A stretch of DNA of 64,000 bases from Listeria ivanovii subsp. londoniensis (GTDB lineage: Bacteria > Bacillota > Bacilli > Lactobacillales > Listeriaceae): contig NZ_CP009576.1 in the NCBI RefSeq assembly GCF_000763495.1, positions 1,622,001 to 1,686,000 of the forward strand. Reading direction: 5' to 3'. The notes under the pieces are model-generated. The model did no database searches. It was not told where the DNA came from and saw only the letters and a list, made by a program, of their open reading frames with translations. Each line of letters starts with the position of its first letter. Positions within the stretch are counted from its first letter, which is position 1. Shown one piece after another: positions 1 through 64,000 of the stretch. A program made the translations under genes and the position numbers.

Positions 1-674
1 TAAAATCTGGAGATATCGATATTTACCCAGAATTCACAGGTACGGTTTTGGAAACTTTCTTAAAAGAAAATGCCCAAACTCACAATCCTGAGCAAGTGTA
101 TGAACAAGCTCGTGACGGACTAGCGAAAGATTTTGATATGGCTTATCTAAAACCGATGAAATATAATAATACTTATGCTTTAGCTGTTTCACCGGAATTT
201 GCTAAGGAAAATAATTTAGAAAAAATATCTGATTTAGGTCCAGTAACAGATCAAGTGAAAGCTGGTTTCACTTTAGAATTTAAAGATCGCTCTGATGGGT
301 ATAAAGGAATCCAAGAAACATATGGACTTACTTTCCCTAATTTAAAAACGATGGAGCCAAAACTACGCTATAACGCCATTAAGTCTGGTGATATTAATTT
401 ACTTGATGCCTATTCAACAGACAGTGAACTAGCGCAGTATAAACTAAAAGTACTCGAGGATGATCAGCAACTCTTCCCTCCTTATCAAGGCGCCCCGTTG
501 ATGTTAAAAGAAACACTGGATAAACACCCAGAACTTAGAAAACCATTAAACAAACTTGCTGGCAAAATTACAGATGACGAAATGAGAAAAATGAATTATG
601 AGGTCAATGTAAATGGCAAATCAGCTTATACTGTTGCTAAAAATTATTTGCAAGAGCAAGGTATAGTAAAATAA
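1..674 (+). CDS. bilEB: BilEB-like permease/substrate-binding protein, C-terminal part (5' end outside window)
   Basis: The frame is open from base 3, so this is the 3' end of a longer gene; the first in-frame ATG (base 48) is internal. The roughly 220 visible residues form an OpuAC/ProX-type substrate-binding domain. It begins with a [12 protein letters not shown] segment and contains the [21 protein letters not shown] and LFPPYQGAP stretches that also occur, diverged, in OpuCC at 3.8 kb. In Listeria the gene at this position is the second gene of bilE, a bile-exclusion system built like an osmolyte transporter in which permease and binding domain are fused. The permease half lies upstream of the window, so the fusion itself is inferred from gene order. 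A strong hairpin follows the stop codon. Confidence 0.85.
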
Positions 675-675
675 A

Positions 676-716
676 AATAAGCTAAGCGAAGTTGATACTT
701 TGCTTAGCTTATTTTT
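676..716. terminator. Bidirectional intrinsic terminator between bilEB and the next gene
   Basis: A 13-14 bp stem (AAATAAGCTAAGC and its complement) is flanked by A- and T-rich tracts on both sides. It can therefore end the plus-strand bilE transcript and the converging minus-strand gene. Confidence 0.85.
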
Positions 717-1545
717 ATTGTCTAATTAAATTTTTCACTTTATTAATGTTAGGTTTATAGAAACGACAATGTGTTTCAAATTCTTTGTTAAATTCACTAG
801 CTAGCTGTGTTAAGGATTGTCCGTGATCAAGCATTAACCCTTCCTCTAACAACGGTCTAAGTGAAATAATTTGATCAAATACAAGACCAGCATTTGTATC
901 GCTTAAAACTGAAATGATTTTGCCTAATGCTTTTTGTTTTTCTAATGGTAGTTCTTTTTGATGGAGATGGAACCATTTCGCTAATTGTTTCCGATTTTTT
1001 CGAGTTGCTTCTAAATAAATAGTCTGAGCATAAGCTGCTTTAGCAAACGAAATGGAAAGATTTTCAGCAGATTCCCAGTCTTCTTCCAAAATTTCGCCTT
1101 GCATTTTAATTTTTTCGTTAAGCAATGTAATATCTTCTTGGTAAATATCCATTTTTCGTTGTTGTTGTTTATATACTTCCATTGCTAAGTTGAGCTCATC
1201 GATTGCTGGTTGCATTTGTTCGCCAAAAATCGTATTATCGTTTAAAATTAATTGCGTTTGTTCAATTTTCTCAGCAATGATGCTATCGCGTTCTTTGATG
1301 ACGTGTGCGCGTTTGCCCAAGTATTCAAAATAAAAATTATATTTTTGAATGCGATTAACTACGGCTTCTGCTTCATTCGTAGTTGCTGGTTCTTCTTTTG
1401 AATTTAAGACAGTCACACCAGCTACTTTACTTAATTTAGTATAAATAATCACCGTAAATATTTCTCCGTCCAAATCAATCGTGTAGGGTAGTCTATGTTG
1501 CTGTTCTAAAAGTCGTTTATGTTGTTTTAATAATTTATCCGTCAT
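715..1545 (-). CDS. Uncharacterised coiled-coil protein, 276 aa
   Basis: I do not recognise a characterised family. The protein is soluble, with no signal peptide or membrane segment. It is rich in Lys, Glu and Gln, with long predicted helices between about residues 90 and 210 that look like coiled coil. The N-terminal 70 residues look more like a small beta-rich domain (YTIDLDGEIFTVIIYTKLS). The C-terminus is basic (FYKPNINKVKNLIRQ). A GGTGTTGAATAAAG ribosome-binding region precedes the ATG. It is a single-gene unit converging on bilEB and probably corresponds to lmo1423 of L. monocytogenes. Function unknown. Confidence 0.8.
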   Translation of the reverse strand: MTDKLLKQHKRLLEQQHRLPYTIDLDGEIFTVIIYTKLSKVAGVTVLNSKEEPATTNEAEAVVNRIQKYNFYFEYLGKRAHVIKERDSIIAEKIEQTQLILNDNTIFGEQMQPAIDELNLAMEVYKQQQRKMDIYQEDITLLNEKIKMQGEILEEDWESAENLSISFAKAAYAQTIYLEATRKNRKQLAKWFHLHQKELPLEKQKALGKIISVLSDTNAGLVFDQIISLRPLLEEGLMLDHGQSLTQLASEFNKEFETHCRFYKPNINKVKNLIRQ

Positions 1546-1572
1546 CTTTATTCAACACCTTTACTACTCCAT

Positions 1573-1603
1573 TAGTATAATATAATTTAATTATATAGTA
1601 TAA
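1573..1603 (-). promoter_or_regulatory. AT-rich imperfect dyad, probable promoter region of the 276-aa gene
   Basis: The segment is almost pure A/T and reads as an imperfect inverted repeat of TATAATATAATT/AATTATATAGTATA. It offers several -10-like hexamers (TATATT, TATACT) 30-60 bases before the gene. No convincing -35 can be singled out. Confidence 0.35.
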
Positions 1604-1682
1604 AGATGAAAATTTCGAGGGAAAGAAATGAGAAAATGTTTTTTAATAGTTTACATAATCATATTATCGTCTTCTTAACCAA

Positions 1683-3029
1683 CTATAATGACGTCAAAGT
1701 ATAAAATAATAAATAAATATTTAAGACAGCGATAAAAATCGCTACGGTCCACGAAATAATTTTTAACCACGGAGGATTAACAAAATCTCCCATTTTCTGT
1801 ATATCACTCGTAAACATAACTAGTGGAATGACCGCAAAAGATAATTGCATTGAGAGAATAACTTGACTAAAAATCAAAAGTTCATTAATTCCGTTTGCTC
1901 CGTATAGTGCAGTGATAATAACAGCTGGAACGATTGCTAAGAATCGAGTTAACAAGCGTCGTACTACTGGTTTTAAACGGATATTTAAGAAACCTTCCAT
2001 AACAATCTGGCCAGCTAATGTCCCCGTTAAGGTTGAGTTTTGACCAGAAGCTAGTAAAGCAACTGCAAAAACTGTGCTCGCAATGCTGCTTCCAAGTGTA
2101 GGATTTAATAACTTATATGCATCTTCAATTCCAGCTACATTATTTTGTCCGGTTGTATAAAATGCTGCTGCTGCTAAAATTAAAATGGAAGCATTAATTA
2201 ATAAAGCAATGGTTAATGAAAAGGTAGAATCAATAAAAGAAAAACGAATGGCTTCCTTCTTTCCTTTTTTGGTTCTAGCATATTGCCTTGTTTGAACAAT
2301 CGATGAGTGCAAATATAAATTATGTGGCATTACGGTTGCTCCAAGAATTCCAAGTGCGATATAAAGCATCGCAGGATTAGTTACAATTTCCGTTTGTGGA
2401 ATAAATCCTTTGGCAATGGCTTGTACATCAGGATGCGACATCACCATTTCTGCTCCAAAACAAACAAGTATTGTAACCATTAGTGTAATAACGATAACTT
2501 CTATGTAACGGAAACCTTTGTGTTGCAAGAAGAGCACAAGAAATATATCAAGGGCGGTAATACAAACTCCCCAGATTAATGGAATTCCAAATAGCAGATT
2601 AAGGGCAATTGCACTCCCAATTACTTCTGCAATATCCGTTGCAATAATGGCTAATTCAGCTAAAATCCACAAGATAAATCCAAATGGTTTGGAAAAACTG
2701 TCACTAGAGGCTTGAGCCAAATCGCGACCAGTAACAATTCCTAATTTGGACGCGAGTGATTGTAATAAAACAGCTAAAATATTAGAAATTAAAATAACAG
2801 AAAGTAAAGTGTAACCAAATTCAGATCCTCCGGCGATAGAGGTTGCCCAGTTCCCTGGATCAACATAACCAACTGCGATAAGTGCTCCTGGTCCCATAAA
2901 TGCCAGTAGTTTCCGGAAAAACTTCGCATCTTTTGGAACTGCTACGGAATTATTTACCTCGCTTAAACTGGGAGCATTCTGTGCTTTTCTCCAGCTTTCT
3001 TTTGTACGTTCTGTTTTCTTCTTTTTCAT
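1683..3029 (-). CDS. mntH: Mn2+/H+ symporter MntH (NRAMP family)
   Basis: NRAMP-type proton-coupled manganese importer in the cytoplasmic membrane, about 448 residues with about 11 membrane helices. The NRAMP signature is visible: GPGALIAVGYVDPGNWATSIAGG in the first helix (the DPGN metal-binding motif) and MPHNLYLHSSIV in helix 6. The reading frame extends upstream to a TTG at 3089. That TTG is the -35 element of the promoter, so I place the start at the ATG at 3029 behind AAGAAGG. The N-terminal tail is highly charged (KKKKTERTKESWRK). The gene is monocistronic, just downstream of the opuC terminator. In Firmicutes mntH is usually repressed by MntR; I see no convincing operator. Confidence 0.95.
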   Translation of the reverse strand: MKKKKTERTKESWRKAQNAPSLSEVNNSVAVPKDAKFFRKLLAFMGPGALIAVGYVDPGNWATSIAGGSEFGYTLLSVILISNILAVLLQSLASKLGIVTGRDLAQASSDSFSKPFGFILWILAELAIIATDIAEVIGSAIALNLLFGIPLIWGVCITALDIFLVLFLQHKGFRYIEVIVITLMVTILVCFGAEMVMSHPDVQAIAKGFIPQTEIVTNPAMLYIALGILGATVMPHNLYLHSSIVQTRQYARTKKGKKEAIRFSFIDSTFSLTIALLINASILILAAAAFYTTGQNNVAGIEDAYKLLNPTLGSSIASTVFAVALLASGQNSTLTGTLAGQIVMEGFLNIRLKPVVRRLLTRFLAIVPAVIITALYGANGINELLIFSQVILSMQLSFAVIPLVMFTSDIQKMGDFVNPPWLKIISWTVAIFIAVLNIYLLFYTLTSL

Positions 3030-3060
3030 GCTCCCTGACCTTCTTTCGTTTATGGTAAAA

Positions 3061-3089
3061 AGTTTACTACGGGAAACATTGTTTGTCAA
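3061..3089 (-). promoter_or_regulatory. Sigma-A promoter of mntH
   Basis: On the minus strand TTGACA (3084-3089), a 17-bp spacer and TAAACT (3061-3066), about 32 bp before the mntH ATG. It directly follows the opuC terminator hairpin. Confidence 0.75.
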
Positions 3090-3094
3090 ACGAA

Positions 3095-3130
3095 AAACAC
3101 AACCTTTAGAAAATAATAGGTTGTGTTTAT
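3095..3130 (-). terminator. Terminator of the opuC operon
   Basis: Inverted repeat AAACACAACCT/AGGTTGTGTTT followed on the minus strand by a short T run, directly after the opuCD stop. Confidence 0.8.
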
Positions 3131-3138
3131 CTATCAGA

Positions 3139-3810
3139 TTATAGCGCTTCGGTCAGGGTTTTTCTTTTATTTTTAACAGGGTTTAATCTACGTTCCACCC
3201 AGCCAAGTAATAAGTCAGCTAAAATGGCCATAACAGCGGTTGGGATTGCGCCAGCCAGGATAATTGCGGTTCCGTTAGTAGCGTTTGTTCCACGGACGAT
3301 GATGTCACCGAGCCCTCCAGCTCCAACAAATGTCCCAATCGCTGCAACACCAATAGCAATAACTAAAGCATTCCGTATCCCTGCCATAATAACAGATAAA
3401 GCAAGTGGCATTTCGATCAAACGTAGAACTTGCCATTTCGTCATCCCCATTGCTTTGCCAGATTCAAGAAGTGCTCCATCAACGTTTCTAATGCCAGTAT
3501 AGGTGTTTTTTAATATTGGCAGTAAAGAATAGAGGAATAAGGATAAAACGACTGTATTCGTCCCTAGGCCCATGACAAGCATTAATACGGCTAGCATTGC
3601 AAGTGCGGGAATTGTTTGGATAATATTAGCAGTTTGAATAACCCAACCAGCTAAACGTTTCTTCCTAGCAATATATACTCCGAGTGGTATCGCTACAATT
3701 GCTGCGAAAATAACTCCGTAAGCACTCATTAAGAAATGCCGCCAGAACTCTTCCATGACGTAACTTCCGTTTGTTTGATAATAGTCAATTAATTGTTTTA
3801 GTGTGTCCAT
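3139..3810 (-). CDS. opuCD: OpuCD, permease of the carnitine/compatible-solute ABC transporter
   Basis: Membrane permease subunit of the OpuC ABC importer (223 residues, about 6 helices). In Listeria OpuC takes up carnitine and related osmolytes for osmo- and cold protection. The binding-protein-dependent permease signature is recognisable near AIGVAAIGTFVGAGGLGDIIVRG, and the EAA-like loop lies in [29 protein letters not shown]. It is the last gene of the minus-strand operon opuCA-CB-CC-CD, 14 bp after opuCC. It is paralogous to OpuCB two genes upstream; the two likely form a heterodimeric channel. Confidence 0.95.
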   Translation of the reverse strand: MDTLKQLIDYYQTNGSYVMEEFWRHFLMSAYGVIFAAIVAIPLGVYIARKKRLAGWVIQTANIIQTIPALAMLAVLMLVMGLGTNTVVLSLFLYSLLPILKNTYTGIRNVDGALLESGKAMGMTKWQVLRLIEMPLALSVIMAGIRNALVIAIGVAAIGTFVGAGGLGDIIVRGTNATNGTAIILAGAIPTAVMAILADLLLGWVERRLNPVKNKRKTLTEAL

Positions 3811-3824
3811 CTTTTGGCACCTCC

Positions 3825-4751
3825 TTAGTTATTACCTTCAAAGTAATTATTTTTTTCTAGGAACTCTTTTGCTACAATAGATGGTTCTTTTAGTTCACCA
3901 TCTGCTGCATAATTGAGTTTTTGCATTTGTTCTGTGGAAATTTTTCCTTTTAATTTGTTAATGGTTGTTTTTAATTCAGGGTGTTTCTTCAAAATTTCAT
4001 CTGTTGCAAGAGCAGAGGCATCATATGGTGGAAAGAACTTTTTATCATCTTCTAGTAATTTTAGATTATAAGTTGGTATACGCCCATCAGTGGAGTATCC
4101 AAGCGCCACATCCATTTGTTTGTTTTTAAGCGCGGTGTAGATCAAGCCAATTTGCATAGGGAAAATCTTTTTGAATTGGATATCATAAGCTTCAGAAAAG
4201 GCTTTATAACCATCGCCTTCACGTTCCATCCAAGAATTATCTACCCCAGCTGTTAATTGATCTTCTACTTTCCGCATATCACTTACTTTGGACAAATTGT
4301 ATTTTTTGGCTGTATCTTGACGTACCATGAAAACATACGTATTAGCAAAACCGTAAGAATCAAACCACGTCTGGTGGAAACGTTCTTCAAAGCCTTTTTG
4401 GACAGCAGCTAGAGCTTTATCTGGGTCTTTGATTGCATCTTCACCAAGTGGGCCAACTAAATCTGTACCAGTGTATCTAGTGGCTGTAATATCTACATCT
4501 CCATTGAGCATTGCTTGGTGTTGAACGATGGTTGAACCTAAGTTGTTAACTATTTCTACTTTTAGACCCGTATCATGTTCAATTAACTCTTTTAAAATGT
4601 TCGAAACAATTTGTGATTCAGTAGTGGCCATTGCACCAATTCGAATTGTATCTTTGGAACCTCCACCAAGTCCAGGTAAGGCACAGCTTGATAAGAAGAG
4701 TGAACTAGTTAGTAACAATACACTCATTAGAGCAATTAGTTTTTTCTTCAT
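3825..4751 (-). CDS. opuCC: OpuCC, substrate-binding lipoprotein
   Basis: Extracellular compatible-solute-binding lipoprotein of the OpuC system (308 residues). It has a type II signal peptide with lipobox LSSC (Cys28) and a Gly-rich linker, so it should be anchored to the outer face of the membrane after diacylglycerol transfer. The mature part is an OpuAC/ProX fold. Its C-terminal half aligns by eye with the BilEB fragment at the start of the window (FFPPYDASAL versus [10 protein letters not shown]). The start codon lies one base after the opuCB stop, so the two are translationally coupled. Confidence 0.95.
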   Translation of the reverse strand: MKKKLIALMSVLLLTSSLFLSSCALPGLGGGSKDTIRIGAMATTESQIVSNILKELIEHDTGLKVEIVNNLGSTIVQHQAMLNGDVDITATRYTGTDLVGPLGEDAIKDPDKALAAVQKGFEERFHQTWFDSYGFANTYVFMVRQDTAKKYNLSKVSDMRKVEDQLTAGVDNSWMEREGDGYKAFSEAYDIQFKKIFPMQIGLIYTALKNKQMDVALGYSTDGRIPTYNLKLLEDDKKFFPPYDASALATDEILKKHPELKTTINKLKGKISTEQMQKLNYAADGELKEPSIVAKEFLEKNNYFEGNN

Positions 4752-4752
4752 C

Positions 4753-5409
4753 TCATTCTCCCCCTTCCCGAGCTTCTCGGATGGCCTTAGGAGTTAAGCG
4801 ATACTCTAGTTTTCCAAGCGCGAATTCTACTACAAGGGCTAAAATGGTAACTGGTATTGCTCCGCCGAGAATTAAATCTGGACGGTATAGATTCAGACCG
4901 TTAAAAATAAAGTCACCTAGTCCGCCTGCCCCAATATACGATGCAAGTGTTGCCCAAGCAATAACATAGACTGCAGACAAGCGAATCCCTGCCATAATAA
5001 CGGATATAGAGTTAGGAATTTCAACATTAACAATTAATTGCCAGTTGGTCATTCCCATACCTCGGCCAGACTCAATTAAATTTTTGTCTACACCTCGAAC
5101 ACCAATAAATGTATTACGTAAGATTGGTAACAGTGCATAGATAAATAACGCGATAATCGCAGGGAGTGTTCCTACTCCGAGAAATGGAATAATAAATGCC
5201 AGAATTGCAAGAGACGGCACCGTTTGAAGAACACTAACCACACCGATAACAAAATTTGCTACCCTTGGCGATCTAGTTAGCAAAATCCCGGTTGGTACAG
5301 CTACCGCAATCCCTAAAATAACCGCAGATAAGGAGATGAATAAATGTTGCCATGTTTGAACAAGCAAGTTATGGCCGTTTTCTTGAAAAAAAGTAACAAT
5401 AGCGTCCAT
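4753..5409 (-). CDS. opuCB: OpuCB, permease of the carnitine/compatible-solute ABC transporter
   Basis: Second membrane permease of OpuC (218 residues, 5-6 helices), paralogous to OpuCD. It shows the EAA-type cytoplasmic loop [29 protein letters not shown] and the conserved [15 protein letters not shown] segment. It starts 3 bp after the opuCA stop and nearly abuts opuCC, so the operon is transcribed and translated as a unit. The closing charged tail (REAREGGE) is cytoplasmic. Confidence 0.95.
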
Positions 5410-5412
5410 AGC

Positions 5413-6606
5413 TTATCCCTCCTGCTTCGTTTCTGGTTCTGTCGTTTCGGAATCCGGTTGTTCCTCCTGATTTACTGATTCCGCGTCAAATGAACCCCAA
5501 ATGGAATCATAGACAATATCAACTAAACTAGCGCGTGTGACAATGCCGACTAGTCTATTTTCTTTATCTACTACAGGAATATACTTGTAACCACGTTTTA
5601 AAATCCGTTGAACTGTATCGCGAAGCAACGTGTCTTCATGAACATAAAAGACATTTTTCTCAAGAATATCTACTACTGAAGTGGCTGTGCGACGATTTAA
5701 ATCAATTTGTTCCACATCAATAAATCCTTTTAGTACATTTCCTTCATCTACAACAAGCAATGTATCTACGCGTTTCTCTTTCATGACTGTAATTGCAGCT
5801 TGCAAGGACTTATCTGCTGTAATCGAAACTGGATTTGTATTCATAATTTGTGCTACTTGAGTTACATCCGGTTTTGCTTCAATTAAACGGTCTTTCCCAA
5901 TAAAGTCTTCTACAAAGGAGTTAGCAGGATTACGTAAAATTTCGTCTGGGGTATCAAATTGCACTATTTCTCCAGCTTTCATAATTACGATACGATCAGC
6001 TAGTTTTATAGCTTCGTCCATATCATGTGTAACAAAGATAATCGTTTTACCAAGTTCTTTTTGTAAGTTTTTGAATTCTTCTTGCAAAGAATCACGTGTA
6101 ATTGGATCTAGTGCCCCAAATGGCTCATCCATCAAAATTAAATTTTGTTCTGCCGCAAGTGCGCGAAGTACACCAATACGTTGTTGTTGTCCGCCACTTA
6201 GTTCATATGGGTAGCGATCTAAAAATTCTTCTGGTAAATCTACCAACTTAATTAACTCTTTTGCACGTTCTTGTTTTTTCTCTTCGGACCATTTAAGTAG
6301 TTTTGGAACGAGGACGATATTTTCTCTAATCGTCATATGTGGCATCAAGCCAATTTGTTGAATTACATAACCGATAGAACGACGTAATTTAACAGGATCT
6401 TCCGCCATGATGTCTTTATCATTAATGAAAATTTTACCTTCAGTTGGTTCAATAAGCCTATTAATCATCTTCATTGTCGTTGTTTTCCCACAACCACTTG
6501 GACCGATAAAACAAACAAACTCTCCTTTATCGATGCTTAGTGTCAGATCATTAACTGCTTTTTTGCCCCCTTTATAAGTCTTCGTTACGTGTTCGAATTT
6601 TAACAC
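5413..6606 (-). CDS. opuCA: OpuCA, ATP-binding subunit with tandem CBS domains
   Basis: ATPase subunit of the OpuC osmolyte importer (397 residues). It has Walker A GPSGCGKTTT near residue 36, signature LSGGQQQR, Walker B LILMDEPF and the switch His in FVTHDMDE. Two CBS domains follow from about residue 245 and end in an acidic tail. In this family the CBS module gates transport by ionic strength. I choose the GTG at 6606, seven bases after GGAGGTG; an upstream ATG at 6654 has no ribosome-binding site and gives a non-conserved extension. First gene of the operon, behind a sigma-B-type promoter. Confidence 0.95.
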   Translation of the reverse strand: MLKFEHVTKTYKGGKKAVNDLTLSIDKGEFVCFIGPSGCGKTTTMKMINRLIEPTEGKIFINDKDIMAEDPVKLRRSIGYVIQQIGLMPHMTIRENIVLVPKLLKWSEEKKQERAKELIKLVDLPEEFLDRYPYELSGGQQQRIGVLRALAAEQNLILMDEPFGALDPITRDSLQEEFKNLQKELGKTIIFVTHDMDEAIKLADRIVIMKAGEIVQFDTPDEILRNPANSFVEDFIGKDRLIEAKPDVTQVAQIMNTNPVSITADKSLQAAITVMKEKRVDTLLVVDEGNVLKGFIDVEQIDLNRRTATSVVDILEKNVFYVHEDTLLRDTVQRILKRGYKYIPVVDKENRLVGIVTRASLVDIVYDSIWGSFDAESVNQEEQPDSETTEPETKQEG

Positions 6607-6865
6607 GCTTATACACCTCCATTTTTTCTTTACCAATACCAATAAATTTGGCAATCAATAAATCTTTTCCCTAACCGTCACGATTGAAACTTTAAAATAA
6701 AAAAACAGTTTAAAAACAAGTGGTGCATTCAAACAGAAGTCGTTTGCGAGTTGATTTCGTACTTGTAGCACGGGAAACATCGATGCTAAACTTAGCTTCG
6801 TAAAAATGAGTATTGTAATTAAACTGCAATATAGTATTTCTCTATTATAACATACTTATTTTTCG
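6607..6865. other. Intergenic region between opuCA and thiT
   Basis: Holds the opuC promoter region. Besides the sigma-B site, the stretch upstream of 6720 is AT-rich and could carry a housekeeping promoter, but I cannot fix one. No open frame of note. Confidence 0.5.
6666..6690 (-). promoter_or_regulatory. Sigma-B-type promoter of the opuC operon
   Basis: Minus strand GTTT (6687-6690), 15-bp spacer, GGGAAA (6666-6671), about 60 bp before the OpuCA start. It fits the general-stress consensus GTTT-N13-17-GGGWAW. opuC is an established sigma-B target in L. monocytogenes. Confidence 0.75.
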
Positions 6866-6908
6866 CCCCAAAAAAGGACTGCTAGCAAACACACTAACAG
6901 TCCTTTTC
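6866..6908 (-). terminator. Terminator of thiT
   Basis: Inverted repeat AAAAGGACTG/CAGTCCTTTT around a 17-base loop, ending in a T run on the minus strand just past the thiT stop. Confidence 0.85.
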
Positions 6909-6909
6909 C

Positions 6910-7470
6910 TTATTTTGGTAAAAATAATTTTGGTGAAGTTTTCAATAAAATGGTAATAACAATCCCGGCAACAGCTACAGTAGCAAGGCAGGTAGCTCCA
7001 TTCATCACGAGTGAAAATAATTGTGCTCCCCAACCTTTAAAGGCATAGGCACCCCAAAATAACACACCGGCAACATAATGCCAGAAATACCTAGCCACAC
7101 CACCAATAATCATCGTTCCCCAAGCCCACTGAATAGCTTTTTTTAAGTGTCCAGCTGCTAAATTGCTTCGAACTTGCTTACTGAATACACCACTAAAAGC
7201 AACAAAGCTAAAGGCGATAACATATTCAATCAATGCTTGAGTCGGCATTAAAATATATGCTTTTCCTGTTAAAAAATGCAGTAATCCCCATAATAACCCG
7301 GCAAATCCAGCTGCCCAGAAACCACGACGGATAGCAATCACGTACATTGGTATCATGCCTAGTGAAATCGAAAAACTTGATCCGATGTCTAACGGAATAA
7401 AGCTCAGTACCATCGCAACTGCGGCAAAGATGGCACACTCCAGTAAAATAATTAATCTTTTATTTTGCAT
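6910..7470 (-). CDS. thiT: Thiamine transporter ThiT (ECF S component)
   Basis: Integral membrane thiamine-binding S component of an energy-coupling-factor transporter (186 residues, six hydrophobic segments). It pairs with the shared EcfAA'T module encoded elsewhere. The family pattern is visible: short N-terminal KRLIILLECAIFAAVAMVLSFIP, then GMIPMYVIAIRRGFWAAGFAGLLWGLL and later Trp-rich loops (WAWGTMIIGGVARYFWHYVAGVLFWG) typical of ThiT/YuaJ. A TPP riboswitch in the leader supports thiamine as substrate. Single-gene unit with its own terminator. Confidence 0.92.
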   Translation of the reverse strand: MQNKRLIILLECAIFAAVAMVLSFIPLDIGSSFSISLGMIPMYVIAIRRGFWAAGFAGLLWGLLHFLTGKAYILMPTQALIEYVIAFSFVAFSGVFSKQVRSNLAAGHLKKAIQWAWGTMIIGGVARYFWHYVAGVLFWGAYAFKGWGAQLFSLVMNGATCLATVAVAGIVITILLKTSPKLFLPK

Positions 7471-7549
7471 AAAAAATAAACTCCCCTCTTCTTTTTGGTC
7501 AAAAACGTACCCCAGAAGAAAGCAGTTTCTATTGTTAGAAATGCAATCG

Positions 7550-7643
7550 CCACAATCCCTACGCTCGTATTAACGAACAGGTTCAAAGGGTCAGAATCCA
7601 AAAACATGCGGATTCAATCTCAGCTAAGAAGCCCCCCCTGTGG
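7550..7643 (-). ncRNA. TPP riboswitch (THI box) controlling thiT
   Basis: Read on the minus strand, the thi-box landmarks occur in order: a closing stem CCACA...TGTGG, GCTGAGATTGAATCC, GACCCTTTGAACCTG, then GTTAATACGAGCGTAGGGA. Downstream, a TTCTTCT tract (about 7513-7522) can pair with the AGAAGAG that overlaps the thiT ribosome-binding site. The switch may therefore act on translation; that mechanism is inferred. Confidence 0.95.
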
Positions 7644-7674
7644 TAACGTCTATGAAATTAATTGTACAACCATT

Positions 7675-7702
7675 ATTATAGCATGGCTTTGTTTTTTGTA
7701 AA
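7675..7702 (-). promoter_or_regulatory. Promoter of the TPP riboswitch-thiT transcript
   Basis: Minus strand TTTACA (7697-7702), 16-bp spacer, extended -10 TGC-TATAAT (TATAAT at 7675-7680), about 30 bp before the aptamer. Confidence 0.75.
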
Positions 7703-7717
7703 GAATTTTTTCTTTTA

Positions 7718-8101
7718 TTAGTCATTAGCAGAAAATCGTACGGTATTTTGCGCTTTTTTAGGAAGTTTTTGAAAAATAAGTTGATAACTATTTTGGATTA
7801 AAGCAAATTCTGTTTCTGCTTCCACATCATATTGCTCATTGATAACTAATGTAATCCAATGTTTTTTATTTAGATGATAGCCAGGTTTGATACTGTTATA
7901 CTCATCACGTAATTGGTCTATTCTTTCTGGTTGGCATTTTAGGCTAACATATAAATCTCCATGATACATATGAATAAGCGCAAAAATCTTGCCACCAAGC
8001 GTTAGCGCATGCATTTTTTTATCAAATGGAAATGTTTCCTTAGCTCCTTGCAAAGATAAGCAAATAGCTACTTTTTCTTCTAGCATTTGTTGATAATTCA
8101 T
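7718..8101 (-). CDS. MmcQ/YjbR family protein, 127 aa
   Basis: Small cytoplasmic protein of the MmcQ/YjbR (CyaY-like fold) family, recognised by the layout KVAICLSLQGAKETFPFDKKMHALTLGGKIFALI then LYVSLKCQPERIDQLRDEYNSIKPGYHLNKKHWITLVI. Members have a double-wing DNA-binding-like fold but no agreed function. It stands alone between the thiT leader and the divergent ABC-F gene. The ribosome-binding site is AAGGAGGGAAG. No clear terminator follows, so some transcripts might run into the thiT promoter region. Confidence 0.8.
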   Translation of the reverse strand: MNYQQMLEEKVAICLSLQGAKETFPFDKKMHALTLGGKIFALIHMYHGDLYVSLKCQPERIDQLRDEYNSIKPGYHLNKKHWITLVINEQYDVEAETEFALIQNSYQLIFQKLPKKAQNTVRFSAND

Positions 8102-8152
8102 GCTACTTCCCTCCTTATTCTAGTATTATAACATTTATTTATGTGTGTATAC

Positions 8153-8181
8153 TTTCTTTGCATCACTAACCGTGTTAAAAT
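8153..8181 (+). promoter_or_regulatory. Probable promoter of the ABC-F gene
   Basis: TTTCTT (8153-8158), 17-bp spacer, TAAAAT (8176-8181) preceded by TG one base upstream (extended -10). Confidence 0.5.
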
Positions 8182-8240
8182 AGTAGTAATTGTGTTTTTT
8201 CTGAAATTAAGAGAGAACAACTTAGTATTGGAGGAAGAAA

Positions 8241-9842
8241 ATGTTAACTGTAAATAATGTCGGCTTACGCTATGGCGATAAAAAGCTATTTGAAGATGTT
8301 TCTATTAAATTTTTACCGGGTAACTGTTATGGTCTTATCGGAGCAAACGGAGCTGGGAAATCTACTTTCCTAAAAGTTCTTTCCGGTGAGCTTGATTCAC
8401 AAAGCGGAAATGTGCATATTGGTTCTGGTGAGCGTCTAGCTGTCCTTCGCCAAGATCACTTCCAATATGATGAAGAATTAGTTTTGAATACTGTAATAAT
8501 GGGACATGAACGTCTATATAAAATTATGGACGAAAAAAATGCCATTTACATGAAAGAAGATTTTAGTGATGCGGACGGCATTCGTGCTGCGGAACTAGAA
8601 GGCGAATTCGCTGAGCTAGACGGTTGGGAAGCGGAATCAGACGCAGCTGTTTTACTTAACGGTTTAGGTATTTCAACAGAATTACATGGTAAATTAATGA
8701 AAGATTTAACTGGTGGAGAAAAAGTAAAAGTACTTCTTGCCCAAGCATTGTTTGGTAAGCCGGATATTCTACTTTTGGATGAACCGACCAACCACCTGGA
8801 CATCCGTGCTATTCACTGGTTAGAAGAATTTTTAATTAACTTTGATAATACTGTTATTGTCGTTTCACATGACCGTCACTTCTTAAATAAAGTATGTACT
8901 CATATTGCCGACCTAGATTTCAGTAAAATTAAACTTTATGTTGGTAACTATGACTTCTGGTATGAATCCAGCCAATTAGCTCAAACAATGATGGGCGACC
9001 GTAATAAGAAAAAAGAAGAGAAAATGAAAGAATTACAAGACTTTATTGCTAGGTTTAGTGCGAATGCTTCTAAATCCAAACAAGCAACAAGCCGTAAAAA
9101 AATGTTAGAAAAAATTACGCTAGAAGATATTCAACCTTCTAGTCGCCGCTACCCTTTCATCCAGTTCAAACCGGAACGAGAAGTTGGTAATGATCTTCTA
9201 ACTGTAACTAACTTATCTAAAACAATTGATGGCGTAAAAATTCTTGATGACCTTTCTTTCTCCATCAACCGCAATGATAAAGTGGCATTAGTTGGGGATG
9301 ATGAAGTAGCAAAAACAGTGCTATTTCAAATCCTTGCTGGTGAAATGGAACCTGACTCAGGTAGTTATAAATGGGGCATTACAACAAGCCAAAGTTACTT
9401 CCCGAAAGACAACTCCGAATTCTTTGAAGAAAATGATATGAGTCTTGTTGAATGGTTACGTCAATTTTCACCAGAAGATGATAGTGAAGCTTTCCTTCGT
9501 GGATTCCTAGGTCGGATGTTGTTTAGTGGTGATGAGGTACTGAAAAAAGTTCGCGTCTTATCTGGTGGTGAAAAAGTTCGTTGTATGTTATCGAAAATGA
9601 TGCTTTCTGGTTCTAATGTGCTTCTTCTAGATGAGCCAACTAACCACTTGGACTTAGAATCTATCACAGCACTTAACAATGGTTTAGAATCTTTTAAAGG
9701 AGCAATCATCTTTGCTTCTCATGACCATCAGTTATTACAAACAATTGCTACACGTGTTATCAACTTATCAAAAGAACAATTCTATAATAAAGAAATTTCT
9801 TATGATGAGTATTTAAAAGAAGTTATGAATGTAACGGAATAA
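8241..9842 (+). CDS. ABC-F family ATPase (YkpA/YbiT-like)
   Basis: Soluble duplicated ABC ATPase without membrane segments (533 residues). ABC-F proteins act on the ribosome as translation factors or in antibiotic resistance; this subgroup resembles housekeeping YkpA/YbiT. The first cassette has a perfect Walker A (GANGAGKS, near residue 34), signature LTGGEKVKVLLA and ILLLDEPTNHLD. A charged linker (about 255-300) follows. The second cassette has signature LSGGEKVRCMLS and VLLLDEPTNHLD, but its Walker A reads GDDEVAKT (352-359), lacking the last glycine of GxxxxGKT. Start chosen behind GGAGGAAGAAA. Monocistronic with its own terminator. Confidence 0.88.
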   Translation: MLTVNNVGLRYGDKKLFEDVSIKFLPGNCYGLIGANGAGKSTFLKVLSGELDSQSGNVHIGSGERLAVLRQDHFQYDEELVLNTVIMGHERLYKIMDEKNAIYMKEDFSDADGIRAAELEGEFAELDGWEAESDAAVLLNGLGISTELHGKLMKDLTGGEKVKVLLAQALFGKPDILLLDEPTNHLDIRAIHWLEEFLINFDNTVIVVSHDRHFLNKVCTHIADLDFSKIKLYVGNYDFWYESSQLAQTMMGDRNKKKEEKMKELQDFIARFSANASKSKQATSRKKMLEKITLEDIQPSSRRYPFIQFKPEREVGNDLLTVTNLSKTIDGVKILDDLSFSINRNDKVALVGDDEVAKTVLFQILAGEMEPDSGSYKWGITTSQSYFPKDNSEFFEENDMSLVEWLRQFSPEDDSEAFLRGFLGRMLFSGDEVLKKVRVLSGGEKVRCMLSKMMLSGSNVLLLDEPTNHLDLESITALNNGLESFKGAIIFASHDHQLLQTIATRVINLSKEQFYNKEISYDEYLKEVMNVTE

Positions 9843-9847
9843 TTATC

Positions 9848-9890
9848 AAAAAAGCTCTATCCCCTAATTTGGAGAATAGAGCTTTTTTTA
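9848..9890. terminator. Bidirectional terminator after the ABC-F gene
   Basis: Stem AAAAAGCTCTAT/ATAGAGCTTTTTTT between two converging genes, with A and T tracts on either side. Confidence 0.88.
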
Positions 9891-10535
9891 TTTTAATTCG
9901 ATTTTTCCTGTGTCTGTTGTAAGTGGTGAGGAGGAATCTTTTAAATAACTTAGAAAACTATATGAAATCCAAGTAATATCAGAAACTTTGTCTAATTTTT
10001 CTACTGGAAAAACAATTTTCCCTTTGACCGTTTCTCCTGGCTGAATATCGGTCTTATCAAATTCAGATAAAACAGCATCTCCACCATTAATCTCCATTTT
10101 GTTCGCATCTAGTTGCCCTTGGTTTGGATAAGTCTCAAGTATTTTATCTGCATTATTGGTTATTTCTAAGGTTAATGTAATGCTGCCAGGAACTGATTTC
10201 CCCTCGACTGTTGAATAGGTTTCTTTCTTTTCGACTGTGACGGAAGTAATTTTTTTCGTAAAATTATCTGCTGTATCTTCATAATTCACTTGATAAGTTT
10301 TTGTTTCTTCGGCTGTTTGGTTCGACCCTGCGGAAGAATAATTAAACACATCATTTTGGACTTGTTGGTAATGCGTGAAACTAACAATAATGCCGATGAT
10401 AGAACCTACTAATAACAACATACCAGCACTTGTTAAGATCGCGCCAATTTTCCGCTTAGCTGGGAAAAACAAAATCACGATACCTGCGATAAAAATGAAG
10501 AAAGCACATATTCCGGCAATAATCCAAATTTCCAT
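9888..10535 (-). CDS. Membrane-anchored DUF4352-like protein, 215 aa
   Basis: Two N-terminal hydrophobic helices (about residues 3-25 and 33-57) anchor an extracytoplasmic domain of about 150 residues. That domain has an Ig-like beta character: SITLTLEITNNADKILE, then IQPGETVKGKIVFPV, the hallmark layout of DUF4352/DUF5067-type domains. Function unknown. It is preceded by its own promoter inside the end of the upstream oxidoreductase gene. A protein of the same layout, without evident recent duplication, is encoded at 39.5 kb. Confidence 0.7.
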   Translation of the reverse strand: MEIWIIAGICAFFIFIAGIVILFFPAKRKIGAILTSAGMLLLVGSIIGIIVSFTHYQQVQNDVFNYSSAGSNQTAEETKTYQVNYEDTADNFTKKITSVTVEKKETYSTVEGKSVPGSITLTLEITNNADKILETYPNQGQLDANKMEINGGDAVLSEFDKTDIQPGETVKGKIVFPVEKLDKVSDITWISYSFLSYLKDSSSPLTTDTGKIELK

Positions 10536-10568
10536 CTATCTTGCTCCTTTTATGCGAATTTCTCCCCC

Positions 10569-10596
10569 ACTATACCATATTTAACACTTAGTTCAA
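10569..10596 (-). promoter_or_regulatory. Promoter of the DUF4352-like gene
   Basis: Minus strand TTGAAC (10591-10596), 16-bp spacer, TATAGT (10569-10574). The -35 lies in the last codons of the upstream oxidoreductase gene. Confidence 0.6.
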
Positions 10597-11928
10597 AGCA
10601 GTTAAATCACTTGCTGGAGAAGGATAAGCAAATATAACCGATTGTAAATCTGTTAAAGTGAGATTTGCTTTCATTAAAAGAGCGATATAGTTAATCATAT
10701 AATCTGCTTCTTCACTTAGGAAATGCGCACCTTTTATTTGTTGAGTGTTTTTATCTACAATGATTTTCGCAAGTGCGAGTGGTTCATTTGTGCGTTTATA
10801 AGTATACCAACTCGTTGTATCATGATTTTTTATTTCATATCTATCAGCTTGTTTTTTTGCTTCTGCCAGGCTAATACCTATACTTGCTAATTTAGGACTA
10901 GTAAATACCACACTTGGGACGGCTGGATATTCCATCGCTTTGTTTGCCTCGAGAATATTTTGGGCAACAACCGTAGCTTCCAGGCTAACAACTGGTGTAA
11001 GTGGCGCTCCTTTAGATGCAGCAACGTCTCCACACGCATAGATATGCGGATTTGCTATGGTTTGTAGTTTTTCGTTTACCGTGATACCTTTTTTAGTATA
11101 CTCAATCTCCGCATTTTCTAAAGATAAATGAGCGATGTTTGGTGATCTTCCAGTTGCTCCGATGATAATATCTGTATCGAGGGAGAAAGCGTTTTCGCCA
11201 CTAATCTGTAACTTACCTGCTTTTTTCTCTATCTTTGAAATGGCTGTATCAAAATGAAAATGAACACCCTCTTCTTCCATTAATGAAACAAGCGCCGCAA
11301 CGAAATCTGGATCAAATTTCTTTAATGGTTGGCTATTATGATGAATTATATGCACTTCTTTTCCAGCAGCTAAAACAATCGAAGCAAATTCAAATGAAAT
11401 ATACCCTCCGCCAATAAATGTAACGGAATCGGGAAGTGTCGGTAAAGATAAGAAATCATCACTGTTTTGAATAAATTCACTTCCAGGGATATTTTGTTTA
11501 TTAGGGCTAGCCCCAGTTGCTAGCACGATATTTTTAGTTTTGAGCACATTTTCTCCAACTTGTAGGCTATCTTTTGAGTTGAACCGAGCTTTTCCAAAAA
11601 AAGTTTCAATACCTGCATCTTGGAAACTTTGCAATCGCTGTTCAGGTACGTCTTCTACAAATGTTTCTTTAAATGCCATCAAATCTGTCCAACTTATAGT
11701 TGCCGCCTGTTTAATTCCTTTTCCTCGTAATCGTTTAGAAAAGTTTCTAGCCTCACTTGCGCCAATAAGGACCTTTTTAGGATCACAGCCACGTAAGACA
11801 CATGTACCTCCCCAACTACGCTCTTCTATAATAGCCACACTTAGACCAGCAGCTTGCGTTTCAAATGCGACTGTAGTTCCACTCGCACCACTTCCGATTA
11901 CGACCACATCATATGTATATTCTGTCAA
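10588..11928 (-). CDS. FAD-dependent pyridine nucleotide-disulfide oxidoreductase (glutathione reductase-like)
   Basis: Class I flavin disulfide reductase, about 446 residues. It has an N-terminal FAD Rossmann motif (VVIGSGASGTTVAFE), redox-active pair in GGTCVLRGCDPKK (CX4C), second NAD(P) Rossmann (VTFIGGGYISFEFA), the FAD segment IYACGDVAA and a C-terminal dimerisation domain. The C-terminal His-Glu-type motif usual in glutathione reductase is replaced by FAYPSPASDL, so the substrate is uncertain. It is often annotated as glutathione reductase (lmo1433 in L. monocytogenes). Start taken as TTG at 11928, eight bases after AGAAGGAG; the GTG at 11937 overlaps that site. A sigma-B-type promoter precedes it. 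Confidence 0.85.
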   Translation of the reverse strand: MTEYTYDVVVIGSGASGTTVAFETQAAGLSVAIIEERSWGGTCVLRGCDPKKVLIGASEARNFSKRLRGKGIKQAATISWTDLMAFKETFVEDVPEQRLQSFQDAGIETFFGKARFNSKDSLQVGENVLKTKNIVLATGASPNKQNIPGSEFIQNSDDFLSLPTLPDSVTFIGGGYISFEFASIVLAAGKEVHIIHHNSQPLKKFDPDFVAALVSLMEEEGVHFHFDTAISKIEKKAGKLQISGENAFSLDTDIIIGATGRSPNIAHLSLENAEIEYTKKGITVNEKLQTIANPHIYACGDVAASKGAPLTPVVSLEATVVAQNILEANKAMEYPAVPSVVFTSPKLASIGISLAEAKKQADRYEIKNHDTTSWYTYKRTNEPLALAKIIVDKNTQQIKGAHFLSEEADYMINYIALLMKANLTLTDLQSVIFAYPSPASDLTALN

Positions 11929-11952
11929 TTGAATCACTCCTTCTAAATATGT

Positions 11953-11977
11953 TTTCCCGTCTAGCTTAGTTTCAAAC
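11953..11977 (-). promoter_or_regulatory. Sigma-B-type promoter of the oxidoreductase gene
   Basis: Minus strand GTTT (11974-11977), 15-bp spacer, GGGAAA (11953-11958), 25 bp before the start codon. It has the same spacing and same -10 as the opuC promoter. The L. monocytogenes counterpart is a known sigma-B-dependent gene. Confidence 0.8.
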
Positions 11978-11978
11978 G

Positions 11979-12013
11979 AAAAAACTGCTACACACGAACC
12001 GTGCAGCAGTTTT
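11979..12013 (-). terminator. Terminator of rnjB
   Basis: Inverted repeat AAAACTGCTNCAC/GTGCAGCAGTTTT, ending in a T6 run on the minus strand, immediately after the RNase J2 stop. Confidence 0.85.
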
Positions 12014-12018
12014 ACTTA

Positions 12019-13686
12019 CTAGACTTCCATGATAATTGGTAAAATCATTGGACGTCGTTTTGTTTGTTCAAATAAATAGCGATTTAATTGATCGCGAATA
12101 TCTTGTTTTAATTTAGCCCATTCAAAACCAGTTTCTTGTAAATTTTTCTCCACAATTTTAGTCACTACTTTAGATGATTCTTCAATTAAATGTTCTGATT
12201 CACGAACATAAATGAAGCCACGTGAGATAATTTCTGGTCCAGAAGTAATCGTTTTTGTTTTACGATTTAATGTGACTACAACAATAAAAATTCCATCTTC
12301 CGAAAGCAATTTACGGTCTCTTAAGACAATATTTCCAACGTCTCCTACGCCTAAACCATCAATAAGTGTATTACCAGAGTACACACGGTTCCCGGCAGTC
12401 ATTTTATCATTTTTATATTCTAAAATTTCCCCCTTACCTACGATGAAAACATTGGCTTTTGCCATACCAACTTCATGAGCTAGCTTAGCATGGCTAATCA
12501 ACATCCGATACTCGCCATGAACTGGAACGAAATAACGTGGTTTTAGTAGATTAATCATTAATTTTAAATCTTCTTGGCTCGCGTGACCTGAGATGAAAAG
12601 CGTATTACTCATCGTTAATACTTTTGCACCAGCTTTGTAGAGCATATCTATTGTTTTTGCCATCATAGTTTCAAGCGATGGTGATGGTGTAGTAGTTATA
12701 TAAACTGTGTCACCAGGCTTAATATTAAGTTGTGGATGATTTCCTTTTGTCATTAGTTGTAGGGACTGGATTGGTTCCCCTAAATTACCTGTTTCAATAA
12801 TAGTAATTTCATCATCATTATATTTTTTTACATCTTTTAATGGGATGATTAAATCTTCTTCAATAATAATTTTATCTAAACTACCAGCAATTTCAAACAC
12901 GCGTTCTAATTCTTTGCCGACGATAGCTACTTTGCGTTTAGTTGCTACAGACGCCTCAAGAACTTGTTGCAAACGAATCAAATTTGATGCGACACAAGCT
13001 ACAATAATTCTACCATCTGCCATACGAAAAGCATGTCTTATTTCTTCTTCAATTAAGCTGTCACTAGAAGTAGTTCCTTGGTGCTCAGCCTCAGAGCTAT
13101 CGGAAAGTAAAGCAAGAACTCCTTTTTCACCAAATTCAGCAATATGACTTAAATCAGAAGCGTAACCATCTTTTGCTGATTGGTCAAATTTGAAATCACC
13201 TGTATAGATGATTGCCCCTTCACTTGTTTCCAGAACAATCCCGACTGAATCAGGAATAGTATGCGTTGTACGGAAAAAGGATACGTCAATTTTCGCGAAT
13301 GATAACGTAGTATCCGCATCGACAATATGGAAATTTTTAAATCTTAGTTTGCGATGTTCTTTCAGTGCAGACTTAGCAAGTGCAATTGTCAGTTCAGTTC
13401 CATAAACAGGTGCCTTTATTTTTTGAAGTAAATAAGGAAGTGCGCCAATTGCGTCTTCATGACCATGTGTTAAGAAAATCGCTTTAATTCTGTCTTTGTT
13501 TTCTTCTAAATATTTAAAATCTGGGATAACAATATCAATTCCTAATAATTCATTTTCTGGAAACATTAAACCCGCATCTAATATAAAGATATCTTCGTCT
13601 ATTTCTACAACATATAAATTTTTACCACTTTCATCGACACCGCCGAGTGGAATGATTTTTATGTTTTTCGCTTTTTTTATTGTCAA
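12019..13686 (-). CDS. rnjB: Ribonuclease J2
   Basis: Beta-CASP metallo-beta-lactamase ribonuclease (555 residues), partner of RNase J1 in mRNA decay and rRNA/RNA maturation. J2 rather than J1 is indicated by the start IKIIPLGGVDESGKNLYVVEID and by VKKYNDDEITIIETGNLGEP. The C-terminus RPMILPIIMEV is shared by both paralogues. The metal motif expected as HxHxDH reads HGHEDA (His74-Ala79), so a key histidine is absent, in line with the weak nuclease activity of J2 enzymes. It lies 19 bp after dapA and probably shares its transcript, as in other Listeria. Confidence 0.92.
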   Translation of the reverse strand: MTIKKAKNIKIIPLGGVDESGKNLYVVEIDEDIFILDAGLMFPENELLGIDIVIPDFKYLEENKDRIKAIFLTHGHEDAIGALPYLLQKIKAPVYGTELTIALAKSALKEHRKLRFKNFHIVDADTTLSFAKIDVSFFRTTHTIPDSVGIVLETSEGAIIYTGDFKFDQSAKDGYASDLSHIAEFGEKGVLALLSDSSEAEHQGTTSSDSLIEEEIRHAFRMADGRIIVACVASNLIRLQQVLEASVATKRKVAIVGKELERVFEIAGSLDKIIIEEDLIIPLKDVKKYNDDEITIIETGNLGEPIQSLQLMTKGNHPQLNIKPGDTVYITTTPSPSLETMMAKTIDMLYKAGAKVLTMSNTLFISGHASQEDLKLMINLLKPRYFVPVHGEYRMLISHAKLAHEVGMAKANVFIVGKGEILEYKNDKMTAGNRVYSGNTLIDGLGVGDVGNIVLRDRKLLSEDGIFIVVVTLNRKTKTITSGPEIISRGFIYVRESEHLIEESSKVVTKIVEKNLQETGFEWAKLKQDIRDQLNRYLFEQTKRRPMILPIIMEV

Positions 13687-13705
13687 AGCGTAGACCTCCT
13701 TTGAA

Positions 13706-14587
13706 CTATTTAGAAAGTCCTTCTAATATAGCTTGTAATTTCGTTCCTTGTTCCGCATTCAAATCTACAAGTGGCAATCTAACAGGGCCAACATTAATTC
13801 CTTGTTGGTTTAATAGGTATTTGGTTGGTGCTGGGTTTGGTACTGCGAACAGGCCTTTCATTAGTGGAAGTAAACTACGATGAATGCTAGCCGCCTTTTG
13901 AACTTTTCCATTCTCAAATGCTTGAATCATTTCTTGCATTTCATTTCCAACAATATGACTTGCAACAGAGATAACTCCATGCCCACCAACGGATAATATT
14001 GGTAAAGTTAGACTATCATCGCCACTATAAATGAAGAAATCATCAGGTGTGTCGGCAATAATTTCACTAATATTATCTAAGTTCCCACTAGATTCTTTGA
14101 CACCAATAATATTAGGAAGTTGTGCTAAACGGATAATCGTCTCTGGCTCGATATTTACTACACTACGACCTGGAATATTATAGATAACCACTGGTAAATC
14201 AGATGCCTCTGCTACAGCAGCAAAATGGGCATATATACCATCTTGATTAGGCTTATTATAATATGGAGCAACAATTAATACTGCATCTATTCCACCTAGT
14301 TCTGCTACTTCATTTGTGAGTTCAATTGTTTCTGCTGTATTGTTTGAACCTGTCCCTGCAATTAATTTTGCCCTGCCATCGTTTGTTTCGATGACTTGAC
14401 GAAATAATTTTATTTTTTCATCATGCGACAAAGTGGGAGATTCACCAGTTGTACCAGCGATTACTAAGCCATCTGAGCCGTTTGCTATTAAGTGGTTCAC
14501 GAGATGATGAATTCTTTTTTTGCATACTTTATTCTTTTCTGGGTGAATTGGCGTCACCATTGCTGTAATTACTTTTCCTAAATCCAT
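13706..14587 (-). CDS. dapA: 4-hydroxy-tetrahydrodipicolinate synthase
   Basis: Condenses pyruvate with aspartate-semialdehyde, the first committed step of the diaminopimelate/lysine branch in the cytoplasm. It is a TIM-barrel enzyme of 293 residues. Visible motifs are GTTGESPTLSHDEK (substrate loop), VVIYNIPGR (catalytic Tyr) and IIGVKESSG, carrying the Schiff-base lysine. It follows dapG by 14 bp in the order asd-dapG-dapA-rnjB, a Bacillus-like lysine cluster. Confidence 0.95.
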   Translation of the reverse strand: MDLGKVITAMVTPIHPEKNKVCKKRIHHLVNHLIANGSDGLVIAGTTGESPTLSHDEKIKLFRQVIETNDGRAKLIAGTGSNNTAETIELTNEVAELGGIDAVLIVAPYYNKPNQDGIYAHFAAVAEASDLPVVIYNIPGRSVVNIEPETIIRLAQLPNIIGVKESSGNLDNISEIIADTPDDFFIYSGDDSLTLPILSVGGHGVISVASHIVGNEMQEMIQAFENGKVQKAASIHRSLLPLMKGLFAVPNPAPTKYLLNQQGINVGPVRLPLVDLNAEQGTKLQAILEGLSK

Positions 14588-14601
14588 CTTTCATTTCCTC
14601 C

Positions 14602-15813
14602 TTACTTAATTTCCAAACAAAATATATCATGAAGGGCATTGACTGCCGAAATTAAGTCCTCTTCTCTTACTAATACCCAAATAGTAGTATGACTATCCGC
14701 TGATTGTAAAATTGGGATATTTTTTTCGGATAATGCTCCTACAATTCTAGCGGTAACACCAGGTACACCAGTTATTCCAGCGCCAACAATAGAGACTTTT
14801 GCACAAGCTTCTCGAACAAAAGTTTCTAATGCCGCTTCTTCTAATAGAAGCTTGACTTGTTGTCGTTTTTCTTCTGGGACTGTAAAAATGACGGAATTAG
14901 TAGAGATATTGATGAAATCTAAGCTAATACCAGCATCTGCTAAAATTTTGAAAGCTTCTTGTTGTGCTTTTACTGTATCAGTTTTAACGGATACTTGTGT
15001 TAAATTGGTTACGTGGGCAACACCGGTTACCATACGCTCTTTGACATCAAAATGACCAACTTCATCTGTTAAAGATGTGACAAGTGTTCCTTCACTTTCT
15101 AAATAAGTAGAACGGATTCTCATCGGTATTTTGGCAGTCATGGCGATTTCGACAGCACGAGGGTGAATAACTTTAGCTCCTTGATAAGCCATATTACTTA
15201 CTTCATTATAACTTACTCTCGGAAGTGAACGAGCATGTTCAACGATTCGCGGATCTGCTGTCATCATTCCATCAACATCTGTAAAAATATCAATATAATC
15301 AGCTTGCAAGGAAACACCCAGTGCCGCGGCTGAGGTATCGCTTCCACCGCGACCGAGTGTTGTTATGTCGCCATTAAGTGCCACTCCTTGAAAACCAGCG
15401 ACAACTGCAACGTCAAGTGATTCAAGTGCTTGTTGAAGTCTAGTTGTATCTACTTCTGTAATTTTAGCATTTAAATGATTACTGGTGGTAATGATACCTG
15501 CTTGTCCGCCAGAAAACGCTTCTGCTTTTATATTTGCTTCTTTTAACATATTTGTAAATACAGAAGCGGAAATTGTTTCACCTACAGAAAGCAATGTGTC
15601 TTGCTCTCTGGCTGTCAATTTAGTATTTTTCGCACCAATCAGTTCTAACAGTGTATCTGTTGCATAGGGGTCACCGTATCGTCCAATAGCGGACACGACA
15701 ACCACTACTTTATAATCGTTTTTAAGTGCACGTTTTATATGATCAAATGCCATCAATCTTATTTTTTCATTTTGGACGGAGGTTCCGCCAAACTTTTGTA
15801 CGATGATTTTCAT
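14602..15813 (-). CDS. dapG: Aspartokinase I (diaminopimelate-sensitive type)
   Basis: Phosphorylates aspartate at the head of the lysine/threonine/methionine pathway. At 403 residues it matches the length of Bacillus DapG. It has N-terminal KFGGTSVQN, the kinase segments TTLGRGGSDTSAAALG and FTDVDGMMTADPR, and C-terminal tandem ACT domains from about residue 260 that bind feedback inhibitors. Start ATG behind GAGGTGTAGGAA. It sits between asd and dapA, in line with the DAP-responsive isozyme. No lysine riboswitch is visible upstream of the cluster. Confidence 0.93.
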   Translation of the reverse strand: MKIIVQKFGGTSVQNEKIRLMAFDHIKRALKNDYKVVVVVSAIGRYGDPYATDTLLELIGAKNTKLTAREQDTLLSVGETISASVFTNMLKEANIKAEAFSGGQAGIITTSNHLNAKITEVDTTRLQQALESLDVAVVAGFQGVALNGDITTLGRGGSDTSAAALGVSLQADYIDIFTDVDGMMTADPRIVEHARSLPRVSYNEVSNMAYQGAKVIHPRAVEIAMTAKIPMRIRSTYLESEGTLVTSLTDEVGHFDVKERMVTGVAHVTNLTQVSVKTDTVKAQQEAFKILADAGISLDFINISTNSVIFTVPEEKRQQVKLLLEEAALETFVREACAKVSIVGAGITGVPGVTARIVGALSEKNIPILQSADSHTTIWVLVREEDLISAVNALHDIFCLEIK

Positions 15814-15834
15814 TTCCTACACCTCAAAATAACT

Positions 15835-16878
15835 TTAAATAATCGCTAATTTTACTAAGCTTTCAGCAATTTGAATGGAATTCCATGCGGCACCTTTTAG
15901 TAAATTATCAGAAACAATCCACATATGAAACCCTTTTTTCTCATCTAAGTCAGCCCGAACTCGGCCAACAAAAACTTCTTTTTTTCCAGCTGCCTGAATA
16001 GCTTGTGGGTAAACTTGGTTAGCAGGATCATCTTCTAAGACGACTCCAGGGGCTGATTTTAAGACGTTTTGGATATCTTTGGCACTTACGCCGTCTTTCT
16101 CTATTTCCACATAAACACTTTCAGAATGCCCACTTACTACAGGAATACGAACACATGTAGCAGATACTTTAATTGTATTATCTTCCATGATTTTTTTCGT
16201 TTCATTGATCATCTTCATTTCTTCATATGTATAATCATTCTCTGTGAAAACATCAATTTGTGGTAAAGCGTTAAATGCGATTGGATAGTGTTTTTTATCG
16301 CCTTTCACTGGCATAATCTCGGGAGTAAAATCTTGATTGTCTAATACAGCTCTACTACCATCTTGTAATTCTTTAATGGCACTTACGCCAGAACCTGAAA
16401 CAGCTTGATAAGTAGAAACAATAATACGATTTAATCCATAAGCTTCTCGAATCGGTTCGAGTGCAGCCACCATTTGAATGGTTGAACAGTTTGGATTCGC
16501 AATAATACCGTTATGTGAAAAGATCGCTTGTTCGTTTACTTCGGGAACAACAAGTGGTACAGTGGGATCCATTCGATAAGCACTTGTATTATCAATAACG
16601 ATTGCTCCGCGCTTAACTGCTTCTTTCGCCAAATCTTTAGAAACAGAACCCCCAGCACTAAATAAAGCTATGTCGACACCTTCAAAGCTTTCAGACTTAG
16701 CTTCTTTAATAGTTACTTCTTCACCGCGGAAAGTTAATTTTTTCCCAGCAGAGCGAGCCGAAGACAAGAATGAAACTTGCTTTATCTTAAAAGTCGCCGC
16801 CTCTTCTAGTAATTCAATCATTTGGGTACCAACTGCACCAGTAGCACCGACAACTGCGACATGATAGCTTTTTGTCAT
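15835..16878 (-). CDS. asd: Aspartate-semialdehyde dehydrogenase
   Basis: NADPH-dependent reduction of aspartyl phosphate to the semialdehyde (347 residues). It has the nucleotide-binding motif VVGATGAVG at the N-terminus, the active-site cysteine in NPNCSTIQM, and catalytic His in [10 protein letters not shown]. First gene of the asd-dapG-dapA-rnjB cluster, with AAGGAGGAATTG before the ATG. A TATGAT -10-like hexamer lies about 85 bp upstream, but its -35 is weak, so I leave the promoter unassigned. Confidence 0.95.
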
Positions 16879-17035
16879 AGTTTACAATTCCTCCTTCAAT
16901 TTAATCCTCTTCTCTTTGCCGTAAAACAGAGATCTGGTTAATTTACACATACTTCATCATACCATAAATGGAGCTATTTCGCAGTTTTTTAGATGATTTA
17001 CCGCTTATTTTTTTAATTGTTTGTTAGTTTAGATT

Positions 17036-17077
17036 AATTAAAAGCCACTTTCACCAAAATGAAAGTGGCTTTTAATT
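17036..17077 (-). terminator. Terminator of the class B penicillin-binding protein gene
   Basis: Long near-perfect stem (ATTAAAAGCCACTTTCA and complement, 17 bp) with a six-base loop, overlapping the stop codon of the gene. Confidence 0.9.
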
Positions 17078-19241
17078 AATTTTCGGTTTGTTTTGATTGC
17101 GCTTCGGCTGCTTCTTTTTTATTGTTGATTGGTTGTTCCACTTTAGAATCGCTTTTGTTTGCTTTTGCACGTTCTTTTTTCAGTTCGAAATATTTATCGA
17201 ATACTTCTTTAGAAATGGCCATATTTGTTTTGTGATCTGTACCATATGGACGATAAATCCATGGCACAACAACAGATATAGCAATCTCAGGTTTTTCAAC
17301 TGGTGCATATCCTACAAACGTGGTATTCCAAACACTTGCCATTTTATTACCCTCTTTTGGTCCATCATAAAAGGCGTCGGCAGTACCGGTTTTACCAGCA
17401 ACATCATAATCGCTAGAAGTAAATACTGTTCTAGCAGTACCTGTGGAACCGTGAGTTACTTCATAGAATCCTTGTTGTACAGTTTTCATATCACTCTCAG
17501 AAACACCAATTTTATTTAATACTTTAGGCTTATTGGCAGTTGCTAGTGTTCCTACAGTGTCACCATTAGTACTTGGATTTCTAATTTCTTTCAGCATACT
17601 TGGAGCGATTCTTGAGCCACCATTAGCGATAGTGGAAACATATTGTGCCATTTGAAGTGGCGTATAAGAATCATATTGTCCAATCGCAAAGTCGAGAATT
17701 TTACCAATTGTTTGGTCGTCACCTTTATAACCAGTTTGTTCTCCTGGAAGATCAATGCCCGTTTTTACTCCTAATCCAAATTGATTATAGTAGTAACGCA
17801 TGTCGTCAAAGGTACTTAGTGGTGCTTTAAGCGGACCATTAGGCACATATTTAGCTCCACCCATTTTCATCGCTACTTGATACATGTAGGAGTTAGATGA
17901 AATTTCAAGAGCACCAACTGGATCAAGTGGTCGATTGCCTGCGCCCGTTCTATTAAACCAAGAACTTTTTGGTTTTGTTCCTTTTAAAGCAATCGGTTGG
18001 TCCGTAAAGACTGTATCTTTTGTAATTGCTCCATCCATAATACCACCTAAAACTGTTGAACCTTTTACCGCGGATCCCATCGCATATGCGGTTGTAAATG
18101 TTCCAAGTGAATAATCTTCAAACTTGCCTTTGTCATTTAATTTTTGGCCGGCGAGTGCAAGGACTTCCCCTGAATATGGATCCATAGCAACAACGAATGC
18201 GCGGTCAAATAAATCAGAACCAGCATATTGCTTGCCTTGTGAAATGTTTTTACGTAAGATTTCTTCTACTGCTTTTTGGAATTCTACATCCACAGAAAGA
18301 ACTAAATCTTTTCCTTTAGAGCCTTCATACTTACTAACTGTTTCAATAATATTCCCTTTTGAATCAAGCACACTTTCAGACTGTGATTTTGATCCGGCAA
18401 GGACACTTTCATATTGTGCTTCTAAATAACTTTTACCAACACGGTCATTTCGACTATATCCTTGTGATAGATAATATTCTGCTTTATCTTTCGGTAAACC
18501 TTCTTTTGCAGTTGAAACAGAACCTAGTATGGATCGTAATGTTTCATCATAGGTATAATAGCGATTCCAGTCAGTTGTTGTGTCTACTCCTGGTAAACTA
18601 TCCATGTTTTCGCTGACACGAGCAATTTCTTCATCGGTTACATCTTTGTTTTTAACAACAGACTCTGTCATAGCATAACCAGTAGTCATTTTTTTATAGA
18701 TAGTTGCTACTTTTAAGTCTTCTTTGCTAAGGCTATCAATGTCTGCTTGTGTCACATTTTCTACTTGGATTTTATAAGCTTTGGAAGCATCAAGCGCTTG
18801 CTCTTTTGCAGATAAACGGTTCAATGATTCTGTTTGGTGTGTTAAAATCCAGTAGTCCTTCAAATCACGCTCTGTTAATTTTTCTGGAGCGACCGTAATT
18901 AATTTTTCAAGTGTTTGAGCGACATGAAGCGTTTCAGATGTTTCTGTTTGTTGGCTTCTTGTATAGGTAATTGACTTAACCGCAGAATTACCTACTAATA
19001 AGTTGTAATTCCGGTCATAGATGCTGCCACGTGGCACATTTTTTGAAACTGTTACGTTATCCGTCTCTTCTAATTGACGTTTGTACGTATCTCCTTGAAC
19101 GATTTGAACAATTCCTAATCGTAAAATTAACACGGAGAATAATATAAAAATAATAAAGAACAGAATATTTAAACGTAGTGGAATGATGGCGCGTTTTTTC
19201 TTAGTGGAATCTTTTTTCTTTTTTCTAAAATTTAGTTTCAC
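17076..19241 (-). CDS. Class B penicillin-binding protein (PbpA/PbpH-like transpeptidase)
   Basis: Cell-wall transpeptidase of 721 residues. A basic cytoplasmic start and one membrane helix (about 20-47) are followed by a dimerisation/NTF2-like region and the penicillin-binding domain. Catalytic motifs: SAVK (Ser390/Lys393), SSN in EISSNSYMYQVA, and KTGT around residue 617. The C-terminal tail is low-complexity, Lys/Ser/Gln-rich and probably disordered. Because the motif order fits class B, it should be a D,D-transpeptidase without transglycosylase, working with a SEDS partner in elongation (inference). It corresponds by gene order to lmo1438. Monocistronic, between sodA and asd. Confidence 0.9.
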   Translation of the reverse strand: MKLNFRKKKKDSTKKKRAIIPLRLNILFFIIFILFSVLILRLGIVQIVQGDTYKRQLEETDNVTVSKNVPRGSIYDRNYNLLVGNSAVKSITYTRSQQTETSETLHVAQTLEKLITVAPEKLTERDLKDYWILTHQTESLNRLSAKEQALDASKAYKIQVENVTQADIDSLSKEDLKVATIYKKMTTGYAMTESVVKNKDVTDEEIARVSENMDSLPGVDTTTDWNRYYTYDETLRSILGSVSTAKEGLPKDKAEYYLSQGYSRNDRVGKSYLEAQYESVLAGSKSQSESVLDSKGNIIETVSKYEGSKGKDLVLSVDVEFQKAVEEILRKNISQGKQYAGSDLFDRAFVVAMDPYSGEVLALAGQKLNDKGKFEDYSLGTFTTAYAMGSAVKGSTVLGGIMDGAITKDTVFTDQPIALKGTKPKSSWFNRTGAGNRPLDPVGALEISSNSYMYQVAMKMGGAKYVPNGPLKAPLSTFDDMRYYYNQFGLGVKTGIDLPGEQTGYKGDDQTIGKILDFAIGQYDSYTPLQMAQYVSTIANGGSRIAPSMLKEIRNPSTNGDTVGTLATANKPKVLNKIGVSESDMKTVQQGFYEVTHGSTGTARTVFTSSDYDVAGKTGTADAFYDGPKEGNKMASVWNTTFVGYAPVEKPEIAISVVVPWIYRPYGTDHKTNMAISKEVFDKYFELKKERAKANKSDSKVEQPINNKKEAAEAQSKQTEN

Positions 19242-19340
19242 GCATAGTTACCTCACTTTTCAATAATACCTTTCCCTATTGTAGCTGAAAAAACATCATT
19301 TTTCCACTGTAAGTTCATTAGAAATTCATTAGAAATAAAA

Positions 19341-19367
19341 AAAGACCCACCTAAGTGAGTCTTTCGA
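19341..19367 (-). terminator. Terminator of sodA
   Basis: Stem AAAGACTCA/TGGGTCTTT (one G-T pair) with a T7 run on the minus strand, just after the sodA stop. Confidence 0.8.
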
Positions 19368-19370
19368 TAA

Positions 19371-19979
19371 TTATTTTGCTGCATCAAAGCGTTTGTTTGC
19401 TTCTTCCCAGTTGATAACATTCCAAAATGTGTCAATATATTCAGGACGACGGTTTTGGAATTTAAGATAATAAGCATGTTCCCACACATCTAAGCCAAGA
19501 ACTGGAGTTTTACCTTCGCTAAGTGGAGAATCTTGGTTAGCAGTGGAAACGATTTCTAGTTTACCATTGTTCACTACTAGCCATGCCCAGCCTGAACCAA
19601 AACGTGCTGCAGCTGCCGCATTGAATTTTTCTTTGAATTCATCAAATGTGCCGAATTCGCTTTCGATGGCTGCTTTTAAGTTACCAGTTGGAGCACCCCC
19701 ACCATTTGGGCTAAGAATAGACCAGAATAATGTATGGTTAGCATGTCCACCACCATGGTTACGTACTGCGCCGCGAATGTCTTCAGGAACGCTATCTAGA
19801 TTAGCAACTAATTCTTCTACAGGTTTACTCGCAAGATCTGCGTGTCCTGCAACTGCTTCATTTAATTTTGTTACATAAGTATTGTGGTGCTTTGTATAAT
19901 GAATTTCCATTGTTTCTTTATCAAAATTCGGCTCCAAAGCATCATAAGTATAAGGTAATTTTGGTAATTCGTAAGTCAT
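19371..19979 (-). CDS. sodA: Superoxide dismutase (Mn)
   Basis: Cytoplasmic dismutation of superoxide to peroxide and oxygen (202 residues). The four metal ligands of the Fe/Mn family are in place: His27 (METIHYTKHH region), His in ANHTLFW, and Asp and His in [16 protein letters not shown] and the Gln in TANQDSPL point to the Mn rather than Fe branch. Ribosome-binding site GAGGAGGAATTTTT. Single-gene unit. The promoter should lie in the 130 bp upstream, but several weak matches prevent a firm choice. Confidence 0.95.
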
Positions 19980-20160
19980 TAAAAATTCCTCCTCGGATTG
20001 TTTATTATTTATGTGAAAAGAAATTACATTGTAAGGCGAAAGTTATAGACCCTATTTCCATAGAACTATGTAACACCTTAAATAACGTTTCTCTTTACAC
20101 CATTTAGCCTACCACGCCTCAGAAATGCTTGCAATTTTTCTGCTCAGTGATGTTTCAATA
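19980..20160. other. Divergent intergenic region between sodA and the DUF1189 gene
   Basis: No gene or RNA recognised. It should contain the sodA promoter on the minus strand; the plus-strand promoter of the DUF1189 gene begins at 20161. Confidence 0.4.
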
Positions 20161-20189
20161 TTGATTTTGCCATCATTTCAAGCTATGAT
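20161..20189 (+). promoter_or_regulatory. Sigma-A promoter of the DUF1189 gene
   Basis: TTGATT (20161-20166), 17-bp spacer, TATGAT (20184-20189), giving a leader of about 90 nt. Confidence 0.75.
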
Positions 20190-20200
20190 TAAGGTTGGGT

Positions 20201-20246
20201 GGAAAAAGTATGTTCTTTTGCACATACATGTACCTTTTCCCGGAAA
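20201..20246 (+). other. Structured 5' leader of the DUF1189 gene
   Basis: Nested inverted repeats GGAAAA/TTTTCC (20201-20206/20235-20240) and GTATGT/ACATAC (20208-20213/20222-20227) could fold as one hairpin with an internal bulge. A short palindrome TTTCC-C-GGAAA overlaps its 3' side. No known riboswitch class recognised. Confidence 0.35.
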
Positions 20247-20285
20247 TTGAAAAGTTAAACCATTAGGCGAGGTGTTGAAAGAAAA

Positions 20286-21083
20286 ATGAATATTTTTAAG
20301 CGCTTCTGGAAAAGTTTATATTCCCCTGCGGATATTGCATCGTTTCGAAATGATAAAATTAGAAAAAGTATCGTTTATATCATCGTTTTATCATTTGTTA
20401 CTTTCCTTCCATTAGCATACTTTACAAGTGTTACGACAAAAAATGCGCTGAAAGTTGGCGAAGAAACCATCACGAATGAAATCCCAAATTTTAAAGTGGC
20501 AGACGGAAAACTTGTTTTAACAGATGAAACTGTTAAAAACTTACCCATCTCTATCGATCAAGATCAATTACATATTTATTTTGATGCTTCTGGAACGCTT
20601 GATAAAGATGATGTCGATAATAAAATAGCTTCGTATGATAGTGCAGTTGCCTTTCTTTCGGATGGTATTTATATTACAGCGGCTGGTGTTTCGCAATCAT
20701 TTAGTTATGAAACGGCCGGTATTAGCGATAAAGACGATTTAGTTAATTTATATACCTCTATTGAATCGTTAGCGAAATATTTTATCCCGATTGCGTTACT
20801 TGTATTATTCATCTTTACACTTGGATCGGTTTTCTTCCGAGTTGCTCTATATGCACTTTTTGGCTTTATTTTATCCGGCTTTGGACGAACCGGTATTGCC
20901 TTCCGTCAAAACTGGATGATGGCTTCTTACAGTATCACTTTAGCCGCAGTCTTCACCATGGTTATGGAAGCTTTACAGATAATCGTTCCGTTTGGAATGG
21001 AAATCAATATGGTTGTGAGTATGATTTTTGTTTTCCTTGCAATCCGCTCCATTCCGCCAGCCGAACCAACTATCAAACCATAA
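20286..21083 (+). CDS. DUF1189 family membrane protein, 265 aa
   Basis: Integral membrane protein of unknown function. The layout is typical of DUF1189: a conserved N-terminal amphipathic stretch (FKRFWKSLYSPADIASFRNDKIRKSIVYI), one helix (about 30-47), an extracytoplasmic domain (about 50-160), then three to four helices in the C-terminal 100 residues. It is monocistronic, with its own promoter, a leader of about 90 nt and a terminator. The ribosome-binding site is GAGGTG. In L. monocytogenes the gene next in line would be ispG, which is missing here. Confidence 0.85.
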   Translation: MNIFKRFWKSLYSPADIASFRNDKIRKSIVYIIVLSFVTFLPLAYFTSVTTKNALKVGEETITNEIPNFKVADGKLVLTDETVKNLPISIDQDQLHIYFDASGTLDKDDVDNKIASYDSAVAFLSDGIYITAAGVSQSFSYETAGISDKDDLVNLYTSIESLAKYFIPIALLVLFIFTLGSVFFRVALYALFGFILSGFGRTGIAFRQNWMMASYSITLAAVFTMVMEALQIIVPFGMEINMVVSMIFVFLAIRSIPPAEPTIKP

Positions 21084-21087
21084 AACT

Positions 21088-21117
21088 GAGCCACTTACAT
21101 TTTTGTAAGTGGTTTTT
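21088..21117 (+). terminator. Terminator of the DUF1189 gene
   Basis: Stem CCACTTAC/GTAAGTGG followed by T5, directly after the stop codon. Confidence 0.85.
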
Positions 21118-21239
21118 CCGTGCCCAAATAGGCGTGATTTTGCGTCTTGAAAATGGTATGATTAGAAAATCAATTTGATTGAAGCTTACAATAGTATACA
21201 CCCTAGAATAACTGCTTCTAGTCTGGGAGGGAGAGTTTT

Positions 21240-21947
21240 TTGGAAAAAGAAGTAGAATTGAGTTTTTATGATGGTGTAAAGGCATGTTTACCAACTGTAC
21301 TCGGTTATATTGGCATTGGGATTGCAGCTGGAGTTGTTGGGAAAGCCTCCCATTTAAGCGTCCTAGAAGTAACTTTACTAGCAATTATAGTTTATGCTGG
21401 AGCTGCCCAGTTTATCATATCTGGATTATTATTATTGCAAAGTCCGATTTCTGCAATTATCTTTACTACATTTTTAATTAATTCAAGGCATTTTTTAATG
21501 GGGATGGCTGAGGCTCCTCACTTTAAGAAATATTCACTCTGGAATAATATCGGAATTGGTTCGTTACTTACAGATGAAACATTTGGGGTGTCAATGAATC
21601 ATATTGGGAATAAAAAGCCGGTTAGCGCAAAATGGATGCACGGCATAAATGTGACAGCCTATCTTGCTTGGATTTCAGCATGTATAGTCGGAGCCTTCAT
21701 TGGTAATTGGCTACCAAATCCGGAACAATTCGGTCTTGATTTTGCTCTATCAGCAATGTTTATCGGCTTGCTTTACTTACAAGTTGTCAGTGATAAAAGC
21801 AAAAAAATGGCTGTTAGTTTATTTGTAATGCTGATGGTTGCGATATTTCTAGTTATTTTCATGCGATTTACAACACCTGAAATAGCTATTTTACTAGCTA
21901 CTCTATTAGGTTGTTTGATGGGAGTGATGGTAGAAAAATGGCAATAA
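21240..21947 (+). CDS. azlC: AzlC family branched-chain amino acid exporter, large subunit
   Basis: Membrane subunit of the AzlCD-type branched-chain amino acid efflux system (235 residues, 6-7 helices). The AzlC pattern appears as GVKACLPTVLGYIGIGIAAGVVGKASHLS, then NSRHFLMGMAEAPHFKKYS and SLLTDETFGVSMNH. Start is TTG at 21240 behind GGGAGGGAGA. The 3' end overlaps azlD. A small hairpin (CTAGAA/TTCTAG, 21203-21221) precedes the ribosome-binding site; its role is unclear. Substrate is inferred from the family only. Confidence 0.88.
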   Translation: MEKEVELSFYDGVKACLPTVLGYIGIGIAAGVVGKASHLSVLEVTLLAIIVYAGAAQFIISGLLLLQSPISAIIFTTFLINSRHFLMGMAEAPHFKKYSLWNNIGIGSLLTDETFGVSMNHIGNKKPVSAKWMHGINVTAYLAWISACIVGAFIGNWLPNPEQFGLDFALSAMFIGLLYLQVVSDKSKKMAVSLFVMLMVAIFLVIFMRFTTPEIAILLATLLGCLMGVMVEKWQ

Positions 21948-22264
21948 ACACATATACTTTGTTTGTAATTATCGGATGTGGGATTGTGACTTTTATTCCA
22001 CGAGTGCTTCCATTTGTTTTCGTTCGGAAATTAGCCTTACCTGCTGTTGTTATTCGCTTTCTATCTTTTGTTCCGCTAGCAATCCTAACAGCATTGTTTG
22101 TGCAAAGTTTGCTTATCACTAGAGCAAACAACTTCCCTTTGATTAACCTAGAAAATCTGCTTGCTTCTATGCCAACTATCATTACGGCTATTTTAACAAA
22201 AAATTTGATGTGGATTGTAATTGTTGGCATCATTTCCATGGCAGTGATTCGTTTAATACTATAG
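21938..22264 (+). CDS. azlD: AzlD family branched-chain amino acid exporter, small subunit
   Basis: Small membrane partner of AzlC (108 residues, about four helices), with the family pattern IIGCGIVTFIPRVLPFVFVRKLALP and RFLSFVPLAILTAL. I take the ATG at 21938, giving a 10-base overlap with azlC, normal for this pair and suggesting translational coupling. An upstream TTG at 21911 would add nine unlikely residues. Confidence 0.88.
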   Translation: MAINTYTLFVIIGCGIVTFIPRVLPFVFVRKLALPAVVIRFLSFVPLAILTALFVQSLLITRANNFPLINLENLLASMPTIITAILTKNLMWIVIVGIISMAVIRLIL

Positions 22265-22324
22265 AAAAACCCTTTACTGGCGTGTGTTTTTGACGGGAAT
22301 CAAAACCAGTAAAGGGTTTTTATT
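22264..22324. terminator. Bidirectional terminator between azlD and prsA
   Basis: Stem AAAAACCCTTTACTGG/CCAGTAAAGGGTTTTT with a 28-base loop between converging genes; A and T tracts on both sides. Confidence 0.88.
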
Positions 22325-22346
22325 TATGGGTGGATCCGAGTTAAGC

Positions 22347-23225
22347 TTAATTAGAGGTTGTTGTTGTTGTACTTGTAGATGTATAATCTGAAAACGCATC
22401 TTTTAAGTCATTATCTTTAATAGAAATGTTAGCCGCTTTTAGTTCTTTTTTCAGTGCGGCAGTCATATTTTCAGAAGTTAGTTGTGACTCAATATAGGAA
22501 GCTTTCACCGCTGCTTTATCTTTTGCATAAGTAGTTTTATCCGTTTTCTTCACTAATTGAATTAGGTGATAACCATAGCTGGATTTTACAATTCCGCTAA
22601 TATCATCTGGATTTTTGAGAGCATAAGCAGCTTTTTCAAATGCTTCATCCATCTCCCCGGTGCCAAACGGATCAAGTAGTCCTCCATTTGTACTTGTAGC
22701 TGTGTCGGTAGAATATTCTTTAGCTAAATCAGTGAATTTTTCACCATTTTTAAGCTTGGTTTGAATTTCTTTTGCTGTATCTTCATCATCTACTAGTATA
22801 TGGCGAACAGTAATATCTGGTTGCCATGTTTTATAATATTTTTTCAACTTACTTTCACTAACATCCATATTAGCTTCCGTTGCTTTTTGGACTAATAAGT
22901 TATATTCAATATTTTCTTTGAAAGAAGTTTTAGTCAGGTTACTTGAAGCAAGTGTTGATTCAAAAGAGTCACCATATTGTTCCTCATATTTTTTGTATTC
23001 AGCATTAACTTCTTTTTTCGTAACAGTGTATTTATCTTCTAAGATTTTTTTGAAAGTAAGTTGTTGTACGACCTCATTACCATACGTCGTTTTCATCGCT
23101 TCATAAAGGTCATCTTGTGTGACACTTCCTGCATCAGTTTTCACGACAGCGCTGCTACCACATCCTGCAAGAATGAGTAATGTTGCTGTTATGAAGGAAA
23201 TCATCACTTTTTTTAATTTTGTCAA
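22347..23225 (-). CDS. prsA: PrsA-type foldase lipoprotein (peptidyl-prolyl isomerase)
   Basis: Membrane-anchored extracytoplasmic folding factor of 292 residues. It has a signal peptide with lipobox LAGC, an N-terminal chaperone region and a parvulin PPIase domain (about residues 130-230: VRHILVDDEDTAKEIQTKL, ATSTNGGLLDPFG, AYALKNPDDISGIVKSSYGYHLIQL). A helical C-terminal region follows, ending in a Ser/Thr run. Start taken as TTG at 23225, nine bases after AAGGAG; a longer frame from 23270 has no ribosome-binding site. By gene order it is PrsA1, whose role in L. monocytogenes is less clear than that of the virulence-linked PrsA2. Confidence 0.9.
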   Translation of the reverse strand: MTKLKKVMISFITATLLILAGCGSSAVVKTDAGSVTQDDLYEAMKTTYGNEVVQQLTFKKILEDKYTVTKKEVNAEYKKYEEQYGDSFESTLASSNLTKTSFKENIEYNLLVQKATEANMDVSESKLKKYYKTWQPDITVRHILVDDEDTAKEIQTKLKNGEKFTDLAKEYSTDTATSTNGGLLDPFGTGEMDEAFEKAAYALKNPDDISGIVKSSYGYHLIQLVKKTDKTTYAKDKAAVKASYIESQLTSENMTAALKKELKAANISIKDNDLKDAFSDYTSTSTTTTTSN

Positions 23226-23328
23226 ACTATTCCTCTCCTTCTTCTTTCGGCTACTTCTTACTTTAACCAAAAAAAGTGTCCAGAATGAGAAGTAAATATG
23301 AAATAACTATGAACATTATGTCGAAAAT

Positions 23329-23364
23329 AAAAATGGTACGAGTTTTGAAGCAACTCGTACCATT
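23329..23364 (-). terminator. Terminator of the zurA-zurM-zurR operon
   Basis: Stem ATGGTACGAGTT/AACTCGTACCAT with T-rich tail on the minus strand, just after the zurR stop. Confidence 0.85.
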
Positions 23365-23369
23365 TGCTA

Positions 23370-24663
<1,294 letters not shown>

Positions 24664-25442
24664 CCTCCTTTCGACGTTGCTCTGCTAATATTTCAAATTC
24701 TCGGTCTGCTAAATAATGCTGATATTCATGCGCAGAACCATCGAAAATAATTCGTTTATTTATGCTAATAACATGGTTAACGTAAGTGTTAACTGCCATC
24801 ACATCATGTGTTACAAGCAAGAGCGTCATTTGTTCTGTGCGGTTTAACTCTTGAAGAAGTTCATAAAAAGCCTTCACATTCTCGACATCAACACCAACAG
24901 TTGGCTCATCTAGAATGAGTAATTTTGGACGGCTAACTAGTGCACGAGCAATGAAAACACGTTGTTGTTGTCCACCAGAAAGTTCTCCAATATTTCGATG
25001 TAAGTATGGAGTCATTTCTACTTTATTTAGCGCATAGTCTATTGCGTCTTTATCCGCCCCGTTTAATGTTTTAAATAATCCTTTTTTCTTTGTCAAACCA
25101 CTGGCAACGACTTCCTTTACAGTCGCCGGGAACGCAGAATTAAAAGCATTAGATTTTTGTGACACGAACCCAATTTTAACCCAATCTTTAAAATCAGATT
25201 GTTTTTTCCCGAATAGCGAAATACTGCCTTGTTGCTTTTTTAGAACCCCTAAGATTAGTTTTAATATCGTTGACTTCCCTGAACCGTTTGGACCTATAAG
25301 CCCCGTAAAACTACCCTTTTCTACTTGAAAATGAATGTTTTCTAAGGCATGTTCTTTATCATAATGGTAACTTACATCATTTATCTCTATGATTTTGTTC
25401 ATTCATATTCTCCTTTGGCAGTATTTGCTTGCTGCTTTTACT

Positions 25443-25471
25443 AGTATATAAAATAATCGTCCAATTGTAAA
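25443..25471 (-). promoter_or_regulatory. Promoter of the zur operon
   Basis: Minus strand TTTACA (25466-25471), 17-bp spacer, TATACT (25443-25448), 41 bp before zurA. Confidence 0.65.
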
Positions 25472-25486
25472 TCGTAATAACTTCGA
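25472..25486. promoter_or_regulatory. Candidate Zur box
   Basis: TCGTAAT-A-ACTTCGA resembles the 7-1-7 Firmicute Zur box TCGTAATNATTACGA with two mismatches in one arm. It abuts the -35, a plausible place for repression. Confidence 0.5.
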
Positions 25487-25502
25487 ATTAAAACAAACGA
25501 CA

Positions 25503-25538
25503 AAAAACCTGGAAATGAAACGAGAATCATCTCCAGGA
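25503..25538 (-). terminator. Terminator of ppaC
   Basis: Imperfect stem CCTGGAGATGA/TCATTTCCAGG ending in a T6 run on the minus strand. Confidence 0.75.
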
Positions 25539-25546
25539 AATTGAAA

Positions 25547-26473
25547 TTATTTAGAAAAACTATCGGTTAGAATTGGTACTACTTGTTTTTTACGAGAAAC
25601 AACACCTTGTAAAGGAGCTTGGTTATCAATCAATTTGATTCCATAAGCTTTTTCCACTACATCCGTTTTTTCTCCAATAGCAATACCAACAGAATCATTG
25701 GTAAGAATATTAGTAATAACAAATAAGTATAAATCTAAACCTTTTTCAGCAATAATGCTTGTCATAAGTGCTTCTACTTCAGCTCGACGACTTAAAACAT
25801 CCTCTACGTCTATCACATTAATTTGGGCAATTTCCACTTTATTACCATTCATATTAAACTCTTTTGCATCTAATAGTAATTCAGCAATTGTTTTTTTACT
25901 AATATCAGCACCAGCTTTTAACATATCCATTCCAAATGTTTGAATATCTACATCAGCAATTAATGCTAGTTTTTCAGCTGCTAATTTGTCTTCGTTAGTA
26001 CATGTTGGTGATTGAAAAAGTAATGTGTCAGAAATAATCGCCGAAAGCATTAGTCCAGCAATTGTTTTACTCACTTCCACTTCGCTTTCACGAAACATTT
26101 TCAGAAGGATGGTTGTTGTACAACCAACTGGCTCTGCACGATAATAAAGCGGATCTGCTGTTTCAAAATTAGCAATACGATGATGATCAACAACCGAAAC
26201 AACAGTTACCTCAGCAATATCTGCTACGCTTTGTTGGTGTTCATTGTGATCCACAAGTGCAACTTCTGAGACTTCATTTGCTACTGTACTAACTAAACGA
26301 GGAGCTGTTACTTGGAAATAATCTAGAACAAATGCAGTTTCACTGTTAAGTTCCCCTAAACGAACAGCTTCAATGTCTGCTCCTTGCGCTTTTTTTAATT
26401 CTGCATAACTAATGGCAGAACAAATCGTATCTGTATCTGGATTTTTATGACCGAATACAAGTGTTTTTGTCAT
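25547..26473 (-). CDS. ppaC: Manganese-dependent inorganic pyrophosphatase
   Basis: Family II pyrophosphatase (308 residues) hydrolysing PPi released by biosynthesis. It is a DHH-superfamily enzyme with metal ligands in [16 protein letters not shown] and SVVDHHRI. The C-terminal DHHA2 domain carries the family SRKKQV substrate motif. Cytoplasmic. RBS AAGGAGACG. It follows nfo by 15 bp and may be co-transcribed with it. Confidence 0.95.
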
Positions 26474-26488
26474 TATTTTCGTCTCCTT

Positions 26489-27382
26489 TTAATCGTTTTG
26501 AATTTTAGTTAATAAATCTGGGTCAAATTTACCGTTTTTTAACATCTCAATTTCCCACTTATATGGTGGTTTTTTGGATGCTTTATCTTCACCTACATAG
26601 GGAGTTTCAAGGATTTTTGGAATATTTGTGAGCTGCGGATGATGCACAATATAATGAAGCGCGTCAAAGCCAATATGTCCAAAACCAATATTGGCATGTC
26701 TGTCTTTATGAGCTCCACGTTCATTCTTACTATCATTGATATGCAACACTTTTAAGCGATCAATGCCAATGATTTTATCAAATTCATTTAATACACCATC
26801 GAAGTCGTTCACGATATCATAGCCAGCATCATGCGTGTGGCAAGTGTCAAAAGTGACTGATAATAATTCATTGTGCGTCACACCATCAATAATCTGTGCC
26901 AACTCCTCAAAAGTACGACCACACTCAGACCCTTTTCCAGCCATCGTTTCTAAAGCAATTTGGACGCCTTGGTCATGAATAAGAGCCTCATTTAAACCTT
27001 GAATGATTTGTTTCATTCCTTTGTCTGAACCCTCACCTACATGAGCGCCTGGATGAAGCACCATTTGCTTAGCTCCAAGTGCATGTGTACGGACAATTTC
27101 AGATTGTAAAAAATTAACCCCTAGTTCAAAGGTTTCTGGTTTGACAGAATTACCGATATTAATGATATAAGGAGCATGTACCACGATATCAGCCATATCA
27201 TGAGCTTTCATGTGTTCTAAGCCGGCTTCAATATTTAATTCTTCTATTGGCTTTCTTCGCGTATTTTGCGGAGCTCCAGTATAAATCATAAACGTATTTG
27301 AGCCATAAGAAGCAGCCTCTTCACTTGCGCCAAGAAGCATTTTCTTACCACTCATAGATACATGAGAACCTAGTCTTAACAT
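26489..27382 (-). CDS. nfo: Endonuclease IV
   Basis: AP endonuclease of base-excision repair (297 residues, TIM barrel, three zinc ions). Visible metal-site motifs: LGSHVSM at the N-terminus, [37 protein letters not shown] and [13 protein letters not shown]. Start taken as ATG at 27382, eight bases after TGAGGA. Sits 15 bp after the cshB stop, so probably read with the helicase. Confidence 0.95.
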
Positions 27383-27397
27383 AAATTCATTCCTCAC

Positions 27398-28705
27398 TTA
27401 TCGTTTTTTCCGTCTTTCACGACGTTTAATTTCGTTCATTTTATAGTTGATTTTCTTTTTGTAATTTGGTTTTCCTTTTTGTTTTGCTTTTTTACGCATA
27501 CCAATTTCACGTGGATCTGCTGTTTCGCGTTTAGCTTCACGTTTGGCACGACGATTGCGGTCTTCTAGTGTAACGAATTCTTTGTTTTTCCAATCAACAT
27601 GCTTGAATTCGATGCCCATTTTTTCTAGTTGGTTTAGACGATCTTCATCAGCTGGTTCAAATAAAGTTAACGCGATACCTGAATGTCCTGCGCGACCAGT
27701 ACGACCAGTTCGGTGAATATAAAAATCTAAGTCATCTGGTAGTTCGTAATTGACAACATGGCTAATACCTTGGATATCAATACCACGTGCTGCTAAATCC
27801 GTTGCAACTACATACTGATAATCTAAGTTTTCGATTTGTTTCATCGTTCGTTTACGTTCGCGTGGGTTAACGTCACCGTGAATTTTGGCAACTTTTAGTC
27901 CACGTTCTGTTAAACCGTTCGCTACTTCATCCGCAGTTGTTTTTGTGTTTGTAAAAACAATCGCCAAATAAGGCTGTGAACCAACTAAAACGTTTTTAAG
28001 TAAGTCTAATTTATCACGGCTGCGAGTCGCCATAATCCGATGTTCTACTGTTTTAGATGCAGCTACTTTTGGTTGAATATGCTCATAGCGTGGGTTTTCC
28101 ATGTATTTACTTAAAAATGGTTTTAATTTTTGCGGAATTGTTGCCGAGAAAACAAGCATTTGCAAGTTAGCGGGCATTTTTCCAGCGATATGGTCTACAT
28201 CGTTTAAGAATCCCATATCAAGTGTCATGTCTGCTTCGTCGATAACTAATGTTTTCGCTGTATGAACAAATAAAGCTTGCTCACGAATTAAATCATTAAT
28301 CCGACCAGGTGTTCCGACAATAATTTGTGGTTGTTTTTTTAATTTATCAATCGCACGTTGTTTATCCGTACCACCAATAACAAGTTGAACAGCGATTTCT
28401 TTTTCGCTAAACTTGGTTACTTTGCGAATTTCATTATAAATTTGGGTAGCAAGCTCACGACTAGGTGCTGTAATAACTGCTTGTACGGCATCTTTTTCTG
28501 GATTCACATTGTTAATTATTGGCAAAATAAAAGTATGGGTTTTCCCTGTACCTGTTTGCGATTGTCCAATGATACTTTCCCCTTTTAGAATACCTGGGAT
28601 TAGCTTTTGTTGTACTTCTGTCGGCTCGTAAAATCCTAATTTATCTATTGCAAGCCCAATAAAAGGTTGAAAGCCAAATTGGTCAAACCTTGATTTCTTC
28701 GTCAT
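27398..28705 (-). CDS. cshB: DEAD-box RNA helicase CshB
   Basis: ATP-dependent RNA helicase, 435 residues, linked to cold growth and RNA turnover in Firmicutes. It shows the Q motif (FGFQPFIGLAIDKLGFYEPTEVQ), GQSQTGTGKT, PSRELATQ, TPGRI, DEAD in LVIDEADMTLD, SAT, the C-domain IHGDV and HRTGRTGRAG. The C-terminus is strongly basic, likely for RNA binding. Start taken as ATG at 28705 (MTKKSRFDQFG); a GTG-type extension to 28741 would cover the -10 element. Confidence 0.93.
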   Translation of the reverse strand: MTKKSRFDQFGFQPFIGLAIDKLGFYEPTEVQQKLIPGILKGESIIGQSQTGTGKTHTFILPIINNVNPEKDAVQAVITAPSRELATQIYNEIRKVTKFSEKEIAVQLVIGGTDKQRAIDKLKKQPQIIVGTPGRINDLIREQALFVHTAKTLVIDEADMTLDMGFLNDVDHIAGKMPANLQMLVFSATIPQKLKPFLSKYMENPRYEHIQPKVAASKTVEHRIMATRSRDKLDLLKNVLVGSQPYLAIVFTNTKTTADEVANGLTERGLKVAKIHGDVNPRERKRTMKQIENLDYQYVVATDLAARGIDIQGISHVVNYELPDDLDFYIHRTGRTGRAGHSGIALTLFEPADEDRLNQLEKMGIEFKHVDWKNKEFVTLEDRNRRAKREAKRETADPREIGMRKKAKQKGKPNYKKKINYKMNEIKRRERRKKR

Positions 28706-28739
28706 AAAATATTTCCACTCCGTTCTATACCTAGTAGCC

Positions 28740-28745
28740 ATTATA
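28740..28745 (-). promoter_or_regulatory. Extended -10 promoter element of cshB-nfo-ppaC
   Basis: TATAAT preceded by TG one base upstream on the minus strand (TGCTATAAT), 35 bp before the cshB ATG. The -35 region is poor. Confidence 0.55.
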
Positions 28746-28825
28746 GCACAGATTAAGTCATTCGTGCGCGCTATAAGACAACTTTATCAAAACAATCAAA
28801 GCGAGTTATCCAAAACAGAAAAATA

Positions 28826-28868
28826 AAACCGGCTATTTTTTATCTAATTAAGAAATAGCCAGTTTTTA
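28826..28868 (-). terminator. Terminator after the Nif3-like gene
   Basis: Stem AAAACTGGCTATTT/AAATAGCCGGTTTT (G-T pairs allowed), T-rich 3' side, immediately after the stop. Confidence 0.8.
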
Positions 28869-29990
28869 TTAGCAAAATTGGAAAGGATCCGTATTAACTT
28901 CTGAGACAATAAATTCTGCTTCGTAATCTAAAATTTTTGCTTGTTCTTCTATTTTGGTTTTTAAGTAACCTTTCATAACTTTTTCGATATTGTGCCCTGG
29001 ATCAATTGTTGGTAAATTAATCGCAAGTAATTCATGCCCAGTATGATAATATACGTCCCCTGTAATAAAAACATCTGCACCGGTTGCTTTGGCTTTATGA
29101 ATAAATTTATTGCCATCGCCACCAATAATCGCAACTTTTTTTACAGTTGTTTTTAAATCCCCAATAAAACGTACATTTTCCACTGCAAAAGCGGTTTTTA
29201 TTTTATCAATAAATGCTATCATACCCATTTTTTTCGGTAACGTTCCTATGCGTCCTAGCCCTTCTTTATACACAAGATTTTCTAAGCGATACACATCCAT
29301 TGCTGGTTCTTCATATGGATGGGCAATTCTCACAGCTTTTGTAATAGTTTCTGTTAAATGTTCTGGAAAAACAGCTTCGATTTTCACTTCGGGAGTATTC
29401 GTTAATTGTCCTTTTTTACCAATAGTAGGTTTTGCGTTGCTACTTGGCTTAAAAGAGCCTATTCCATCTGTTTGAAAAGTACATTCGCTATATTCTGTGC
29501 CAATTTTGCCAGCTCCATTATTGACTAAAGCTAAGCGAACGGCTTCAAGATCATTTTCTGGAACATATACCGCGATTTTACAGTAAGGTTCTGTGTAGGT
29601 TTCTTCAATGAAGGTAGTGTCCTGTAATCGAAGTAAATCTGCTAGAATATCATTGACACCACCTTTTGCTACATCTAAGTTAGTATGGGCAGCAAATACT
29701 GTAATATCATGCTTAATTAGCTTTTTAATCATTTTCCCTTGTTTAGTTGTTGTATCAATTTGGTGCGTCGGTCGATACAAAAATGGGTGGTGAGCAATAA
29801 TTAAATCTACCTTTTTTTCAATGGCTTCGTCTACTACTTCTTCTAGAACATCTAATGTAAACATGACTTTCCTTACTTTTCTAGACAAATCCCCAACTTG
29901 TAATCCGATTGGGTCGCCTTCCATCGCTAGTTTTTTAGGTGCGATTTTTTCAAGAATTGCAATATATTCATATCCACTTGCAACTTTCAT
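28869..29990 (-). CDS. Nif3-like dinuclear metal centre protein (YqfO family)
   Basis: Toroid-forming Nif3/DUF34 protein of 373 residues, long form with an inserted CutA-like middle domain (about 130-235, from KIAVYVPENDLEAVRLAL). Dinuclear metal ligands sit in LIIAHHPFLY, FAAHTNLD and, at the C-terminus, INLPTIDPGHNIE. Some members are proposed GTP cyclohydrolase-like or metal-trafficking proteins; the precise role is not settled. It overlaps trmK by 4 bp and follows rpoD-trmK, the same order as in Bacillus. Confidence 0.88.
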   Translation of the reverse strand: MKVASGYEYIAILEKIAPKKLAMEGDPIGLQVGDLSRKVRKVMFTLDVLEEVVDEAIEKKVDLIIAHHPFLYRPTHQIDTTTKQGKMIKKLIKHDITVFAAHTNLDVAKGGVNDILADLLRLQDTTFIEETYTEPYCKIAVYVPENDLEAVRLALVNNGAGKIGTEYSECTFQTDGIGSFKPSSNAKPTIGKKGQLTNTPEVKIEAVFPEHLTETITKAVRIAHPYEEPAMDVYRLENLVYKEGLGRIGTLPKKMGMIAFIDKIKTAFAVENVRFIGDLKTTVKKVAIIGGDGNKFIHKAKATGADVFITGDVYYHTGHELLAINLPTIDPGHNIEKVMKGYLKTKIEEQAKILDYEAEFIVSEVNTDPFQFC

Positions 29991-30691
29991 TTTAGCACAT
30001 CCTCTACTAATGCAATTTTATGTTCTAATTCACGGATTTTCGCTTGATTTTCATTTGATATTGGTTGATTAGTTGAAATTGTTTGGATAATATTTTGCCA
30101 AGTATTTGCTTCATGACGCCATTTACTTTTGAATATTGCATTTTGTTCTTTCAATAGACACGGGCCGAAAAAGATTTCTTGCTCCGTCCAGTTCACTGGT
30201 TCTCTAGAAGGTTTGAGTACGATAATTTCATAGATTTTGTTGTCTTCTCGCAAAATCGATTCTGCAGTAATTGTCCAGTTATTTTTTTCAGACCATTCCC
30301 TTAGTTGGAATGCCGCGATGTTTGGTTGGAGAATGAGTTTGCTTACATTAGCAAGTTTGGCTGTGCCTTCTTCTAAAATAGTTCTAATTAAAGTGCCACC
30401 CATTCCAGCAATAACAATCGTATCAATCGCATCCTCCTCTGTAATTACTTTTAAACCATTTCCTTTTCGGACATCAATTTGCGCGGCAAGGCCTGAAGCA
30501 CGTACTTGTTTTTGAGCGGATTTAAAGGGGCCATCTACTACTTCTCCAGCTACTGCGAATGAGGCTGTTTTATTGTTAATAACAAAACATGGTAAATAAG
30601 CATGGTCACTACCAATATCGGCAATGCGTTCATTACTCGTTATGTATGAAGCGACTTTTTCTAGCCGCTTAGAAAGTTGCTCTTCGTTCAC
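29987..30691 (-). CDS. trmK: tRNA (adenine(22)-N1)-methyltransferase TrmK
   Basis: SAM-dependent enzyme making m1A22 in tRNA (234 residues). Class I methyltransferase core with ADIGSDHAYLPCFVI (SAM loop), VIAGMGGTLI and LILQPN (NPPY-like position), followed by a C-terminal coiled-coil (about 195-234). Overlaps the next gene by 4 bp. Ribosome-binding site is weak (AGTAGGGACC). Confidence 0.92.
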   Translation of the reverse strand: MNEEQLSKRLEKVASYITSNERIADIGSDHAYLPCFVINNKTASFAVAGEVVDGPFKSAQKQVRASGLAAQIDVRKGNGLKVITEEDAIDTIVIAGMGGTLIRTILEEGTAKLANVSKLILQPNIAAFQLREWSEKNNWTITAESILREDNKIYEIIVLKPSREPVNWTEQEIFFGPCLLKEQNAIFKSKWRHEANTWQNIIQTISTNQPISNENQAKIRELEHKIALVEDVLK

Positions 30692-30716
30692 TTTGGGTCC
30701 CTACTTTCATTTTCAT

Positions 30717-30750
30717 TAAAAAGGCAGGAGAACGATTTGTCCTCCTGCCC
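30717..30750 (-). terminator. Terminator of rpoD
   Basis: GC-rich stem GGCAGGAGGAC/GTTCTCCTGCC followed by T5 on the minus strand. It separates dnaG-rpoD from trmK, though read-through is possible. Confidence 0.85.
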
Positions 30751-30760
30751 GGTTGTGCAT

Positions 30761-31885
30761 TTATTCCAGGAAGTCTTTTAATTGTTTGCTACGGCTTGGG
30801 TGACGTAATTTACGTAATGCTTTTGCTTCGATTTGTCGAATTCTTTCACGAGTGACACCAAATACACGACCAACTTCTTCTAAAGTGCGTGTCCGTCCAT
30901 CATCTAAACCAAAACGTAGACGAAGGACATTTTCTTCGCGATCTGTTAGTGTATCGAGTACATCTTCTAATTGTTCTTTTAATAACTCATATGCCGCATG
31001 GTCAGAAGGTGAAGTTGCATCTTGGTCTTCAATGAAATCTCCCAGGTGCGAATCATCTTCTTCTCCAATTGGCGTTTCAAGTGAAACAGGTTCTTGAGCG
31101 ATTTTCAAGATTTCCCGAACTTTTTCTGTTGGTAAATCCATTTCTTCTCCAATTTCTTCTGGGGAAGGATCGCGCCCTAAATCTTGTAGTAACGAGCGTT
31201 GAACACGGATTAGTTTGTTAATTGTTTCTACCATATGCACGGGGATACGAATAGTTCTAGCTTGGTCCGCAATAGCACGAGTGATTGCTTGACGAATCCA
31301 CCAAGTTGCATACGTACTAAATTTAAATCCTTTGTTAAAGTCGAATTTTTCAACGGCTTTCATTAATCCCATGTTACCTTCTTGGATTAAATCAAGGAAT
31401 AACATCCCACGACCAACATAACGTTTGGCAATACTTACTACTAGACGCAAGTTGGCTTCTGCAAGGCGACCTTTTGCTTCAATATCGCCAGCTTCAATTC
31501 GTTTCGCTAAAGCAATTTCTTCATCAGCGGTTAACAAATCTACTCGACCAATTTCTTTTAAATACATGCGAACGGGATCATTAATTTTCACGCCTGGTGG
31601 TACACTCATATCTGTTAAGTCAAAGGATTCTGTTTCCTCTTTGACAAGTTCTGTTTCATCTGGATCTTCATCATCAGCATCATCAGAAACTTCAATTCCT
31701 GCTTCGCCAACGTGTTCTAAATACTCATCCATTTGATCGGAATCTAATGTAAATGGAGCTAATCTGGCAGCAATTTTGGCGTAAGTTAAAATCCCCTTTT
31801 TCTTACCTTCTTCTATTAGGGCTTCTTTTACTTGCTCAACATTTAGTTCAGCAACTGGTTTTGTGTTTGGTGTTTTATCACTCAT
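30761..31885 (-). CDS. rpoD: Primary sigma factor SigA
   Basis: Housekeeping sigma-70 factor (374 residues). Region 1.1 has an acidic stretch (about 75-100). Region 1.2/2 includes [11 protein letters not shown], then [24 protein letters not shown] (2.3/2.4). Regions 3 and 4 end in [31 protein letters not shown], the -35-contacting helix-turn-helix. Start taken as ATG at 31885; the frame runs 12 codons further without support. Together with dnaG it forms the macromolecular-synthesis pair; rpsU is in a different operon at 46 kb. Confidence 0.97.
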
Positions 31886-31979
31886 AACTGCCTGTATTCC
31901 TCCTTCCAAAATGCCGCTCACCTTATTAAAAGGCTTCTCTTAGGTAATAATACCATCATTTAGCGGTTTTAAAACGTTA

Positions 31980-33860
31980 TTAATCCAATTGACCACTGTT
32001 TAATTGGCGGTTAAGTTGGACAATTTCAAGCATCACTCGAATTTCATTTTCTTTGTCATTATCTCGGTTGTATCCGGCGAGCTCTTGCTCAAGTTCTTTC
32101 TTTTTTTGCTCTAGCTTAAACCGCTTGAGGCTTCTAATATAGTCTTCAAATTGAAGCCGACCTTGCTCTTCTGGGCTAATAACCATTTCAAGGCTACTAA
32201 TTAAGCCTTTCATTGCAACATCCTGCACGCTATCCATAAATTTATTTGGATCAGCATCATTGCCTTCCGCAAAGTAGCCAATTAAGTAGGTATAAAGTGC
32301 TTGATAGTTGTCATGATAAAATTCTGTTTCGCCAAGAAGTTGCTTAATTAACAGAAAGCTGTCTCTACTTTCCATCATTGCCTTCATGAGTTGCTGTTCC
32401 GCGGTTGTGTGCGCGGATAGTTTTTGCATCGGCTGTTCAAAAGAAAACAATATTTCCGGATTTTCTTGTGGAATTATTCCCATAAAAGAATCATCTATTG
32501 GCGGTTCATTATAGCTAGCAGTTTGGCGCGACTTTTGACTTGTTTTGATAGATTGCTGAAGTTGTTGCTTTAAGGTTTCTATCGTCAATTCAAACTCATC
32601 AGCAAGTTGTTTTAAATATAACTCTCGTTCAACCGCTTGATCTAGCTTGGCTATTTCGCGCAAGCAATCATCAATGTAACCAATTTGATCTGTTTCATTT
32701 TGTAAATTACGTTCTCTGCGCAAATAATGGATTTTAAAGGCGGTCCAAGTCATCCGCTGCTGCTTGTATATTTCTTTAAATTTATCAGCTCCACTTGACC
32801 GAATAAAATCATCTGGGTCTTTTCCGGCAGGTAGTTGGAGGACAAACACATCTAACCGATTTCGTTCTACTAAAAGTGTTCCAGCTTTATAAGCTGCTTC
32901 AATTCCAGCTCGGTCCCCATCATAACAAATAATTGCTCGACTAGTAAGCCGTTTGATTAAGTCTGCATGTTCTTCTGTAAGGCTTGTCCCCATAGAAGCA
33001 ACCGCATTTTGAATGCCTGCTTCTTCAGCAGAAATGACATCCATAAAGCCTTCCATAAGTGTAATTTCTTCTTGTTTTCGAATGGCTTGTCTTGCTTCTG
33101 AAAAATGAAATAATGTGCGTCTTTTGTTGAAAAGCGGGGTTTCAGGGCTATTTAAATACTTTGGCCCATCATCACGGTCAAATAAACGTCCAGAAAAAGC
33201 AATAATTTGTCCACGGTCATTCGTAATAGGGAATATTATTCGATTACGGAACCGGTCCACCATTTGCCCATCATCACGTTCAGACAAAAGTCCCGCTGTC
33301 CCTGCGAGCTGTAAATCCATTCCTCTTTTTTCTAGAAAAGAAGTAACGGTTGCATGATGGTTTGGAGCAAAACCAATTTGAAAATTCGCCATCATTTGTT
33401 CTGACATACCACGCTCTTTTAAATAAGTGAGAGCGGCTGTTCCTTCTTCTGTTTCCATCAAAATATAATGATAGAGTTTGGCGGTGAGTTGATGCATTTC
33501 TACCATTTTTGCTGTTTCAGAAGTTTCTTTTGGTAAGTGAGCAGTATCTCGCTCTTCAGGAAGTTCAATTGCAACATCCAAATGGCTCATATCCGCGACT
33601 TTTTTTACTGCTTCAACAAAAGTTAGTCCATCATGTTCCATGAGAAATGAAAAAACATTTCCGCCTTTTCCACAGCCAAAACAATGGAAAATCTGCTTTT
33701 CTGGTGACACAGAAAAAGAGGGTGTTTTTTCCCCATGAAAAGGACATAAACCAGCGTAATTACGACCTTGTTTTTTTAGTTGAACGTAATTACCAATAAT
33801 ATCGACTATATCCGCTTGATTCCGGACTTGATCAATTACTTCTTCAGGAATCCGCGCCAT
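31980..33860 (-). CDS. dnaG: DNA primase
   Basis: Synthesises RNA primers for replication (626 residues). N-terminal CHC2 zinc finger (Cys-His-Cys-Cys in GLCPFHGEKTPSF and IFHCFGCGKGG). TOPRIM core with TLMEGFMDVI and CYDGDRAG, then DFIRSSGAD. The C-terminal third (from about 430) is the helicase-binding domain. Start taken as ATG at 33860. It lies about 95 bp upstream of rpoD. Confidence 0.95.
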   Translation of the reverse strand: MARIPEEVIDQVRNQADIVDIIGNYVQLKKQGRNYAGLCPFHGEKTPSFSVSPEKQIFHCFGCGKGGNVFSFLMEHDGLTFVEAVKKVADMSHLDVAIELPEERDTAHLPKETSETAKMVEMHQLTAKLYHYILMETEEGTAALTYLKERGMSEQMMANFQIGFAPNHHATVTSFLEKRGMDLQLAGTAGLLSERDDGQMVDRFRNRIIFPITNDRGQIIAFSGRLFDRDDGPKYLNSPETPLFNKRRTLFHFSEARQAIRKQEEITLMEGFMDVISAEEAGIQNAVASMGTSLTEEHADLIKRLTSRAIICYDGDRAGIEAAYKAGTLLVERNRLDVFVLQLPAGKDPDDFIRSSGADKFKEIYKQQRMTWTAFKIHYLRRERNLQNETDQIGYIDDCLREIAKLDQAVERELYLKQLADEFELTIETLKQQLQQSIKTSQKSRQTASYNEPPIDDSFMGIIPQENPEILFSFEQPMQKLSAHTTAEQQLMKAMMESRDSFLLIKQLLGETEFYHDNYQALYTYLIGYFAEGNDADPNKFMDSVQDVAMKGLISSLEMVISPEEQGRLQFEDYIRSLKRFKLEQKKKELEQELAGYNRDNDKENEIRVMLEIVQLNRQLNSGQLD

Positions 33861-33879
33861 GCTGACAGTCAACTCCTAT

Positions 33880-34320
33880 TTACTTATTTTGCAAAAATGT
33901 TGTCATCTGGTCTTTGAAAAGCAATCTATCTTGATCATTCATTGCTTTTGGACCTTTACTATATTTGCCTTGTTGCCTATCTTTGGCATGCCTATAGCGA
34001 ATATCTAACATTAATGACATTTCTTCTTCTCGATAAAGTTCTCCGCGATTAGAAAAAACATACGTGCCTTTTGCAAGTAAGATGCTAGCAAGGCCAATAT
34101 CTTGAGTTACGATAATATCGCCTTTTTTTGCTAAGTTCATCATTCGCATATCCGCTGATTCTTTTCCAGTATCCACAAAAATCCAATGCTCTCCTTTTGT
34201 ATTAAGAGAATAATGGTTAAAAGAGGCCACAAAAATAACATCTAACTGAAATTTTTCAGCAACTTGTTTTATTTCCGCTTTCACTGGACAGGCGTCGGCA
34301 TCGACCAAAATCTTTGGCAC
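33880..34320 (-). CDS. UPF0178/YaiI-YqxD family protein
   Basis: About 146 residues, PIN/NYN-like fold family DUF188, with ILVDADACPVKAEI at the N-terminus, IVTQDIGLASILL and FSNRGELYREEEM. Function unproven, although the acidic cluster and fold suggest nuclease ancestry. The ATG at 34329 sits directly against GAGAGG, so the in-frame GTG at 34320 is the more likely start (spacing seven). Placed 20 bp before dnaG, as in many Firmicutes, and probably co-transcribed. Confidence 0.85.
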   Translation of the reverse strand: MPKILVDADACPVKAEIKQVAEKFQLDVIFVASFNHYSLNTKGEHWIFVDTGKESADMRMMNLAKKGDIIVTQDIGLASILLAKGTYVFSNRGELYREEEMSLMLDIRYRHAKDRQQGKYSKGPKAMNDQDRLLFKDQMTTFLQNK

Positions 34321-34356
34321 ACATTCCATCCTCTCTTCAAAAATCTATGAAGACAA

Positions 34357-34388
34357 GTTAAAAAACGAGTTTTTAACCCGTTTTTAAC
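34357..34388. repeat. Inverted repeat with internal direct repeat upstream of yqxD
   Basis: GTTAAAAAACG/CGTTTTTAAC arms around an 11-base loop; the loop side repeats GTTTTTAAC. It could be a weak terminator for the upstream unit or a regulator site for yqxD-dnaG. No T run typical of a strong terminator. Confidence 0.35.
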
Positions 34389-34508
34389 TATTATTCGTAG
34401 ATTTAACATTTTTGTTCGCGATATTAAATTATACGGGAAGAAGCCGATTTTTACAAGCTGTTTTCACCGTATAATATATATATTCGACACAAAAAGCAAA
34501 AGTCCTTC

Positions 34509-35333
34509 TTATAATTCTAAATTTTCGTCAACAATTTCACCGATGTGGATCAAAATCTCATTGGCAGTTTCTTCAATAGCTTTATTCGTCACATCCAGTA
34601 CAAAGCAATTTAGTTTACTTGCAAGTTTGTTAAATATGGCTAGCTCTTCATCAATGCGTTGATTACTCGCGTAAGTACCCGCTCCAGGCAACCCAATGGA
34701 GATTAATCTTTCTTGCCTAATCTTAGTTAATTTTTGTTTGCTAATTTTTAATCCGATAATTTTTTTAGGATCAATTTCGAATAACTCATCTGGAATTTGT
34801 GCTTCAGGGACGATAGGTATATTAACAATTTTCAACCCTTTCAGCGCTAAATATTGAGATAAAGGTGTTTTCGATGTTCTAGAAATTCCAATTAATACAT
34901 AATCTGCTTGTAAAATGCCTCGAGGATTACGACCATCATCATTTTCTACGGCAAATTCTATTGCTGCAACCTTATTAAAGTACGCTTCATCCATTGAACG
35001 AACGCGACCAGGTTCTGAAAGTGGTTTAATCTTGTAAGTTTCCTCTAACTGATTCAAAAGTGGACCAAACAAGTCAATAATTGGCACCCCAAATGCTTGA
35101 GCTGTCTGGTTTAGCTCTTCTCGAACACTTTCTAAAACAATTGTATGCACGATAATGCCATTATTTACAGCTACCAAATCAACAATTTCTTCAATCATAT
35201 GAGAAGAGTCGACATGGTGAAAGCGATGAATGAACTTGGGTGTTTGGCCAAATTGACTAAGTGCAGCTCTTGTCACCAGTTCGGCCGTTTCTCCTGTTGA
35301 ATCGGAAACCACGTATACGGCTGGTTGTGTCAT
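34509..35333 (-). CDS. Putative pyruvate, phosphate dikinase regulatory protein (YqfL, DUF299)
   Basis: Bifunctional Ser/Thr kinase-pyrophosphorylase of the DUF299/PPDK-regulator family (274 residues). The family's P-loop-like motif appears as [17 protein letters not shown] near residue 145, with N-terminal [13 protein letters not shown]. It is expected to switch pyruvate phosphate dikinase on or off by threonine (de)phosphorylation. The partner enzyme is not in the window. It lies 35 bp after glyS. In Bacillus a ccpN gene precedes it; none is present here. Confidence 0.88.
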
Positions 35334-35367
35334 ACATACTTCCTCCTCTTTACTCGAAATCTTTTCT

Positions 35368-37434
35368 TTATTTTACATTAATTTCATCCATTTGAGCAAA
35401 TTCTTTAATAAAACTTGCTAATTCAAAAAGTAAAGCTAGGCGATTGTTTTTTAGTTCGAGATTGTCACTCATAACCAGTGTATTATCGAAATAATCATCA
35501 ATGGTTGTTCTAAGTCCAGCAAATGCTTTCAAGCGTTCTACAATGGTTAAACTAGCATAATCGTATTTTAGTTCTTCTAATTTATCAAACAAGGCTTGTT
35601 CGTATTCGTTTTCGAATAAAGCTGGGTCAACTTCGACTCCTTCTTCGTATTTTTTCGAAATGTTCACAACACGAGTTAGCGCTTCAATAGTGGGACGGAA
35701 CCATTCAGATTCTACGTGTTTATTTAAAATTTGTGCACGGTCGACCAGTTGCGGTATAACATTAGGATCCCCGCCGATGACAGCATCAATAATATCGTGA
35801 CGAATATGATGATTTTGTAAAACAACCCGTAAACGATTTTTCAAGAATGTCTGCACTTCTTTTTTCACGTCGTCACTAGGAAGCTCCACCGCACCTTCCG
35901 CTCTTTCCATATCAACAATACGGGAAATAAGTTCAAGTACTGGAATATCCCAACCATTTGCCTGGATAATACGCATTGCACCAAAAGCGCTACGTCGTAA
36001 GCCAAATGGATCAGCGGAACCAGTAGGAACGATATTTACACAGAAGAAGCCAACTAATGTTTCTAATTTATCTGCAATCGCAATAAGTGAACCTAAATCC
36101 GTTTGTGGTAATTCACCTTCTGCGGAATTGGGCAGATAGTGCTCACGAATAGCTGTTGCAATTGCTGGCTTTTCTCCTTGTAATAGCGCATATTTTTCTC
36201 CCATCAAACCTTGTAATTCTGGAAATTCGCCCACAACATTTGTCACTAAATCAAATTTGTAAATATCTGTTAAACGAATAATATCTTCTTTGTCTTCTTC
36301 TTTCCAGTTTAAATAGTCAGCAAGCATCAACGCAACTTTTTGAACACGTTTCATTTTTTCTGTTAACGTTCCTAATTTTTCATGGAACACAATGTTCGGA
36401 AGTTTAGCTACAGCCTCATCAATGGTCATTTTTAAATCTTCTTGATAAAAGAAATCTGCATCGGATAAACGAGCACGTAAAACTTTTTCATTTCCGCGAG
36501 CAACCGTTTCTAGGTTCTCATGATTGCCGTTTCGAACCGTTACAAAATGTGGCAACAATTTATCATCTTGGCTGAAAACCGGGAAGTAGCGTTGATGTTC
36601 TTTCATTGTTGTAATTAATATTTCTTCGGGTAATTCTAAATATATTTCTTCAAAATTGCCTGCTAAGACAGTCGGATACTCTACTAAATTAGTTACTTCT
36701 TCTAGTAAATCAGTATCTTCTTTGATTTGCCAATTTTCTAGTGCTGCTAGTTCTTTCAATTGTCCTGCAATCGCTTCTTTTCGTGCTGTTGCGTCCACCA
36801 CGACAAATTGTTCTAATAACGCATTTTGATAGTCGCTAGGTTGCATGATTGTAGCTGTTTTCCCAAGGAAGCGATGACCACGAGACATGTTGCTCGTCAC
36901 TACTCCAGTGATTTCAAATGGGATTACCTCTGTTCCGAACATCGCGATTAACCATTTAATTGGGCGAATATAGCGTAAGTCGTTGCTACCCCAATGCATA
37001 CTCACTGGGAAAGTCATGCTTGTTACTACTTTTTGAAGCTGTGGTAGCAAGGCTGTTGTTTTTTTACCAATTACTTCTTTTTTAATATAAATGTATTCCA
37101 CACCTTTAATTTCACGGAAAGTTAAATCAGCTGGATTGATACTTTGGCTTCTAGCAAAACCTAATGCAGCTTTTGACCAATTTCCCTCTTCGTCCAAGGC
37201 GATTTTCTTTGCTGGGCCTTTTGCTTCTTCTACACGATTAGCTTGTTCTTCTGCCATATTGCTAACAAGAACAGTGAGGCGTCTTGGTGTAGAAAAAGTT
37301 TTAATTTCAGAAAAAGTAATTTGATTTTCATGAAGCCAATCCGTCATTCTTTTTTTCAATTGTTCTACGGAGCTTGTCACATACTGCGCCGGCATTTCTT
37401 CTAAACCAATTTCTAATAAAAAGTCTTTACTCAT
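35368..37434 (-). CDS. glyS: Glycyl-tRNA synthetase beta subunit
   Basis: Beta chain (688 residues) of the alpha2-beta2 bacterial glycyl-tRNA synthetase. It provides tRNA recognition and aminoacylation support with an HD-like central region and a C-terminal DALR-type anticodon-binding domain (from about 590). N-terminal [14 protein letters not shown] and [21 protein letters not shown] are family landmarks. Overlaps glyQ by 8 bp, so the subunits are coupled. Confidence 0.95.
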
Positions 37435-38317
37435 GACGTTTTCCTCCCTCTTCTTTGACTAATGGGAAGCCAAGTTTTTCGCGTGATTCATAAAATGTTT
37501 TTGCGATATGTCTTGCTAAGTTTCTAATTCGGCCGATATATTGCGCTCGTTCTGTAACAGAAACAACACCACGTGCGTCAAGCAAATTAAATGTATGAGA
37601 ACATTTTAAAACATAATCATAAGCTGGGAAAACAAGTCCTGCTTGCATTTGTCGAGCTGCTTCCCTTTCATACGTATCAAATAAGGTTAATAACATATCT
37701 GTGTTGGATGTTTCAAAAGCATATTTAGAGTTTTCAAATTCGGCTTGGAAAAAGATATCTTGGTAACTAATACCTTCTGTCCATTCTAAATCAAACACAT
37801 TTTCTTTATCTTGAATATAACTGGCTAAACGCTCCACGCCATAAGTGATTTCAGAGGTAACTGGGAAACATTCTAAGCCACCTACTTGTTGGAAATAAGT
37901 GAACTGAGTTATTTCCATCCCATCCAACCATACTTCCCATCCAAGTCCAGCACAACCAAGTGAAGGGTTTTCCCAGTTATCTTCTACAAAACGAATATCG
38001 TGTTCTAGTGGGTTAATTCCAAGTTTTTCTAAAGAACCAAGGTAAAGTTCTTGAATATTATCAGGAGAGGGCTTCATCACCACTTGGAATTGATGGTGTT
38101 GGAATAAACGGTTTGGATTTTCACCATAACGACCATCTGCCGGACGACGAGAAGGCTCCACATATCCTGCTTTCCATGGTTCTGGTCCAATGGCTTTTAA
38201 AAATGTATAAGGACTCATTGTTCCAGCACCTTTTTCCACATCATACGATTGCAACATAATACAACCTTGTTCAGACCAATAATCTTGCAGTGTTCTAATC
38301 ATTGTTTGCAAATTCAT
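37427..38317 (-). CDS. glyQ: Glycyl-tRNA synthetase alpha subunit
   Basis: Catalytic class II core of the tetrameric enzyme (296 residues), containing [41 protein letters not shown] and [11 protein letters not shown]. Start taken as ATG at 38317, five bases after GGAGGTGG; the upstream ATG would overlap nothing conserved. Regulated by a T-box leader that senses uncharged tRNA-Gly. Confidence 0.96.
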
Positions 38318-38350
38318 TTCTTCCACCTCCAAAGTTAATTCAGCCAATAT

Positions 38351-38400
38351 AAAAACTCTCGTCTCTATATGCTGATTTAAAGCATATAGGGACGAGAGTT
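38351..38400 (-). terminator. Regulated terminator of the glyQS T-box
   Basis: Stem ACTCTCGTCNCTATATGCT and complement with a short AT loop, then a T run, competing with the antiterminator that contains the T-box sequence. Confidence 0.9.
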
Positions 38401-38575
38401 ATCTCGCGGTTCCACCCTATTTGGAATTTAACCAATTCCCACCTTGATTTCGCTGTACTCCAGAACGCCTTCACAAAAAGATAACTACTCGGCTCACACC
38501 AAAATCCGAATTCGCTTAAAATAGAGCTTTTTGTTACTATTTTCCTTCAACGTACCTATTAGTTGATATATTAAA
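38351..38575 (-). ncRNA. T-box leader of glyQ-glyS
   Basis: On the minus strand a long structured leader carries the T-box sequence AGGGTGGAACCGCG (38405-38418), followed by a terminator hairpin (38351-38400, stem of about 20 bp ending in T5). A GGC triplet in GAAGGCGTT (38467-38469) is the likely glycine specifier. Uncharged tRNA-Gly should stabilise the antiterminator. Confidence 0.95.
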
Positions 38576-38603
38576 AGATACTGTATTTTGGTCAAAAAGT
38601 CAA
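38575..38603 (-). promoter_or_regulatory. Promoter of the T-box-glyQS transcript
   Basis: Minus strand TTGACT (38598-38603), 17-bp spacer, TATCTT (38575-38580). The -35 overlaps the last codon of recO. Confidence 0.65.
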
Positions 38604-39367
38604 TCGTCACTTTCTTTTTTTAACATGTTTTCCCATTTATCCATATCACGTAAAAATTTGCGACTTTTTAGATATAGGCCAGAATACTCATCGTAATACG
38701 TATCAATCGCTTTTTGTAACCATTCTTTTGTTTCTGGTTTTACATCGATGTTTCCTAATCTATCTAATTGGAAGATGAAAAATAATCGAAGTAATTTCAC
38801 AACATTTTCTGGTAAGTGCATGCGGTAGCGGTCTTTGTCATAACAGCGATGACAGATAATCCCGTTACTCCGTGTAGAAAAGTCAAAATGGCCAGTTGTT
38901 TCTCCGCAAATAGCACATTTATCCATCGTTGGGTAAAGTCCTAGTACTGGTAGCATTTTCATTTCAAAAATTTGTGTCAAAATTTGGGGATCATACCCTT
39001 CATCAATATCCCGCAAAATTTGAAAAGTTAATTCATATAAATACGGATTAGGTTGTCGTTCTTCAGTAGCCTTATCAAGTAATTCGCATACATAGGTTGC
39101 ATACGCCGTCATAAAAATATCTTGTTGAATAGAAGAGAAATTTTCAATAACCTCTCCTTGTTGCAGTGTTCCTAGTCCGTTCCCGCCAAAAAAAGTAAAG
39201 TAACCACTTGTAAATAATTGGGTTACTGCCGCTAGTCTGCTTTTCGTCTTTTTCGCACCTCGAGCCACCACACCAATTTTTCCGAATTCACGCGTATACA
39301 TACGAACAATTTTATCTGATTCTCGGTAACTAGTTTGGCGTATAACGATTCCCTCGCATTTTTCCAT
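38600..39367 (-). CDS. recO: DNA repair protein RecO
   Basis: Recombination mediator that loads RecA with RecF/RecR (255 residues). N-terminal OB fold (CEGIVIRQTSYRESDKIVRMYTREFGKIGVVARGAKK), helical middle, and a C4 zinc site (CAICG and CHRC). Cytoplasmic. It lies after era in the minus-strand gene order, but a convergent plus-strand gene separates them. Starts with ATG behind AAGGGGGC. Confidence 0.93.
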   Translation of the reverse strand: MEKCEGIVIRQTSYRESDKIVRMYTREFGKIGVVARGAKKTKSRLAAVTQLFTSGYFTFFGGNGLGTLQQGEVIENFSSIQQDIFMTAYATYVCELLDKATEERQPNPYLYELTFQILRDIDEGYDPQILTQIFEMKMLPVLGLYPTMDKCAICGETTGHFDFSTRSNGIICHRCYDKDRYRMHLPENVVKLLRLFFIFQLDRLGNIDVKPETKEWLQKAIDTYYDEYSGLYLKSRKFLRDMDKWENMLKKESDD

Positions 39368-39504
39368 GTGGTTAGCCCCCTTTGCATTCGTCTTATTATA
39401 TCATTTTCTAAAGGATTGTGTCTTTTAATATTTATTGCTATCTTTCCGCCGTCAGCTATTGTAAAATAAAGAAAAAAGGCGAGTTAGAAAGGAAACTGTT
39501 AGCT

Positions 39505-40110
39505 ATGAATCTCTTACTTATACTTGTTGGCTTCTTTTTACTTACATTCATAGGTCTCATTGTAGGAATTGTGTTACTTATCGTAAGGAAGGAAAAATGG
39601 GCCGGAATTATTGTTTCCGGACTATCACTTGGAATTGGCTTTTATATTATCCTAGGCGGTTTAAACTTAGTTACCACTAGTCTTCTACAAAGCTTTAGCA
39701 ATCCATTTTCGTTTACTTCTGACTTTGGTAATTCTGATAGCTATTCCGATGATTACACGGATAACTTTGATGATGACTACATCGATGTGAAATACGGTCA
39801 GACAGTGACGATGGATGATGAAAGTACTGTGACAATCAACAAACCGGTGATCTACCGCGAAAAAGCAGATTATGATATTTATTCTGTTAATATGAAAGTG
39901 AAAAATTCGGGAGCAGATGAGATTACTTTTTCTTCCGAAGATGTGTTACTTTATGATTATGCAGATGATGATTATGGAGAAGAAATTACAGAAAAAGTGT
40001 TTTCAGGAACAATTAAACCTGGAGAAACGAAAGAATTAACGCTTTTCTATAAGGTGTATAATTTCGGACCATATGATGTGGAATATGATAACTATAACTG
40101 GACAGAATAA
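39505..40110 (+). CDS. Small membrane-anchored protein with DUF4352/DUF5067-like domain, 201 aa
   Basis: Two N-terminal helices (about 1-25 and 30-55) are followed by an Asp/Tyr-rich linker (GNSDSYSDDYTDNFDDDYID) and an extracytoplasmic Ig-like domain. The last contains YGQTVTMDDESTVTINKPV, YSVNMKVKNSG and IKPGETKELTLFYKV. Function unknown. Start taken as ATG at 39505 behind AGAAAGGA; the frame is open from 39418 but has no support there. It is one of few plus-strand genes in a long minus-strand block. Confidence 0.7.
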   Translation: MNLLLILVGFFLLTFIGLIVGIVLLIVRKEKWAGIIVSGLSLGIGFYIILGGLNLVTTSLLQSFSNPFSFTSDFGNSDSYSDDYTDNFDDDYIDVKYGQTVTMDDESTVTINKPVIYREKADYDIYSVNMKVKNSGADEITFSSEDVLLYDYADDDYGEEITEKVFSGTIKPGETKELTLFYKVYNFGPYDVEYDNYNWTE

Positions 40111-40114
40111 CTAG

Positions 40115-40155
40115 AAAAAATCCCGTACACAAAGTGATTTGTATACGGGGTTTTT

Positions 40156-40157
<2 letters not shown>
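40115..40157. terminator. Bidirectional terminator between the small membrane protein gene and era
   Basis: Stem AATCCCGTACAC/GTATACGGGGTT with T7 on the plus side and A6 on the other, between converging genes. Confidence 0.85.
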
Positions 40158-41477
<1,320 letters not shown>

Positions 41478-41867
41478 TTATAAAAACATCTGACAAAAAT
41501 ATGGTATGAATATAATTAAACCAATAACGCTTGCTACAAAGGCTGCAAGTAATACTGCGCCAGCCGCTACATCCTTGGCTTTTTTCGCTTCATCAATATA
41601 TTGCTCTGTAGCAACATCTACTGCTCTTTCTATTGCTGTATTGACCATCTCAAGAGTTAATACACCAAATATGGAAAGAATTAACAAGATCCACTCTGAT
41701 TTAGTAACGTGAAAAAAAAAGCCACAAATGACAACAGCAAGTGCTGCAAATGTATGAAAACGCATATTTCGTTCTTCTAAAAAGGCTGTTTTTAAACCTG
41801 TGAATGCATGCTGAAATGATTCTGCATAGTTTTTACTACGTTTATATTTTCTATCTTTCAAGTCCAT
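41478..41867 (-). CDS. dgkA: Undecaprenol/diacylglycerol kinase family protein DgkA
   Basis: Small integral membrane kinase (129 residues, three helices), undecaprenol kinase type in Firmicutes, recycling the cell-wall lipid carrier. Family motif [13 protein letters not shown] with flanking [22 protein letters not shown]. Start taken as ATG at 41867, inside the 3' end of ybeY (17-bp overlap); longer frames would reread ybeY. Confidence 0.9.
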
Positions 41868-42336
41868 AAGCATCCAACACTTCTTTTTGTAAGCCAAACA
41901 TAATCTTTTCTTCATCTGGCTCCATGTGATCATATCCAAGCAAGTGCAGTAAACCATGAACTGCTAGAAACCCAAGCTCTCTTGCTTTTGTATGCCCATA
42001 CTCTTTTGCTTGTTCTTCTGCTTTTTCAGTGGAAATAATAATATCTCCAAGCATTTTAGGTGTTTCTAAATCAAAATCAGCCCAGTCTATTTCTGTTTCC
42101 CCTTCACCAAGTTCTTCTAGCGCAAAAGAAATAACATCCGTTGCTTGATCTTTATTTCGATAGTCGCGATTAATTTCTCGAATACCTTCGTTGGTCGTAA
42201 AAGTTAAGGAAAGTTCTGTTCCTTGATCCATTTTTAAATAATCTGCTGCAAATTGCAAAATATTTTCTACTAGTTTTTTGTCTTCTGCTGGGAGTTCTTT
42301 AGTTTCATCTATTAAATCGATTTCTAGGACTGTCAT
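41851..42336 (-). CDS. ybeY: Endoribonuclease YbeY
   Basis: Metal-dependent endoribonuclease for 16S rRNA 3'-end maturation and ribosome quality control (161 residues). Zinc motif [11 protein letters not shown] near the C-terminus; [18 protein letters not shown] is the second family block. Start taken as ATG at 42336 after AGGAGGACAAAAA. It overlaps dgkA and follows pgpH within 17 bp. Confidence 0.95.
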
Positions 42337-42352
42337 TTTTTGTCCTCCTCTT

Positions 42353-44509
42353 TCAATCTTTATCATCTGGATATTGAATTCGTTGATGATATATCCCGTT
42401 CAATGTGGCAATTAATGTATCACGAATAGTTTTAATTTCTTTTATAGTAATATCACATTCTGTAAACTGACCATCGAGAAAACGCTCTTTAATAATGCCA
42501 TCAATAATTTCTGTTATTTTGGCCATAGTAGGCTCTGCGGCTGAACGCACAGCTGCTTCAACACTATCAGATATATTGATTATCGCGATTTCTTTTGTTT
42601 GTGGTTTTGGACCGCTATAACGATAATCACTTTCTTTTATGTCCGGATTTGTTTCTTTTGCTTTATAGTAAAAATATTTAAGCAATGTCGTACCATGATG
42701 CTCCAAGGCAATATCAATAATTGGTTGCGGCATGTGATTTTCTTTTAGAATCTCTGCCCCGTCTTTTGTATGCGAAAGAATTATATCACGACTTTGTTCT
42801 GGTGTCAGCCTATCGTGCGGATTAATTCCTTGTAATTGATTCTCTACAAAGTATGGAGGTCGTAATGTTTTACCAATGTCATGATAAAAGCAACCAACAC
42901 GTACGAGCAAACTGTTTGCACCGATTTTATCTGCACACGCTTCCGCTAAATTAGCTACCATCATACTATGGTGATAAGTTCCTGGAGCTTTCATTAAGAT
43001 TTTTTTTAGTAATGGATGATTTGGATTAGCGAGTTCGACCAAACGACTTGTAGTTAATAGTCCGAAGATTGTTTCAAATAAAGGAATGAGCCCGATACCT
43101 AAAATAAATGCGCCAAATCCTCCAACAAAGGCATAACCGAGTGACATCACGGTTGAAAATTGGAAGATGGTGTTATTGTTAATTAGTAAAAGCATAAACA
43201 CAAACCCCATATTAATTAAACCAACCATAAATCCAGAAAATACGATAGCAGAACGTCTACTATAGTCACGCAATGCTACCACACTTGTTATCCCGCTTAA
43301 TAAAATAAAACTAGTTATTCCGCTAGTGGAATCGTTTTGGAAAACAAAAAGGCTGGTTGCTGCTATATAGGCAACACTTAAAAAGGCATACTTTTCGTTC
43401 AGCAAAATTTTCAGAATCATTGGAGCAAAAGCCGCGGGGAAGAGATACGAAATATTAGATACTCCCTGCGTTTCTAAAAATAATATAATCATTAGCATGA
43501 CAAGTGATGTCAAATAAACCGAGGAGAAAATAAGCATCGTCTGCATTTTCTTTTCTTTTGGTTGTGTCTGTTTTTTAGTGTAGAGAAATAGGATTGCAGC
43601 AAGTGCCATAATAAACAGTGCAAAACCAGCATACTGTTTTACGGGCATTTTTTGATCCAACAAGTGCAGCATGTTTAATTGGCGATAGGTTTCTCTATCG
43701 ACAATTTGCCCCTCTTGCACAATCACTTGCCCTTGCAAAATTTTTACTGGTACAACAGCTTGTGCTGCTTCTTTACGTCTGTCTTCTGTTTGTTCTTCAC
43801 TATAAGTTTCATTTGGGACAATTGCGTAAGAAACTAATGCCTTGGATACATTTTTGTAGTATGAAGGAATCGCAGAAAGTTCAATATCATCACGTGCTCT
43901 AATCTTAGCGGCATTTAGATTTTCCTCACGAATGTTGTCTTCCATTGTTTTGGCTACTTCTGTCGTAATAACTTCTTCCATGGTATTAAAGTCTTTACTG
44001 TCCGCTTCAAGCAAGGTTGTAAATATCTCATCTGAAATATTTGACGTAATTTTTTCGGAAACGTTGCTAGATAGCTTTGTTTTTAAACTTTTTAGTTTGG
44101 TTTCTGTAGAAGTTGGGGCAGGAGCAGGTTTATTATCTTTTGCTGCTTTTGCTTTATTTTTCGTGTCCGCTTCTTTAGCTTCCGTATTTACTTCATTGAC
44201 ATAAGCAAATAAACTTTTAACGAGCGCTACTCGATTTTGTCCTGTTTCACGATTATATACATAAACATCTTCCACATCAGCACTAGCTTTAGTGCGCTCT
44301 TCTTTTGTTTTTTCTGTATCTTCTACGGTTTGCGGAGAACGAATTGTTTTCTCAGCAACTTGGAATAACTTCACGTTATATGATTCTGGTTTGGTCATTT
44401 GGCAGACAAGAAAGTACGCTATGACAGCAAAACAAATCAGGAGTACTGGGAAAAGGTATTTTTTCCCGCTTTCGATGTACCAATTTCTCCACTTCTTGGC
44501 TAGCTTCAC
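42353..44509 (-). CDS. pgpH: Cyclic di-AMP phosphodiesterase PgpH (7TMR-HD)
   Basis: Membrane-bound HD-domain hydrolase of c-di-AMP (718 residues). One N-terminal helix, a large extracytoplasmic 7TMR-HDED domain (about 50-275), seven helices (about 285-480) and the cytoplasmic HD domain, with [30 protein letters not shown] and [10 protein letters not shown] low-complexity Lys/Ala/Pro insert (about 115-140) sits in the outer domain. Between phoH and ybeY as in other Listeria. Confidence 0.95.
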
Positions 44510-44524
44510 ACCTTAGTCTCCTCT

Positions 44525-45484
44525 CTAATTTTGTTTCCCTTCATAAGCTTTAATAATTTCAGCAACAAGAGGGTGTCTGACAACATCGTGGTGTTCAAAA
44601 TAAACAAAACCGATATCTTTTACATCTTTCAAAACTTGTTCAGCATTAACGAGACCACTCATTGCGCCTTTTGGTAAATCAATTTGTGTCATGTCTCCGT
44701 TTACAATCATTTTGGAATCATAACCAAGACGGGTTAAAAACATTTTCATTTGAGCGATAGTCGTATTTTGTGCTTCATCAAGAATAACAAACGCATGATC
44801 CAACGTACGACCTCTCATATAAGCCAGAGGAGCTATCTCAATCACGCCTCTATCCATTAACCTTGTTGTATGTTCCGTACCAAAAATATCATATAGTGCG
44901 TCGTATACAGGGCGTAAATAAGGATCTACTTTCTCTTTTAAGTCACCAGGTAAAAAGCCTAAGCTTTCACCAGCTTCAACAGCAGGTCTTGTTAAAATAA
45001 TTTTGCTGACTTTTCCTTTTTTCCAAGCATCCACCGCCATAACGACAGCTAAATATGTTTTTCCAGTTCCAGCTGGGCCAACGCCAAAAACAATATCGTG
45101 TTTTTTTATCATTTGGATATAAGTTCTTTGTCCGAAAGTTTTTGGTCTAATAGGAGTTCCTTTAGCATTTTTGGTGATTTCGTCTTCAAATAGTGTATGG
45201 AAGTAAATCAGCGTCCCATTTTTTTGCATTTTTACGGCTTGAGCGATATCGCGTCCATCGATATGAATGCCTCTTTTTACAGTCAAAATAAGTTCTGCTA
45301 AAACTGCAGTAGTATGCTTAACAGCTTCTTCATCGCCGGTAATAGACAGTGTTTCTCCCCGTGTAATAATTTTTACCTGAAGCAATTCTTCTAAAAGTTC
45401 AATATTCTTATTGTTATTGCCGAATAAATCTTGGATATTTGTATCATCCGTTAATTCGACTATTTCATTAAATTCATTTAGCAT
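44525..45484 (-). CDS. phoH: PhoH-like ATPase (YqfB/PhoH family)
   Basis: Cytoplasmic P-loop ATPase (319 residues) with FGVGPAGTGKTYLAVVMAV, Walker B AFVILDEAQNTT and an N-terminal KH-like region. The family is linked to RNA metabolism and functionally tied to YbeY, its operon partner. Physiological substrate not defined. First gene of the phoH-to-era operon, behind a good promoter. Confidence 0.93.
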   Translation of the reverse strand: MLNEFNEIVELTDDTNIQDLFGNNNKNIELLEELLQVKIITRGETLSITGDEEAVKHTTAVLAELILTVKRGIHIDGRDIAQAVKMQKNGTLIYFHTLFEDEITKNAKGTPIRPKTFGQRTYIQMIKKHDIVFGVGPAGTGKTYLAVVMAVDAWKKGKVSKIILTRPAVEAGESLGFLPGDLKEKVDPYLRPVYDALYDIFGTEHTTRLMDRGVIEIAPLAYMRGRTLDHAFVILDEAQNTTIAQMKMFLTRLGYDSKMIVNGDMTQIDLPKGAMSGLVNAEQVLKDVKDIGFVYFEHHDVVRHPLVAEIIKAYEGKQN

Positions 45485-45526
45485 TGGTTAACCCCTTCAC
45501 CTGTTATAAGTGCCTTGATTAGTTAT

Positions 45527-45555
45527 ATTATACACGAAACCAGCGCACTTGAAAA
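45527..45555 (-). promoter_or_regulatory. Promoter of the phoH-pgpH-ybeY-dgkA-cdd-era operon
   Basis: Minus strand TTTTCA (45550-45555), 17-bp spacer, TATAAT (45527-45532), 43 bp before phoH. Confidence 0.7.
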
Positions 45556-45600
45556 ACGAAGCGGTAGTAATAAGTGAATTCTTCTTGAAATGAGCGTAAA

Positions 45601-45644
45601 AAAACAGGATTTCTTCATAAAAATACGAAGGAACCCTGTTTCTT
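45601..45644 (-). terminator. Terminator of rpsU-yqeY
   Basis: Stem AAACAGGGTTCCTTC/GAAGAAATCCTGTTT (bulged) followed by T7 on the minus strand. Confidence 0.8.
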
Positions 45645-45671
45645 TACGTTTCAAAACTAGTTTGAATTAGT

Positions 45672-46127
45672 TTATGAAAGATATTTTTTTACGAATTGGT
45701 TAACTGCACCACCGTCAGCTTTGCCTTTTACTTTAGGCATGATAGCGGACATTACTTTGCCGAAATCAGCTTTACTAGATGCGCCAACTTCTTCGATAGT
45801 TGCTTTCACAATATTCTCAAGCTCTTCAGGAGTCAATTGTTTTGGCGCATAGTCCTCAACAATGACAATCTCGGAACGGACTTTATCAGAAAGGTCGTTA
45901 CGTCCAGCTTTTTCAAATTCAGACAGAGAATCTCTGCGCTGTTTGAGTTCGCGGGAAATCACGGTTACTTCATCATCCGGAGTAAGATCTTTCGCACCTT
46001 GGTGAATTGCTTCGTTTTGTAAAGCTGCTTTTAACATGCGAATAACGGAAAGCTTTTCTTTCTCTTTATCGCGCATCGCTTGCTTCATATCTTCATTTAA
46101 CTTGTCAAGCAGTGTCAACGAAATCAT
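45672..46127 (-). CDS. YqeY/GatB-like domain protein
   Basis: Small cytoplasmic protein (about 150 residues) of the YqeY family, related to the tRNA-binding tail domain of GatB. Family blocks: [33 protein letters not shown] and [26 protein letters not shown]. It may act in tRNA-dependent amidation or translation, unproven. The ATG at 46127 is very near AAGG; an in-frame TTG at 46118 has better spacing. Directly downstream of rpsU. Confidence 0.9.
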
Positions 46128-46137
46128 CGCCTTTTAA

Positions 46138-46311
46138 TTAGAATTTGCGTTTTCTTGCTGCTTCGGATTTTTTCTTACGTTTTACGCTTGGCTTTTCATA
46201 AAATTCGCGCTTTCTGGATTCTTGCAAAGTTCCACTTTTGGAAACAGTACGTTTAAAGCGACGAAGAGCATCTTCAAGCGATTCGTTTTTACGAACTACT
46301 GTTTTTGACAT
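46138..46311 (-). CDS. rpsU: 30S ribosomal protein S21
   Basis: Small basic ribosomal protein (57 residues): [30 protein letters not shown] then [14 protein letters not shown]. Start taken as ATG at 46311 behind GGAGGGAGGG; 11 upstream codons are not conserved. Heads the rpsU-yqeY operon, with a near-consensus promoter upstream. Confidence 0.96.
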
Positions 46312-46443
46312 CTCTCTTTCCCTCCCTCCGGCACTTACATGCACTCACTTAAATCCTTCATTTAAGTTCCAGAATAGGACATAACGGAAAATAAATTATG
46401 AATTATTCTGAAGTAATGCAGATAAGCATTCACTCATTAAAAA

Positions 46444-46472
46444 TTATATACGAAACATCGGGCATCGTCAAC
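46444..46472 (-). promoter_or_regulatory. Strong sigma-A promoter of rpsU-yqeY
   Basis: Minus strand TTGACG (46467-46472), 17-bp spacer, TATAAT (46444-46449), leaving a leader of about 125 nt. Confidence 0.85.
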
Positions 46473-46508
46473 ATGAAATCGTTAACTTTCGCATAAATCT
46501 TTTAAATG

Positions 46509-47276
46509 TTAATCGTTTTTATTTTTATATAGATCAAAATAGAATGATGTAGCTGATAAAACATAAAGTGGCGCTGTTTCTGTTCTTAAAATTCTCGGGC
46601 CAAGTCCAGCAAGTTTTACCCCTTTTTCTTGCATGAAAAATAGCTCTTTTTCACTGATGCCACCTTCTGGACCAAAAATGAATAAGACTGACTGATTAGG
46701 GGTCACTTCCTTGAATAACGTAGAAAGTGTATTGTCTTCTCCTTCTCTAGCACTTTCTTCGTAAGCGACAACAATATAATCAAAAGAGTCACTATTTAAT
46801 AGTAGTTCTTTCAAACTGTTAGCAAAACGGACTTCAGGAATGACTGTTCGATGCGATTGTTCCGCAGCTTCTTGTGCAATTTTTTGAAGTCGCTCGATTT
46901 TTTTAGCTACTTTTTTTTCGTCCCATTTTACAACAGATCGCTCTGCTTTAAAAGGAACAAATGCGTGAGCGCCAAGTTCCGTGCTTTTTTGAACGATGAA
47001 TTCAAGCTTATCACCTTTTGGTAAACCACTTGCGATAGTCATTTGAATCGGTAACTCTGTCGTTTCATCAAGCCACTCGACAAGCCTTAATTGTACTTCT
47101 TCTTCGTTTGTATTTGTTATTTCAGCTATCGCTGTTTGATTATTCGAAAAAACAACATAAACTTGATCGTTAGGTTTCATGCGCATCACACGAGTTATGT
47201 GGTGAAAGTTTTCTCCAATAATTCGAATCGGTTCTGAATCATTTTCTAACTCTTGATTAACAAAATAACGCTGCAT
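46509..47276 (-). CDS. rsmE: 16S rRNA (uracil(1498)-N3)-methyltransferase RsmE
   Basis: SPOUT-type methyltransferase of 255 residues with N-terminal PUA-like domain (NFHHITRVMRMKPNDQVYVV) and the C-terminal trefoil knot (LFIFGPEGGISEKEL, LGPRILRTETAPLYVLSA). Begins directly after prmA with no gap. Last gene of the hrcA heat-shock operon. No clear terminator follows, so transcripts may read into rpsU. Confidence 0.94.
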   Translation of the reverse strand: MQRYFVNQELENDSEPIRIIGENFHHITRVMRMKPNDQVYVVFSNNQTAIAEITNTNEEEVQLRLVEWLDETTELPIQMTIASGLPKGDKLEFIVQKSTELGAHAFVPFKAERSVVKWDEKKVAKKIERLQKIAQEAAEQSHRTVIPEVRFANSLKELLLNSDSFDYIVVAYEESAREGEDNTLSTLFKEVTPNQSVLFIFGPEGGISEKELFFMQEKGVKLAGLGPRILRTETAPLYVLSATSFYFDLYKNKND

Positions 47277-48221
47277 TTATTCCACTCCTCGTTTGGAAAT
47301 AATCGCAACCCAATCCCCTTGTTGCTCGATTTTTTCAATAATGAGTCCAGCATTCTTTAGCGCTTCTTCTACTATCTTCGCTTTCTCTTGGATAATTCCG
47401 GATGCAATAAATATACCACCTGGTTTAAGTGCCGCATAGACATCTTCTGGGAAAAGTAAAATAACTTCCGCTAAAATATTCGCGACAATGATATCCATGT
47501 TGGTTTGATTGATATCTTGAAGCAGGTTATTTTGTTTTACCATGACAATAGCATCGGTTTTATTTAAACGAATATTTTCGTCTGCGGCGCGAATAGCTAC
47601 TTCATCCAAATCCGTTGCTAGAATGGATTTAGCCCCCAGTTTAGCACTTGCGATGCTCAAGACTCCAGAACCAGTCCCAACATCAATTAATTGATCGCCT
47701 GGTTGTAGATAGTCGCTTAGTGCCCGGATGCATAATTGTGTTGTCGGATGGGTACCAGTTCCAAAAGCCATTCCTGGGTCTAGTTCAATAATGATTTCAT
47801 TTGCTGCTGGTGTATAGGATTCCCAACTAGGAACAATCGTAATTCTATCAGTAATTTGGACTGGATGATAATATTTTTTCCAAGCTGTAGCCCACTCTTC
47901 GTCATCTACATCATTGACAACAAATTGGAACTTACCAAGTGGAATATCGAATGTAGTAAGATTCTTTAGTGTTTTTTCGATTTCTGGAATTTGCTTGATA
48001 AATTCGGTTGTTTTCAAGAAGTAGGCTTTAATAATCACACCATCTTCTGGATAGTCTTCTCGTTTTAATGCATAGATCTCACCAAACTTATCTTCTCGTT
48101 CACGTAAAAAATCGGCTACATCTTCAATGGATACGCCTGCTGCACCGAATTCCGTAAGTACATTTGCAACAGGTTCCACTGCTTCATTGGTTGTATGGAC
48201 TTCCACTTCTGACCATTCCAT
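47277..48221 (-). CDS. prmA: Ribosomal protein L11 methyltransferase
   Basis: SAM-dependent trimethylation of L11 (314 residues). N-terminal ferredoxin-like substrate domain, then class I core [20 protein letters not shown] and [13 protein letters not shown] (the NxL/PxY-like position). [12 protein letters not shown] is a PrmA signature. Located between dnaJ and rsmE, as in Bacillus. Confidence 0.95.
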
Positions 48222-48295
48222 TTTTTAACACTCCTTTAGTATGTAGAAAAGGTCGATGGTTGCTTTTCACACAACTATCGACCTCTCCTCACTCA

Positions 48296-49423
48296 TCAAT
48301 CGCCTTTAAAAGCTCGTTTCATTTTGTCAAAGAAACCCGATGTTTGCTCATCTACTTTGTCTCCAGTAGTAGAAGCAAATTCACGTAAAATTTCTTTTTG
48401 TTTATCATCTAGTTTTTTCGGTACAATCACTTTCACGATAACATGTTGATCACCAGTTCCGTTACCACGAAGATGCGGAACTCCTTTACCACGCAAGCGG
48501 AAAGTGGTTCCTGTTTGTGTTCCACTAGGGATTTTCAAGCGTACTTTACCATGAACTGTTGGAACATCAATCTCATCACCTAAAGTAGCTTGGACGAATG
48601 TGATTGGTACTTCCACATAAATATCGTCTGCTTCTCGTTCGAAAAACTCATCCGGGATAACGACAAACACAACATATAAGTCGCCACTAGGTCCGCCGTT
48701 GACACCAGCTTCTCCTTCACCAGATACGCGCATTTGTTGGCCATCGTTCACACCAGCAGGTACTTTCACTTTAATTTTCTTCGTTTTAGTTACGCGACCT
48801 TTACCATGACATGTCGCACATTTTTCTTTAATTTCTTTACCAGTACCATTACAGTATTGACATGTCCGTTTGTTTACTACACGACCAAATGGCGTGTTTT
48901 GTTCCACATTGATAGAACCTTTACCCCCACAGTGACTACATTTTTCTGGTGTAGTTCCTGGTTTCGCGCCTGATCCGTGACATGTATCACAGTTTTCTTC
49001 ACGTGGGATTTCGATTTCTGCATCTTTACCGAAAACGGCTTCTTTGAATTTAAGACGCATTGTATATTGTAAATCGCTACCTTGTCGTGGTGCATTTGGG
49101 TCTTGTTGACGTCCACCTCCACCAAAGAATGTATCAAAGATGTCTTCAAATCCAGAGAACCCGCCACTGCTGTAACCGCCAGTGCCGCCTCCGAAACCTT
49201 GATTTGGGTCCACATGACCGTATTGATCATATTGTGCACGTTTTTGCGTATCACTTAAAACTTCATAGGCTTCCGATATTTCTTTGAATTTTTCATCTGC
49301 ACCGGCTTCTTTATTTATATCCGGATGATACTGCTTGGACAGTTTCCGGTACGCTTTTTTTATTTCGTCTGCTGAGGCACTCTTGGAAATACCAAGCACT
49401 TCATAATAATCTCGTTTTGCCAT
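48296..49423 (-). CDS. dnaJ: Chaperone DnaJ
   Basis: Hsp40 co-chaperone stimulating DnaK ATPase (375 residues). J domain with HPD in KQYHPDINK, Gly/Phe-rich linker (about 75-105, with [14 protein letters not shown]), four CXXCXGXG zinc repeats (about 145-205) and two C-terminal substrate-binding domains. Follows dnaK after a terminator-like hairpin, which probably lowers its expression. Confidence 0.97.
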
Positions 49424-49510
49424 CCGCCATCACTCCTGTCCATAATAGATTTTTATAGTCCTAAAGTATTGTAACACTTGAAAGTCATGTTGTAAAAAGT
49501 TTATTTCAGA

Positions 49511-49545
49511 TAAAAAGCCAAAGCCACAGTAGACTTTGACTCTTT
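49511..49545 (-). terminator. Intraoperon hairpin between dnaK and dnaJ
   Basis: Stem AGTCAAAG/CTTTGGCT (one G-T pair) followed by T5 on the minus strand. Likely partial terminator or mRNA-stabilising structure. Confidence 0.6.
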
Positions 49546-49567
49546 AACCAAGCTTTTTTTAAAAAGA

Positions 49568-51433
<1,866 letters not shown>

Positions 51434-51443
51434 TTATTATTTT

Positions 51444-52019
51444 TTATTGATTTACTTTTACCATGGACGGGCGAATAACCCGATCTTTTAGTTTGTAGCC
51501 TTTTTGAAGTTCAGCAGTAATTTCATTGCTAGCGATATCTTCATTACTATCTTGCATCACTGCTTGATGGAAATTCGGATCAAATTGCTCCCCAATAGCC
51601 GGAATCACTTCAATACCTTCTTTTTCAAAAGCAACAAGAATTTGATTATAAACCATTTCCATACCTTTTAGAATTTGTTTTACTTCTTCTTGTTCCGCTT
51701 TTGTTGCAAGTGCTTTTTCAAAACTGTCTAGTGCTGGAAGTAAGTCTTGCGCTAAACTTTGTGAACGATACTTTTGCTTAGCATCAAGTTCAGCTATATG
51801 TCTTTTTTTGACATTATCAAAATCTGCTTGCGTTCGCAGATAACGATTTTCCATTTCATCAAGTTTATTCTCAAGTTCTAAGATTTTCGCTTGATCTTCT
51901 GTCAAAGTATTCTCTGCAATATTTTCTTCCGTTGTTTCATCTGATTCATCTAAAATATTTAATTCTTCTTGTTCGATTTCATCAGCAAGCTTTTCTTTTT
52001 TGTTTTTTTTCTCAGACAC
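51444..52019 (-). CDS. grpE: Nucleotide exchange factor GrpE
   Basis: Releases ADP from DnaK (191 residues). Highly charged N-terminus, long coiled coil (about 45-105, [29 protein letters not shown]) and the beta-domain ending in [18 protein letters not shown]. Start taken as GTG at 52019, eight bases after GGAGG; another GTG at 52028 overlaps the site. 41 bp before hrcA stop region, same operon. Confidence 0.95.
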
Positions 52020-52060
52020 TTTTGCCACCTCCTGAAAAAACAGCTGTTTTTTCAGCCTTC

Positions 52061-53098
52061 CTATTTTTGGTTATCACGATAAAGTTTCGTTAACACATCG
52101 GTTAAATCTCGGCTCATTACATCAACTAATCCCATCATCCGACTGTATTCCATTCTAGTCGGACCAAGGAGGACAATGCCACCAACACGTTCTCCAGCAA
52201 TATTGTACGTTGCGGTAATGATGCTACAATCTTCCATTAGACTATTATTGTTTTCCCGGCCAATCTTCACTTGTAAGCCATCTGGAATATCTCTGAATAG
52301 CTCATAAACATCTTGTTCCTCTTCCATCAAACGCAGCATCTCACGGACTTTATTGATGTCATGAAATTCCGGTTGATTGAAAATATTTGTTTTCCCGCCA
52401 ATATACACTTTTTGTTGACTTGCTTGTGTGAAAGAATCAGAAAAAACATGCATAAAACTTTCATAGTTTCTTACGTGTTTTTCAAGTAATTCTTTCACTT
52501 CCATTGGAATTTGTAATTTTAAATCGTCCAGCGAAAGCCCGACCAACCGTTCATTTAAAATATTTACCATACGTTCAATATCCGATAACGTCGTACCCTC
52601 AGGTATTGTAACGAGATGATTATCAACATGTCCTTGATCAGTTATTAAAATGAGCATTGCTTGAAAATGATTTATTGGTACAAATCTAAACCCGCTTAAA
52701 TGATTTTTTGTCGCCTCTGGGCCAAGTAAAATGGACGTGTAATTAGTTAAATCGGATAACATCGATGCTGAATTTTGAATAAGTCCTTCCATCTCGTAAT
52801 AATTTTCCGAGAAGAAAGAACGAATCATTTGCCTGTCAGATTTATCAAGCTTTTGAGGCTTGAGTAAATAATCGACATAAAAGCGATACCCTTTTTCTGA
52901 TGGAACACGTCCTGAGGAAGAGTGTGTTTTTTCAATAAAACCATATTCTTCTAAAACACCCATCTCGTTTCGGATAGTCGCTGAGCTGTATGGTAACGCC
53001 TTCTCTTTCAGCAAATTTTTCGAACCAACTGGCTGAATAGTCCAAGTGAAATGATCGATGATGGCACGGAAAATCAAAAGTTGTCTTTCAGTTAACAT
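52061..53098 (-). CDS. hrcA: Heat-inducible transcription repressor HrcA
   Basis: Class I heat-shock repressor (345 residues) binding CIRCE, folded with help of GroEL. N-terminal winged helix: [26 protein letters not shown], then [39 protein letters not shown]. Start taken as ATG at 53098 behind AGAGGTGAT; the longer frame (to 53119) would begin inside the CIRCE element. First gene of the operon. Confidence 0.96.
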
Positions 53099-53112
53099 AT
53101 CTATCACCTCTT

Positions 53113-53139
53113 TTAGCACTCAATAACGTCAAGTGCTAA
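53113..53139. promoter_or_regulatory. CIRCE operator
   Basis: TTAGCACTC-N9-AAGTGCTAA; consensus arms TTAGCACTC/GAGTGCTAA with one mismatch. Lies between promoter and hrcA start. Confidence 0.93.
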
Positions 53140-53150
53140 ATACAAGTATA

Positions 53151-53179
53151 AATTTACCAAACAATTCTAGCTTAGTCAA
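53151..53179 (-). promoter_or_regulatory. Promoter of the hrcA-grpE-dnaK operon
   Basis: Minus strand TTGACT (53174-53179), 17-bp spacer, TAAATT (53151-53156), directly upstream of CIRCE. Confidence 0.7.
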
Positions 53180-53244
53180 CCGAAAACACTCAATTTCAGA
53201 CTAAAGTAGGATTGTTTGGTCAAAAATGGTCAGTCAGTGCGGTT

Positions 53245-54402
53245 TCACAAAAATTCTTGGAAAACATTATTGCCTAAAAACCGGCCATTTCTTGTAAGCG
53301 CCACATTTTCTTCGTTATTTTCTAGCCAGCCTTTTGCGGTTGTTTTTTGAATCGCATTCGCAAATGTTGCATCTAAATCTTGGCCGAATTTTTGCTTGAA
53401 ATGTTTTTTATCCACGCCGTCCACTTTTCTAAGTCCTAAAAACATTTCTTCTTCCATTTTTTCTTTTAATGTAAGTTCTTTTTGTTGAAATGTTGGGAGT
53501 ATATTCTCTTGCAAGGGTTCCATGTATTTTTTGATTGGGCCGAAATTGCTATAGCGTGTATTGCCGACATAGCCGTGTGCTCCGGCGCCAAATCCGTAGT
53601 AATGTTCATTGCTCCAATAAGTGATATTGTGTTTACTCTGAAATCCTTCTTTAGCAAAATTACTAATCTCATATTGTTTACGACCGTGCTTTTCCATTTC
53701 GTTGAGAAGTAAATCGTACATATTTGCCTCGGCATCTTGACCAGGAAGGAAAAGTTTTCCCTTTTGCATAAGGTTGTAAAAAATCGTTTTTGGTTCGATG
53801 ATCAGTGAATACGCAGAGTAATGCGGTAAATCAAGGTCAAGCGCTTGTTTTAATGTATCTTGGAAATCGGCTTCTGTTTGTCCTGGCAAGCTAAAGATTA
53901 AATCAATGCTTACATTTTCAAATCCGATTTTGCGCATATTTTCGACGGATTGATAAACATCTTTTACAGTATGAATGCGACCAATTTTTTTGAGAAGTTC
54001 ATTGTTGAAGCTTTGAACACCCATGCTAATACGATTAACTCCGTGATCTTGCATTGCTTGTAGTTTATATAGCGAAAGATCTCCTGGGTTGGCTTCAAAC
54101 GAAAATTCGATATCTTTTTTGAGCGGCAGAGTGTTATGAATGGCGGTGCAGAGTCTCGCAATTTGCGCTTCGTTTAAGGTTGTAGGTGTGCCTCCACCGA
54201 CAAATACCGTGTCGACTGGCGCTATTAGTCCTTTTGCGACTGTTAATTCCATTTCTTTAATCAGTAAATCTACGTATTCGTCGACCGGTTGTCCTTCTAA
54301 GAATACTTTATTAAAATCGCAGTAATAGCAAATATGTTCGCAAAACGGAATATGGATATATACCGCGGAACTTTCATTACTCGATAGGTTTGTATTTATC
54401 AT
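53245..54402 (-). CDS. hemW: Heme chaperone HemW (HemN-like radical SAM protein)
   Basis: Radical SAM protein of 385 residues with CX3CX2C cluster motif (CEHICYYC), GGGTPTTL and the HemW C-terminal domain. It lacks the N-terminal features that mark true coproporphyrinogen dehydrogenase HemN, so heme-chaperone HemW is the better call. Start taken as ATG at 54402, ten bases after AAGGA. Lies just upstream of hrcA and 46 bp from the epimerase gene. Confidence 0.9.
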   Translation of the reverse strand: MINTNLSSNESSAVYIHIPFCEHICYYCDFNKVFLEGQPVDEYVDLLIKEMELTVAKGLIAPVDTVFVGGGTPTTLNEAQIARLCTAIHNTLPLKKDIEFSFEANPGDLSLYKLQAMQDHGVNRISMGVQSFNNELLKKIGRIHTVKDVYQSVENMRKIGFENVSIDLIFSLPGQTEADFQDTLKQALDLDLPHYSAYSLIIEPKTIFYNLMQKGKLFLPGQDAEANMYDLLLNEMEKHGRKQYEISNFAKEGFQSKHNITYWSNEHYYGFGAGAHGYVGNTRYSNFGPIKKYMEPLQENILPTFQQKELTLKEKMEEEMFLGLRKVDGVDKKHFKQKFGQDLDATFANAIQKTTAKGWLENNEENVALTRNGRFLGNNVFQEFL

Positions 54403-54490
54403 TTTTATCAATTCCTTGCACTTAAAATTTGCTTCGTTGTCCATTAGTCAGTTTAACATATTTTTCAGTGCTTTTGTGCAGGATTCGCTT

Positions 54491-55519
54491 TTAATCTAAT
54501 AAACCATACTTTGCCAAACTATCCACTGCAGCAAGAACGGCTTCTTCTTTTGTCGAAATCGGCTTCCATCCTAAAACATCTCTCGCTTTTGAATTGCTTA
54601 TTTGGCGATTCATATTAATCATCAACTCGCCTTCTTTGGCGTGCTTACTAAATAAAGCCGCTGCTTTTATAGCTGCATTTGGTAATGTTTTTTTCGGCAT
54701 TTTATCCACTAGTTCAGGACGTTCTCGTTGAAGCAAATTCGCAATATCTGCCATACTAATTTCTCCGTCAGCTGATGCAATAAAACGTTCTCCGTTTGCT
54801 TCTGGGGTAATCATTGCGAGAATGTGTAAATTGGCAACATCCCTAGCATCTACTACGTTTAGCGGAATGTTTATGACGCGTTTCATAGAACCGTTTAACA
54901 GATTTTTTAATAAGTCAAAGCTTCCGGAGACGTGATTGCTTTGTGATGGACCAAAAATGGCAACCGGATTGATGGTAGCGAACTCTAATTCCGTTTCATT
55001 TTCCATGAATTTCCAAGCTTCTTTTTCTGCAATTAGTTTGGATTTTTCATATGCAGACAAACCCTTAGTAAATTCGTCTGTCCAGTACTGTTCTGTTGTA
55101 ATGCTATTTTTGTTCGCGTTGCTAAAACCAACTGCACCAAAATTAGAAGTCATAACAACTCGTTTCACTTTTGCCTTTTTCGCTGCTTTCAAAATTCTTG
55201 TAATACCTTCGATTGCTGGGCTTATTAATTCCTCTTCATTTTTAAATTTACCGAAAAATACAGGTGATGCAACACTTAACACATATTTACAATCACGCAT
55301 GGCTTCTTCCCAACCTTCATCTTTAGATAAATCAAGTTCGACAAAGGATAGCTTCGTAAAATTTGCTAATCCATTATTTCGCAATACTTCTATTACTTTT
55401 TCTTTACTTTTTAAAGAGCGTACTGTTGTTTTGACATCATACCCTTGTTGCAATAATTGAAAGATAATATGCATTCCTAAAAATCCAGTCCCACCTGTTA
55501 CCAATACGTTGTTTTTCAT
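54491..55519 (-). CDS. NAD-dependent epimerase/dehydratase (dihydroflavonol reductase-like)
   Basis: Extended short-chain dehydrogenase of 342 residues. NADP-binding VTGGTGFLGMHIIFQLL, catalytic YEKSK (Tyr and Lys) and ATINPVAIFGPSQ. Closest in layout to the dihydroflavonol-4-reductase/aldehyde reductase subgroup that reduces aldehydes or ketones; substrate unknown. Start taken as ATG at 55519 after GGAGGAATTCACG. Divergent from a MerR regulator, which is the most likely controller. Confidence 0.82.
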   Translation of the reverse strand: MKNNVLVTGGTGFLGMHIIFQLLQQGYDVKTTVRSLKSKEKVIEVLRNNGLANFTKLSFVELDLSKDEGWEEAMRDCKYVLSVASPVFFGKFKNEEELISPAIEGITRILKAAKKAKVKRVVMTSNFGAVGFSNANKNSITTEQYWTDEFTKGLSAYEKSKLIAEKEAWKFMENETELEFATINPVAIFGPSQSNHVSGSFDLLKNLLNGSMKRVINIPLNVVDARDVANLHILAMITPEANGERFIASADGEISMADIANLLQRERPELVDKMPKKTLPNAAIKAAALFSKHAKEGELMINMNRQISNSKARDVLGWKPISTKEEAVLAAVDSLAKYGLLD

Positions 55520-55567
55520 CGTGAATTCCTCCAATAGTAGTTAATTTTGCTTATTTTCATTATTAAC

Positions 55568-55598
55568 TTTATACTTACTTTAAACCCTAGAGTATAGT
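55568..55598. promoter_or_regulatory. MerR-type operator/promoter in the divergent epimerase-merR region
   Basis: Plus strand TTTATA (55568-55573), 19-bp spacer, TATAGT (55593-55598). The long spacer is typical of MerR-activated promoters. A dyad TATACT-N15-AGTATA (55570-55596) is centred exactly on it, and the minus strand presents the mirror-image ACTATA-19-TATAAA. Confidence 0.65.
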
Positions 55599-55631
55599 GT
55601 AGGGCAAGGAAGCTATTTATTGGAGGTTAAA

Positions 55632-56069
55632 ATGACTTATTCTATCAAAGAAGTGTCCAAAATATTTAATTTGTCGATTTATACATTGCGTTACTATGAT
55701 AAGCAAGGTTTATTGCCATTTGTTTCTAAAAATCAATCTGGCTACCGCGAATTTACGGAATCAGACTTAAATTTAATTCATACGATTTGTTGCTTGAAAA
55801 ATACAGGAATGCCGTTGAAACAAATCCGCACATATATTGATTGCGTGATGGAAGGACCTGTTTCTATTGAAGCTCGGAAACAGTTACTCTTGGATCATCG
55901 GAAAGTTGTTTTGAAAAATTTAGAGAAATTAACGGAAAATCTAAAAGAAGTTGATGTAAAAATTGCGAAGTATTCCTCTCCTGATGCCGTAGAAGTCATT
56001 ACTTCTGAGCGGAATTATGTCACTATGGAGAAGAAAAAACATGATTTAATTTATCCGTATCATACATAA
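55632..56069 (+). CDS. MerR family transcriptional regulator
   Basis: Regulator of 145 residues. N-terminal winged helix YSIKEVSKIFNLSIYTLRYYDKQGLLPF, wing KNQSGYREFTESDL, and a C-terminal coiled coil (about 80-125) but no obvious large sensor domain or metal-site cysteine pattern. It resembles aldehyde/ketone-responsive AdhR-type members. Start taken as ATG at 55632 behind TGGAGGTTAAA; the TTG at 55620 is part of that site. It probably controls itself and the divergent epimerase. Confidence 0.88.
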   Translation: MTYSIKEVSKIFNLSIYTLRYYDKQGLLPFVSKNQSGYREFTESDLNLIHTICCLKNTGMPLKQIRTYIDCVMEGPVSIEARKQLLLDHRKVVLKNLEKLTENLKEVDVKIAKYSSPDAVEVITSERNYVTMEKKKHDLIYPYHT

Positions 56070-56114
56070 AAAGGTTGTGCCGTGAACGTGAGCTCACAGC
56101 ACAACCTTTTTATT
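56068..56114. terminator. Bidirectional terminator between merR and lepA
   Basis: Stem AAAAAGGTTGTGC/GCACAACCTTTTT, inner GTGAGCTCAC palindrome region, between converging genes. Confidence 0.88.
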
Positions 56115-57939
56115 ATTTCGATTCATCCATTTTCAAGATTGCCATGAAGGCTTCTTGTGGAACTTCAACGGAACCGATTTGTTTCATGCGTTTTTTACCT
56201 TCTTTTTGTTTCTCTAGGAGTTTCCGTTTACGGGATACGTCCCCTCCATAACATTTAGCAAGTACGTTTTTACGTAGTGCTTTAATAGTAGAACGTGAAA
56301 CAATTTTCGTTGCAATTGCTGCTTGAATAGGTACTTCAAATTGTTGTCTTGGAATAAGTTCTTTTAATTTCTCCACAATGATTTTTCCACGCTCGTAGGC
56401 AAAATCACGGTGAACGATAAAGCTAAGTGCATCCACTTTTTCTGCATTTAAGAGAATATCCATTTTCACTAGTTTGGAAGCTTTATAGCCAATTAATTCA
56501 TAATCAAAGGATGCATAACCTTTTGTAGATGATTTTAATTGATCAAAAAAGTCATATACAATTTCAGACAATGGGATTTCATAAACAATACTAACCCGAA
56601 TGTCATCTAAATATTCCATCGTAATAAAATTCCCGCGTTTGTTTTGTGCAAGTTCCATAACTGCTCCAACATAATCATTTGGTACCATTACAGTTGCTTT
56701 AACATATGGTTCTTCCACGCTTTCGATTACGCCTGGTTCAGGCATTTCAGCTGGATTATCGACAATAATATTCGATCCATCTGTTAGATTCACGTGATAA
56801 ATAACACTTGGCGCAGTTGTAATTAAATCAATATTAAATTCGCGTTCGATTCGTTCTTGGATGATTTCCATATGTAGTAATCCTAAGAAACCACAACGGA
56901 AACCAAATCCTAAAGCTTGAGAAGTCTCTGCTTCAAATTGTAAAGCTGAATCATTCAATTCTAGTTTTTCAAGTGCATCACGAAGATCATTGTATTTAGA
57001 TGAGTCAATTGGATACAGACCACAATAAACCATTGGATTGAGCTTACGGTAACCATCTAATGCTTCTTCTGCAGGATTATTGGCGAGCGTAATGGTATCA
57101 CCAACACGTGTATCTCCTACATTTTTAATGGCAGCAGTTAAGTAACCGACATCCCCAACAAGTAGTTCATCTTGTGGCGTGGCTTTTGGTGAGAATACGC
57201 CTACTTCTGTCACTTCAAATTCTTTCCCATTAGACATCATTTTGATTCTGTCACCAGCCTTTACGACGCCATCCATAATCCGAATGTTCGCAATAACTCC
57301 ACGATAGGCGTCGAATACAGAGTCAAAAATGAGTGCTTTTAGTGGTTTAGTAACATCTCCAGTTGGTTCTGGAACTTTTTCAACGATTTGTTCAAGAATA
57401 TCTTCAATTCCGATTCCTGATTTTGCGGATGCAAGAACAGCGTCGGATGCATCAAGACCAATTACATCTTCAATCTCTTCACGGACTCTTTCTGGATCTG
57501 CAGCAGGTAAATCAATCTTATTAATGACTGGTAAAATCTCTAAGTCGTTATCGAGTGCCAAATAAACGTTCGCGAGTGTCTGCGCTTCAATACCTTGCGC
57601 AGCATCTACAACGAGAATAGCACCTTCACAAGCAGCTAAACTTCGAGATACTTCATATGTAAAATCGACATGCCCTGGTGTATCAATTAGATGGAAAATA
57701 TATGTTTCTCCGTCTTTTGCTCTATATTTTAGTTGTACAGCATTTAATTTAATGGTTATCCCGCGTTCACGTTCTAAATCCATCGAATCTAGTAGCTGAT
57801 TTTTCATTTCGCGATGCGTTAAAGCACCAGTTTTTTCTAAAATCCGATCGGCGAGTGTAGATTTACCATGATCTATATGCGCGATAATCGAAAAGTTTCT
57901 AATTTTCTTTTGTCTTGCATTCATTTCTTCTTTGTTCAT
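56113..57939 (-). CDS. lepA: Elongation factor 4 (LepA)
   Basis: Ribosome-associated translational GTPase (608 residues). G1 [14 protein letters not shown]2 ERERGITI, G3 DTPGHVDF, G4 NKIDLP, followed by EF-G-like domains II, III and V and the LepA-specific C-terminal domain ([25 protein letters not shown]). Divergent from rpsT, with a near-consensus promoter. Confidence 0.97.
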
Positions 57940-57994
57940 TTCCCCAGCTCCTGATTAGAACTCATCGCATAAATCCGATGGCAAGCTATCCTTG

Positions 57995-58023
57995 ATTATA
58001 TCAGTAGAACGCTTAACATTCAA
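57995..58023 (-). promoter_or_regulatory. Sigma-A promoter of lepA
   Basis: Minus strand TTGAAT (58018-58023), 17-bp spacer, TATAAT (57995-58000), leader of about 50 nt. Confidence 0.8.
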
Positions 58024-58073
58024 TGACTTCTTTATTGTTTACAGATAAATTTAAAATAAAATGGAAAGTATTA

Positions 58074-58102
58074 TTGCAATATTGCTTTGATTTCGGTATA
58101 AT
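58074..58102 (+). promoter_or_regulatory. Sigma-A promoter of rpsT
   Basis: TTGCAA (58074-58079), 17-bp spacer, TATAAT (58097-58102). Leader of about 75 nt to the rpsT ATG. Confidence 0.82.
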
Positions 58103-58183
58103 AGCATTTGTTCTGATATAATTTAAAAAGGTATGTTATATGAAATAAATACTACCTCATTAGTTTGGACGGAGGTGAATGGA

Positions 58184-58438
58184 ATGCCAAATATTAAATC
58201 TGCAATTAAACGTGTAAAAACTGCTGAAACTCGTAACAGCCGTAATGCATCTCAACGTTCTGCAATGCGTACTGCTATCAAGAAATTTGATGAAGCTGCT
58301 GCAAACAACGCGGAAAATACGAAAGATCTTTACGTAGAAGCATCAAAAAAATTAGATAGCGCTGTGAGCAAAGGATTGATTCACAAAAATAATGCTGCTC
58401 GCAACAAATCTCGCTTAGCTGCTAAATTAGCTAAATAA
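58184..58438 (+). CDS. rpsT: 30S ribosomal protein S20
   Basis: Basic ribosomal protein of 84 residues, helical bundle: [37 protein letters not shown] and [23 protein letters not shown]. Start taken as ATG at 58184 after GGAGGTG; 17 upstream codons (from 58133) are leader. Monocistronic on the plus strand. Confidence 0.97.
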
Positions 58439-58454
58439 TACCGATTCTGGTATA

Positions 58455-58492
58455 AAACATCACACCTTGTGTGGTGTTTTTTGTTTTTTTAA
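58455..58492 (+). terminator. Terminator of rpsT
   Basis: Stem AACATCACAC/GTGTGGTGTT followed by T-rich run. Confidence 0.85.
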
Positions 58493-58523
58493 TAAGCTTT
58501 GTCCGCATTAGACAAAGCTTATT
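58491..58523. terminator. Terminator of holA (bidirectional)
   Basis: 13-bp stem AATAAGCTTTGTC and complement with a seven-base loop, abutting the holA stop; T runs on both strands. Confidence 0.85.
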
Positions 58524-58524
58524 T

Positions 58525-59556
58525 TTATACCGTCTTTTGTCGATTGTCTTGTAATTCAAACAAAAACCACTCTAGTTTTTGTTCTTTATCGCCAAAACCA
58601 GTTTTCATTTCATAATCTATTTCAGCTAGTCGTTTTAATGCTTGATTTAGCTGATTTTCTGAAAAATTCTTCGCTTGTTTAGACGCTAATTTAACTCGAA
58701 ATGGATGCACTTTCAGCTTGGTGGCTGCTTGTTGTTGTGAATATCCCTGTTGTTCTAGTAATTTTAATTGGTTTAATAGTCTAAACTGACTAGAAATTAA
58801 TGCTAGAATTTTAATAGGCTCTTCTTTTTGTTTTAATAAATCATAATAAATTCGAAGTGCACCAGCAATATCCATCGCAATCATTTTGTCGAGTAACAAG
58901 AAAATATTTTGTTCTAATGATCGAACAACTAAAGATTCTACATCTTGAATCGTGATTTCTTTCGTTTCAAAGCAATATAACATTAATTTTTGCAATTCGT
59001 TCATTGCAGTTGTGAGTTGTCCACTTGTTAATTCTGTAAGCCGATTGATAGCAGATTGTGACATGTGTATATCATTCTCCTGTAATTTAGCTTCAATCCA
59101 TTTTTTCAGCTCATTTTCATTGGGTCTTTTTGCCTCAATTACAGTAGCTGTTTTTTTGAGTAGTTTAGTGAGTTTTTTTCGTTCGTCTAGTTTCTCTACC
59201 CGTGCCACAAAACATAATACAGAGTAATCAACCGGCTCATTTAAATAAGCTTCTAACTTTGCTGTGTCATGTTCTACTTTGTTTTTGCTTTTTTCTGAAG
59301 TTAAGAAAATGGGATTATTTGCCATCACTAAACGTTTATCCCCAAAAAATGGCATACTTTCTGCTTCTTGGACAACTACTTCGATTGGCATTTCTTCTAA
59401 ATCCAGATTAGCATAATTAAATTCTACTTCTTCCCCATCCAAAATATTGTCTATTAAAAGTTGTTTCGTTTCATTAATAATATAATCCTCTGTTCCAATA
59501 ATTAAATATACTGGGCTAATTTTCTTTGAACGAATCTGTTTCCATTCTGGCAGCAT
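58525..59556 (-). CDS. holA: DNA polymerase III delta subunit
   Basis: Clamp-loader subunit delta that opens the beta clamp (343 residues). N-terminal AAA+ like domain with SPVYLIIGTEDYIINETKQLL, no functional P-loop as expected, middle CFVARVEKLDERKKLTKLLKK, and C-terminal helical bundle ending in MKTGFGDKEQKLEWFLFEL. Follows comEC, a common Firmicute arrangement. Confidence 0.93.
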   Translation of the reverse strand: MLPEWKQIRSKKISPVYLIIGTEDYIINETKQLLIDNILDGEEVEFNYANLDLEEMPIEVVVQEAESMPFFGDKRLVMANNPIFLTSEKSKNKVEHDTAKLEAYLNEPVDYSVLCFVARVEKLDERKKLTKLLKKTATVIEAKRPNENELKKWIEAKLQENDIHMSQSAINRLTELTSGQLTTAMNELQKLMLYCFETKEITIQDVESLVVRSLEQNIFLLLDKMIAMDIAGALRIYYDLLKQKEEPIKILALISSQFRLLNQLKLLEQQGYSQQQAATKLKVHPFRVKLASKQAKNFSENQLNQALKRLAEIDYEMKTGFGDKEQKLEWFLFELQDNRQKTV

Positions 59557-59625
59557 ATATTTCGCCTCATTTCACTCTTATTTCTCTTCCTCTATGGTAA
59601 AACATGAAATAAGAGATAGCAAGTT

Positions 59626-60486
59626 TTATTTAAGTGTTGTTTGAAACCCTTTTCCAAAAGTATAGTTAATTTCACCTGCGAGATCCGTTCGTATAATGGG
59701 CACATTTTCTTCTTCTAAAGTTTTTAATGTTTCTTCATGCGGATGCCCAAACCGATTGTCTACGCCACATGAAATAATTGCAAGTGCTGGTTTGACTTTT
59801 TGGATGAATGCTTTTGAGCTAGAAGTTTTACTGCCGTGGTGTCCAACTTTTAGAATATCAGCTTTAATTTCTTTATTTAGAATTGCTAGTTCTCCACTCG
59901 CTTCCAAATCACCGGTAAAAAGCCAAATTTTGTTATCTAATTTTGCTTTTAAAACAATGGAATCATTATTTCCTCCTTCTCCTTCTCGATCCGGATATAA
60001 ACACTCAAATGTACTATCGCCAACTTGCCATTTTGCTCCAGTTAAAATAATTGTTTGTTTTACATTTGGCATAGAATCAAGTGCTTGTTTCATCATATCT
60101 TTATTCTCCGCACCTTTTGCAAAAATTAGTTCTTTAATAGCTATATTTTTTTGTAAATCATCTAGCCCTTCCATATGATCTGCATCACTATGGGTAATTA
60201 TTACTTTATCTAATTTGCTAATTCCTTTTGATTTTAATACTGGTGTGAGCGTACTTCCTCCGATTGTAAATGGCTTCTGTTTTATTGTCCACTCTTCTTT
60301 CATGAATGGTAATTGTCCGCCAGTGTCAATCAAGTAGTTACCTTGGTTGCGTGGTAATTGGATTAAGATACTATCACCTTGACCCACATCAATAAAGCTA
60401 ACTTGACCATTAAAATTGAAAGTTGAGAGATAGCAGAGACAAAAAAACAAATGAGGATAACTACTGGGAACGATTTCTTTTGCCAT
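59626..60486 (-). CDS. comEC: ComEC C-terminal fragment (metallo-beta-lactamase domain)
   Basis: Frame of 286 residues; homologous sequence starts only at about residue 16 to 24. It carries the full metallo-beta-lactamase-like domain: VSFIDVGQGDSILIQL, ITHSDADHMEGLDDL (metal motif), WLFTGDLEASGEL and LKVGHHGSKTSSS. The ATG at 60486 has no good ribosome-binding site (GTTTCATCA upstream), so independent translation is doubtful. Confidence 0.7.
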   Translation of the reverse strand: MAKEIVPSSYPHLFFCLCYLSTFNFNGQVSFIDVGQGDSILIQLPRNQGNYLIDTGGQLPFMKEEWTIKQKPFTIGGSTLTPVLKSKGISKLDKVIITHSDADHMEGLDDLQKNIAIKELIFAKGAENKDMMKQALDSMPNVKQTIILTGAKWQVGDSTFECLYPDREGEGGNNDSIVLKAKLDNKIWLFTGDLEASGELAILNKEIKADILKVGHHGSKTSSSKAFIQKVKPALAIISCGVDNRFGHPHEETLKTLEEENVPIIRTDLAGEINYTFGKGFQTTLK

Positions 60487-61796
60487 TGATGAAACAGCAA
60501 AAGTACGATGATGACTAAAAGAATTAGCACAATCGTCGTTGGTCTTCCAGTAACAATGGTTTGATACGGAATTTTTGCAAATAAATTAGTTAAGTTTTCT
60601 ATTACTTGAATAAAAAAAGTGAGTATTATTTCTGGAATAGTTAATACTGTAGAAGAAGTAAACGACAATAAAAGTACTAAAAAACATCCTGGTAAGATAA
60701 TAATTGTAAAAATGGGTATGTACAATAAATTAAAGAAAATACCTACCCATGAAAATGAGTAAAAGTGGTACATCATTACAATGGAGGCTGTTATGGTAGA
60801 AACAAAGGAAATTGCGAGGGATCTTGATAATGGATGTTGTAATTTCATTAATATCCCTTGAGAAGATAAAATAATCCCAAATGATACTGCATAAGAGAGC
60901 TGAAAACCAACTTCATAAATCACATATGGTTGAATGAAGAAGAACAAAATAAATGAAATACAAATAATAGAGAATGAGCTCCACTTAGTTACAAACTTTT
61001 CTGATAGAAGTAATAGTCCGGTCATTGTAGCGGCCCGAATAACCGGTGCATTAGCTCCTGTTAAAACAACATAAAGTGGTAAAAAAATTAAAAGCAATAA
61101 CACCGTTCGCTCGCGTGTGATACCTATTCTTAACAATAGAAAATAAATTGCAGCGATAAGCAAATTAACATGTAGTCCTGAGATAGCGAGTAAATGAACA
61201 ACCCCCATTTGTTGATATGCCACATAAAGATCTAGTGAAAAACCATTTTTATCACCAGCAATTAAAGCGAGACAATAAGGGCTAACCTTCGAAGAGATGT
61301 TTTCCGTTAGCTGATTAATCAGCTTCAAACGTAGGTTTTGAATACGCATTAGTAAAGAAGGTGCGATTTTTGGCGTGATTTGAAGTGTTGAAGTTTTGAG
61401 AATGTAATTAATCCCTTTTCTTTGCAAATATTCTTTGTAATTAAATTGATTTTGGTTTCGATTAACTTGTGGAGATTCTAAGCTACCAGAAACAGAAATA
61501 AATTGACCATATCGGAGTTGCTTTAAATTGTTTTGTTCTTTTTCGGTAGCAATTCGATAACTTAATTGGAACTTCTCTTTTGAACAGCGAACCGTAGCTT
61601 GAAAACTATCGCCATCAATTTTCAACTCATTGATTATTTGACAGCTTCCGGTAAAGTCGCCGGTCGTATAAGAAGAAGTATTAAGCTTATTAACGAAAAG
61701 AAACAAACAACTAGTAAAAAGGTAAACGAGGATAAAAAGAAGGAGAAGTTTGGATTTCTTTTTAATGGTAATTATTATGAGCAAACAAATACACAC
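60363..61796 (-). CDS. comEC: ComEC N-terminal fragment (membrane channel part)
   Basis: The 477-residue frame from the first conventional start (GTG 61796) holds an OB-fold-like DUF4131 segment (about 30-140) and the Competence domain with about 8 helices (about 185-450), including LLAISGLHVNLLIAAIYFLLL. It ends in 25 out-of-frame residues after the T7 run. Without the first 23 codons one membrane helix would be missing. No ribosome-binding site precedes the GTG. Confidence 0.7.
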   Translation of the reverse strand: MCICLLIIITIKKKSKLLLLFILVYLFTSCLFLFVNKLNTSSYTTGDFTGSCQIINELKIDGDSFQATVRCSKEKFQLSYRIATEKEQNNLKQLRYGQFISVSGSLESPQVNRNQNQFNYKEYLQRKGINYILKTSTLQITPKIAPSLLMRIQNLRLKLINQLTENISSKVSPYCLALIAGDKNGFSLDLYVAYQQMGVVHLLAISGLHVNLLIAAIYFLLLRIGITRERTVLLLLIFLPLYVVLTGANAPVIRAATMTGLLLLSEKFVTKWSSFSIICISFILFFFIQPYVIYEVGFQLSYAVSFGIILSSQGILMKLQHPLSRSLAISFVSTITASIVMMYHFYSFSWVGIFFNLLYIPIFTIIILPGCFLVLLLSFTSSTVLTIPEIILTFFIQVIENLTNLFAKIPYQTIVTGRPTTIVLILLVIIVLLLFHQWQKKSFPVVILICFFVSAISQLSILMVKLALLMWVKVIVS

Positions 61797-61881
61797 GGGA
61801 ACGAGAGAGCTGGCAAAAGCCGTACTGATAATAGCTAAAACGATTATAGCTAAATAGCGCTCGATAACGTCCCCTCCTTGA

Positions 61882-62442
61882 TTAAGTTAACTTTTCTGAG
61901 ATGTGTTGATAGAGTTGTTCTGCTTTATTAGGCGCAATATTTAATTCTATAGCAGCTTCTTTTACTAAAGTATGCATTTTTTCTTCATTCCAATTATTTA
62001 CTTGAAGTACAGACTCATCAAACTCGACTTTTTGTAAATCAACACCTGCGAGCTCAAATAATTCTAATGCATATGGATGATTCTTATAATCTTTAGCAAA
62101 ATAAACTTTTTTAATACCGGCTTGAATAATTGATTTTGTACATGCTAGACAAGGGAAATGTGTCACATATAATTCGGCTTGGTCTGTTGTCGCACCAAAT
62201 TTGGCGCATTGCAGTATGGCATTCATTTCGGCATGAATCGTTCGAATGCAGTGACCATCAACTACATAACAACCGTGTTCTGCACAGTGATCTCCCCCAG
62301 CAATGGAGCCATTATATCCGCCAGCAATAATACGCTTATCTCGAACTATTGTTGCACCTACCATTAATCTTGTACAAGTACTCCTTGATGATATAAGATG
62401 ACTTTGCGCCATAAAAAACTGATCCCATGCGATTCTTTGCAC
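61882..62442 (-). CDS. comEB: ComEB, dCMP deaminase family protein
   Basis: Zinc deaminase of 186 residues: catalytic HAEMNAILQ and zinc motif PCLACTKSI, with an extra Cys/His set in GDHCAEHGCYVVDGHC typical of dCMP deaminases. It probably converts dCMP to dUMP for thymidylate synthesis; a role in DNA uptake is not established even in Bacillus. Intact. It lies between comEA and comEC. Confidence 0.93.
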   Translation of the reverse strand: MQRIAWDQFFMAQSHLISSRSTCTRLMVGATIVRDKRIIAGGYNGSIAGGDHCAEHGCYVVDGHCIRTIHAEMNAILQCAKFGATTDQAELYVTHFPCLACTKSIIQAGIKKVYFAKDYKNHPYALELFELAGVDLQKVEFDESVLQVNNWNEEKMHTLVKEAAIELNIAPNKAEQLYQHISEKLT

Positions 62443-62513
62443 ACTAAAAACTCCCTTATGATTTGATAAATATTAGTATAGGTGTTCATGAGGAAGTTCG
62501 TCAACCACTTTTA

Positions 62514-63122
62514 TTATTTCACATCCAAATATTCCTTTAGTTTTTCGATTGTTTTTTCTCCGATACCAGTTACATTTTGTAAATCTTCTATTGTTTGAAA
62601 TAACCCCTCTTTCTCCCGATATTCAATAATAGCGGTTGCTTTTGACTCGCCAATTCCTGGTACTGTTTGTAAATTAGAGGTAGAAGCTGTATTGATGTTG
62701 ATTTTTTCTTCCGTCTTCTCACCGGCTTGTTCACTTCTACTTGTAGAAGTTTCCGATCCTTGCTCGCCTTTTTTGTAGACATAGATGCTCATTTCGTCTT
62801 TTAATTTTTCAGCCAAATTCAGCTTACTACTTTCAGCTTCTTCTGTAAGCCCTCCAGCTGTTTTCACTACATCTTGCACTCTTGCATCTAAAGGTAGTTT
62901 ATAAACACCAGGCGAGCGGACGGCGCCTTTGATATCAATGTAGACATACTTAGCTTCATTTACTTGCTCTGTATCTGCTTTTACTTCTGCAATGGTTGCT
63001 GCATTTGTAGTTACTTCTTCTGTCTCCTTATCTGGCATACACAAATAAACTAGTCCAGCGAAAATAACAGCCACTATAATCAAGATATAATTCTTAAGTT
63101 TTTTTATTTGTTCTATCACCAC
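62514..63122 (-). CDS. comEA: ComEA, competence DNA receptor
   Basis: Membrane-anchored double-stranded-DNA receptor for transformation (about 202 residues). One helix (about 12-30), an SLBB-like domain (about 58-110: VYIDIKGAVRSPGVYKLP), a Ser/Thr/Gln linker and a tandem helix-hairpin-helix DNA-binding domain (ININTASTSNLQTVPGIGESKATAIIEYRE, TGIGEKTIEKLKEYL). Three in-frame GTG codons lie at the start; GTG 63122 is best spaced from AAGGA. Confidence 0.9.
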   Translation of the reverse strand: MVIEQIKKLKNYILIIVAVIFAGLVYLCMPDKETEEVTTNAATIAEVKADTEQVNEAKYVYIDIKGAVRSPGVYKLPLDARVQDVVKTAGGLTEEAESSKLNLAEKLKDEMSIYVYKKGEQGSETSTSRSEQAGEKTEEKININTASTSNLQTVPGIGESKATAIIEYREKEGLFQTIEDLQNVTGIGEKTIEKLKEYLDVK

Positions 63123-63136
63123 TATCACCGTCCTTA

Positions 63137-63164
63137 ATTATAGTATTCGCCATATTGATTGAAA
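63137..63164 (-). promoter_or_regulatory. Putative promoter of comEA-comEB-comEC
   Basis: Minus strand TTTCAA (63159-63164), 16-bp spacer, TATAAT (63137-63142). It lies only about 15 bp before the start codons, which would give a very short leader. No clear ComK box. Confidence 0.4.
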
Positions 63165-63198
63165 TTCCTTTTTGACGAAAATAATGAAAACTACGTAA

Positions 63199-63232
63199 AA
63201 AAAGAAAGTAATTTTGGAAAATTACTTTCTTG
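63199..63232 (-). terminator. Terminator of the methyltransferase gene
   Basis: 14-bp perfect stem AAGAAAGTAATTTT/AAAATTACTTTCTT with two-base loop, T7 run downstream on the minus strand, overlapping the stop codon. Confidence 0.85.
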
Positions 63233-63953
63233 CGACGAAAAAGATCCTTTCACTCGTAGTTGTAGGTTTTTTTAAACTGAAATCTGCGTAAACTTCTATT
63301 TTCGTGAATTGGTATTTTTTTAGAAGGTTTTCATAATGGGCAATCGGATATGTCCGTTCTTTGTGTAATTCATCTACTCTCTGATAAACATCGTCTTCGT
63401 CCAAAATAAAGAAAGTCAGTTCATGTTCAACAGAATGCTTTTGTACTCCAGGAAATGAATTCCAAATGGTGGCTATTTCTTCATCGCTGTCGCCGTAAGA
63501 ATATTCTTTGAAACCTTCTTCCACTTTATAAACAGAATGAACATCAAACAAGAATAGACCACTTGGTTTTAAATGTGCTGATACAGCTTCAATTGTGTTT
63601 TCAAGTGCTTCTTCGGTTTCTAAATAATTGAGTGAATCACAAAAACAAGTAATAGCATCAAAAGATTGGTTTAAGGAAAGTCTAGACATATCTTGCTTAA
63701 AAATCGGCAAGTCAATCTCAGCAGCAGCTATTTTCTCCTTAGCAACGGCAACCATTTCACCTGAAAAGTCTACTCCTGATACCCGGTGACCTAAAAAACT
63801 TAATCGAAGGGCAAATTCGGCTGTTCCACATGCTAAATCAAGAATGTTTTGTGGTTTTTCACCGATGAAATTTGCTGAAAATTGAACCCATTCGTCATAT
63901 AGTTCTGAATCCATTAATCTATCATAAAATCCTGGAAAATATTCGTAACTCAT
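63222..63953 (-). CDS. Class I SAM-dependent methyltransferase, 243 aa
   Basis: Soluble methyltransferase with the SAM-binding motif ILDLACGTAEFALRL, acidic VSGVDFSGEMV, and FDAITCFCDSLNYL. It corresponds to the YqeM-like gene that stands next to comEA in Bacillus and Listeria. Substrate unknown. Ribosome-binding site AAGGAGAAAAGTACA. Followed by its own terminator, so independent of comE. Confidence 0.88.
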   Translation of the reverse strand: MSYEYFPGFYDRLMDSELYDEWVQFSANFIGEKPQNILDLACGTAEFALRLSFLGHRVSGVDFSGEMVAVAKEKIAAAEIDLPIFKQDMSRLSLNQSFDAITCFCDSLNYLETEEALENTIEAVSAHLKPSGLFLFDVHSVYKVEEGFKEYSYGDSDEEIATIWNSFPGVQKHSVEHELTFFILDEDDVYQRVDELHKERTYPIAHYENLLKKYQFTKIEVYADFSLKKPTTTSERIFFVARK

Positions 63954-63967
63954 TGTACTTTTCTCCT

Positions 63968-64000
63968 TAAAAAAACAGACGAGAAAATTTCCCGCCTGTT
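63968..64000 (-). terminator. Terminator of a minus-strand gene beyond the window (partial)
   Basis: Arms AACAGGCGGGAAA and TTTTCTCGTCTGTT with T7 on the minus strand; cut by the window edge. Confidence 0.6.

What the first reader, a model, noticed from the sequence alone, without database searches (positions are those of the whole stretch)
28706..28868. ispH (lytB) missing from its expected locus, a second independent deletion
ispH (lmo1451) should separate cshB from the Nif3-like gene. Here the gap is 163 bp, filled by the cshB -10 element and the terminator of the Nif3-like gene. ispG and ispH are about 7.5 kb apart with intact genes between, so two separate clean deletions are needed. That suggests pathway-level loss of selection rather than one accident.
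Basis: partly seen in the sequence, partly recalled or inferred. Interest (0 to 1): 0.7.

Follow-up and report, generated by a model that had tools for sequence, protein, structure and literature searches.

The report
Shortened isoprenoid pathway stub kept
This Listeria genome has lost the last three enzymes of one of its two isoprenoid-making routes, yet its first four enzymes are still guarded by natural selection, which suggests that they make something other than isoprenoids.

Summary
The cshB–nif3 gap (28706–28868, 163 bp) has no ispH, and a whole-genome search finds none. ispG is absent too. Across 25 congeneric genomes the two genes are present or absent together: 16 have both, 9 neither.

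All 25 keep dxs, dxr, ispD and ispE; 24 have HMG-CoA reductase.

'Pathway-level loss of selection' fails for the four kept genes: in the ispFGH-less clade dN/dS is 0.046–0.098, shifted no more than in 19 control genes, and conserved residues are as intact as in ispG/H+ species. Signs of relaxed constraint lie mainly at the distal end.

L. innocua's ispG/H loss is in print and explained by MEcPP production. Without IspF that cannot apply here, unless an unrecognised cyclase exists. Best reading: repeated distal-first erosion in mevalonate users leaves a selected four-enzyme stub whose product lies upstream of MEcPP (product inferred, not shown).

The parts
28706..28868 (.). cshB-nif3 intergenic stretch where ispH lies in relatives: empty ispH site
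   Evidence: no ispH in genome
28740..28748 (-). extended -10 (TGCTATAAT) of cshB
   Evidence: by eye; conserved in the aligned relatives
28784..28812 (+). decayed counterpart of the ispH promoter (relatives: TTGTCA-17-TATACT; here TTATCA-17-TATCCA)
   Evidence: by eye on alignment; inference
28831..28860 (.). terminator-like hairpin between the former ispH and nif3, serving nif3 now
   Evidence: counterpart in relatives
27398..28705 (-). cshB-like DEAD-box helicase, left neighbour
   Evidence: name recalled
28869..29990 (-). Nif3-like gene, right neighbour
   Evidence: name recalled
21084..21239 (.). empty ispG site between the lmo1440-like gene and azlC
   Evidence: no ispG in genome
21154..21162 (+). 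retained extended -10 of the former ispG promoter (TGGTATGAT), probably now serving azlCD
   Evidence: by eye; short blastn matches to this stretch in 5 of 8 ispG-less gaps; reuse is inference

Best explanation
The empty ispH site is one step of a distal-first erosion of the MEP isoprenoid pathway in Listeria species that make isoprenoids by the mevalonate route. ispG and ispH were lost together-in-effect by separate deletions, probably several times in the genus, once loss of one made the other useless. In two lineages, one of them that of this window, ispF was then lost too. Shown: absence of ispF, ispG and ispH; presence of HMG-CoA reductase; retention and purifying selection of dxs, dxr, ispD and ispE. 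Inferred: Dxs-Dxr-IspD-IspE still work as a pathway and are kept because a product upstream of MEcPP (MEP, CDP-methylerythritol or its 2-phosphate) has a non-isoprenoid use, as a signal or as an activated precursor.
For: ispG and ispH are jointly present (16) or jointly absent (9) in 25 of 25 genomes. ispF is absent in 5 of 25, all of them ispG/H-less, and its site is closed up between ispD and gltX in 5 of 5. dxs, dxr, ispD, ispE in 25 of 25. HMG-CoA reductase in 24 of 25, this genome included. Separate events: G019 ispG remnant and differing ispH junctions. dN/dS of the four kept genes within the ispFGH-less clade 0.046-0.098 at mean dS 0.64-1.24; ratio to ispG/H+ pairs 1.26-2.34 against a control median of 1.62, n=19, p=0.97. 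Conserved-core departures similar to those in ispG/H+ species for all four genes. The ispFGH-less clade is one clade in each of the four MEP locus trees, so working alleles were not imported from ispG/H+ species. IspG and IspH show the fastest relative protein change where kept, in line with distal relaxation before loss.
Against: No enzyme activity or metabolite was measured, and no consumer of a MEP intermediate was found or sought by name. The absolute dN/dS of the four genes is above the control median (0.029; p=0.068), highest for dxs. In ispG/H+ species Dxs, IspF and IspD also change faster than controls relative to distant relatives, though Dxr and IspE do not. dN/dS of ispG there (0.022) is not high in absolute terms and dS at ispG and ispH is high. 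If gene regain is allowed, parsimony needs 3 changes rather than 5 losses for ispG/H.
Confidence: 0.55

Rival explanations
1. The four kept genes are selected for separate or moonlighting roles of single proteins, not as a pathway.
For: The four genes sit at four separate loci (places), each among other genes, so they need not share one cause; dxs tolerates loop deletions and has the highest dN/dS.
Against: All four are kept in 9 of 9 ispG/H-less genomes with similar constraint, which is simpler under one shared product.
Confidence: 0.22
2. An unrelated cyclase has replaced IspF, so the pathway still ends in MEcPP, as proposed in print for L. innocua.
For: Reviews favour MEcPP as the kept product in Listeria (PMC11192765, PMC13001223, passages). 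PF02542 finds only IspF homologues and would miss an analogue.
Against: Four species-level genomes that lack ispG/H still keep ispF, so IspF is not generally replaced once ispG/H go; no candidate cyclase is known to me.
Confidence: 0.12
3. Plain decay: the whole pathway lost selection and the four remaining genes have simply not yet been lost.
For: Three of seven genes are gone here; dN/dS of the four is somewhat above the control median.
Against: dN/dS is about 0.05-0.1 over mean dS 0.64-1.24 in a clade that lacks all three genes throughout; open frames in 8 of 8 sensu stricto ispG/H-less genomes apart from shifted C-terminal stops of ispE in two; core residues as intact as in ispG/H+ species.
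Confidence: 0.07
4. ispG and ispH were lost once at the base of the sensu stricto species plus G009 and were regained by the monocytogenes/marthii group through recombination, with one later loss in G019.
For: Equal-cost parsimony gives 3 changes against 5 losses under a loss-only rule. ispH site alleles do seem to move between species (G019 mosaic).
Against: Both genes sit at the same two places in the sensu stricto ispG/H+ species and flanked alike in sensu lato; IspG and IspH of the sensu stricto keepers do not fall inside the sensu lato diversity; ispG start-site remnants persist in G005/G012.
Confidence: 0.2

Closest known systems
Truncated MEP pathway of Listeria innocua (lacks ispG/gcpE and ispH/lytB)
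   Same: Lacks ispG and ispH, has the mevalonate marker gene, keeps dxs, dxr, ispD, ispE (literature passages).
   Different: ispF is also gone here, so the route cannot reach MEcPP by any known enzyme.
Loss of non-mevalonate genes in L. monocytogenes lineage III (PMC3556495, one passage)
   Same: Loss of non-mevalonate isoprenoid genes within a group that otherwise keeps them; G019 may be such a lineage (inference).
   Different: G019 keeps ispF and a visible ispG remnant; this window shows no coding remnant.
Incomplete MEP pathways in Enterococcus and Streptococcus noted in PMC13001223 (passage)
   Same: Incomplete MEP set beside a complete mevalonate pathway.
   Different: Which genes remain there was not seen; supplements were not open to me.

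Membership tests
L. innocua-type truncated MEP pathway ending at MEcPP | ispG and ispH absent | tested here: met
L. innocua-type truncated MEP pathway ending at MEcPP | dxs, dxr, ispD, ispE present with open frames | tested here: met
   best PDB matches for three of the four (Dxr, IspD, IspE) are the expected enzymes
L. innocua-type truncated MEP pathway ending at MEcPP | ispF (MEcPP synthase) present | tested here: not met
   PF02542 absent from the whole genome, present in 20 of 25; site closed between ispD and gltX
L. innocua-type truncated MEP pathway ending at MEcPP | mevalonate pathway supplies IPP | tested here: inconclusive
   only HMG-CoA reductase was sought and found; the other mevalonate genes were not tested
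L. innocua-type truncated MEP pathway ending at MEcPP | MEcPP is made | not testable with these tools
   needs metabolite measurement
Pathway in neutral decay | remaining genes show relaxed selection or broken frames | tested here: not met

The most novel reading that the evidence does not exclude
In the ivanovii-, seeligeri-, immobilis- and welshimeri-like Listeria, Dxs-Dxr-IspD-IspE form a repurposed four-step pathway that has run without IspF, IspG and IspH since before the first three of these parted. Its selected product is CDP-methylerythritol, its 2-phosphate, or MEP, used as a signal or as a CDP-activated donor in the manner of CDP-glycerol or CDP-ribitol. MEcPP would then not be the reason why Listeria in general keep partial MEP pathways.
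Probability: 0.4. Interest if true: 0.75.

Novelty: new variant of a known kind. Interest (0 to 1): 0.52.

Why it matters
Reviews of 2024 and 2026 explain the partial MEP pathway of Listeria by the stress signal MEcPP (passages). Five species-level genomes without IspF that still guard the four upstream genes contradict that as a general explanation. They turn the question of non-isoprenoid roles of MEP intermediates into a natural experiment: compare ispF+ with ispF- species that both lack ispG and ispH. The pattern also gives an order of loss (ispG/ispH first, then ispF, never the other four in 25 genomes) that can be tested in other mevalonate users.

Tried and rejected
Rejected: assembly gap or gene moved elsewhere (one-contig genome listed at 100% completeness, whole-genome searches negative). 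Rejected: one deletion taking ispG and ispH together (nine genes between them). Rejected: import of working dxs/dxr/ispD/ispE alleles from ispG/H+ species as the cause of low dN/dS (clade intact in the four locus trees).

Rows dropped: one search used 3 of 6 pairs within the ispFGH-less clade (G000 left out as close to G013) and 5 of 21 pairs of the seven ispG/H+ sensu stricto genomes; of 21 candidate control genes sod was dropped (missing in the ispG/H+ stretches) and zurR left the ratio test (zero denominator), leaving 19. Some controls are merely ORFs of 150 codons or more beside the MEP genes, not annotated genes. One search used 6 of 9 sensu lato genomes (G001, G006, G007 left out: broken frames or partial genes) and left G015 out of ispE (bases N). 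Searches used 6 of 7 ispG/H+ sensu stricto and 7 of 9 sensu lato genomes. One search used 25 genomes with some genes missing for G001, G006, G007 and G015.

Full report
What is there. Between cshB (to 28705) and the Nif3-like gene (from 28869) lie 163 bp with no ispH. The genome (one contig, 3,045,035 bp, listed at 100% completeness) has no match to PF02401 (ispH) or PF04551 (ispG). The ispG site, 21084-21239, is empty too. The window itself is probably an L. ivanovii-like species: that name, and those of G024 (welshimeri), G020 (seeligeri) and G019 (a monocytogenes lineage III-like genome), are recalled or inferred and come from no call.

Distribution. Of 25 genomes of the genus, 16 have ispH and the same 16 have ispG; 9 have neither. 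One ispH copy (G001) and one ispG copy (G015) are read in pieces, in genomes listed at 89% and 83% completeness. ispF is absent in 5 of 25: G000 (the window's genome), G011, G013, G020, G024, all among the nine. In these five, ispD is followed directly by gltX; G000 and G013 keep a short ispF 3' remnant that G024 lacks (by eye). dxr, ispE, dxs and ispD are in 25 of 25. HMG-CoA reductase is in 24 of 25, the exception, G021, having the full set of MEP genes sought.

Separate events and history. A 25-genome tree puts G000, G013, G011 and G020 in one clade (support 98), G024 elsewhere among the sensu stricto species, G005 with G012, G019 inside the monocytogenes-like group beside G018 (100), and G009 as sister to the sensu stricto species. 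With losses only, ispG/H went five times and ispF twice; letting gains cost the same gives 3 and 2. The place of G024 is weak (52), so the count of five could be four. Junctions differ between lineages. G019 is telling: its ispG site keeps an ispG remnant (tblastn E 8e-8; blastn pieces 1-247 and 248-310 of the gap), and its ispH site is a mosaic, 96-100% like G017 on the cshB side, 93-96% like G018 on the nif3 side, but 89% like G012 and G005 in the gap, whose nif3 side is only 80-86% alike. So a null ispH allele may have moved by recombination while ispG broke in place (inference). In G009 the cshB-nif3 gap is about 130 bp without ispH, and the ispG site lies in a larger loss that also took azlCD, prsA and zurMA from that place. 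The promoter-like -10 of ispG is kept where ispG is gone, probably because azlCD now use it, whereas the ispH promoter has decayed (inference).

Selection. Within the ispFGH-less clade (G013, G011, G020; 3 pairs) pooled dN/dS is dxs 0.098, dxr 0.057, ispD 0.072, ispE 0.046, at mean dS 0.64-1.24. Ratios to ispG/H+ pairs are 1.55, 1.82, 1.26 and 2.34, against 19 controls with median 1.62 and range 0.54-3.47 (Mann-Whitney p 0.97). Against my reading: their absolute values lie above the control median of 0.029 (p 0.068), and the close pair G000-G013 gives 0.246 for ispD at dS 0.09, a small-sample value. Departures from columns invariant in six sensu lato genomes are alike in ispFGH-less and ispG/H+ species: dxr 21-24 against 20-21 of 255, ispD 6-8 against 6-8 of 117, ispE 11-12 against 13-15 of 186, dxs 49-66 against 50-70 of 412 (alignment gaps count as departures, which raises dxs in species with the loop deletion). 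Dxr, IspD and IspE of this genome match solved enzymes of the same names.

The distal end. In ispG/H+ sensu stricto species, protein distance relative to that among sensu lato species is 1.01 for IspG and 0.65 for IspH, 0.44 for Dxs, 0.35 for IspF, 0.25 for IspD, 0.14 for Dxr, 0.10 for IspE, and 0.00-0.19 for eight controls. The genes that relax most are those lost elsewhere, except dxs, which is relaxed but never lost. dN/dS of ispG (0.022) and ispH (0.049) is not high in absolute terms, and their dS is high (1.24, 1.12), so part of the effect may be divergent alleles.

What it means. L. innocua's lack of ispG and ispH is in print, and reviews say that the partial route makes MEcPP as a stress signal (PMC11192765, PMC13001223, PMC12632256: passages only). 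Lineage III loss of non-mevalonate genes is mentioned in PMC3556495 (one passage). Without IspF, MEcPP cannot be made by any known enzyme. So in this genome and four others the four upstream genes must be kept for something else, or an unknown cyclase exists. I commit to the first: a product upstream of MEcPP is the selected one. I found no paper in the held library that reports ispF loss in these species (ten searches); the library lacks most subscription journals, and the key papers by Begley and by Lee were not held.

Noticed in passing
L181-L186 (dxs of G022, G003, G017, G015, G016, G002): Dxs lacks about 30 residues of an internal loop in 6 of 7 ispG/H+ sensu stricto genomes, with two different sets of ends; G018 keeps the loop, and of the ispG/H-less ones only G011 has a smaller gap there.
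   Followed up: partly
G021 (no locus for the missing gene): The 2.1 Mb relative G021 has no HMG-CoA reductase match but matches for all seven MEP enzymes sought: the reverse loss.
   Followed up: no
L237 (ispD of G009): G009 IspD departs from 25 of 117 core columns, against 6-8 in the sensu stricto genomes, while its Dxr and IspE do not stand out.
   Followed up: no
L250: In G009 the ispG-azlCD-prsA stretch and zurM/zurA are missing from this neighbourhood; the genome-wide zurA search at E 1e-60 found none in G009.
   Followed up: partly
L200, ispH site: A gene-absence allele of ispH in G019 looks transferred between species by a short recombination tract.
   Followed up: partly
L106, L154, L239, L016 (G001): G001 shows frame breaks in dxr, ispE, ispD and ispH; with 89% completeness this may be assembly error.
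   Followed up: no
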